A DNA stretch of 41,247 nucleotides from an uncultured Gammaproteobacteria bacterium (GTDB lineage: Bacteria; Pseudomonadota; Gammaproteobacteria; JAADHQ01). The position numbers and the translations under genes were made by a program. Under the pieces are notes generated by a model. The model did not search any database. It was not told the DNA's origin and saw only the letters and a list, made by a program, of their open reading frames with translations. How positions within the stretch are numbered: the stretch's first letter is position 1; every line of letters starts with the position of its first letter. Of the stretch, positions 1-41,247 are shown one piece after another. The stretch spans positions 1-41,247 of the forward strand of contig CAMYJD010000031.1 in the NCBI GenBank assembly GCA_947258655.1, in the 5' to 3' direction.

Positions 1-2
1 AT

Positions 3-686
3 GACGGTCCATTGAGCGCGTTGCGCTTCAGTGCTCCGGGTGCCCCGGCTGGTTCAACCCTTGTCGATAACTTCGATGGTACCGGCAGCTTCACCTGGAT
101 CCCGGCTACGTCCGGTACCTTTAACGTCAATATCATCGTCACCGACAGCAACGGTTTCGGTCTGTCCGACAACGAACTCGTGCCGATCACGGTCAATCCG
201 CCCGGCGGCGGGCAGTTGCCGTTCAATGGCAGCCCGGCCCCGATCCCGGGCCAGATCGAGGCCGAGCACTATGACCTCGGTGGCGAGGGCATTGCCTACC
301 ATGACAACACGGCCGGCAATAGCGGCGGTCAGTTGCGCGCGGATGATGTCGATATCTTCAACAGCGCCAGCGAAGGCCTCTATACCGGTGCCAATAGCAG
401 CGGCGAGTGGCTCGAGCATACGGTCGATGTCGCTGCTGCCGGTGCGCATACTCTAAGGTTGCGTATCGCGACACCGAAAAACGGCAAACAGGTGCATGTC
501 GAGATGAACGGCGTCGATGTCAGTGGTCCGATCGCGATCCCGAACACCGGTGGCTGGCAGACCTGGCAGACCATCAGTGTGCCGGTTACGCTTAATGCCG
601 GGCCGCAGGTCATGCGTATCATGTTTGACAGCGGTGGCCTGAACCTGAACTGGATCAACGTGCAGAACGGTATCGTGCCTCCATAA
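3..686 (+). CDS. Secreted Ig-like/CBM6 carbohydrate-binding protein, C-terminal part (5' end outside window)
   Basis: The reading frame is open from base 3 to the TAA at 684-686, so the gene begins upstream of the window. The visible start of the product is the end of an Ig-like (He_PIG/cadherin-like) module, recognisable from a DNFDGTGSFTWIP stretch and a PITV end. A CBM6-type beta-sandwich follows: IEAEHYDLGGEGIAYHD, then a DDVDI motif, a GEWLEHTVDV strand and a GLNLNWINV end. The same module occurs twice in the next gene with the same order of motifs, so the two genes are paralogous. CBM6 modules bind polysaccharides and are usually attached to secreted glycoside hydrolases. Any catalytic domain would lie upstream of the window and cannot be judged. 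This copy is visibly more GC-rich than the downstream paralogue. Confidence 0.85.
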   Translation, partial: DGPLSALRFSAPGAPAGSTLVDNFDGTGSFTWIPATSGTFNVNIIVTDSNGFGLSDNELVPITVNPPGGGQLPFNGSPAPIPGQIEAEHYDLGGEGIAYHDNTAGNSGGQLRADDVDIFNSASEGLYTGANSSGEWLEHTVDVAAAGAHTLRLRIATPKNGKQVHVEMNGVDVSGPIAIPNTGGWQTWQTISVPVTLNAGPQVMRIMFDSGGLNLNWINVQNGIVPP

Positions 687-717
687 GGACTAATGCAACT
701 CAACAAGGAAAAGCAGT

Positions 718-759
718 CAGCGACAGACATGAGTGATTCGTGTTTGTCGCTGATCTTTT
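718..759 (+). terminator. Long hairpin terminator after the first CBM gene
   Basis: CAGCGACA (718-725) pairs perfectly with TGTCGCTG (745-752). The stem continues inward to about 16 pairs with a few G-T wobbles, around a 3-nt loop near 735. ATCTTTTAT follows. It lies 32 bases after the stop codon. The T tract is short, but the stem is long enough to make a terminator or a 3'-end-stabilising hairpin likely. Confidence 0.65.
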
Positions 760-857
760 ATGTACTTAGAGCATGTAGTTAAAGTTATAATTTACGAATT
801 TAATAAGCTGTCTTCATAGTATTTCACTCTGTCTTTAAGCTGTCCGCTCATTTAGTA

Positions 858-879
858 AAATGTGACGGACATCACATAT
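858..879. promoter_or_regulatory. Putative CRP/Vfr-type cAMP receptor protein binding site
   Basis: The sequence holds TGTGA (861-865), six bases, then TCACA (872-876), with flanking AAA on the left and TAT on the right. This matches the enterobacterial CRP consensus TGTGA-N6-TCACA in all ten core positions. It lies about 220 bp upstream of the carbohydrate-binding protein gene at 1102. Catabolite-type control of a secreted polysaccharide-binding protein would be sensible. FNR and other family members recognise related but different sites. Confidence 0.6.
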
Positions 880-1101
880 GTCAAATCACACCATCTGCAT
901 ACTTTGCTGCAACTGAAGAGTTAATATTTTGCTTTATTGAACTGTCAAATAGTTGTAAAATAGCACTTAATAGCCGTTGGATGTATTGATATCAGTTGGG
1001 GGCCCTGCACAGAATGATATTTACGGCTACACAGTTTCACAAAATCGGGAACACTGCCAGTAATCACATTAATCATATATAGCTAAGCATGGATCACAGT
1101 T

Positions 1102-3630
1102 ATGAACAAAAACATCAGCACTACCCTTAACCGCCTGCCTGTTCTTTTGCTGTTGACCGGGATGGCTTCATTCACACATGCGAATGTGATACCTGATGCG
1201 TCGTTCGAGAACGGAAAAAACTGGATCTCGGCTGACTATGCATCATCGCTGGTCAATTCACCTACCCGCACCGGTTCAAAGGCAGTAAAGCTAATCAATG
1301 ACGGTGCCGCCAAAGGCCATAACTTCGGCCAGTATAATATCGGTGGCGTCACCCCGAATCAGGAATACGTCTATACAGTATGGGTCAGAGGTAACAACGT
1401 TCAGGGTGTCGGCAACGGCGGTAAACCACTCTCGGTCACACGTTGGCGCAACAGCGCTTCCAACAAGATCGCCAAAGAGATGTATATGTGGGCACCCTAT
1501 AACACCTATGACTGGCGTCCGATGTTTATCCATATACAGGCGCCGGCCAATGCTGCCAAGGTAGATTCATCTTTCCGCAGTTGGTACGACTGTCTTTCCG
1601 GCACAACCTACTGGGATGATGTCTCCCTGGTCCCACGTACGTTCCCGAACCGCGGTAATCTGCTGGACAGTTATCAGGCAGAAAATGCTAATACCAAATC
1701 TGGCGGCTCCGTACACAATGAGGAATCCGATTTCACCGGTTCCGGCTACTTCGATGTCACCAATAACGGCGCAGTTCTGCAATGGAATAATGTGACCGGC
1801 GGCGGTGCCAGGATCCTGTCCGTGCGCTATGCCTATGAAGGCAACGCGAGAAACATGACCCTGTACATCAATGGTGTCAGCCAGGGTGCGAAGAAACCCG
1901 TACTGACAGGACGTCGTGGAAGCTGGGCCAGTATGGACTGGAATGTCGACCTGCCGTCAGGCGGCAATACCGTACGTCTGCAGATCGGCAAGACCGGTGG
2001 CATCAACTCACAGCCACAGATAGACAAAATTGATGTCTATGCCAGCTCTGGCGGCGGCGGTGGCGGTGGTGGCAACCAGGCACCCAGCATTGCATCTATC
2101 GGTCAACAAAATGTCGAAGAAGGCCAGACCCTGAGCTTCACGGTCACTGCCAGCGATACCGATGGTCCGGCACCATTGACGTTGACAGCATCGAATATGC
2201 CTGCCGGCGCCAGTTTTACCGATAACGGCAATGGTAACGGCACTTTCTCATGGACACCAGGCAGCGGTGCCGCAGCCAACAGTCCATACAGCGTGAAATT
2301 CAAGGCCACTGATGGAGCCGGAGCATCCGGTACCCGTTCGGCAACGATCAATGTCAGTACACCGGGCGGTGGTGGCGGTGGCGGCGGCGGTAGCCAGCAG
2401 CCCTATCTTGGTTCACCGGCAGCGATACCTGGCGTCATCGAGGTCGAGAACTATGATCTGGGTGGCAAGGGTGTTGCCTACAATGACAAAACCGCCGGCA
2501 ACACGGGCGGCAAGTATCGCACAGACGATGTCGATATCTGGAACAATGCCTCTGAGGGTTTTTACACCGGTTCCAATGCAAAGGGAGAATGGCTGGAATA
2601 TACGGCCAATGTAGCGAGTGCCGGTAACTATACACTGGAGATTCGCTACTCGACCAAGAAAGACGGTCGTAGCGTGCATGTCGAGTTTGATGGTGTCGAT
2701 GTCACCGGGCCAGTCGCTTTACCCAACACCGGAGCATGGACAGCATGGCAGACTGTCAGCGTACCCGTAACACTGGCTGCCGGTGAACAGGTCATGCGCC
2801 TGGCCATCGACGAGACTGGCGTCAACCTGAACTCCATCAACATCAGTAGTGGTGGCGGTGGCGGCGGCGGGCCTCAAGCACCGGTACTGGCACCAATCGG
2901 AGCCAAGACTGTTGAAGAAGGTTCCACATTGAAGTTCACGGTCAAGGGAACCGATGACGAAGGTCCAGCAGGTCTGGTATTCGGTGCAAGCGGTCTGCCT
3001 CAGAGCGCCACATTTACCGATAATAAAAATGGTACCGCGACGTTCAAGTGGACACCGGGCAGTGGTAGCGCCGGAATCTATAACGTGACCTTCACGGTGA
3101 CCGATGAAAGCGGTATTGGGCAATCTGACAGTGAAGTCGTGCCCATCACCGTCACACAGGTGGCTGCAGGTCAGCAACCCTATGGTGGCACACCCCACCC
3201 CGTTCCTGGCGTGATAGAGATGGAAAACTATGACCTCGGCGGTGAAGGTGTCGCTTACCACGATACCAGCGCGGGCAATACAGGCGGCAAGTATCGTAAT
3301 GATGATGTCGATATCTGGCTCACTGGTGGCGAAGGCCATTACACGGGAGCCAATACAAAAGGTGAGTGGCTTGAGTTCACCGTTGATGTCGCCAGTGCGG
3401 GCAACCATACATTACAAATCCGCTATGCAACAGCTAAAGACGGCAGGCAAATACACATTGAATATAATGGTGTAGACGTTACCGGTGATATTACATTACC
3501 CAATACCGGGGCCTGGAATGTCTGGCAAACCGTTAATGTACCCGTGACATTGAATGCCGGTCAGCAGGTCATGCGTGTGTTCATCAAGAACAGCGGTATT
3601 AATCTGAACTCGATCAATGTAATCAAGTAA
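1102..3630 (+). CDS. Secreted multi-domain carbohydrate-binding protein (CBM4/9-like, CBM35/6-like, two Ig-CBM6 units)
   Basis: The 842-residue product begins with a Sec signal peptide (about residues 1-27, cleavage after THA). Next come a CBM4/9-like jelly roll (about 28-180) and a CBM35/CBM6-like module (about 188-315). A polyglycine linker (317-324) leads to an Ig/He_PIG module (about 326-418), a second polyglycine linker (422-430) and a CBM6-type module (about 432-580). A third polyglycine linker (584-590), another Ig module and a final CBM6-type module (about 698-842) follow. The CBM6 copies share IEMENYDLGGEGVAYHD-like openings and NTGAW..WQT motifs. I see no catalytic domain, so this is probably a surface or secreted polysaccharide-binding protein rather than an enzyme by itself. 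It is a paralogue of the truncated gene upstream. Exact CBM family numbers are inferred from pattern only. Confidence 0.88.
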   Translation: MNKNISTTLNRLPVLLLLTGMASFTHANVIPDASFENGKNWISADYASSLVNSPTRTGSKAVKLINDGAAKGHNFGQYNIGGVTPNQEYVYTVWVRGNNVQGVGNGGKPLSVTRWRNSASNKIAKEMYMWAPYNTYDWRPMFIHIQAPANAAKVDSSFRSWYDCLSGTTYWDDVSLVPRTFPNRGNLLDSYQAENANTKSGGSVHNEESDFTGSGYFDVTNNGAVLQWNNVTGGGARILSVRYAYEGNARNMTLYINGVSQGAKKPVLTGRRGSWASMDWNVDLPSGGNTVRLQIGKTGGINSQPQIDKIDVYASSGGGGGGGGNQAPSIASIGQQNVEEGQTLSFTVTASDTDGPAPLTLTASNMPAGASFTDNGNGNGTFSWTPGSGAAANSPYSVKFKATDGAGASGTRSATINVSTPGGGGGGGGGSQQPYLGSPAAIPGVIEVENYDLGGKGVAYNDKTAGNTGGKYRTDDVDIWNNASEGFYTGSNAKGEWLEYTANVASAGNYTLEIRYSTKKDGRSVHVEFDGVDVTGPVALPNTGAWTAWQTVSVPVTLAAGEQVMRLAIDETGVNLNSINISSGGGGGGGPQAPVLAPIGAKTVEEGSTLKFTVKGTDDEGPAGLVFGASGLPQSATFTDNKNGTATFKWTPGSGSAGIYNVTFTVTDESGIGQSDSEVVPITVTQVAAGQQPYGGTPHPVPGVIEMENYDLGGEGVAYHDTSAGNTGGKYRNDDVDIWLTGGEGHYTGANTKGEWLEFTVDVASAGNHTLQIRYATAKDGRQIHIEYNGVDVTGDITLPNTGAWNVWQTVNVPVTLNAGQQVMRVFIKNSGINLNSINVIK

Positions 3631-3685
3631 CAGGTACCGTGAAATAAAAACATAAAACAGAAGCTATCAATTATTGCAATCCTTC

Positions 3686-3720
3686 CAGGCCCATCCTCAT
3701 GATGGGCCTGTTTGTTTTAT
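3686..3720 (+). terminator. Rho-independent terminator after the CBM gene
   Basis: A perfect 10-bp stem, CAGGCCCATC (3686-3695) and GATGGGCCTG (3701-3710), encloses a 5-nt loop. The T-rich tail TTTGTTTTAT follows. It lies 56 bases after the stop codon at 3630. Confidence 0.92.
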
Positions 3721-3841
3721 CTAATACTGAATCGTCAGGCTACAGTCGAGGCATTTTAACAGCAATCACTGCAGAAACTGATGTATCAAAGGCTGGGCCA
3801 TCTGCTCACGCAGCGTTTCTCAACTGGATGGAGCAGGCTTA

Positions 3842-4441
3842 ATGGAAATTGCCCAAAAAATATATATCATGACGGTGTCCGCATCGGGAAAATCCACATT
3901 CACGAACAAACATCCGTACTATAAAAACGTCAGGATTGTAGATTTTTCCGCGATCGCCAGCATCAAAACCCGGCAGCAGGCAAAGCTGGAGATTGAACGG
4001 AAAAACAAGCCGGCTCGAAAAAATCCATTCATTTTTCTACGCAATCTAATCCGTATATCCAAAAGGAAATTGAGTAAATATCTGAAAACAAATAACAGCA
4101 AAGAACCTGTACGACTTCCATATACTGGCAAGAGTTATCATCAGGAAATCATTTCCTATATTCGTGCGACATCAGGCCCTGTAGTCGTACTGGGTCGCAT
4201 GGGTTTACCTGAACCCGGACAATATCAGGATATAACAATCGCAGCTGTTCTTATCCCTGAAGCAGAACATAGACGCAACTGTAACGAACGTAAAAGACAG
4301 CATCCAAACGGCAGCTGGACCAGCTTCGATGAAGTAAAGGACATGCGTGCAGAGTTACAGTCATATGCACAACAACACGCTATTCCACTCTACCCTTCAT
4401 TCGCATCCGCACTTGAGAAATTATTGGGCCATGAAGAATAA
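3842..4441 (+). CDS. Small P-loop NTPase/kinase-like protein of unknown function
   Basis: The 199-residue product opens with a hydrophobic strand and TVSASGKST (residues 11-19), a Walker A motif in which the usual first glycine is Thr11. This resembles adenylate- or shikimate-kinase-like small P-loop kinases. A basic middle segment follows (about 50-90). A VVVLGRMGLPEPGQYQD strand-loop lies near residue 120, and a basic NCNERKRQHP stretch near 143 could be a lid region. The start is supported by GGAG at 3830-3833, eight bases before the ATG. The gene is more AT-rich than the conserved blocks. It precedes an aminoglycoside-phosphotransferase-like gene by 229 bp. I do not recognise the family; the kinase fold is an inference from the P-loop. 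Confidence 0.7.
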   Translation: MEIAQKIYIMTVSASGKSTFTNKHPYYKNVRIVDFSAIASIKTRQQAKLEIERKNKPARKNPFIFLRNLIRISKRKLSKYLKTNNSKEPVRLPYTGKSYHQEIISYIRATSGPVVVLGRMGLPEPGQYQDITIAAVLIPEAEHRRNCNERKRQHPNGSWTSFDEVKDMRAELQSYAQQHAIPLYPSFASALEKLLGHEE

Positions 4442-4569
4442 GGCCCATATGTTCATATTGCTAAAAACAATGAGTTCACTGACTGGTAGTTGAAATTTGT
4501 TTTATGCATAAATTCCCGCAAGATTAGCCGAACATGAGAATTTATTAGTTACAAACCGGTGTAATATGC

Positions 4570-4623
4570 GTTAAAATATATTTAACTTATGTATTCGTCT
4601 GAAAAACGGATGTGTATTTTTTT
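4570..4623 (+). promoter_or_regulatory. AT-rich palindrome and weak terminator-like hairpin upstream of the APH-like gene
   Basis: GTTAAA (4570-4575) and TTTAAC (4581-4586) form a perfect inverted repeat with five bases between. A 6-bp hairpin follows (4593-4598 with 4606-4611, one T-G wobble), then a run of seven T at 4617-4623. This may be an operator plus weak terminator between the two accessory genes. The rest of the 4442-4670 gap shows nothing else. Confidence 0.3.
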
Positions 4624-4670
4624 ATTGATTACAAATAAGTAAGATCTATAAATTTGCTGAAATTTATCCA

Positions 4671-5756
4671 ATGCATCTAAAAAAATATCTATTGCAAGGC
4701 ATTCAGTCACCCATATGCCTGACACGTTCTGTACGCCTATTGAGCACAGATTTCAGCAATAAAATACAAGTCAGTGAGCTTAGACATATTCTTCGCGAGT
4801 ATTATTCTTCAGCGGTTATAAACCGCAGTACAAAAATATCTGGATCATGTACAGAATTTGATATCGCTGGAAACCAGTTTTACCTGAAATTATTTGGGCC
4901 GGCGAAGTTGATTACTGCTGCGCGACACATATGGGCGTCGCGTTGTATGCTGCACTTCGATATAGCGGCTCCTGCAATCGAACAGACATGTGTCACAAGC
5001 ATTTCGGGTAAAAAATATTATGCTATTCTTGAGCAGAAAATACCCGGTAGAGAGATAGGGGAAACACCATGGTCTGTTGAACTGGCAAGAAATTTTGCAT
5101 CCGGCCTTGCACGATGGCATGGAATATCTCTGGATAATTATCGTCCGTATCAATGCATCATGAATGATAAACGTCAGGTTAATTATCAACAACACTTTAG
5201 TCGATTATTACAATTAACTGGAACGCAATCTACGCAATATCGAGATTTACTTGATTATGCCAAATACTTAATTGACGATAGTACATTATTCGGAGAATTG
5301 CGCATTTCTCATGGTGATATAAACCCGCATAACATTATCATCCAGAAGGACTTCAAGGTATATTGGATCGATATGGACATGATTGGACTACGGCCAATCT
5401 GGCACGATCTGGCAACAATAATGTGCAGGTTCAGTTACCAGAATTCATCTGTTGCGATCAATGCTTTTGAAGAACAGTATTTTTCATTACAACCTCAATT
5501 CTACGAAATCTGGATGCAGATCCGGAACCAATGGTTATTTCTACGAAATGTTCTTGAGGGAATAAAATGGCAGACAGTCCATTTGCGTCCAGGAATCAAA
5601 CTTCCCGAATCAAGGAAATCCGAACCAGCCACCTGGGCACGTAGATTTTTTGAACAGGCATCTGTAATTATGCATTGCATCGACTCAAACGAAAATACCG
5701 CGACATTGGTAGAAAAAATGTTCCATGCGAGTAAAACTCCTGCAGGACATCTGTAA
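4671..5756 (+). CDS. Aminoglycoside phosphotransferase (APH)-like small-molecule kinase
   Basis: The 361-residue product has the APH/choline-kinase core. The catalytic-loop motif HGDINPHN (residues 214-221) supplies the catalytic base Asp216 and metal-binding Asn221. The metal-binding motif WIDMD has Asp234 and Asp236, and is followed by the HDLATIM segment typical of the family. An N-lobe of about 120 residues precedes it. In the family, such enzymes phosphorylate hydroxyls of sugars, choline, amino acids or antibiotics; the substrate here cannot be told. The gene is AT-rich with many AAA/TAT codons, unlike the housekeeping genes that follow, which suggests acquisition or a relaxed accessory region. 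It should not be read as a resistance gene: no specific resistance family is recognisable. Confidence 0.8.
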   Translation: MHLKKYLLQGIQSPICLTRSVRLLSTDFSNKIQVSELRHILREYYSSAVINRSTKISGSCTEFDIAGNQFYLKLFGPAKLITAARHIWASRCMLHFDIAAPAIEQTCVTSISGKKYYAILEQKIPGREIGETPWSVELARNFASGLARWHGISLDNYRPYQCIMNDKRQVNYQQHFSRLLQLTGTQSTQYRDLLDYAKYLIDDSTLFGELRISHGDINPHNIIIQKDFKVYWIDMDMIGLRPIWHDLATIMCRFSYQNSSVAINAFEEQYFSLQPQFYEIWMQIRNQWLFLRNVLEGIKWQTVHLRPGIKLPESRKSEPATWARRFFEQASVIMHCIDSNENTATLVEKMFHASKTPAGHL

Positions 5757-5848
5757 GCCAGTATACGCTTTGTGAAAGCGAGCGGAGATTACCCCTTTTA
5801 CTGCCCATCACATCTGGCTAAAGATCCCGGCATGGTCTTACTACCCAC

Positions 5849-5863
5849 GTTATCATTGATAAC
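5849..5863. repeat. Perfect 15-bp palindrome in a convergent intergenic gap
   Basis: GTTATCA (5849-5855) and TGATAAC (5857-5863) flank one T. It sits between the end of the APH-like gene and the end of uvrB, so it is not in an obvious promoter position. A 6-bp hairpin, CGCTTT-GTG-AAAGCG, lies at 5766-5780, ten bases after the APH-like stop codon, but has no T tract. No clear terminator was seen in this gap. Confidence 0.4.
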
Positions 5864-5968
5864 ATACACCAGGTTTCTCTGTAGTCGCGCATCAGTCGTC
5901 TAAGTTCCAACTTCATACACCGATGAAATGTTTTCCCGAGCGTTTCCGGGCAGGCTTGAGCAACTGAT

Positions 5969-7993
5969 TTAAACCGCCATATTGCCACTAAAACCGAGGT
6001 TCTCTTGCTTGATTTCCCTGATTTTGTTGCGGATCACGGCGGCCTGCTCGAATTCGAGGTTACGGGCGTGATCGTACATTTGCTGCTCGAGTTTCTGGAT
6101 TTCCTTTTCCAGTTGTTTCGCCGACATGGCCGCATAGTGAACGACCTCATCGGCCACCTGCGCATACTTGTGCGCTGATGTGGAAGCAATTGCATAGGCA
6201 CCTTCCATAACGTCGGCAATCTTTTTTTCAACACCTTTCGGAGTGATGCCGTGTTCGTCATTATAGTCCAGTTGTTTTCTGCGCCGACGTTCGGTCTCCC
6301 CGATAGCACGCTGCATAGACCCGGTGACCTTGTCGGCATACAAGATCGCCTTGCCATGAATATTGCGCGCTGCACGTCCGATTGTCTGAATCAATGAACC
6401 TTCAGAGCGCAGGAAACCCTCCTTGTCCGCATCCAGGATCGCCACCAGTGATACTTCGGGCATATCCAGACCCTCACGTAACAGATTGATACCCACCAGC
6501 ACATCAAATTCACCCAGACGCAGGTCACGAATGATTTCGATACGCTCCACGGTTTCGATATCCGAATGCAGATAACGTACACGAATACCATGGTCATTCA
6601 GGTATTCGGTCAGGTCCTCAGCCATACGCTTGGTCAGGGTTGTGATCAGCACGCGTTCATTAACCTCGATACGTTTATGGATCTCTGACAGAACATCGTC
6701 AACCTGGGATGTGGCCGGACGCACCTCCACATCCGGGTCCACGAGCCCGGTCGGCCGGACTACCTGCTCGACGATTTTACCGGAATGTTCAAGCTCATAG
6801 GGCCTCGGCGTCGCCGATACAAATATCGTTTGCGGCGAGCGCTGTTCGAACTCATCAAAACGCAGTGGCCGGTTATCCAGCGCCGATGGCAATCTGAAAC
6901 CATACTGCACCAGGGTTTCCTTGCGTGAACGGTCACCCTTGTACATACCACCGATCTGAGGCACGGTTACATGGCTTTCATCCAGTACCAACAGCGCATT
7001 ATCGGGCAGATAGTCGAACAGGGTCGGCGGTGCTTCGCCTTCATTGCGGCCGGACAGATAACGCGAGTAATTCTCGATACCGGAACAATAACCCAGTTCC
7101 ATGATCATTTCGATATCAAACTGGGTTCGTTGCTCCAGGCGTTGTGCCTCGACCAACATGTGATTGTCACGTAAGTGCTCGAGGCGTGTGCGTAATTCCG
7201 CCTTGATCAGTTCAATTGCATCCAGCAAGGTCTGTCGTGGCGTTACATAATGAGATTTCGGATAAATACTCAGACGCGGCACGCGTCTTAGGACCTCACC
7301 GGTAAGCGGATCAAAATAGCTGAGATTCTCGACCTCATCATCAAACAGTTCTATCCTGACTGCCTCGCTGTCGGATTCGGCCGGATAGACATCGATAACA
7401 TCACCACGTACGCGATAGCTTGCGCGATGCAGTTCGACTTCATTGCGCGTGTATTGCAACTCGGCCAATCGCCTGAGTATGCTGCGCTGGTCTATCTGAT
7501 CGCCACGATCAAGATGCAGCATCATACCCAGGTAGGATTTTGGGTCACCGAGGCCGTAAATCGCCGACACGGTGGCGACAATGATCGCATCCTCGCGCTC
7601 CAGCAGGGCCTTGGTTGCGGACAGACGCATCTGCTCAATATGTTCATTGATTGAGGCGTCCTTCTCAATGAACGTGTCCGATGCCGCCACATAGGCTTCC
7701 GGCTGGTAGTAATCATAATAGGAAACAAAGTATTCGACGGCGTTTTCAGGAAAGAAGTCCTTCATTTCCCCGTACAGTTGTGCTGCCAGGGTCTTGTTCG
7801 GCGCCATAATCAGGGTTGGCCGTTGCAATTGCTGGATGCAGTTGGCAATGGTAAAGGTCTTGCCGGAGCCGGTCACACCCAGCAGGGTCTGGTGTAATAA
7901 TCCGTCCTGAATCCCCTCAATCAGGCCCCGGATTGCATCGGGCTGATCGCCTGAAGGGCTGTATTCGGTCGTCAGTTTAAATCTTTTGCTCAT
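5969..7993 (-). CDS. uvrB: Excinuclease ABC subunit B (UvrB)
   Basis: The 674-residue product has the normal UvrB length. It works in nucleotide excision repair: UvrA2 loads it at lesions, it verifies damage, and it recruits UvrC for incision. The Walker A motif GVTGSGKT is at residues 39-46. The damage-probing beta-hairpin [11 protein letters not shown] lies near 91-101, the LDESH helicase motif near 337, and motif [11 protein letters not shown] in the C-terminal helicase half. The C-terminal UVR motif ([12 protein letters not shown]...[11 protein letters not shown]), which contacts UvrC, is intact. The gene is divergent from the aminotransferase at 8066, with 72 bp between. A TACTGTA half-site upstream on the minus strand resembles half a LexA box, but no second half is present. 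Confidence 0.98.
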
Positions 7994-8065
7994 AGGGATT
8001 CAGTCAAACTATTGTTTACAGTATTATTACACTCAGTTACACTTTTTTCATACCAAGGAATCAAT

Positions 8066-9253
8066 GTGGACATAAAACTGTCTGAGCGCGTCAAACGCGT
8101 CAAACCCTCGCCAACGCTGGCAATCACGGCACGTGCAGCGGAATTACGCGCTGCCGGCAAGGATATTCTCGGCCTGGGCGTAGGCGAACCGGATTTTGAT
8201 ACACCTGAACATATCAAAAAAGCTGCTATCGATGCTATCCAGCGCGGCGAAACCAAGTATACCGCAGTCGATGGCACACCGGCACTGAAGCAGGCCATTA
8301 TAAACAAGTTCAAGCGAGATAATCAGCTGGATTATCAGCCTGAGCAGATACTGGTTTCATGCGGTGGTAAACAAAGCTTTTATAACCTGTGTCAGGCCAT
8401 GCTGAATGAAGGTGATGAAGTTATCATACCGGCCCCATACTGGGTTTCCTATCCCGATATGGTGTTATTGGCCGATGCGACACCTGTTATCGTCATGGCA
8501 GGTCGGGAACAGGGTTTCAAAATAACACCAGATCAGCTGGAGCAGACCCTGAATGATAAAACACGCCTGTTTGTGATCAACAGTCCTTCCAATCCAACCG
8601 GCGTTGCCTACCGACGCGAGGAACTGCTGGCATTGGGAGAAGTACTCAGGCAATACCCCGATGTCCTTATTGCGACCGATGATATGTATGAACATATCCT
8701 GTGGATGGACGAAGCGTTTATGAATATCCTGATGGCATGCCCGGACTTGTATGAGCGCACAATTGTCCTCAATGGAGTATCCAAGGCCTATTCAATGACC
8801 GGCTGGAGGATCGGCTATGCCGCAGGCCCCGCTGATCTGATCAGGAACATGAAGAAAATCCAGTCACAGAGTACCTCGAATCCGTCATCTGTTTCGCAGG
8901 CCGCAGCCCTGGCCGCGCTGGAGGGTGGACAGACCTGCATTGACACAATGATGGTGGCTTTCCGCGAACGCAATCAATACCTGGTCGAGGCATTAAACCG
9001 GATACCCGGTTTTCAATGTCTGCAGGGCGATGGCACTTTCTATGCTTTCCCCGAGGTCAGTGCGGCCATTGCCAATATTGAGGGTGTCAACAACGATGTG
9101 GAGCTGGCCGAGTATCTGCTCAATGAGGCCGAAGTCGCAGTGGTTCCCGGCTCGGCCTTCGGTGCCGAAGGCTACATTCGGCTATCGTTTGCCACCAGTC
9201 TGGATGTACTCAAGGAGGCTATAGCCAGGATCGGCAAGGCACTGTCCAGATAG
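8066..9253 (+). CDS. Class I aspartate aminotransferase (PLP-dependent)
   Basis: I chose the GTG at 8066 because AAGGA (8055-8059) precedes it by six bases. The resulting product, starting MDIKLSERVKRVKPSPTL, has 395 residues, normal for subgroup I-gamma aspartate aminotransferases; the open frame extends upstream to an ATG at 8012 that lies in the uvrB promoter area. The enzyme transfers the amino group of aspartate to 2-oxoglutarate. The motifs GLGVGEPDFDTPEHI, NSPSNPTG and SKAYSMTGWRIGYAAGP are present; the PLP-binding lysine is Lys240. Some homologues also act on prephenate or aromatic oxo-acids, which would fit the aromatic pathway genes further along. That is inference only. Confidence 0.93.
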   Translation: MDIKLSERVKRVKPSPTLAITARAAELRAAGKDILGLGVGEPDFDTPEHIKKAAIDAIQRGETKYTAVDGTPALKQAIINKFKRDNQLDYQPEQILVSCGGKQSFYNLCQAMLNEGDEVIIPAPYWVSYPDMVLLADATPVIVMAGREQGFKITPDQLEQTLNDKTRLFVINSPSNPTGVAYRREELLALGEVLRQYPDVLIATDDMYEHILWMDEAFMNILMACPDLYERTIVLNGVSKAYSMTGWRIGYAAGPADLIRNMKKIQSQSTSNPSSVSQAAALAALEGGQTCIDTMMVAFRERNQYLVEALNRIPGFQCLQGDGTFYAFPEVSAAIANIEGVNNDVELAEYLLNEAEVAVVPGSAFGAEGYIRLSFATSLDVLKEAIARIGKALSR

Positions 9254-9329
9254 CGGTTTTTATTGTAAATTCGCCGTTTCACTATTGACCAGGGACAGAA
9301 CAATCAGTAAGATTAGCGCCCTGAACTGA

Positions 9330-9402
9330 TCCCCAATAGCTCAGTTGGTAGAGCAACGGACTGTTAATCCGTTTGTCCCTGGTTCGAGCCCAGGTTCAAT
9401 TC
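9330..9402 (+). tRNA. tRNA-Asn(GUU)-like gene with an unpaired acceptor stem (possible pseudo-tRNA)
   Basis: The cloverleaf is clear from position 8 to 65. The D arm is GCTC/GAGC with AGTTGGTA loop. The anticodon stem ACGGA/TCCGT carries loop CTGTTAA with anticodon GTT. The T arm is CCTGG-TTCGAGC-CCAGG. The 5' acceptor strand is TCCCCAA, so the 3' strand should read TTGGGGA. The sequence instead reads TTCAATT, pairing only at the two innermost positions, and no CCA follows (TGC instead). This looks like a tRNA-Asn whose 3' end has been replaced, or a decayed extra copy. Mismatch over five consecutive positions is too much for one sequencing error. Confidence 0.75.
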
Positions 9403-9512
9403 TGCAGATTTCACCCTCCTGGCAAGCATCCAACAAAACTGATAGCTCCTATCCTGAGATCTGCTCAGCACATAATATTCCGCCAAGTATAGTCTTGAAA
9501 TGGCAATGCGTA

Positions 9513-10394
9513 CTATTCGTCCATGCTCTCGACAAACTCTTTCAGATACACCTTGAAATCCTCGCCCAGATCCTTGTGATTAACACCATATTCGACCGTG
9601 GCAGCCAGATAGCCCAGTTTACTACCGCAGTCATAGCGCTTGCCACGGTAAGCGTAGGAATAGACATCCTGGGTTTTCATCAGTTGTGCAATGGCATCAG
9701 TCAGCTGGATTTCTCCACCCAGGCCCTTGGGAAGATTTTCGAGGATCCCGAAGATCTCCGGGGTCAGTATATAGCGCCCTACTACGCCCAGATTTGACGG
9801 CGCATGTTCAGGCAAGGGTTTCTCAACAATTTCCTGTATTTTGCCTGTCCTGCCGTCGACATCCGTTATTCTAACGATACCATACTTGTGGGTTTCCGAC
9901 GGATCAACCTCTTCCACCGCAACAATACTGCTCTGTACCTTATCGAACAGGTCTGTCATTTGAGATAATACCGGATTGCGTCCCCCATAAATCATGTCAT
10001 CGGCCAGCAACACTGCAAACGGCTCATCACCGATGACCTTTCTGGCACAATACACGGCATGTCCGAGACCCAGTGGGCGCGACTGTCTGATACCCATGGC
10101 AGTGACATATTCAGGCATGATATCCCTGATTTCTTCCAATTGATCAAATTTTCCTGCTGCCTCCAGCTGCACCTCGAGTTCGACCGATACATCAAAATGG
10201 TCCATAATCGCGCGTTTGCCACGCCCGGTGATGAATATGATCTCATCGCAACCGGCATCGATGGCCTCCTTGACCGCGTACTGGATCAATGGTTTATCAA
10301 CAACGGGTAACATCTCCTTCGGACTGGCCTTGGTAGCCGGTAAGAATCGAGTTCCTAATCCCCCCACGGGAAATACTGCCTTCTTGATCTTCAT
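9513..10394 (-). CDS. galU: UTP-glucose-1-phosphate uridylyltransferase (GalU)
   Basis: The 293-residue cytosolic enzyme makes UDP-glucose from UTP and glucose-1-phosphate, for polysaccharide, LPS and glycan synthesis. The nucleotide-binding signature GGLGTRFLPATK is near the N-terminus, followed by KEMLPVVDKPLIQYAV. LADDMIYG supplies the metal-site aspartates, and IVEKP supplies a substrate-contacting lysine. Length and motifs match bacterial GalU. It starts at ATG 10394 with only weak Shine-Dalgarno signal. It is the first gene after the glcF-like gene on this strand, 85 bp away, and has its own upstream palindrome (10435-10448). It ends facing the tRNA-Asn-like gene. Confidence 0.96.
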   Translation of the reverse strand: MKIKKAVFPVGGLGTRFLPATKASPKEMLPVVDKPLIQYAVKEAIDAGCDEIIFITGRGKRAIMDHFDVSVELEVQLEAAGKFDQLEEIRDIMPEYVTAMGIRQSRPLGLGHAVYCARKVIGDEPFAVLLADDMIYGGRNPVLSQMTDLFDKVQSSIVAVEEVDPSETHKYGIVRITDVDGRTGKIQEIVEKPLPEHAPSNLGVVGRYILTPEIFGILENLPKGLGGEIQLTDAIAQLMKTQDVYSYAYRGKRYDCGSKLGYLAATVEYGVNHKDLGEDFKVYLKEFVESMDE

Positions 10395-10434
10395 GTAATT
10401 TCTCTAATTTCTCTAATATGAAATTGACGATTAA

Positions 10435-10448
10435 GTGAATATATTCAC
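10435..10448. promoter_or_regulatory. Perfect 14-bp palindrome upstream of galU
   Basis: GTGAATATATTCAC is fully self-complementary and lies about 40 bp before the galU ATG on the minus strand, in the usual place for an operator overlapping a promoter. Between it and the gene are two direct copies of AGAGAAATT (minus strand). The binding protein is unknown. Confidence 0.4.
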
Positions 10449-10479
10449 CTGATTAAAAAACATACTAGCATACAGGTTA

Positions 10480-11724
10480 CTACATTCCCAAAGCCCTGGC
10501 CACCAGATTTATCGGATGTATGACCTCTAAGTTGTCATTTTTATTACAAATATTACGAAACTGCAAAATACAGCCGATATTACTGCTGACAATCAATCCT
10601 GTCTGTATCTCTATCGCATCGACAGCGGAATCCCTTATGCGCGCGGACCATTCGGGATAATCGAGCGTATAGGAACCTGCCGCACCACAGCAGCCGCTAC
10701 GGGGAAAATCGTGAATGAGCAAACCAGGTATTCTGGAAATCAGGGAATATACAGCGTCTGTATTTTTTAACACATTTCGTTGCGTACAAGGGTAATGTAA
10801 CTGTACTTCGCTGTTAATCGGCTGCAGCTCCATGCCTTCGGACCAGGCAATACTTTCCAGAAACGAACACATATCCACCATCGACCAGGATGGGATCTGT
10901 GCCTGAGATGAAGCGGCATTGGCCTGATCGATCATGGTTGCAGTACATGCCGATGCAAGGCTGATTACGGCCTTGATATCATAACGTTCAAATGCATGGA
11001 CATTGTCCAGATAGAATCTATCAGCAGCCCTCTTTTCACCGGCATGCAAGTGCAGCGCACCACAGCATTGCTGATCGGCAGGGATAAATACACCAATGCC
11101 CAGGTGGTTCAACACGCGGATACTATCCTGCAGACTGCTGCTGTCGAAGAATTCATTGACGCAACCAAGAAACAGCCCGACCGCAAACTTCTGCTCCGCT
11201 ACAGGCGGGTAATATTCCTGCCACTGTGGTGCAGGCTTCATCTCAACGGCAAACTGCAGATACCTGTCCAGGGTGGTGGATTTAGACGAAGGCATAAGCC
11301 TCATCAGCTCAACTAGTCTCAGCCGCTTTATTATTGTCACCAGACTCCTGGCGAATTTACGTTTACTGACAAAATTCAGCAGCCGTTTTTTATACCAGGA
11401 GCCGGGTAACGCCGAACGCGGCATGGATGCGCGGGTTGAATCCATAATCCGTGCAAAAGGTACCTGGGCAGGACAGATATTTTCACAAGACCTGCATAAC
11501 AGACAATGATCAAGATGTTGCTGCAAGATATTATCCATCTGCAGATCCCCGTTAAGATACGCCGAGATCAACGACAGCCGTCCACGCGGCGACTCGGCCT
11601 CTTGCCGGGATAGTTGATACGTGGGGCAATGCGGTATACACATACCACAGGCCACACACATATCTGCAGCACTCAGGATTTCCGCCCTGATACTGTCATG
11701 AATAGGATGTTGCTTGTCTGTCAA
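10480..11724 (-). CDS. glcF: Glycolate oxidase iron-sulfur subunit (GlcF-like)
   Basis: The 414-residue product carries two 4Fe-4S ferredoxin motifs, CVACGMCIPHCP (near residue 23) and CLLCRSCENICP (near 74). Two CCG (heterodisulfide-reductase-type) domains follow, marked by QQCCGALHLHAG and RSGCCGAAGSY. This is the GlcF architecture; GlcF passes electrons from the flavin subunits GlcD/GlcE of glycolate dehydrogenase at the membrane. No glcD or glcE is in the window, so a related lactate-type oxidoreductase partner is possible. The start is a TTG at 11724 with no strong ribosome binding site. It follows pyrF by 27 bp and precedes galU. A Gph-like phosphatase that could make glycolate is present at 30658. 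Confidence 0.85.
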   Translation of the reverse strand: MTDKQHPIHDSIRAEILSAADMCVACGMCIPHCPTYQLSRQEAESPRGRLSLISAYLNGDLQMDNILQQHLDHCLLCRSCENICPAQVPFARIMDSTRASMPRSALPGSWYKKRLLNFVSKRKFARSLVTIIKRLRLVELMRLMPSSKSTTLDRYLQFAVEMKPAPQWQEYYPPVAEQKFAVGLFLGCVNEFFDSSSLQDSIRVLNHLGIGVFIPADQQCCGALHLHAGEKRAADRFYLDNVHAFERYDIKAVISLASACTATMIDQANAASSQAQIPSWSMVDMCSFLESIAWSEGMELQPINSEVQLHYPCTQRNVLKNTDAVYSLISRIPGLLIHDFPRSGCCGAAGSYTLDYPEWSARIRDSAVDAIEIQTGLIVSSNIGCILQFRNICNKNDNLEVIHPINLVARALGM

Positions 11725-11751
11725 TGTAATAGGGATTGATAGAAATGCCGA

Positions 11752-12471
11752 TCACGCATCAGACTGTTGCAATTGCTGGTTAATCTGGTTCAGCACTGCG
11801 AGAGGGTCCTTTGCCTGGGTTATAGGTCGACCTATAACCAGATAGTGGCTACCACATTGCATGGCCTGTTGTGGCGTCATAATGCGTTTCTGGTCTCCCA
11901 CAGCGCTCCCAGCCGGCCGTATACCAGGCGTTACCAGTATAAAGTCATCGCCCAACTGCGACTTCAGTTCGCCGGCCTCCTGCGCAGAACAGACAACACC
12001 GTCGAGACCACTGTCCCGACTCAGGGCGGCCAGACGCAATACCTGTTGCGCAGGGCTATCCTGTACACCCACCTCGCGCAGGTCAAGCTCAGCCATGCTG
12101 GTTAGTACCGTTACAGCTATCAGCAACGGCCGCTCCTTGCCACTTTCATCAAGGGCCTGTCTGGCCGCCTCCATCATTTTTCGACCGCCCGAGGCATGAA
12201 CGTTCAGCATCCATACACCCAGATCAGCAGCGGCTGCACATGCCCCGGCAACAGTATTCGGGATATCGTGAAACTTCAGGTCCAGAAACACATCAAATCC
12301 ACGCCCAACCAGCGATTTGACCAGGCCGGGTCCCGCATGGGTAAACAATTCCTTGCCAACCTTCAGGCGACACGATCCTGCAGGTAAGCGATCGACAAAT
12401 TCGAGCACCCTGTTCTCGTCTGAAAAATCCAGCGCCACAATGACCGGGGATATATTATTCGTTGCTGTCAT
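11752..12471 (-). CDS. pyrF: Orotidine 5'-phosphate decarboxylase (PyrF)
   Basis: The 239-residue enzyme converts OMP to UMP, the last step of de novo pyrimidine synthesis. The start VALDFSDE, the catalytic motif [12 protein letters not shown] (Lys and Asp of the D-K-D network), the VHASGG strand and the VTPGIRP and VIGRPIT phosphate-binding loops are all present. AGGAG lies about ten bases before the ATG. It follows lapB by 20 bp, the same order as in enterobacteria (lapA-lapB-pyrF), so the three are probably cotranscribed. Confidence 0.97.
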
Positions 12472-12491
12472 GAGATATCTGACTCCTGCTT

Positions 12492-13652
12492 TTATTCTGC
12501 GGCCACGCCCTTAATGGGTTTGATCGTATTCCATTGTTTACATCCGGGGCACTGCCAGTGCATGGATTTACCACTAAAACCGCAATGATTGCATTCATAT
12601 ACCGGCTTGTTTTGCATTAATGTATTGATCAGGTCTCTTAAAATCGTCAGATTTTCCCGTGCCCTGCCTTCACTCCTGTCGAGATTGAGTTCAACCAGCC
12701 ATTGCAGACCGCGTACCGAAGGTTTATGACGAAGTTGCTCGACCATAAATGCAATAGCCTCGCCTTCATCTTCAGAAAGGATTTCCTCTGCCCGGTATAA
12801 CACAGGTGTAATACCGCCATAGTGTTCGAGGATGCCATTCAGAAACTGTGACATTTCCTTTTCTTTACCGGTCTTTGTATAACATTCTTTCAGCGACTGA
12901 ATCACTTTAGGGAAATACTCGACATCCTGACTGACAACCTGCAAAAAATAACTGATGGCGCGATCATAATTGTCTTCATTCATCGCCTTTTTAGCCACCA
13001 ATATGCTGGCGCGTACACAACTGCTATCATGCGCGAAGGCCTGCTCAATGAAGCGACTGAATTGTAACTTGTCACCCGTTTGCAGTGATTTTTCGGCCAG
13101 TTCACAATAGTATTGGGCAATGACTACACCGCTATCCTTGCCGGTTTCCCTGTCATACTGGTTGCATATCTCGATCGCTTTTTCCCAGTCCTGCTCTTGC
13201 TGATAGATATCAATCAGGTGCTTTAATGCTTTTGGTACCATCGATTTCAGTTCAATCAGCTCCTGAAACAGATCTTCAGCACGGTCCAGTAATCCGGCCT
13301 TCATGTAATCCTCGCCCAGCTCGAACAGCGCATGTGACCTCTGCTCATGACTGAGTGTGGGCCTGGCAATCAGGTTCTGATGAATACGTATTGCCCGGTC
13401 CACTTCCCCTCTGCGTCTGAACAGGCTACCGAGGGCGAGATGGGTTTCAGCAGTATCATTATCGACTTCCGCCATGCGTACGAATACTTCAATGGCCTTG
13501 TCGGGCTGCTCATTGAGTAAATAATTCAAGCCCTTGAAATAATCGGAACTAACATCAAAACAAGGCTTATTGTCTTCTTTTTTATTACGGCGTGCTGCCA
13601 TCCAGCCAGACGCTGCGGCAACAGGCAATAATAACCATAATAGTTCCTGCAT
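12492..13652 (-). CDS. lapB: Lipopolysaccharide assembly protein LapB (YciM)
   Basis: The ATG at 13652 is preferred over a TTG one codon earlier because GGGA precedes it at suitable spacing and it directly follows the lapA-like stop. The 386-residue product has an N-terminal membrane anchor ([17 protein letters not shown]), then a long cytosolic array of TPR repeats. A C-terminal rubredoxin-type metal knuckle has two Cys pairs, [18 protein letters not shown]. LapB works with FtsH to control LpxC turnover and hence LPS synthesis. Gene context (ihfB - lapA - lapB - pyrF) supports the call. Confidence 0.95.
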
Positions 13653-13655
13653 CAA

Positions 13656-13931
13656 TCAATATCCCTGAGAGGCAAGCGTGTGAAATTGGCCACTTGCTGC
13701 ACGATTTGCTTTTGAAGCCACATATGTCCACGCTGCTGCCCGACTATCAGCCGCAGGCGCCATGACACCCATGATGGCAGCGCTAATGAGCACCACTACG
13801 ACCACCGCTGACAGCGAATTGGCTGCTGGTATAATGCAACAATTTAAATCAGCTGGCACTGTGTATTGCAGTGTTAACAGGGCCGCCGTCAAAGCGATCC
13901 AGTTAATTATCATAATACCTGGTATTTTCAC
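13656..13931 (-). CDS. Small membrane protein in the lapA position (divergent LapA-like)
   Basis: The 91-residue product has two predicted transmembrane stretches, IMIINWIALTAALLTLQYTV and SAVVVVVLISAAIMGVMA. This is the two-helix layout of LapA (YciS), and the gene lies immediately upstream of lapB exactly where lapA lies in enterobacteria. The C-terminal part is Ala-rich and lacks the long basic coiled coil usual in LapA, so similarity rests mostly on topology and position. The start could be the GTG at 13931 (GGTGG four bases before it) or the ATG at 13913. The stop codon ends four bases before the lapB ATG. Confidence 0.6.
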   Translation of the reverse strand: MKIPGIMIINWIALTAALLTLQYTVPADLNCCIIPAANSLSAVVVVVLISAAIMGVMAPAADSRAAAWTYVASKANRAASGQFHTLASQGY

Positions 13932-14017
13932 GCGTCCACCGGAAATCTCAATTCGATCATATGCTTATGTACAATTGAACAACAGCTCCATGATAACTTA
14001 GTTTAGATATGAATTTC

Positions 14018-14023
14018 ATTATA
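14018..14023 (-). promoter_or_regulatory. Possible -10 element for lapA-lapB-pyrF
   Basis: On the minus strand a perfect TATAAT lies just beyond the ihfB terminator and about 85 bases before the lapA-like start. No good -35 is seen at 16-18 bases. Because the terminator would isolate lapA-lapB from ihfB, a promoter is expected here. Confidence 0.35.
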
Positions 14024-14030
14024 CACACAT

Positions 14031-14057
14031 AAAAAAACCGCCTGATGACGGCGGTTT
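14031..14057 (-). terminator. Rho-independent terminator after ihfB
   Basis: On the minus strand AAACCGCC (14057-14050) pairs with GGCGGTTT (14042-14035) around a 7-nt loop and runs into a T7 tract. It lies 25 bases after the ihfB stop codon. Confidence 0.92.
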
Positions 14058-14081
14058 CTGTTATGCGGATTCTGTTATAAA

Positions 14082-14393
14082 TCAGGTCGATTCCAGAACC
14101 GGATAATCAGCCTTGCTTTTATCTACACGTTCGCGGAGTTCCTTACCCGGCTTGAAGTGCGGTACATGCTTACCCGGTAATGTAACGGAATCCCCGGTTT
14201 TCGGATTTCGACCGATTCGCGGGGGTCTGAAATGCAATGAGAAGCTTCCAAAACCCCTGATTTCTATCCGCTGCCCGGTGGCCAGTGCCTGGCTCATTTG
14301 TTCCAGCAGGCTCTTAACCGCGAGCTCAACATCTTTATAAGCAAGATGCCCCTGTTTCCTGGCGAGAGATTCAATCAGTTCTGATTTTGTCAT
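14082..14393 (-). CDS. ihfB: Integration host factor beta subunit
   Basis: The 103-residue product is a DNABII protein with the N-terminal helices ([13 protein letters not shown]), the [26 protein letters not shown] arm with the DNA-intercalating proline region, and the [12 protein letters not shown] end. IHF, the IhfA/IhfB dimer, bends DNA sharply and assists recombination, replication and transcription. Position directly after rpsA is the classical one and distinguishes IhfB from HU. It has its own probable promoter (14467-14495) and terminator (14031-14057). Confidence 0.96.
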
Positions 14394-14414
14394 TATTTTA
14401 TCCCGTAGTACTGG

Positions 14415-14432
14415 GAGACCTTCCCTGGTCTC
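14415..14432 (-). promoter_or_regulatory. Hairpin in the ihfB leader
   Basis: GAGACC (14415-14420) and GGTCTC (14427-14432) form a perfect 6-bp stem with a 6-nt loop, 22 bases before the ihfB start. It has no T tract, so it is more likely a leader structure than a terminator. Confidence 0.4.
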
Positions 14433-14466
14433 TCGTTAATCCGATATCTACATACACCTTAGACAA

Positions 14467-14495
14467 GTTTTAGAGAAAAATCAATGAAAAGTCAA
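14467..14495 (-). promoter_or_regulatory. Sigma-70-type promoter for ihfB
   Basis: On the minus strand TTGACT (14495-14490) is followed after exactly 17 bases by TAAAAC (14472-14467). It starts just past the rpsA stop codon, about 75 bases ahead of the ihfB ATG. An ihfB promoter between rpsA and ihfB is also known in E. coli. Confidence 0.5.
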
Positions 14496-14499
14496 TGCC

Positions 14500-16179
14500 T
14501 TATTCGGATTGATTATCCATTTGCTCCTTTAATATATCACCCAGTGTTGCAGTACCTGCACCTTCGGATTGACGGCTGTAGTCCTCTATGGCCCTGGCCT
14601 CGTCTTCAGAGTCCTTGGCCTTGATGGACAACATGATCGACCTGTTCTTGCGATCTACACCCATAAACTTGGCCTCAACCTCGTCGCCGACACTGAGCAT
14701 GGTGCGGGCATCTTCAACACGGTCTCGGGTCAGTTCAGATGCACGCAGAATGCCATCAACACTGTCACCCAGGTCAATAATAGCGGCCTTGGCGTCCACT
14801 TCCTTTACCGTGCCCTTGACGATCGAGCCCTTGGCATGTTCAGCGACGAAATTCGAGTACGGGTCCTTGTCCATTTGCTTCAGTCCCAAAGAGATCCTTT
14901 CACGTTCCGGGTCGATAGCCAGAATAACGGCCTCTATTTCATCGCCCTTCTTGAAGTTTCTGATCGCATCTTCTCCGGTCGTATTCCAGGAGATATCCGA
15001 CAGATGAATCAGACCATCGATATAGCCTTCGAGACCGACAAAAATACCAAAATCGGTAATCGATTTGATAACACCACTGATCTTGTCACCCTTGGCGTGT
15101 GTATTCGAGAAATCTTCCCAGGGATTGGTCTGGCATTGCTTCATGCCGAGAGAGATACGACGACGTTCCTCATCGATATCGAGGACGACGACTTCAACTT
15201 CCTGACTCAGATGAACGACCTTGGCAGGATTCACGTTCTTGTTTGTCCAGTCCATTTCGGATACGTGAACAAGTCCTTCCACGCCTTCTTCAAGCTCAAT
15301 GAAACAGCCATAGTCGGCAATGTTGGTGACCTTGCCGAACAGACGCTTGCCTTCAGGATAGCGCCGTGCAATACCCTGCCATGGATCTTCACCCATTTGT
15401 TTAAGACCCAGGGAAACACGATTCTTTTCACGATCAAAGCGCAGGATCTTGACTTCGATTTCATCACCTACATTGACGATTTCGGATGGATGCTTGACGC
15501 GTTTCCATGCCATATCAGTAATGTGCAATAGACCGTCAATTCCACCGAGATCAACAAACGCACCGTAGTCAGTGAGATTCTTGATAACACCCTTGGTGAT
15601 ACTGCCCTCTTCAAGATTCTGCAGCAGGGTTTCACGCTCTTCACTGTATTCTTTTTCTACCACTGCGCGGCGTGACACAACGACATTGTTACGCAATTTG
15701 TCCAGCTTGATGACCTTGAATTCGAGTTCTTTTCCTTCAAGATAGGTTGCATCCCTGACTGGACGCACATCGACCAGTGAACCGGGAAGGAATGCACGAA
15801 TATTGTGGATTTCAACGGTGAAACCACCCTTGACCTTGCCACTGATAATCCCGGTAACGATCTCTTCGTCTTCCTGGGCCTTCTCCAGAAATTTCCAGGC
15901 TTCTGCACGTTTGGCTTTCTCACGAGACAGTCGGGTTTCACCGTAACCGTCTTCCAGTGATTCAAGCGCCACATCTACTTCATCACCGACATTAATTTCC
16001 AGTTCACCTTTTTCGTTGTAGAACTGATCTATCGGAATACTACCCTCGGATTTAAGGCCAGCATTGACGACGACGGCATCGTTGCGAATATCGACGATTT
16101 GTCCCTTCAGGATCGTGCCCTGACGCATGTCGTTGGTAGCGAGGCTTTCTTCAAATAATTGTGCAAAACTTTCAGTCAT
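14500..16179 (-). CDS. rpsA: 30S ribosomal protein S1
   Basis: The start at ATG 16179 ([12 protein letters not shown]) is chosen because it matches the usual S1 N-terminus and has GGGAA nine bases upstream; an in-frame ATG eight codons earlier is less likely. The 559-residue product has six S1/OB-fold repeats, each marked by a G.V..I..YG.FV.L blend and an HIS/HVSEM element. S1 binds mRNA leaders and places them on the 30S subunit. Residue count matches the six-domain gammaproteobacterial form (about 557). A 138-bp leader separates it from cmk and may be the target of S1 autoregulation, as known in E. coli. Confidence 0.97.
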
Positions 16180-16317
16180 TGGTTTAAATTCCCAAGCCCA
16201 CAAGTGGCTTTGTCATTGCGTTGTGTCCGTGACAGGGTAATACGGCAGTTCACGGGTACGTTAAATTCGATCAGCAACGGTCTTGCCAGGACTGCATGTG
16301 ACCATAAAAAATAATCA

Positions 16318-17034
16318 TCAGACTTTCGGCATAAGCGCACGCGCTTCAAGCAAAAGACCGATCTGTTGTATGACCTCGTCAATCGTCATGTCTGATGTAT
16401 CGATAATCTCTGCATCTTCCGCCGGTTTTAGCGGCGCAACGGTTCTTGAGGCATCCCTGTTATCCCGTTCGGCAATCTCTCGGGAAAGGGCCGGAATATT
16501 AACATTTAATCCTTTTTCTTTCAACTGTTTATATCGCCTTTTGGCACGTTCTTCTGCACTCGCTGTAAGGTATATCTTCAGGTCGGCATCCGGGAAGATG
16601 ACGGTCCCCATATCGCGCCCGTCAGCGGCCAGACCCGGGGACTGGCGAAACGAGCGCTGGCGGGACTTGAGGGCCTCGCGTACACTGGGTATGGTGGCCA
16701 CAATCGATGCATAATTCCCCATTTCTTCGGTGCGAATGGACTTGCTGACCTCCTCCCCTTCAAGAAATATGTCGGTTTCCATATTCATATCGCCACTCGG
16801 CTTGAATTCGACATCAAGGTGCTCGGCCATTGTTGTAATGGAGTTTATATCTTCAAAATCAACAGCATGGGAAATTACCGCGAGCGCGAGCACGCGATAC
16901 AATGCACCACTATCGAGCAAATGCCAGCCCAGTCTGTCGGCAATGATTCTGGCTATAGTGCCTTTACCGGTACCACTGGGGCCATCAATCGTGACCACCG
17001 CTACCGGTGCGTCTGCATGTGTGTTGTCAATCAT
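16318..17034 (-). CDS. cmk: Cytidylate kinase
   Basis: The start is taken at ATG 17034 ([26 protein letters not shown]), giving 238 residues; the open frame continues upstream into aroA. AGGA lies a suitable distance before it. The P-loop GPSGTGKGT binds [24 protein letters not shown] and the RDNRDASR lid segment are typical CMP kinase signatures. It phosphorylates CMP and dCMP. It sits between aroA and rpsA as in E. coli and Pseudomonas. Confidence 0.97.
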
Positions 17035-17051
17035 GAGAAAATCCTGTTTTG

Positions 17052-18374
17052 CTATTCTAATTCGATGGACAAACCCAGTCCGTGCGCCAGGGCCACGAAG
17101 CCCGGAAAGGAGGTATTGACGTTGGCACAATCTTTAATGATGACCGCTTCGTTGCAGCGCAGCGCCGCAATAGCAAAAGACATCGAAATACGGTGATCGC
17201 CATGACTAAGCACCGTTCCTCCATGCAATTGGCCCCCATCGATGACAATACCGTCGGCGGTCGGCTGGGCGTTAATGCCGAGTATGTGCAGGCCATCGGC
17301 CATGACCTGGATACGGTCACTCTCCTTGACACGGAGTTCCCTGGCGCCGGTTAAAACCGTTTGCCCTTGTGCACAGGCAGCCGCGATGAACAAGGCCGGG
17401 AATTCGTCAATGGCCAGTGGCACCAGTTCTTCCGGTATATTGATACCGTGCAGACTACTGGAACGCACTCGTATATCGGCGACCGGCTCACCGCCGACTT
17501 CACATTGATTGAAAATCTCGATATCAGCACCCATCAGTTTGAGTATATCGATGACACCGGTTCGTGTCGGATTAACGCCGACATGTTCGAGGGTCAGGTC
17601 GGAACCCTCAGCAATGCTTGCTGCTACGATAAAAAAGGCTGCCGACGAGATATCGGCCGGTACATCGATCGAACAGGCCTGGAGCGTGCCACCTCCCTGC
17701 AAACAGACTGTTGAGCCCTCACGCTTGAGCGCATAACCAAAACCTTGCAGCATACGCTCGGTATGATCCCGGGTCGGTGCCGGCTCGGTCACACAGGTCA
17801 TGCCTTCGGCGTACAGACCCGCCAGTAACAAGCAGGATTTCACCTGGGCACTGGCTACCGGCAGGAGATAGTCGATGCCTTGCAGTATCCTGTTGCCCGT
17901 AATACACAACGGCGCTGTTTTATTTTCCGCAGCGTTGATCTCGGCATGCATCTGGGATAACGGATCTATTACACGCCCCATCGGTCGCCCTGACAGAGAC
18001 TGATCACCAGTCAGGACAGTATCAAATAATTGCCCGCTCAACAGTCCGCACATTAATCGCATTGATGTGCCGGAATTACCCAGATACAGATCCTGCTGTG
18101 GCTTTTGCAGACCCTTCATACCCACGCCATGCACCGTCACGCAGCCATTATCCGGACCTTCAATATGCACGCCCATGGCCTGGAAGGCCTTCAATGTGGC
18201 CAGACTGTCCTCACCTTCGAGGAAACCGCTGATATGCGTGTCGCCTTCGGCCAGCGCGCCGAGCATGATCGAACGGTGCGAAATCGACTTATCACCCGGC
18301 ACCCGTGCCGAACCCTGTATGTGACCACCGGGCTGTACTACAAAAGTAATATCCTTACCTGTATGTGCTGACAT
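17052..18374 (-). CDS. aroA: 3-phosphoshikimate 1-carboxyvinyltransferase (EPSP synthase)
   Basis: The 440-residue enzyme joins shikimate-3-phosphate and PEP, the sixth step of the shikimate pathway. The N-terminal [37 protein letters not shown] and the C-terminal [10 protein letters not shown] and [10 protein letters not shown] motifs are all intact. The wording of these motifs is closer to Bacillus/Pseudomonas-type enzymes than to E. coli AroA. In Pseudomonas the equivalent gene is fused to tyrA; here a stop codon and 21 bp separate them. Confidence 0.97.
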
Positions 18375-18395
18375 AGGACTGTTCTCGAATAATTC

Positions 18396-19274
18396 TTATT
18401 TTGACGATGGGGCTAACTGTTCCGTGTAACGGTCACGCGCTTCCTTGGCACGGCGAAAAATCGCTTCCACCGTGTCCAGGTCGGCCGTTGCGATGGCCTG
18501 CTTCAATGCTTCCAGATCCTGCAGAAAGTTATCCATGATTTGAATAATGGCTGCGCTGTTTTCAATACAGATGTCTCTCCACATAAGTGGATCACTGGAG
18601 GCGATCCTGCTAAAGTCACGGAAGCCACCCGCGGCATACTGAAATATCTCATCCCGATCACTCATCTTCGACAAGGTATCGACGAGCCCGAATGCCAGGA
18701 TATGCGGAAGATGACTGGTGGCAGCGAGCACTTCATCATGATGATCGACAGGCATCAATTGCACCAGGGCGCCTGCCGCTTCCCACATTTTTTTGACTCG
18801 CTCCACCGCTTCCGTCTTGTTTTCCGGCAACGGCGTCAGAATGACACGACGCTCGTTGAAAAGTTCAGCAAACGATGCCTCTACCCCGCTTTGCTCGGTG
18901 CCCGCGATCGGGTGCCCCGGGACAAAGCGCGCAATATTGTTATGCAGATTATCCCTTGCAGCCTGTACAACCGTGGATTTGGCGCTACCGACATCGGTAA
19001 TAATCGCCTGCGCATCGATGTGGACATCTATAATCCTGAAAATGGCCGGCATCGCCCGCAACGGTACTGACAGGACGATCATGTCCGCACCCTTTACAGC
19101 CTCGGCAATATCGGTGGAATAATCATCTATAACGCCCAGTTCGCACGCACGTTGCAGATTTTCTTCACTGCGCCCGCAACCTGTTATATGCGCGCACGCC
19201 TGCGCGCCCCGCAATGCACGCGCCAGAGAACCACCTATCAGACCGACACCGATAATACAAAGGCGATTGATCAT
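18396..19274 (-). CDS. tyrA: Prephenate dehydrogenase (TyrA type)
   Basis: The 292-residue product starts with a Rossmann fold, IGVGLIGGSLARALR. It carries ITDVGSAK, the substrate-binding FVPGHPIAGTEQSG, and a C-terminal helical dimerisation domain with HHDEVLAATSHLPHI. It oxidatively decarboxylates prephenate (or arogenate) to 4-hydroxyphenylpyruvate for tyrosine. It has no chorismate mutase or ACT domain. A strong GGAGG lies eight bases before the ATG, and the start overlaps the hisC stop by four bases, so the two are translationally coupled. Confidence 0.95.
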   Translation of the reverse strand: MINRLCIIGVGLIGGSLARALRGAQACAHITGCGRSEENLQRACELGVIDDYSTDIAEAVKGADMIVLSVPLRAMPAIFRIIDVHIDAQAIITDVGSAKSTVVQAARDNLHNNIARFVPGHPIAGTEQSGVEASFAELFNERRVILTPLPENKTEAVERVKKMWEAAGALVQLMPVDHHDEVLAATSHLPHILAFGLVDTLSKMSDRDEIFQYAAGGFRDFSRIASSDPLMWRDICIENSAAIIQIMDNFLQDLEALKQAIATADLDTVEAIFRRAKEARDRYTEQLAPSSK

Positions 19275-20407
19275 GATCCGGCCTCCGTTATTTTCATCAG
19301 CGCCTTAAGAAAACGTTCATTCTGCTGTTCTGTTCCAATTGTCACGCGTAGAAAATCGGCTAGATCATAATTCCCGATCGGACGGATAATAATTCCCTCG
19401 CGTAACATTGATTCATAGACCTGTGCTTCGGGCAGTGCAGTTTTAAAACTGACGAAATTACCCACTGATGGAATATATTCAAGGCCCATACGCTCGAAAG
19501 CTGTCGTGATCTGTTGCATGCCGCTGGCGTTCGCTTCCACACTCCTGTCGATATGCTCCGGGTCTGCCAATGCAGCCGTAGCAGCGACCTGTGCCAAGGT
19601 ATTGGTATTGAAGGGTTGCCTGACCCGGTTAAGCAGATCGGCAATATCCGGGTGTGAAATTGAATAGCCGATACGCAGACCGGCGAGCCCGTAAACTTTG
19701 GAGAAGGTCCTGGTGATGACAAGATTTGGGTGTTTGTCGATCCATGCGAGTGAATTCGGATAGTCTTTTTCCCTGACGTACTCTACATAGGCCTCGTCCA
19801 GTACGATTATGACATTGACGGGCACGTCACGGATAAAGGACTCCAGGCTGTCTGCATCAAGCCAGGTGCCAGTGGGGTTATTGGGATTGGCAATAAAAAT
19901 GACTCGCGTATCGGCATCGACCAGGGCACGCATGTTGTCCAGGTTATGTCCATAAGGCATCGCAGCATCAGCACTATTGGCAGCGGCAACATGCAGCGTT
20001 GCACCAACAGCCTGACTGACCAATGGATAAACAGCAAATGCATGGCGCGAAAATACCGCATTGTATCGTGGAGAAAGAAATACCCGCGCTACAAACTCGA
20101 GGATGTCATTCGATCCGTTTCCCAATGTGATACAGGCGCTGTCTACTGCATATTTATCTGCCAATGCCTGCTTTAATGCGAAACCGTTGCCATCCGGATA
20201 CAGTTCTAGTTCCTGTAGCGCTGCACGACAGGCATCCAGTGCTCGCGGACTCGAACCCAGTGGATTTTCATTCGAGGCCAGTTTGACGATGTCGCTTACA
20301 CCGTATTCCCGCTGCAGTTCACTGATCGGTTTGCCCGGTGCGTAAGGCTGTAATGTACGCACCCCCTCTACGGCCAGTGCGGTAAAATTATGGCTTTGCT
20401 TACTCAT
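19271..20407 (-). CDS. hisC: Histidinol-phosphate aminotransferase (HisC2-like)
   Basis: The start is set at ATG 20407 (MSKQSHNFTALAVEGVRTLQPY), giving 378 residues; upstream in-frame codons would overlap pheA. This is a fold-type I PLP enzyme with LASNENPLG, NPNNPTGTW and the Schiff-base segment TRTFSKVYGLAGLRIGY. It is positioned between pheA and tyrA. HisC paralogues in this place often act as broad-range aminotransferases for phenylpyruvate and hydroxyphenylpyruvate as well as imidazole-acetol phosphate. That dual role is inference from context. Confidence 0.93.
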   Translation of the reverse strand: MSKQSHNFTALAVEGVRTLQPYAPGKPISELQREYGVSDIVKLASNENPLGSSPRALDACRAALQELELYPDGNGFALKQALADKYAVDSACITLGNGSNDILEFVARVFLSPRYNAVFSRHAFAVYPLVSQAVGATLHVAAANSADAAMPYGHNLDNMRALVDADTRVIFIANPNNPTGTWLDADSLESFIRDVPVNVIIVLDEAYVEYVREKDYPNSLAWIDKHPNLVITRTFSKVYGLAGLRIGYSISHPDIADLLNRVRQPFNTNTLAQVAATAALADPEHIDRSVEANASGMQQITTAFERMGLEYIPSVGNFVSFKTALPEAQVYESMLREGIIIRPIGNYDLADFLRVTIGTEQQNERFLKALMKITEAGS

Positions 20408-20414
20408 GGAACGA

Positions 20415-21500
20415 TTACAACACTGCCCGTGGATAGGATCCGAGCACCTTGAACAACGTGGCTTCCTTTTGCAGAATGGACAGGGCTGCTGCAACATCCG
20501 GATTCGATATATGGCCTTCTATATCGATGAAAAAAACATAGTCCCACATTCCTCTTCTGGAAGGACGGGACTCAATCCGGGTCATACTGATACTGCTCTC
20601 AACCAGCGGAGCGAGCAGATGATATAAAGAACCTGCACGGTTATCTGCAGACAATAATAATGATGTCTTGTCATGACCACTGGAGCCCACCTGTTGGCGA
20701 CCGATAATCAGAAAACGGGTGGTGTTGTCAGGCTCGTCCTCGATATTTGCTGCCAGTATTTGCAGCCCATATATTTCTGCGGCACTGTCACTGGCGATGG
20801 CCGCACTACCTGGCTCGGTCATGCACAGTTTTGCTGCTTCGGCATTACTGTTGACTGCGACGGTTTCCACATCCGGGAGATTGTGATTTAGCCATTCACG
20901 GCACTGGCCAAGTGATTGCTGATGGGAATATATTTTCCTGATCGCCGAGAGCTCGCTTGCCGTTGACATTATATGATGATGGATACGCAACTCCACTTCA
21001 CCACATATTTTCAGACTGGTATGCATAAATCTGTCGAGGGTATGATTGACAACACCCTCGGTAGAGTTTTCCACCGGCACGACGCCGTAATGGGCCGTCC
21101 CTGATTCGACTTCACGAAACACCTCGTCGATATCTGCCAGTGAAATGGTGTCCACCGCATGGCCGAAATGTTTAAGTGCGGCAGCCTGGGTAAAGGTGCC
21201 ATCGGGACCCAGGAAAGCGATCTTCAGGACCTCTTCAAGTGCCAGACAACTGGATATGATCTCGCGGAACAGGCGCGCGATCTCTTCATTACTCAATGGT
21301 CCGCTATTACGTTCCTGCACCTTCCTGAGGATAGCCGCTTCCCTGTCCGGACGGTAAAAAACCGTTTCCTTGCCCGCAGCCTGTTTGACTTCGGCAACTT
21401 CCTGCGCACAACGTGCACGTTCGTTTATCAGTTCCTGGATCTGAACGTCCAGAGAATCGATACGTTGACGTATTTCAGCGAGTTTTTTCTCATTACTCAT
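20415..21500 (-). CDS. pheA: Chorismate mutase / prephenate dehydratase (P-protein)
   Basis: This is a 361-residue bifunctional enzyme. An AroQ-type chorismate mutase helix domain (about 1-90) is followed by a prephenate dehydratase domain from IAFLGPDGTFTQAAA to the NTTRFLIIG catalytic motif. A C-terminal ACT domain includes the phenylalanine-sensing ESRPSRRGMWDYVFFID segment. It converts chorismate to phenylpyruvate with expected feedback inhibition by phenylalanine. It lies 24 bp after serA and 7 bp before hisC, so cotranscription is very likely. Confidence 0.97.
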   Translation of the reverse strand: MSNEKKLAEIRQRIDSLDVQIQELINERARCAQEVAEVKQAAGKETVFYRPDREAAILRKVQERNSGPLSNEEIARLFREIISSCLALEEVLKIAFLGPDGTFTQAAALKHFGHAVDTISLADIDEVFREVESGTAHYGVVPVENSTEGVVNHTLDRFMHTSLKICGEVELRIHHHIMSTASELSAIRKIYSHQQSLGQCREWLNHNLPDVETVAVNSNAEAAKLCMTEPGSAAIASDSAAEIYGLQILAANIEDEPDNTTRFLIIGRQQVGSSGHDKTSLLLSADNRAGSLYHLLAPLVESSISMTRIESRPSRRGMWDYVFFIDIEGHISNPDVAAALSILQKEATLFKVLGSYPRAVL

Positions 21501-21524
21501 GTATGCATACCATGATCACTGTTG

Positions 21525-22688
21525 TTACAGCGCGCGCACCAACAGGACACCGTCGATTTCCTTGATCTTTTCGATGACTTCCTGCGGCACTTCAGCCTCA
21601 ACATCTACCAGTGTATAGGCTACATCGCCTTTTGATTTATTGATCATATCGATAATGTTCAGGTTAGCATTGGCCAGCGTCGTTGATATCTGTCCCAACA
21701 TATTAGGCATGTTGGAATTTGCAATGGCGAGACGATAGCCACCGACACGCGGCATTTCGACTTCGGGGAAATTGACCGAGTTATGGATAATCCCGTCTTC
21801 GAGGTAATCCCTGACCTGATCTGCAACCATGACTGCACAATTGTCCTCTGCCTCCTTGGTCGACGCGCCTAAATGCGGCAACGTGATGACCCGCGGATGA
21901 TCCTTCAACAGGTTACTGGGGAAGTCACAGATATACGCATAGGCCTTGCCGCTATCTAGCGCTTCCACCATGGCCTCGTCATCGACTATGCCATTGCGGG
22001 CGAAATTCAATATCACCGCATTGTCTTTCATGATACTGAGCCTGTCGTGATTGATCAGATGGCGTGTAGCATCCACAAGCGGCACATGGAAACTGATAAA
22101 ATCCGATTTTGATAGCAGGTCTTCGACACTGGATGCCTGTTGCACACTGGAGGATAATTGCCAGGCACCCTGCACGGTTATTTGCGGGTCATAACCGATC
22201 ACCTTCATACCCAGAGACAGCGCCGCATTGGCCACACGAATACCTATCGCACCCAGACCGATTACGCCAAGAGTACGACCGGGCAGTTCAAAACCGACAA
22301 ACTTCTTTTTACCAGCTTCGACGTTACGGTTAATCGAAGCATCCTCGCCTTCAAGCTCACGGGCAAACTGCCATGACTGACAGATGTTACGGCAGGCCAT
22401 TAACATTCCGGCAATGACGAGTTCCTTGACCGCATTGGAATTGGCACCCGGCGCATTGAAAACAGGGATGCCGCGCGCGCTCATTTTATCAACCGGTATA
22501 TTGTTGACTCCCGCACCCGCACGACCGACAGCCTTCAGGGATTCGGGTAATTCCATATCGTGCATCTTGAAGGATCGTAACAATATCGCATCCGGATGCT
22601 GGATCTCGGATGCCACTTCATAACGCTCACGCGGCAGTTTCTCCAGCCCCTTGACCGAAATATTATTGAGTGTAAGGATCTTATACAT
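21525..22688 (-). CDS. serA: D-3-phosphoglycerate dehydrogenase, short ACT form
   Basis: The 387-residue NAD-dependent 2-hydroxyacid dehydrogenase oxidises 3-phosphoglycerate, the first step of serine synthesis. VGRAGAGVNNIPV, the NAD-binding LGVIGLGAIGIRVANAA, the catalytic-arginine segment LNFARNGIVDD and the LPHLGASTKEAEDN histidine motif are present. A C-terminal ACT domain (about 315-387) suggests serine or another amino acid feedback. It follows serC by 33 bp. This places both serine genes together ahead of pheA; in Pseudomonas serA is not at this locus. Confidence 0.94.
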   Translation of the reverse strand: MYKILTLNNISVKGLEKLPRERYEVASEIQHPDAILLRSFKMHDMELPESLKAVGRAGAGVNNIPVDKMSARGIPVFNAPGANSNAVKELVIAGMLMACRNICQSWQFARELEGEDASINRNVEAGKKKFVGFELPGRTLGVIGLGAIGIRVANAALSLGMKVIGYDPQITVQGAWQLSSSVQQASSVEDLLSKSDFISFHVPLVDATRHLINHDRLSIMKDNAVILNFARNGIVDDEAMVEALDSGKAYAYICDFPSNLLKDHPRVITLPHLGASTKEAEDNCAVMVADQVRDYLEDGIIHNSVNFPEVEMPRVGGYRLAIANSNMPNMLGQISTTLANANLNIIDMINKSKGDVAYTLVDVEAEVPQEVIEKIKEIDGVLLVRAL

Positions 22689-22721
22689 ATCTGCAACCTG
22701 GTCTTTGTTTTTGTAGTCTGC

Positions 22722-23804
22722 TCAGGCATGCTCGCTTGCGAACGCTTGCATGAAATCAATTAACGCATCGACACCCTGTTCGGGCATCGCATTATATATG
22801 CTCGCACGCATACCGCCCACGGAACGATGTCCTTTCAGCGTCATCAGACCGCGTTCAGCAGCCTGTTGCAGGAAAACACTGTCCAGTTCAGAATCGGCCA
22901 GTGTAAAGGGGACATTCATCCACGAGCGCGAGCGGATTTCTACCGGGTTTTGGTAAAAGGATGAATTATCAATCGTTGCATATAATTTTTCGGCCTTACG
23001 TTGATTAGTCTCGGCCATGGCTTCGAGTCCGCCTTTTTCCAGCAATGAAGCAAATACCAGACCGGCAAGATACATCGCATAGGTAGGCGGAGTGTTATAC
23101 ATCGAGTCGTTATCCGCATGGATCGAATACTTGAACATGCTCGGTGTATAGTCGAGGCTATCTGTAATCAGATCTTCGCGGATAATCACCAGGGTCAGAC
23201 CCGCAGGGCCGATATTCTTTTGTGCCCCGGCATAGATCAGACCAAAGCGTGATACGTCCAGTGGTCGTGACAGAATCGTTGAAGACATATCGGCGACCAG
23301 CGGTACATCGCCGCAGTCAGGTATATATGGAAACTCGACCCCGCCAATCGTTTCATTGGGTGTATAGTGTACATAGGCCGCATCTGCGTTTAACTGAAAG
23401 TCTCCCGCTTCCGGCGTCGCACTGAAATTACCCTGTTCACCATTCCAGACGACATTGACATCACAATAACGCTTAGCTTCGGCAATGGCCTTTTTGGACC
23501 AGGCGCCGGTATTGAAATAATCTACCTGTTTTTTCGTCGTTGCCAGATTCATCGGGATCATTGCAAACTGGCTACTGGCACCACCCTGCAGGAACAGGAC
23601 CTTGTAATTATCGGGTATGGCCATTAACCGGCGCAGGTCTGACTCGGCCTTAGTCGCAATCGACATAAATTCCTTGCCACGGTGGCTCATTTCCATCACC
23701 GACATACCGCTACCCTGCCAGTCAAGCATTTCTTCCCTGGCTGTACTCAATACATCTTCCGGCAACATGGCAGGACCCGCACTGAAATTATATACCCGTG
23801 ACAT
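22722..23804 (-). CDS. serC: Phosphoserine aminotransferase
   Basis: The 360-residue PLP enzyme converts 3-phosphohydroxypyruvate to phosphoserine, and also acts in pyridoxine synthesis. The N-terminal YNFSAGPAMLPEDVL, the GGASSQFAMIPMN loop and LIYAGAQKNIGPAGLT (with the PLP lysine) are diagnostic. AGGAG lies seven bases before the ATG. It directly follows gyrA by 21 bp, as in Pseudomonas, and is followed by serA. Confidence 0.98.
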   Translation of the reverse strand: MSRVYNFSAGPAMLPEDVLSTAREEMLDWQGSGMSVMEMSHRGKEFMSIATKAESDLRRLMAIPDNYKVLFLQGGASSQFAMIPMNLATTKKQVDYFNTGAWSKKAIAEAKRYCDVNVVWNGEQGNFSATPEAGDFQLNADAAYVHYTPNETIGGVEFPYIPDCGDVPLVADMSSTILSRPLDVSRFGLIYAGAQKNIGPAGLTLVIIREDLITDSLDYTPSMFKYSIHADNDSMYNTPPTYAMYLAGLVFASLLEKGGLEAMAETNQRKAEKLYATIDNSSFYQNPVEIRSRSWMNVPFTLADSELDSVFLQQAAERGLMTLKGHRSVGGMRASIYNAMPEQGVDALIDFMQAFASEHA

Positions 23805-23825
23805 CTGTTAACTCCTGAATTGAAT

Positions 23826-26411
23826 CTAGTCTTGTTGTTCTGAATCCTGTGATACCGGCACCTGTTCATCGCCCTCTTCAGAGTCGCTGTCTAGGGACGC
23901 GATGCGTTCAATGCCAACGAGGTTTTCACCCTCGCCCAGCGAGATCAGACGCACGCCCTGGGTATTTCTACCCATGACTGAAATCTCCTGAATGCGTGTG
24001 CGGACCAGGGTGCCTGCATTACTGATCAACATGATCTCGTCATCCTCACAGACCTGATCTGCACCGACAACCTCGCCATTACGCTCGTTGACAGTTATCG
24101 CAATAACGCCCTGGCCACCACGCCCGTGCACGGGAAAGTCTTCAATCGATGTGCGCTTGCCGTAACCGTTCACGGTTGCGGCTAGAATCTCTCCTTCACC
24201 GACGATAATCAGTGAAATCACCGACTGCCCTTGCTGCAATTTGATGCCACGAACACCACAGGCCGTCCTGCCCATCGGGCGCACATCCTTTTCATTAAAG
24301 CGAATGGACTTGCCGGCACTACTCATCAGCATGACGTCCTGATCACCATCGGTAATGGCCACGCCAACCAGGTGATCATTGTCACGCAGTTCGACGGCGA
24401 TAATACCATTCGAGCGTGGCCGGGAGAAATGCGACAACGGCGTCTTCTTGACTGTACCGCTGGTTGTTGCCATGAATATGAAACGCTCTTCACTGAACTC
24501 GGTCACTGGCAGAATGGCCGTTATGCGTTCATCTTCCTGCAACGGCAGCAGGTTCACTATCGGTTTTCCTCTGGCAGTACGGCTTGCCTGAGGCAATTCA
24601 TAGACTTTCAACCAATAGGCCTTGCCGAGGCTTGAGAAACATAGAATTGTGTCATGGGTATTGGCAACAAACAGCTTGTCGATGAAATCCTCTTCCTTGA
24701 CACTGGTCGCAGCCTTGCCCTTGCCGCCACGGCGTTGTGCCGTGTAGGTGGATACCGGCTGGGATTTCGCGTAACCGGCATGTGACAATGTGACAACAAC
24801 ATCTTCAGGATTGATCAGATCCTCAAGATTCAGGTCCTGCTGGGTCGTGACAATTTCAGTTCTTCTGTCATCGCCATACTGCTCGATAATTTCCTCGAAT
24901 TCCTCCTTGATCACTTGCTTGAGGCGCTCCGGGTTACCAAGGATATCGAGCAAGTCATCGATCTTGTCGAGTATTTCCTTGTACTCGTTAACGATCTTGT
25001 CCTGCTCAAGGCCGGTCAGTCGCTGCAGTCTCAGCTCGAGGATAGCCTGGGCCTGCGCCTCGGACAAGCGGTAGAAACCTTCGTGCAGACCGAATTCAGA
25101 CGCCAGGTCATCCGGCCTCGAAGCCGAGGCGCCGGCACGTTCGAGCATGTCCGAGACAATGCCGGATTGCCAGGATCTGGCCATCAGGTCGATCTTCGCC
25201 TCGGCCGGGCCGGCCGAGGCCTTGATCAAAGCAATGACCTCATCAATATTTGCCAACGCCACGGCCAGGCCTTCGAGCACATGGGCGCGTTCACGCGCCT
25301 TGCGTAAATCGAACATGGTACGCCGCGTGACCACTTCACGACGATGGCGAATAAAACACTCCAGTATCTGCTTCAGGTTCAGCAGGCGAGGCTGACCATC
25401 GACCAGTGCAACCATATTGATACCGAATACAGTTTGCATCTGGGTATGCTGATAAAGATTATTCAGCACCACTTCCGAGACTTCGCCGCGGCGCAATTCA
25501 ATGACCATGCGCATGCCGTCCTTGTCCGACTCGTCACGCAGTTCACTGATGCCTTCGATCTTCTTCTCCTTGACCAGTTCAGCAATCTTTTCCAGCAAAC
25601 GCGCCTTGTTGACCTGATACGGCAGTTCGGTAACGACTATACGCTCGCGATTATTGCCATATTCCTCGGTGTTGGTCAGGGCACGTACCTTGATACGTCC
25701 GCGCCCTGTGTGATAGGCCTCATGAATGCCGCGCGCGCCGTTGATAATACCGGCGGTTGGAAAATCCGGTCCGGGGATATAAGCCATCAGATCGGAAACG
25801 CTCAGGTCAGGGTTGTCTGTGAATGCGATACAGGCCTTGATGACTTCCACGAGGTTATGCGGTGGTATATTCGTTGCCATACCGACGGCGATACCGGCAG
25901 AACCGTTAACCAGCAGATTCGGAATCCGCGAAGGAAAGACCAGAGGCTCCTTTTCAGATTCATCATAGTTCGGTATAAAGTCAACCGTCTCCTTGTCGAG
26001 GTCGGCGAGCAGCTCATGCGCAATCCGCGACATACGTACTTCGGTATAACGCATGGCTGCCGGCGAATCGCCATCGACTGAACCGAAATTACCCTGACCA
26101 TCAACCAGCATGTATCTGAGTGAAAAAGGCTGGGCCATGCGTACGATCGTGTCATATACGGCCGTATCACCATGAGGATGATATTTACCTATGACATCAC
26201 CGACGATACGTGCTGATTTCTTGTAAGGCTTATTCCAGTCATTACCCAGAACATTCATTGCATACAGTACGCGCCTGTGTACCGGCTTTAGTCCGTCACG
26301 AACATCGGGCAAGGCACGCCCGACAATGACACTCATGGCATAGTCCAGGTAGGACTGCTTCATTTCGTCTTCGAGATTGACGGAAAGGACTTCTTTGGCG
26401 AATTCAGCCAT
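23826..26411 (-). CDS. gyrA: DNA gyrase subunit A
   Basis: The 861-residue subunit carries the breakage-reunion domain with catalytic Tyr122 ([10 protein letters not shown]). The quinolone-determining segment reads [10 protein letters not shown], with Thr83 and Asp87 in E. coli numbering. Threonine at 83 is the wild-type residue in Pseudomonas aeruginosa, so no resistance mutation is indicated. The C-terminal beta-pinwheel contains the GyrA box QRRGGKGK, which wraps DNA for negative supercoiling and separates GyrA from ParC. The acidic tail ([10 protein letters not shown]) is normal. It is the first gene of the serC-serA-pheA block, with a 242-bp leader region upstream. Confidence 0.98.
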
Positions 26412-26653
26412 AGTTATTCTTCAAATTCCATAATTCACAGTGAAATGCCCGTCCCGGCAGTAAAAACCGGAAATCAGGCGACATATCAAACGAATCATAC
26501 CATAAGCGTTGACCTACTTCATTATAAATAAAGGCTCTTAAATCGGCTCTGAGGGGCTCTGGAGGGGAATCAGGATAATCCGGGCGTCACTATTCCGGCT
26601 GACAGAAAAATCTATTGCCCCATATTATTCGTGGTATTTGACGCTGTCCACAA
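26412..26653. other. gyrA upstream region (242 bp)
   Basis: Between the mtnA stop and gyrA, both on the minus strand, I see AT-rich patches. One is a minus-strand TATAAT (26526-26521) without a good -35, and another is TATGAT further downstream. Neither is convincing enough to fix the promoter. No clear terminator follows mtnA. Confidence 0.4.
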
Positions 26654-27700
26654 TTATGTGGCCGCCATCAGCTGCGCCATTTTGGTATGGTCCGGCTGCA
26701 TGACAATGCCTTTTTCGGTCACTATTGCGTCGATTAGACTGGCGGGAGTGACATCAAACACCGGATTCCAGGCGCTGCTGCCCTGTGCAGCAAAGCGCTG
26801 GTTATTCAATTCCAGTAATTCGTCTGCGTTGCGCGTCTCAATCGGAATCTGTGCGCCGCTATCGACACTCATGTCTATTGTCGTCGTCGGTGCGACCACC
26901 ATAAATTTGACCTGATGGTAGCGGGCAGCGATGGCAGCGGAATAGGTACCTATTTTATTGGCCACATCACCATTGGCGGCGATCCTGTCGGCACCGACAA
27001 TGACCCAACTGATATTTCCCTGGCGCATTAAATGAGCCGCTGCCGAATCAGCGATTAACGACACCGGTATGTTATCCCTGACCAGCTCCCATGCCGTCAG
27101 GCGCGCACCCTGTAACCAGGGGCGCGTCTCGTCGGCATAAACTCTGTCAATGCGACCGTCCCTGTAGGCACTGCGAATGACACCGAGCGCGGTGCCATAA
27201 CCGCCGGTGGCCAATGAGCCGGTATTACAATGGGTCAGCACGCAGGCCCTGGTGTCGATCAATCCTGCGCCCAGCCTTCCCATGGCCATATTGGCGTCGA
27301 TGTCCTGTTGATGGATTTGTCTTGCATATTCGAGTAAGCCTGGCTGCGGATCGCCTGATCCAGGTGGCGGGAACATCGCGCGCATTTGCGCAATTGCCCA
27401 GCCCAGATTGACTGCTGTAGGCCTTGCTTTCGACAACGCCCGCAGGTCTTCGTCTATGTATTGCTGCCAGTCCTGACCATGCTGACGGTAACGTTCCGTG
27501 GCGGCCAATACCACGGCATAGGCTGCGGTAATACCGATAGCGGGTGCACCTCGCACGACCATGTCACGTATCGCATTGCTTGCATCAGCCAGGTGGGAGC
27601 AGACGACATGCTTTTCGCGCAACGGAAGATAGCGCTGATCCAGCAGAACCAGACTGTCATGTTGCCATTGCATGGCACGTATCGTATCGAATGAATTCAA
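26654..27700 (-). CDS. mtnA: Methylthioribose-1-phosphate isomerase
   Basis: The 348-residue product belongs to the eIF2B-like isomerase family and converts 5-methylthioribose-1-phosphate to methylthioribulose-1-phosphate in methionine salvage. [32 protein letters not shown] (catalytic Cys) and [19 protein letters not shown] (catalytic Asp) are all present. The start is either TTG 27700 (full-length N-terminus, matching the family) or ATG 27673; neither has a strong ribosome binding site. It lies in the same place relative to gyrA as in Pseudomonas. Confidence 0.95.
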
Positions 27701-27723
27701 ATTACACGGTGTGCAAAACAGGA

Positions 27724-28440
27724 TTACATGATGCTGTCGCTATCTTCAATATCGACATCCCATTTTTCCAGGCGATAGCCATGCTGGTAAATGGCTCCCA
27801 GTTTCCAGCCTGCCTCCTTGTTCAGTCCCAGTTTGCTGCGGATGCGACTGATATGGGTATCCACTGTACGGGTATTGATATCCGAATTCTTGCCCCAGAT
27901 TGTCTCGAGTAAATAACCACGCGACATAATCCTGCCGAGGTTACGGAACATAAAATAGGCCAGATCGAATTCCTTGTGCGTCATATCGATCGCTTTGCCA
28001 TGATAGCTGACAGATTTACTGCCCGGATCGAATACATAGTCATCCACCTCCAGTGTCTTCGTGGATGGCGCGGACGTTGCGCCACGTCTGGACAGGGCCT
28101 CTACCCTGGCCAGTAACTCACGTGGACGGATCGGTTTGACCATATAGTCATCGGCACCGCAATTAAGGCCGTGGACGATATCCTCTTCACTGTCACGAAT
28201 CGTCAGAAACAGCGCCGGTACATACCAGTCCAGTTCACTACGCATCCATTTGACGACCTCGTCCCCGCCTATGTCCGGCAACATCCAGTCCAGTACAACC
28301 AGATCGTAGCTTTCCTTACTGATATTACGCATAAAATCGCGGGCATTATCGAAATGCCGGCAAGTGTGACCGGCATCCTGTAAATGCAACTTGACGACTT
28401 CAGCCTGATCAAGATCATCTTCTACCAGTGCAATACGCAT
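27724..28440 (-). CDS. OmpR/PhoB-family response regulator (orphan)
   Basis: The 238-residue product has a receiver domain with acidic pocket Asp8-Asp9, phospho-acceptor Asp51 (VVLDWMLPD) and the [14 protein letters not shown] lysine. A DNA-binding winged helix follows ([22 protein letters not shown], ...[15 protein letters not shown]). No histidine kinase gene is nearby. It lies between mtnA and mtaD, 23 bp upstream of mtnA on the same strand, so it may be cotranscribed with mtnA. Its regulon cannot be read from the sequence. Confidence 0.92.
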
Positions 28441-28469
28441 TCATTCTCCGTAAATCAAGCAATAAATTA

Positions 28470-28496
28470 ATTATAATTGTAAAAATGTGTAAACAA
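28470..28496 (-). promoter_or_regulatory. Possible promoter of the response regulator gene
   Basis: On the minus strand TTGTTT (28496-28491) and a perfect TATAAT (28475-28470) lie 15 bases apart, a short but usable spacing. GGAG lies a few bases before the ATG. The gap to the divergent mtaD start is AT-rich. Confidence 0.35.
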
Positions 28497-28616
28497 TAGC
28501 AATACTTGACCATATTGCCAAGTTTTGACAGCAACTCTGCCGAGGCATGGCCTGGGCAAGCTATATCGATTATGATAGCTGCATTAAGCCATTCAATTGA
28601 CTCAATAAAAAATAAT

Positions 28617-29933
28617 ATGCAGGAAACAGATACTATTATTGAAGCGGGCAGGATTATCCCAGTTGAACCTGTCAATAGCGTGTTAAGCGATGCCGCCATT
28701 GTCATCGACAAGGGGCGTATCGTCGACATTCTGCCACAGGCAGATGTGGCAGACCGCTATAAGGCCCGCCAGCATCATCGTTTCCCGCATCATGTGTTAT
28801 TACCCGGATTCGTCAATGCCCATACCCACGCTGCGATGGGGCTGTTACGCGGGCTCGCGGACGACCTGCCGTTGATGCAATGGCTGCAGGATTACATATG
28901 GCCTGCAGAAAGCCAGCATGTGTGTGAGGAATTCGTTCGCGATGGTACCCAACTCGCTATCGCCGAGATGATCCGTAGCGGTACAACCTGCTTCAATGAT
29001 ATGTACTTTTTCCCCGAAATAACGGCAAAAGTGGCATTGGAAACCGGTATGCGTGCGACGGTCGGCCTGATTGTACTGGATTTTCCCACCATCTGGGCGG
29101 CCAATGCCGATGAATATATCAACAAGGGTCTCGAAATAAATGACCGCTTCCGTGACGAGGCCCTGATCTCCACTGCATTTGCACCACACGCCCCGTATAC
29201 GGTTGCGGATGCGGCACTGGAGCATATACAGGTACTGGTCAATGAACTGGATATTCCCATTCATATTCATCTGCATGAAACCACCGATGAAATCAAGCAT
29301 AGCCTGAAGCAATATAAAGTACGCCCCATACAAAGACTGAAACAACTGGGACTGCTGTCTCCAAACCTGTTGGCGGTACATATGACCCACCTGCAGGATC
29401 ATGAATTCGAGGACATTGCCGAAAATGGAGTCCATGTTGTCCATTGTCCCGAATCCAACCTCAAACTGGCCAGCGGATTCTGTCCCGTCAACCGCCTGAA
29501 TCAGGCAGGTGTCAATGTAGCACTGGGGACCGATGGCGCCGCCAGCAACAATGACCTGGATATGAGTGCCGAGATGCGCACTGCGGCACTCCTGGCGAAA
29601 GCAGTTGCAGCCGATGCCAGCGCCCTGGCAGCGATGCAGGCGATCGAGATGGCGACCTTACGTGGCGCGCGTGCACTGGGCCTGGAACAGGAAACAGGTA
29701 GCCTGGTACCCGGTAAATCAGCTGATATTATTGCCTTTGACCTCAACAGTATAGAAACCCAGCCGGTCTATCATCCGGAATCACATGTGGTCTATGCGGG
29801 TAGTCGTGATAAAATCACCGATGTCTGGATCAATGGACAGCACCTGCTGAACCAGCGGGAATTAACACGCATGGACCAGAACGAGATCCTGCAAAAGGCA
29901 CATTCATGGCAACAAAGAATCAGGAAAACATGA
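28617..29933 (+). CDS. mtaD: 5-methylthioadenosine/S-adenosylhomocysteine deaminase (MtaD-like amidohydrolase)
   Basis: The start at ATG 28617 ([18 protein letters not shown]) gives 438 residues, as usual for the family; the open frame reaches upstream to a TTG at 28506. It is a metal-dependent amidohydrolase of the TRZ/ATZ group. [13 protein letters not shown] carries the His69-x-His71 metal motif, APHAPYTV and [11 protein letters not shown] carry further histidines, and [13 protein letters not shown] the metal-binding Asp. In Pseudomonas aeruginosa the equivalent gene deaminates methylthioadenosine to methylthioinosine, feeding the MtnA branch. The conserved neighbours mtnA and ubiG support that role over chlorohydrolase activity. 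Confidence 0.9.
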
Positions 29934-30658
29934 CATCACAATACGGCAATCTGGATCCTCAGGAAATCAGCAAGTTTGAAGAACTGGCCTCACGTTGGTG
30001 GGACCCTGGCAGCGAATTCAAACCATTGCATGACATTAATCCATTGCGACTGGACTATATCGACCAGCGCGCAGGGCTGGCTGACAAACAGGTCGTCGAT
30101 ATCGGCTGTGGTGGCGGGATCCTTGCGGAAAGCATGGCCGCCAGAGGCGCAACAGTCACCGGTATTGACATGGGCACCGCGCCTCTGAATGTTGCCCGCC
30201 TGCATCTGCTGGAATCCGGTCTACAGGTTGACTACCGGCAGATGACTGCCGAGGCACTGGCTGATGAACAGGCCGGCAGCTATGATGTGGTTACCTGCAT
30301 GGAAATGCTTGAGCATGTACCTGATCCGGCGTCGGTCATCAGGGCCTGTCATGATCTGGTAAAACCTGGTGGACATGTATTCTTTTCAACTATCAATCGC
30401 AATCCCAAGTCCTATCTGTTTGCGATCATCGGTGCAGAATATCTGCTACGTATGTTACCCAAGGGCACACATGAATACAGCAAATTCATCCGCCCTTCCG
30501 AATTACACCAGTGGGCCAGACAGGCTGGTCTGGGTGTCGAAGACATCAGTGGTATGAGCTACAACCCCTTCACACGGATCTACAGCCTGGGTACCGACAT
30601 CGATGTTAATTATCTGATGTATGCCAGGCGACCACCCGCACAGACACCTCCGGCATAA
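29906..30658 (+). CDS. ubiG: Ubiquinone biosynthesis O-methyltransferase
   Basis: The 250-residue SAM-dependent methyltransferase carries out both O-methylations of ubiquinone synthesis. [25 protein letters not shown] is diagnostic of Ubi[15 protein letters not shown] binds SAM, and [10 protein letters not shown] follows. Two starts are possible: ATG 29906 (AAGG seven bases upstream, 28-bp overlap with mtaD) or ATG 29930 (AGGA close upstream, 4-bp ATGA overlap). It ends in TAATG shared with the next gene. Confidence 0.97.
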
Positions 30659-31317
30659 TGATTCGCACAATCCTGTTTGATCTGGATGGTACACTGCTCG
30701 ATACTGCACCGGATCTGGCCTATGCATTAAACCAGCTCAGAATCGAGCAGTCGCTTGCTGCCCTGCCATATGAGAAAATCCGTCCAGTGGTATCACATGG
30801 TGGCCGCGCCCTGATAGAACTGGGTTTTAATATCAGCGAAGCCGATGAACAATTTGAATCACTACGTCAGCGGCTTCTGGACATCTACAAGGACAATATC
30901 GCGATAAACACGACATTGTTTCCCGGCATGCAAGATGTGCTTGAACATATCGAATCCCATCAGATGCTATGGGGTGTCGTCACCAACAAACCCTCGTGGT
31001 TAACCGAGCCGCTGCTCAAGGCATTAAACCTGATGGCGCGGTCTGCCTGCGTTGTCAGCGGAGACACCTTGAGCAAACGCAAACCTCACCCTGAGCCCAT
31101 GCTATATGCCTGCCAACTGAGTAATAGCAAGGTTGCCGAGTGTCTGTATGTTGGCGATGCACAGCGCGACATCGAGGCCGGCAAACAGGCGGGTATGCAT
31201 ACACTGGCCGCATTATATGGCTATATCGGAGAAGATGATGATGTCAGGCAATGGGGTGCGGATGCCATCATTGATAAACCTGAAGATATCATCAGTTGGC
31301 TATATCAACAGCATTAA
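30658..31317 (+). CDS. HAD phosphatase: MupP-like MurNAc-6-phosphate phosphatase or phosphoglycolate phosphatase (Gph)
   Basis: The 219-residue HAD subfamily IA enzyme has motif I FDLDGTLLDTAPDL (Asp8, Asp10), motif II VVTNKPSW, a motif III lysine in KRKPHPEPM, and motif IV VGDAQRDIEAGKQAGM. Its ATG overlaps the ubiG stop by one base. Phosphoglycolate phosphatase and MupP are close homologues. In Pseudomonas the gene directly after ubiG is mupP, of the AmgK/MurU peptidoglycan-recycling route, so position favours MupP. The presence of a GlcF-like subunit in the window leaves Gph possible. Confidence 0.85.
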   Translation: MIRTILFDLDGTLLDTAPDLAYALNQLRIEQSLAALPYEKIRPVVSHGGRALIELGFNISEADEQFESLRQRLLDIYKDNIAINTTLFPGMQDVLEHIESHQMLWGVVTNKPSWLTEPLLKALNLMARSACVVSGDTLSKRKPHPEPMLYACQLSNSKVAECLYVGDAQRDIEAGKQAGMHTLAALYGYIGEDDDVRQWGADAIIDKPEDIISWLYQQH

Positions 31318-31369
31318 GCCGGTTTCACGCTGCCACCGTGAGCCATAATGCGTTATTATCGATTATATC

Positions 31370-32668
31370 ATGAACACCAAAACTGACATTCTCACTTTCC
31401 TGGTACAATATCAGGTCGAGATTTATCTGATCCTGGCCCTGGCCCTGGCCCTTGCGGTCATGGCTGGATGGCTTCTGGCAAAATATAAATACCAGAAAAT
31501 CCTCAGCGCCGAACAGATCGACAAGGCGCGCCTGCAGATGTCACTGGAAATGGAGCAGAAAATCGCATTGCAGCGGCGCCAGGAACAGGACAAGGCACAA
31601 CAGGAAATGACGCAGGCCTTCAGCGCCTTATCGAGTGCCGCATTGCAGAATAATAATGATTCCTTTCTCAAACTGGCACAGGAAAAACTGCAACAGTTCC
31701 AGATCCATGCACAGAAAGACCTGGAACACAGGGAAAAGTCTGTTGAAAACCTGGTCAGGCCCATCAAGGAAGCGCTAGACAAAACCGAACAGCAAATCAG
31801 ACTGATGGAAAAGGAACGCAAGCAAGCCTATGGGTCCCTGAGCCAGCACCTGGAAAGCATGGCCCAGGGTCAGATGCTGCTGCAACAGGAAACGCGTAAT
31901 CTGGTCCAGGCATTGAGACGCCCCGAAGTGCGCGGCCAATGGGGCGAGATTACACTCAAGCGCCTGGCGGAACTCGCCGGCATGGTGGAGCATTGCGATT
32001 TCTTCGAACAGGAGCATACACAGACGACCGATGGCGCAATCAGGCCCGACATGATCATACGCATGCCCGCCGGACGCGAAATAGTTGTTGATGTCAAGAC
32101 ACCACTGGATGCCTATATCAGTGCGGTTGAGGCCAAAGATGATGAACAGCGCAACAAGGAGCTGCAACGTCACCTGCGCAATGTGCGCGGCAGAATACGT
32201 GAACTCGCCAGCAAATCCTACTGGAGTCAGTTCAAGCATTCGCCCGACTTCGTCGTGTTGTTTATTCCCGGCGATCAGTTTCTGACTGCGGCACTTGAAA
32301 TGGACCACAATCTGCTCGAAGAGGCCTTAAAGCAAAAGATCATCCTCGCCACGCCTACCAGCCTGGTCGCCCTGCTGCGTGCCATTGCCTATGGCTGGCG
32401 CCATGAGGCATTGACCGAGAATGCCGATGTCATCCGTCAGCTGGGTGAGGACCTGTATAAAAGACTGGCGACCTTTGGCGAGCATTTAAGCCGCCTGGGT
32501 AAAAACCTGGGTAGCAGTGTTGAGTCATTCAACAAGACCGTCGGCTCTCTGGAAAGACAGGTTCTGCCCGGTGCCAGAAAGCTCCACGATCTGGGCATCG
32601 AATCCAGCAAGAACCTGCAGACACCTGAACCCATCGACAAATCGGTCAGATCACTGAACAAAGAATAA
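31370..32668 (+). CDS. rmuC: DNA recombination protein RmuC
   Basis: The 432-residue product has one N-terminal membrane helix (IYLILALALALAVMAGWLL), then a long Gln/Glu-rich coiled coil (about 45-170). The conserved RmuC nuclease-like domain follows, seen in RRPEVRGQWGEITLKRLAELAGMVEHCDF, DVKTPLDAY and KQKIILATPTSLVALLRAIAYGWR. RmuC limits DNA rearrangements at inverted repeats and is linked to recombination. It lies 52 bp after the HAD gene and 8 bp before hpnC, without an evident strong ribosome binding site. Confidence 0.95.
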   Translation: MNTKTDILTFLVQYQVEIYLILALALALAVMAGWLLAKYKYQKILSAEQIDKARLQMSLEMEQKIALQRRQEQDKAQQEMTQAFSALSSAALQNNNDSFLKLAQEKLQQFQIHAQKDLEHREKSVENLVRPIKEALDKTEQQIRLMEKERKQAYGSLSQHLESMAQGQMLLQQETRNLVQALRRPEVRGQWGEITLKRLAELAGMVEHCDFFEQEHTQTTDGAIRPDMIIRMPAGREIVVDVKTPLDAYISAVEAKDDEQRNKELQRHLRNVRGRIRELASKSYWSQFKHSPDFVVLFIPGDQFLTAALEMDHNLLEEALKQKIILATPTSLVALLRAIAYGWRHEALTENADVIRQLGEDLYKRLATFGEHLSRLGKNLGSSVESFNKTVGSLERQVLPGARKLHDLGIESSKNLQTPEPIDKSVRSLNKE

Positions 32669-32676
32669 ATAGAAAC

Positions 32677-33567
32677 ATGCCATCCTATACTGTTGAACGG
32701 GCATATCAATATTGCCAGGGTATCGCCAGGGGGCATTATGAAAACTTCCCGGTGGCCTCGATGTTACTACCGCGTCATATACGCAGACCTGTCAGTGTCA
32801 TCTACGCCTTTGCGCGAATGGCCGATGATTTTGCCGATGAAGGTACATACCGCAGCGAACAACGTAGCCAGTTACTGCAACAGGCGCAAAACAATCTGCA
32901 CCTGGCCGCGCAAGGACAAGCCGTCGACGAACCCGTTTATATCGCCCTCACGGATGTGTTGTCCAGCACACCGGATTTACTCGAACCGATGCTGAATCTG
33001 CTCACTGCCTTTAATATGGATGTGCATAAACAGCGCTATGCCAATTTTGGCGAAGTCATGGAATATTGCCGTTATTCGGCCAACCCGATCGGACGCATGT
33101 TATTGATACTGTATGGTGAAGCAAGCGTCAAAAACATCGCCTATGCAGACGCCATCTGCAGCGCCCTGCAAATAATCAACTTTCTCCAGGACATCTGTGC
33201 GGACTACAACGACAGGGACAGGGTTTATATGCCGGCGGATGAACTGCATCGGTTCCAGCTAGATGAGCAGGACCTCGATGGACAGCACCAGCATATGCAG
33301 TTTGCACCATTTATGGACTTGCAGATACAACGTGCCTACAGGCTGTTACAGGCAGGGGCACCGCTGGGAGTCAGGCTCAAGGGCAGCATCGGGCTAGAAC
33401 TGAGAATGGTTATTCTCGGGGGATGGAAAGTATTGCAAAAGCTGCATCAGAACCGAGGTGATATCGGCGCGCCGGCGCGTCTACATAAACGCGACTGGAT
33501 ATGGATCATCGCCCACGCGTTTTCGAGCAAATTTGCTGTATACTTGCACAAACTAACAACTGCATAA
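32677..33567 (+). CDS. hpnC: Squalene/phytoene synthase family protein HpnC
   Basis: The 296-residue head-to-head prenyl synthase has two aspartate-rich motifs: DDFADE (Asp50-Asp51, Asp54) and DICADYNDRDRVYMP. In the three-gene squalene route, HpnD makes presqualene diphosphate, HpnC converts it to hydroxysqualene, and HpnE reduces that to squalene. The order hpnC-hpnD-hpnE here is the standard one. NFPVASMLLPRHIRRPVSVIYAFAR is typical of HpnC. It begins 8 bp after rmuC. Confidence 0.93.
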   Translation: MPSYTVERAYQYCQGIARGHYENFPVASMLLPRHIRRPVSVIYAFARMADDFADEGTYRSEQRSQLLQQAQNNLHLAAQGQAVDEPVYIALTDVLSSTPDLLEPMLNLLTAFNMDVHKQRYANFGEVMEYCRYSANPIGRMLLILYGEASVKNIAYADAICSALQIINFLQDICADYNDRDRVYMPADELHRFQLDEQDLDGQHQHMQFAPFMDLQIQRAYRLLQAGAPLGVRLKGSIGLELRMVILGGWKVLQKLHQNRGDIGAPARLHKRDWIWIIAHAFSSKFAVYLHKLTTA

Positions 33568-33575
33568 TACGATTT

Positions 33576-34427
33576 ATGACACCCGAGCAATACTGCCAGC
33601 AAAAAGCCGCCAACAGCGGTTCGAGTTTCTATTACAGCTTTCTGTTCTTGCCCACAGAAAAACGCAAGGCAATTACGGCACTGTACGCCTTTTGTCGTGA
33701 AGTTGATGATGTTGTCGATGAATGCAGTGACCCAAGCGTTGCCGAGTCCAGACTAAACTGGTGGCATGAAGAGATCGACGCACTCTATGCAGGCAATCCA
33801 AGCCACCCGGTTAGTCACGCTCTGAGTGCCGCACTACAACACTTCGATTTGCACCGGGAATACCTGCAGGAAATCATCGTCGGCATGCAAATGGATCTGC
33901 ATATAAATCGTTATAACACCTTTGATGATCTCAAACTTTACTGTCACCGGGTCGCTGGCGTTGTTGGCTTACTGGCCGTCGAAATATTTGGTTCAACTCA
34001 CCGGGACACACAGAAGTTTGCAGAAAACCTGGGCATGGCATTTCAGTTGACCAATATTATCCGTGATGCCAAGGAAGACGCGATGCGCGACAGGATATAT
34101 ATACCCGCAGTTGAATTACAGACATTCAATGTACGCGAAAGCGACCTGCAATTACCGAAGACGACCACGGCCGTCAGGGATTTGCTTGAATTCCAGATGC
34201 AACGTGCGCGTGAATATTACCGCAAGGCCCTCGACATTCTACCTGATTGTGATCGATTCAATCAGGCTAGTTCACTGGTCATGGCTGCGATTTACCAGGC
34301 ACTTCTCGACGAGATCGGCAAGGACAATTTCCAGGTCATGGAACATCGCATCAAACTGACCCCTGTACGTAAACTCTGGATTGCCTGGAAAACCTACAGG
34401 CATGAGAAGAAGATTCACAACAAGTGA
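33576..34427 (+). CDS. hpnD: Presqualene diphosphate synthase HpnD
   Basis: The start is set at ATG 33576 (MTPEQYCQQKAANSGSSFYYSF), eight bases after hpnC, giving 283 residues; the open frame runs upstream inside hpnC. It has DDVVDE (Asp44-Asp45, Asp48) and the second motif DAKEDAMRDRIYIP, with QLTNIIRD between. The enzyme condenses two farnesyl diphosphates to presqualene diphosphate. Its stop overlaps the GTG start of hpnE by four bases (GTGA). Confidence 0.94.
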   Translation: MTPEQYCQQKAANSGSSFYYSFLFLPTEKRKAITALYAFCREVDDVVDECSDPSVAESRLNWWHEEIDALYAGNPSHPVSHALSAALQHFDLHREYLQEIIVGMQMDLHINRYNTFDDLKLYCHRVAGVVGLLAVEIFGSTHRDTQKFAENLGMAFQLTNIIRDAKEDAMRDRIYIPAVELQTFNVRESDLQLPKTTTAVRDLLEFQMQRAREYYRKALDILPDCDRFNQASSLVMAAIYQALLDEIGKDNFQVMEHRIKLTPVRKLWIAWKTYRHEKKIHNK

Positions 34428-35764
34428 ATGCAGCCAGTACACAGCAACGTCCCGAAATAACCATTATTGGCGCCGGTTGGGCGGGCCTGGCAGCAGCGGT
34501 AACACTGGCAGCACAGGGATACAGGATTAATCTTATAGAAGCCGCACCACAAGCGGGGGGCCGCGCTCGCCGTATCAGCATCGGCGACATCGAGCTTGAT
34601 AATGGCCAACATATCCTGCTGGGAGCCTATCAGGAACTGCTTGGACTGCTGAAAACACTCGGGCTGAAGGAAGAGGATATCTTTATCCGCACGCGCCTGA
34701 ATCTGAAAATGCATTGCATGCACGGCAAAGGATTACACATCACCGTCCCCAAACTCGGCAATCCCCTGCATATGCTAATTGCCCTGCTCGCTGCCAGCGG
34801 GCTGTCCATTGCAGAGAAATGGAAAATCATACGTTGCTGGACAACAATGATGCAATCAGGATTCAAACTTGATCAGGACCAGACAGTCACAGATTATCTT
34901 GACAAGCAGCAGCAAAGTGAACGCCTGGTAAAATTATTCTGGCGCCCAATCTGTGTAGCGGCACTGAATACAGATATAGAAAAGGCTTCAATGCAGGCCT
35001 TCCTGAATGTTCTGAACAGAAGTTTTGCAGACAACAGAGCCAATAGTGATATGCTCTTACCTCGAACCGGCCTTGACCGAGTTTTACCACAACCCGCCCT
35101 CGATTTTATTCGCCAAAAGGGCGGCAAGGTCAGCACCGGTGAACGCCTGCTCAAGATAAACACAGGACCCGAAGGTGTAACAGATATAGAGACCACGAAG
35201 GGATATCACGTTGTCACGCACCTGATCCTGGCGACACCCTACCAGCAGACTCGCAAGCTGCTGGCCCCGCTCGGGCATCATGCCGCTATCACCACTGCCA
35301 TGATGACACTTGAGGATGAACCTATCACAACACTCTATATGCAATTTCCACGACATATACGACTCGAAGGGTATATGCAGGGAGTGTGTGATGGTATCAG
35401 CCAATGGTTTATTGACCGCAGGACCTGTAATCAGCCGGGTCTGATCGCTGCCGTCATCAGTGCCAGTGGTACGCATATGCAGATGGACAGGGAAACATTG
35501 ACACAAGCCGTTATCGCCGAGATTGAAAAGATATTCCCTGACTGGCCGCAACCATCGAGCACGTGGCTGGTGCGTGAAAAAAGGGCAACCTTCTCATGCA
35601 CACCCGCAAGCGGCAATATACGCCCGCAACCAGGAAATATCGGCCACAATATCTGGCTTGCAGGCGACTTTGTTGACACCGGGTTGCCGGCAACACTCGA
35701 AGGCGCCGTAGCAAGTGGGTTACAATGTGCCCGACAGATCATTACTGACACAAGCATTACTTGA
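34424..35764 (+). CDS. hpnE: Hydroxysqualene dehydroxylase HpnE (FAD-dependent)
   Basis: The 446-residue flavoprotein starts at GTG 34424, overlapping hpnD. The FAD dinucleotide fold ITIIGAGWAGLAAAVTLAAQG is followed by GGRARRI and LDNGQHILLGAYQE. The C-terminal FAD contact WLAGDFVDTGLPATLEGAVASG completes the amine-oxidase/phytoene-desaturase architecture. It performs the last step to squalene. No squalene-hopene cyclase (shc) or other hpn genes are in the window, so the end product (hopanoid or other triterpenoid) is unknown. Confidence 0.94.
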   Translation: MNAASTQQRPEITIIGAGWAGLAAAVTLAAQGYRINLIEAAPQAGGRARRISIGDIELDNGQHILLGAYQELLGLLKTLGLKEEDIFIRTRLNLKMHCMHGKGLHITVPKLGNPLHMLIALLAASGLSIAEKWKIIRCWTTMMQSGFKLDQDQTVTDYLDKQQQSERLVKLFWRPICVAALNTDIEKASMQAFLNVLNRSFADNRANSDMLLPRTGLDRVLPQPALDFIRQKGGKVSTGERLLKINTGPEGVTDIETTKGYHVVTHLILATPYQQTRKLLAPLGHHAAITTAMMTLEDEPITTLYMQFPRHIRLEGYMQGVCDGISQWFIDRRTCNQPGLIAAVISASGTHMQMDRETLTQAVIAEIEKIFPDWPQPSSTWLVREKRATFSCTPASGNIRPQPGNIGHNIWLAGDFVDTGLPATLEGAVASGLQCARQIITDTSIT

Positions 35765-35783
35765 TTGAAACAAAGGAAATAGC

Positions 35784-36533
35784 ATGCCCCGTTACGATGC
35801 ACCTGAGAATCTACTCGACAAGCGCGTAATCCTGATTACAGGTGCTGCCGATGGCATTGGCAGAATGATGGCCCTGACATTTGCACAATACGGCGCCACC
35901 ACTGTACTGCTCGATAAAAATGTTGCCAACCTGGAATCGCTCTATGATGAGATCGATACTAAGGGCTACCCCCAGGCGGCCATATATCCCCTCGACCTGG
36001 AAGGGGCATCGGCCAATGACTATGAGGCCATGGCCGAGAAAATTGATGGCGAATTCGGTCGCCTGGATGGTGTCGTACACAATGCCGCCGTTATGGGGCC
36101 GATCACGCCGATGCAACTGTATGAGGTGCAGGCCTGGTATCGGGTATTACAGATTAATCTGAATGCACCCTTCCTGATAAACCAGTCGTGCATACCACTC
36201 CTGAATCAATCGCAAGACGCGCGCATCCTGTTCGTGTCTGATGCCTGCGGTCGACATGGCAGCGCCTACTGGGGCGCCTATGGTGTATCCAAGGCGGGAC
36301 AGGAGAATATGATGCAGACTCTCGCTGACGAGCTGGAGTCTGGCACTGCAATCAGGGTCAACAGTATAGATCCGGGTACGGTCAGGACCAGAATGCGTGC
36401 ATCAGCCTATCCCGGAGAAGATCCGATGTCATTACCCGCACCCGCAGCAATCATGCCGGGCTTCCTTTATTTAATCGGTCCGGACAGCAAGGCCTATAGC
36501 GGGCAAGCATTTCTGGCAGAAGACTTTATATAA
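35784..36533 (+). CDS. Short-chain dehydrogenase/reductase (YciK-like)
   Basis: The 249-residue classical SDR has LITGAADGIGRMMALTFAQYG (NAD(P) binding), HNAAVMGP, and the YGVSKAG catalytic Tyr-Lys pair after LFVSDACG. NSIDPGTVRTRMRASAYPGEDP is typical of the YciK group. AAAGGAA lies six bases before the ATG. In Pseudomonas the YciK-like gene directly follows mupP; here rmuC and hpnCDE intervene. The substrate is unknown. Confidence 0.9.
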   Translation: MPRYDAPENLLDKRVILITGAADGIGRMMALTFAQYGATTVLLDKNVANLESLYDEIDTKGYPQAAIYPLDLEGASANDYEAMAEKIDGEFGRLDGVVHNAAVMGPITPMQLYEVQAWYRVLQINLNAPFLINQSCIPLLNQSQDARILFVSDACGRHGSAYWGAYGVSKAGQENMMQTLADELESGTAIRVNSIDPGTVRTRMRASAYPGEDPMSLPAPAAIMPGFLYLIGPDSKAYSGQAFLAEDFI

Positions 36534-36590
36534 TTATCCACCTGCAACAGGCAAGTATGACAATAACCCACATGTCATGGACGAAATGGC

Positions 36591-37637
36591 CTAGCGCATC
36601 AGGTCGACCTTGATACCCTTGCTGCTCATCTCCTTGTTGACATCCTGCAGGTAACGCTGAAAGCTCGGTTGGGTCTTATATTTACCACTGGACACATAGT
36701 TCATCGCACCGGCAATGTGGAATGTTCTCAGGAAGGCTTCTGTACGAAAGACCTCTTTTCCTGACGCATCAAAAAACACCAGACTGGGCGAGTGCAGAAT
36801 GTTGAGCCTGTCTGCCCATTGGGCAATTTTCATGGTCTTGCCTTCCGGTGTTACCAGGAAACCCTTGGAGTGCTGATTCAACAACACGACATCGAATGGC
36901 TTGATGGCCTCCCTGGTCTCCGCCTTCTGCAGGACATCGAGATGCAATTCATCACACAGTTTGCAATTAGGTTCCTCAAACATTACCAGTAGCGGACGTT
37001 TTGTCGTGGCAAGTTGCTGCTTCAGATTATAAGGAGGTTGCAGGTAGGTCGGGTCGATATGCAGTTTACCGGATGTCGCTGTGGATTTCCTCGACTTGTA
37101 AAAATTGGCAAAAGTCATTTTCGTTTCCATTGCAGCAGAAACATAATCCAGCACGGCATTGAATTTCTGCGGATAATAGTAACCGTTTATGCGCAGCACG
37201 ACCTTGCCCTTTTCATCCAGGAATAACATGGTCGGTGTATACATTACTTTCAGACTGGCGGCAAAATCCTTCTCGATCGTATCATTACCCTGCAGGTCAA
37301 CGACCTCTTTGTCACCCCACATATTGATCGCAATCAGATCGAAATTCTGCCTGGTTTTATCCACTATTTCCTTTTTGCCGAAATTATCCTCAAGGAGTTT
37401 CTTGCAATAGGGACAACCATCCTGGTAAAAATACAGAATCAGTCGTTTGCCTGCATTGGTCGCTTCGGCAATGTCATCGGGTAATTCCAGGAATGACAAT
37501 TTGAACCATGCCGGCTTTTCAACAAAACCGGGATTAATCATGCCTTGTTCGAGCTTTTGCTGCTCCGTTGCTGCAAATGCGCTCGCACATAACCAATAAA
37601 TAATAGCGAAGCTGGACAATAAGTTTACTTTTTTCAT
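36591..37637 (-). CDS. Periplasmic protein with two thioredoxin-like domains
   Basis: The 348-residue product has a Sec signal peptide (about 1-22, cleavage after ASAFA). Domain one has LYFYQDGCPYCKK with a CPYC redox motif (75-78), a SoxW/DsbD-gamma-like fold, and the cis-proline in VMYTPTML (Pro135). Domain two has MFEEPNCKLCDEL with CKLC (225-228) and the cis-proline context HSPSLVFFD. Both domains keep the pair of active cysteines. It probably handles thiol-disulfide exchange in the periplasm. It is monocistronic, convergent with the SDR gene and divergent from the GGDEF gene. No sox, dsb or cytochrome c genes are nearby to name the partner. Confidence 0.85.
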   Translation of the reverse strand: MKKVNLLSSFAIIYWLCASAFAATEQQKLEQGMINPGFVEKPAWFKLSFLELPDDIAEATNAGKRLILYFYQDGCPYCKKLLEDNFGKKEIVDKTRQNFDLIAINMWGDKEVVDLQGNDTIEKDFAASLKVMYTPTMLFLDEKGKVVLRINGYYYPQKFNAVLDYVSAAMETKMTFANFYKSRKSTATSGKLHIDPTYLQPPYNLKQQLATTKRPLLVMFEEPNCKLCDELHLDVLQKAETREAIKPFDVVLLNQHSKGFLVTPEGKTMKIAQWADRLNILHSPSLVFFDASGKEVFRTEAFLRTFHIAGAMNYVSSGKYKTQPSFQRYLQDVNKEMSSKGIKVDLMR

Positions 37638-37750
37638 GTATATCCCCTACCCGATCTCTTTTTATTATAGACCCGGGATTAAAGCAGCAAGTTGCCGGCA
37701 GTGGCAAATTTTTTCCGTCAAATAACCGTCATGCCAAATGCGACAAATAA

Positions 37751-37777
37751 CAACATGTACTGTATGTTGCTGTTTTT
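37751..37777. promoter_or_regulatory. Inverted repeat in the divergent region between thioredoxin-like and GGDEF genes
   Basis: CAACAT (37751-37756) and ATGTTG (37764-37769) are separated by seven bases and followed on the plus strand by CTGTTTTTA. There is no plus-strand gene upstream to terminate, so an operator or leader attenuator is more likely than a simple terminator. Confidence 0.3.
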
Positions 37778-37856
37778 ATGGATAATTAGAATTTTGTGTA
37801 AATACGGCATGATTCTAGCATAACAAAAACTAACTGTTGTACAGAGGAAGCTTACA

Positions 37857-38789
37857 ATGCCATTACAAACGGGTATTAACACAAACAATTCGAACAAACA
37901 TCAAGAGGGTGTCAAGACCATGAGCACTCATAACAAAATAGACAAGGCATTTTCGTTGAAGATCGAGGCTGTCCGTGCCCTTGAACTTTCCAATCGTTTG
38001 CACAGCACGCTGGATCTCGATGAGCTGTTTGCGATATTTCATCAGGAAACGCAGGCGCACGTGGCGTACGACAGTATCAGTTATTCACATCCAGAGAACA
38101 GCTTTTCCTATAATGCTGGCCAGAAAAAGCACCATACCTGCCAGTACAGACTGCTGATCGGCGGACAGAACCTCGGTGAACTGGAATTCAGCCGTGCGCG
38201 AAAATTTTCTGAATCCGAGACCATCAGTTTCGAATACACATTATCCAGCTTGCTGAGTCCGCTGCATAATGCATTAATGTACTATCAAGCCATTACCCAC
38301 TCGACGGTCGACCCATTGACCGGAGTAAAGAATCGCTCAACATTTGATTCCAGCATTAGCCGCGAGATGTCTCTAGCCAAACGCCATGACAGCCCGTTCG
38401 CAATGATCGTACTGGATATCGATAATTTCAAAGGTATAAACGATAGATTCGGACATCTGTTCGGTGACTGCGTGCTGCGCGATGTCGCCCAGACCATTAC
38501 TCATCAAGTACGTGATTCGGATATGGTTTACAGGTATGGCGGTGAAGAGTTTGTGATCCTGCTGAGCAATACCTGTGAAAAAGGTGCACAACAACTGGCT
38601 GAACGCATCAGGAAGGCCATCGCGGCACTTGAATGCACCTATAATGGCAATTCATCACGTATCACAGCCAGCCAGGGCATTGCATGCCTGCATGCGGACG
38701 ACCAGGAATCCTCGTTGTTTGAACGCGCAGACAAGGCATTATATGCAGCAAAAAACAATGGTCGCAATTGCACCGTATTAGCTCAATAG
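37857..38789 (+). CDS. Diguanylate cyclase (GGDEF) with GAF-like N-terminal region
   Basis: The 310-residue product has a C-terminal GGDEF domain with active-site motif GGEEF (in YRYGGEEFVILL). An intact RxxD inhibitory site (RDSD) lies exactly five residues before it. VDPLTGVKNRSTFD opens the domain and DIDNFKGINDRFGH carries the metal-binding Asp. The first ~130 residues look like a small GAF-like sensor. The enzyme should make cyclic di-GMP from GTP and be product-inhibited. No transmembrane helix is seen, so it is cytosolic. Starts at 37857 (AGAGGAAG eight bases upstream) and at 37920 (GAGGG nine bases upstream) are both plausible. Confidence 0.93.
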   Translation: MPLQTGINTNNSNKHQEGVKTMSTHNKIDKAFSLKIEAVRALELSNRLHSTLDLDELFAIFHQETQAHVAYDSISYSHPENSFSYNAGQKKHHTCQYRLLIGGQNLGELEFSRARKFSESETISFEYTLSSLLSPLHNALMYYQAITHSTVDPLTGVKNRSTFDSSISREMSLAKRHDSPFAMIVLDIDNFKGINDRFGHLFGDCVLRDVAQTITHQVRDSDMVYRYGGEEFVILLSNTCEKGAQQLAERIRKAIAALECTYNGNSSRITASQGIACLHADDQESSLFERADKALYAAKNNGRNCTVLAQ

Positions 38790-38880
38790 CGGGCACACAA
38801 AATCTGCCATAGCCGGTGGTATTTACAATCGTATAGAATTCGTTACATTATCAGGTATCGATTCGAACAGGAGACAGCGG

Positions 38881-39651
38881 ATGATTTCCGGCATACTTCT
38901 GGACCTGAGTGGCGTTTTATATACGGAAGATCAGGCCATCCACGGCACAGCCAAATCCCTGTTACGCCTGCAACAAAGCGGCCTGCCGATCCGCTATGTC
39001 ACCAATACCACACGTAAACCCAGACACAAGATTCATCAACAACTGCTCGAGTTGGGCTACAGCATCGACTTCAATGACCTGTTCACGGCACCCATGGCCG
39101 CCCATGCCTACCTGCTATCAAACCAACTCTCACCGTTTATGCTGATCCACCCGGATCTGATGGACGAGTTTGCCGATCTCAGCTGCGACAATCACAACGC
39201 GGTCCTGATTGGCGATGCCGACCAGGGCTTTACCTACAACAATATGAACCGGGCCTTCCGCCTGTTGATCAATGGTGCACCACTGATCGCAATGGGCAAG
39301 AACCGCTATTTCATGCAACAAGACGGCCTCAGCATCGATGCCGGCGCCTTCGTCACTGCACTCGAATACGCTGCCGATACCACGGCCATCATTACCGGCA
39401 AGCCGGATCCCGAATTCTATCGCAGTGCGGTCGACAATATGGGCTGTGATATGCAACATACGATCATGGTCGGCGACGATGTCGAGGCCGACGTCAACGG
39501 TGCGCTTGCCGTCGGCATGCAAGCGATCCTGGTCAGGACCGGCAAGTATCGCGACGGTGACGAGCAGCGTATCAGCAGCGACCAGGCCACCTGCGTACAG
39601 GACTTCAACGCGGCCGTGGACTGGATATTACCGCGAATAAATCAGCCATGA
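38881..39651 (+). CDS. HAD-IIA phosphatase, LHPP-like (phosphohistidine/inorganic pyrophosphatase family)
   Basis: The 256-residue product opens GILLDLSGVLY: motif I is Asp-x-Ser instead of Asp-x-Asp. This is the form known in the LHPP branch of HAD-IIA proteins (human LHPP has an equivalent DISGVLYD). Motif II is VTNTTRK, motif III is GKPDPEFY, and motif IV is MVGDDVEADVNGALAVGM. The family dephosphorylates phosphohistidine, phospholysine or pyrophosphate in vitro; the bacterial substrate is not established. An AGGAGA lies eight bases before the ATG. Confidence 0.88.
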   Translation: MISGILLDLSGVLYTEDQAIHGTAKSLLRLQQSGLPIRYVTNTTRKPRHKIHQQLLELGYSIDFNDLFTAPMAAHAYLLSNQLSPFMLIHPDLMDEFADLSCDNHNAVLIGDADQGFTYNNMNRAFRLLINGAPLIAMGKNRYFMQQDGLSIDAGAFVTALEYAADTTAIITGKPDPEFYRSAVDNMGCDMQHTIMVGDDVEADVNGALAVGMQAILVRTGKYRDGDEQRISSDQATCVQDFNAAVDWILPRINQP

Positions 39652-39790
39652 GCCCCAAGGACCTGCCATGGAAGCCTTTCCCACCTTCGCCTGAAAATGA
39701 TATGATAGATGCCTGAATATTATGACCAGAATGGCCTTATTACCGTTTATTTACTTTATCGAATGATTGGTACTAAGGTCGCGAAGGCCA

Positions 39791-39824
39791 CAGATGGCCG
39801 AGAGCGGCGCAGCACGGCAATCTG
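39791..39824. other. Possible structured element upstream of the 123-residue gene
   Basis: In the 258-bp gap 39652-39909, CAGATGGCCG (39791-39800) and CGGCAATCTG (39815-39824) pair at nine of ten positions around a 14-nt GC-rich loop. The surrounding stretch is locally GC-rich and then turns AT-rich toward the next gene. It could be a leader structure or small RNA, but no promoter or terminator is clear. Confidence 0.3.
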
Positions 39825-39909
39825 TTGACTAGAACCATGCTCTTACGGATCGCTTAGTCTTTACACTACTCGTTATAACGATTAAATCACAGCTTTAACA
39901 GGTATCATC

Positions 39910-40281
39910 ATGAGCAATATTATGGCCGTTCTGCTAAATGGCATCGCACAACTCGAATACGATCGCGACAAACCCCTGCCCGACCACCAGGTACTGTACC
40001 TGGATAAAATGGACAGCAAGATGAACGACGGGATTTTAATCGGTGACATGGAGATTACAAACCCGGATATCAATCAGCGCGCACAATTCGTTGCCGCTAA
40101 CCTGGTCCATGCAATTAAAGATAACAACGAATCCGTGGCCGCATCAATGTGCACCTACCTGGCCAATCGCTTGCCCGACCTGAAGCAGGTCCGCATCGAG
40201 GATGTCAACGAAGAAGTGACGATCGACCTGGTGTTTGATGAAGAATACAAAAAACAGGTGGCGGTACAGTTTACCCACTGA
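39910..40281 (+). CDS. Conserved-looking small protein of unknown function
   Basis: The 123-residue protein is acidic and soluble, without signal peptide, membrane segment or cysteine-rich motif; the single Cys is in SMCTYLANRLP. The sequence shows a predicted beta-alpha mix: NIMAVLLNGIAQLEYDRDKPLPDHQ at the N-terminus, a helix QRAQFVAANLVHAIKDNN, and VTIDLVFDEEYKKQVAVQF at the end. AGGT lies six bases before the ATG. Codon use matches the housekeeping genes, so it is probably a real, resident gene. I do not recognise the family. Confidence 0.75.
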   Translation: MSNIMAVLLNGIAQLEYDRDKPLPDHQVLYLDKMDSKMNDGILIGDMEITNPDINQRAQFVAANLVHAIKDNNESVAASMCTYLANRLPDLKQVRIEDVNEEVTIDLVFDEEYKKQVAVQFTH

Positions 40282-40370
40282 TCCAGTCGATTGAACTGAC
40301 CTGCTTATTGACACTCCCGCCCCCGCCTACGCGGGGACAGGCTGCGGCGGGAATACACTAAATAGTCAAA

Positions 40371-40504
40371 CCTGAATAGTATCGTCGGGTATCCACTCAT
40401 TCTTTTGCTAACCGTCATCCCCGAATGGTGTTGTCGGGGATCCACTTATTGTTTTTCTAATCGTCTCCCCCGCATGCCTTTATCGGGCTGCAGGAATCCA
40501 ACTC
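40371..40504. repeat. 49-bp degenerate tandem repeat, about 2.7 copies
   Basis: Units begin at 40371, 40420 and 40469, giving an exact 49-base spacing. Each has CC(C/T)G(A/C)AT near the left end, (G)TCGGG about 13 bases later, and ATCCA. The first two units also share ATCCACT, a T-rich patch, GCTAA/TCTAA and CGTC. The CCCGA...TCGGG arms in the second copy can form a short hairpin. Confidence 0.8.
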
Positions 40505-40519
40505 TCCAGCGATTTAAGC

Positions 40520-40545
40520 GATTTAAGGGGTCGATTTAAGGGGTC
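40520..40545. repeat. Perfect 13-bp tandem duplication near the IS30 left end
   Basis: GATTTAAGGGGTC occurs twice without gap (40520-40532, 40533-40545). A third partial copy, GATTTAAG, precedes it at 40511. It may be part of the insertion sequence's left end or target duplication. Confidence 0.85.
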
Positions 40546-41247
40546 AGCTTAGACTCCAGTTGCAAGTGCAACACATTACTGCCATATGTATCTGATGAAT
40601 CACTATACACATCTTAGTGCAGAAGAACGTGCAGTTCTCATGCTAGAGCGACAGCGTGGAACCAGCCTACGGCTAATTGCTTCACAGCTTGGTCGGAGCC
40701 CTTCAACATTATCAAGGGAGCTACGGCGGAATCAAGCCGATATTCGCCCATATTGCGCCACTCGTGCAGGAAAAGCCTACCAAAAGCGGCGAAAACAGAG
40801 TGTCAGGTTACGAAAAATCGCCACTAATCCTGTTCTTTGTGACGAAATTGAGTCATATTTAATAAACAGAAAATGGTCTCCCGAGCAGATCTCAGCCATA
40901 CTCAAGAGTCGTTATCCTGATCACACTGCTATGCAAGTCAGTCCTGAAACTATCTATGCACATATTTATGCTTACACACGAGGTGAGCTAAAGAAACTGC
41001 TTGTACAGTCGTTGCGTAGAAGCAAGTCAAAACGCGGCCCGCGTGGCTGTAAAGACAGCTGCTATAGCAGCCTGAAGGTTGCGACAGAGCAAGTCTTTAC
41101 CAGCCGTCCAGAGGAGATTAACTCTCGTAAGATTGCTGGGCATTGGGAAGGCGACTTGATTGTTGGTGCAATGAACAAGTCCTGTGTCGGCACACTGGTA
41201 GAGCGTAAAACGGGCTATCTTATTTTGAGTAAGATGCGGAGTAAGTC
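40546..41247 (+). mobile_element. IS30-family insertion sequence, left part (runs off window)
   Basis: The transposase frame and its short left flank mark an IS30-family element. The exact left inverted repeat cannot be fixed without the right end; the flank contains GTTGCA-AG-TGCAAC (40559-40572), a perfect hexamer inverted repeat. The given left boundary is a guess just past the 13-bp repeats. Confidence 0.7.
40586..41247 (+). CDS. IS30-family transposase, N-terminal part (3' end outside window)
   Basis: The frame is open from ATG 40586 to the window edge (220 codons). It begins MYLMNHYTHLSAEERAVLML, the IS30-type helix-turn-helix (LERQRGTSLRLIASQLGRSPSTLSRELRRN). WSPEQISAIL and SPETIYAHIYAY follow. 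GHWEGDLIVGAMNKSCVGTLVERKT opens the DDE catalytic domain, with the first catalytic Asp in GDLIVG. The second Asp and the Glu would lie beyond the window. No frameshift or stop is seen, so the copy may be intact. Confidence 0.93.
   Translation, partial: MYLMNHYTHLSAEERAVLMLERQRGTSLRLIASQLGRSPSTLSRELRRNQADIRPYCATRAGKAYQKRRKQSVRLRKIATNPVLCDEIESYLINRKWSPEQISAILKSRYPDHTAMQVSPETIYAHIYAYTRGELKKLLVQSLRRSKSKRGPRGCKDSCYSSLKVATEQVFTSRPEEINSRKIAGHWEGDLIVGAMNKSCVGTLVERKTGYLILSKMRSK

Follow-up and report, generated by a model that had tools for sequence, protein, structure and literature searches.

The window analyzed here, meaning the whole 41,247-nucleotide stretch of DNA, corresponds to contig C31 in the draft genome (3.48 Mb, 92 contigs, approximately 98.7% complete) of an uncultured gammaproteobacterium. 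The feature under study is an ordinary single-locus tRNA-Asn(GUU) gene of a gammaproteobacterial genus, which in this draft assembly lacks its last nine bases and is placed between an aminotransferase gene and a convergent galU gene (Table 1). The damage seems to be limited to the tRNA, since ten conserved protein genes in the window are complete.

Table 1. Positions of the features at the cut tRNA-Asn locus of the window, and of the intron-bearing tRNA-Ile genes in the own genome (G000) and congener G003.
Feature	Position	Strand	Basis or comparison
PLP-dependent (aspartate-type) aminotransferase, upstream neighbor, intact	8012..9253	+	Same neighbor in congeners
Sigma-70-type promoter of tRNA-Asn (TTGACC, 17 nt, TAAGAT)	9285..9313	+	Scan and congener alignment; conserved in congeners
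tRNA-Asn(GUU), bases 1-67	9330..9396	+	100% identity with the intact genes in G002 and G003 (congeners)
Anticodon GTT	9363..9365	+	Alignment with intact congener genes, Asn(gtt) by ARAGORN
CAATT in place of 3' acceptor strand, discriminator, and CCA	9397..9401	+	Congeners: GGGGAGCCA; acceptor pairs left 2/7
Spacer between cut tRNA and galU, 116 nt	9397..9512	.	Not a repeat, no phage match, chance-level plasmid match only
galU, convergent downstream neighbor, intact	9513..10394	-	Same neighbor in L058-L060
tRNA-Ile(CAU) with group I intron, own genome	G000:C18:47202-47530 (L242:321-583)		Rfam RF00028
tRNA-Ile(CAU) with group I intron, G003	G003:C4:55806-56132 (L243:325-585)		Rfam RF00028

As described in the initial annotation, the D, anticodon (GTT), and T arms are complete, which was supported by the sequence, the Rfam match, and the predicted fold. 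Since 67 of 67 bases are the same as in the intact tRNA-Asn genes of G002 and G003, this is no chance resemblance. The Rfam tRNA model (RF00005) matched positions 9335-9396 with 52.4 bits, covering model positions 6-65 of 71 only, and ARAGORN called no tRNA gene at 9330-9405. The acceptor stem was also found to be as first reported, with the strand TCCCCAA opposite TTCAATT, two of seven pairs formed, five positions unpaired, and no CCA. Base 67 is followed by CAATTCTGC, where the acceptor strand and CCA would be expected. The best other downstream partner for TCCCCAA (6 of 7, at 9727) is within galU, 330 nt off, and is not credible. The window RNA folded into the three arms with the acceptor stem absent, at -19.0 kcal/mol, whereas the intact gene of the congener reached -27.6 kcal/mol.

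In all three congeners compared (G001-G003; L058, L059, and L060; MAGs such as HyVt-415), an intact tRNA-Asn was found at the same place, with the same flanking genes and promoter as the window copy, and ARAGORN classified each as Asn(gtt). The congener genes end in TTGGGGAGCCA, whereas the window copy lacks GGGGAGCCA. The genes of G002 and G003 show no difference from the window copy over 67 bases, after which the match ends, and that of G001 shows one. Compared to G003 (GGTT-GGGGAGC-CAATTTC), loss of seven bases is the simplest way to arrive at GGTT-CAATTC in the window; compared to G001, a loss of approximately 12 bases with a TT repeat at its ends also accounts for the window sequence. The earlier suggestion that the 3' end had been replaced with everything else intact was correct for the 67 bases, but "replaced" is overstated given that the 7-base loss relative to G003 explains the change, although the spacer is longer as well. 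The spacer to galU measures 116 nt in the window versus 42 nt in G003 (approximately 70 nt longer) and was not found in the congeners. The family- and order-level searches covered four congener genomes only. Among the 140 genomes of a class-level sample, nearly all close matches spanned the whole tRNA-Asn, and the few partial ones were also diverged.

tRNA-Asn is essential, and the assembly was searched for a second copy and for the missing end. No second tRNA-Asn was detected in the assembly, either by similarity or by a pattern combining the CTGTTAA anticodon loop with the T loop, and TTGGGGAGCCA was likewise not found in it, leaving no displaced 3' end; both searches proposed at the outset, for another intact tRNA-Asn(GUU) and for the 3' end elsewhere, were thus negative at the level of the assembly. 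A general tRNA search returned at least 30 matches, and among the matches listed 29 were full length and the window copy was the sole partial one. One tRNA-Asn was found in each of G002 and G003, and the two contig ends of G001 that overlap by 95 nt exactly at tRNA-Asn represent one gene. The idea of a decayed extra tRNA therefore holds with respect to the damage and not with respect to "extra", as there is no other tRNA-Asn in the assembly and the congeners possess one at this locus. No intact isoacceptor that would make the copy a redundant pseudogene was found in the assembly, itself without several tRNA species, and substitutions have not accumulated in it (0 of 67 versus G002 and G003). 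A split or permuted tRNA was considered and rejected, as the missing part is encoded nowhere else in the assembly and there were no further similarity matches.

The divergence of the neighboring galU gene was used to assess the age of the lesion. Between the own genome and G003, 62% of the galU fourfold-degenerate sites differ (JC about 1.3), and over the lineage's share of that time approximately 44 substitutions would be expected in 67 bases of a dead gene; none were seen. With zero substitutions in the tRNA and 62% change at fourfold sites, the lesion is either very young or absent from the organism. Under neutrality, a real lesion would be younger than at most about 7% of the lineage's own branch. 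The initial annotation's remark that the pattern is unlike random decay agrees with this, there being no slow decay and 67 of 67 bases untouched.

We noted that other tRNA genes of this assembly are affected. The tRNA-Gly(GCC) gene at C55:14632-14662 (L247) is cut at base 31, with its anticodon missing, and tRNA-Cys starts 12 nt later. The Gly-Cys-Leu tRNA run is whole in G001 and G003, and compared to these congeners the rest of tRNA-Gly(GCC), a terminator, and most of the spacer to tRNA-Cys are gone (approximately 111 nt). tRNA-Trp, tRNA-Tyr, tRNA-Gly(TCC), and tRNA-Thr(GGT) were looked for in the assembly and not found. In G001 and G003 a Thr(GGT)-Gly(TCC)-Tyr cluster is located beyond Thr(TGT), and contig C69 of the own genome starts 3 nt after Thr(TGT). 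tRNA genes less than 200 nt from contig ends were observed at five spots compared to 0.3 expected (P about 1e-5). Contigs C23 and C24 both end in one tRNA-His with a 38-nt overlap, and G003 contains a 43-N gap inside its tRNA-His. A 4-nt deletion breaks the reading frame of galU in the G003 assembly (L060:4001-4882). From the cut Gly(GCC), the absent tRNAs, the excess at contig ends, the tRNA-His breaks, and this galU deletion, it follows that assemblies of the genus fail at tRNA genes and that small losses occur. No N was seen in approximately 264 kb of the own contigs, a total that includes overlaps, and contig C31 is unbroken through the lesion.

We infer, with a probability of roughly 60%, that the deletion at this essential tRNA is an artifact of assembly or consensus and that the organism has a normal gene. 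The conserved tRNA-Asn gene would have lost its last nine bases during assembly or consensus building, and the living organism would keep a normal tRNA-Asn(GUU) between the aminotransferase gene and galU. This is favored by the intact congener gene in the same place and the 67/67 match despite the galU fourfold-site difference, by the lack in the assembly of another copy of this essential tRNA or of its end, and by the second cut gene, the absent tRNAs, the contig ends enriched at tRNA genes, and the G003 galU frameshift. Against it, contig C31 is free of N through the lesion, the mechanism for a clean loss of 7-12 bases is unexplained, and the 116-nt spacer private to the own genome would allow for local rearrangement of the real genome. 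An origin of the lesion in the assembly is the likeliest reading, and in the initial annotation it appeared only among the outcomes that would count against its proposals.

A very recent small deletion in the organism itself is the main rival, and a tentative possibility. It would have left a dead tRNA pseudogene, with an intact tRNA-Asn in an unassembled part of the genome, for example near the rRNA operons or in a mobile element. The continuity of the contig and the N-free own sequence speak for such an event, as do the simplicity of the 7-base change versus G003 and the tRNA species missing from the assembly, which imply gaps that hold tRNA genes; the longer private spacer suggests a locus that has genuinely changed. 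However, the congeners have one tRNA-Asn at the same locus, so any back-up copy would need to be new, and the same would apply to tRNA-Gly(GCC), although Gly(TCC) might partly cover that loss. The window copy resembles the truncated tRNA pseudogenes of bacterial genomes in having its 5' part kept, its 3' end absent, and no call by ARAGORN, and differs from them in that no intact second copy was found and no other substitutions are present. We consider it unlikely that an integrative element in the 3' end of tRNA-Asn was involved, whose imprecise loss, or a deletion, would have taken the 3' end and left approximately 100 bp of foreign spacer. Integration at a tRNA gene restores its 3' end. Integrative elements that attach at tRNAs affect the 3' end of the tRNA, the part affected in the window, and tRNA-Asn of this type is used in this way elsewhere: three viral contigs (L257, L258, and L261; IMG/VR) carry only the 3' half of tRNA-Asn, ending in TTGGGGAGCCA in the manner of an attachment site, and the spacer is longer than in G003. 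The core in these viral contigs, however, extends from the anticodon arm to CCA, and the break in the window (base 67) falls inside it. There is no second 3' end in the assembly and no element DNA at the locus, where galU is directly next, and no integrase gene was recognized beside the tRNA-Asn when the open reading frames were read by eye. The spacer contains no repeat, gave chance-level matches only within its own genome (the 17-nt match in C40 is inside a rluB-like coding sequence), had no match to phage, and had one 35-nt match to plasmids (E 0.08), which is not credible; its first 20 bases were sought in the viral contigs and were not present. The initial proposal that recombination at an integration site had exchanged the 3' end is accordingly improbable.

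The gene could also be functional with its 3' acceptor strand restored post-transcriptionally, by analogy with the mitochondria of the centipede Lithobius, in which case the bacterium's only tRNA-Asn would be encoded incomplete and its transcript completed by template-directed 3' editing; we regard both the analogy and the reading built on it as highly improbable. The intact promoter and 67 bases would fit, as would the lack of any tRNA-Asn besides the window copy in the assembly. In Lithobius mitochondria, as many as five acceptor mismatches are corrected after transcription (PMC4284800), and the five unpaired positions here equal that maximum; as in the edited tRNAs of Lithobius forficatus, the acceptor stem is encoded with five mismatches on its 3' side. 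In contrast to those tRNAs, the window copy belongs to a bacterial genome, and the relatives encode a normal tRNA-Asn end. Editing of tRNA 3' ends is known from organelles only, with no bacterial case identified (PMC4284800). Gly(GCC), the other cut gene, ends before its anticodon and is beyond such repair. The edited tRNA proposed among the first explanations is for these reasons disfavored. A real deletion with no other copy would challenge the view that bacteria have no 3' tRNA editing, but the evidence points away from this.

The loss thus probably stems from faulty assembly, or otherwise from a deletion that is very recent, and the window copy is probably not a new kind of tRNA. Draft environmental genomes may show tRNA genes that are cut or absent where assemblies fail at such conserved stretches, and a clean-looking contig is no safeguard against a falsely cut tRNA gene.

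Several additional features of these genomes were noted. The window contig starts mid-coding sequence (window 12-686), with repeated sections like those of the 842-aa secreted-looking protein encoded by the next gene (1102-3630); the two may be tandem copies that caused the contig to end there. Between tRNA-Thr(TGT) and tRNA-Tyr, 5 to 8.4 kb were found in G003 (L238:645-5593) and G001 (L239:688-9100), which may represent an island within this group of tRNA genes. A second copy of the tRNA-Leu(CAG) 3' end is present at G000:C57:10318-10341, where ARAGORN found no whole tRNA, and is possibly the border of an integrated element. Three tRNA-Ser genes (at the 3' end of L249, C39; L245:1-200, C70; and L248 by tRNA-Ser(TGA), C45) are each followed by an inverted tRNA-Ser 3'-end fragment, and two of these three loci also share the repeat TAAAAGYAGTAGCTAGTTGCGAGTAGCTAGTAGC. 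In both the own genome and G003, the anticodon loop of tRNA-Ile(CAU) is split by a group I intron of approximately 260 nt (Rfam RF00028; 84.4 and 83.2 bits, respectively). The tRNA-Ile(CAU) of Azoarcus likewise carries a group I intron in its anticodon loop. A 2014 review placed tRNA group I introns in cyanobacteria and in alpha- and beta-proteobacteria (PMC4033280).
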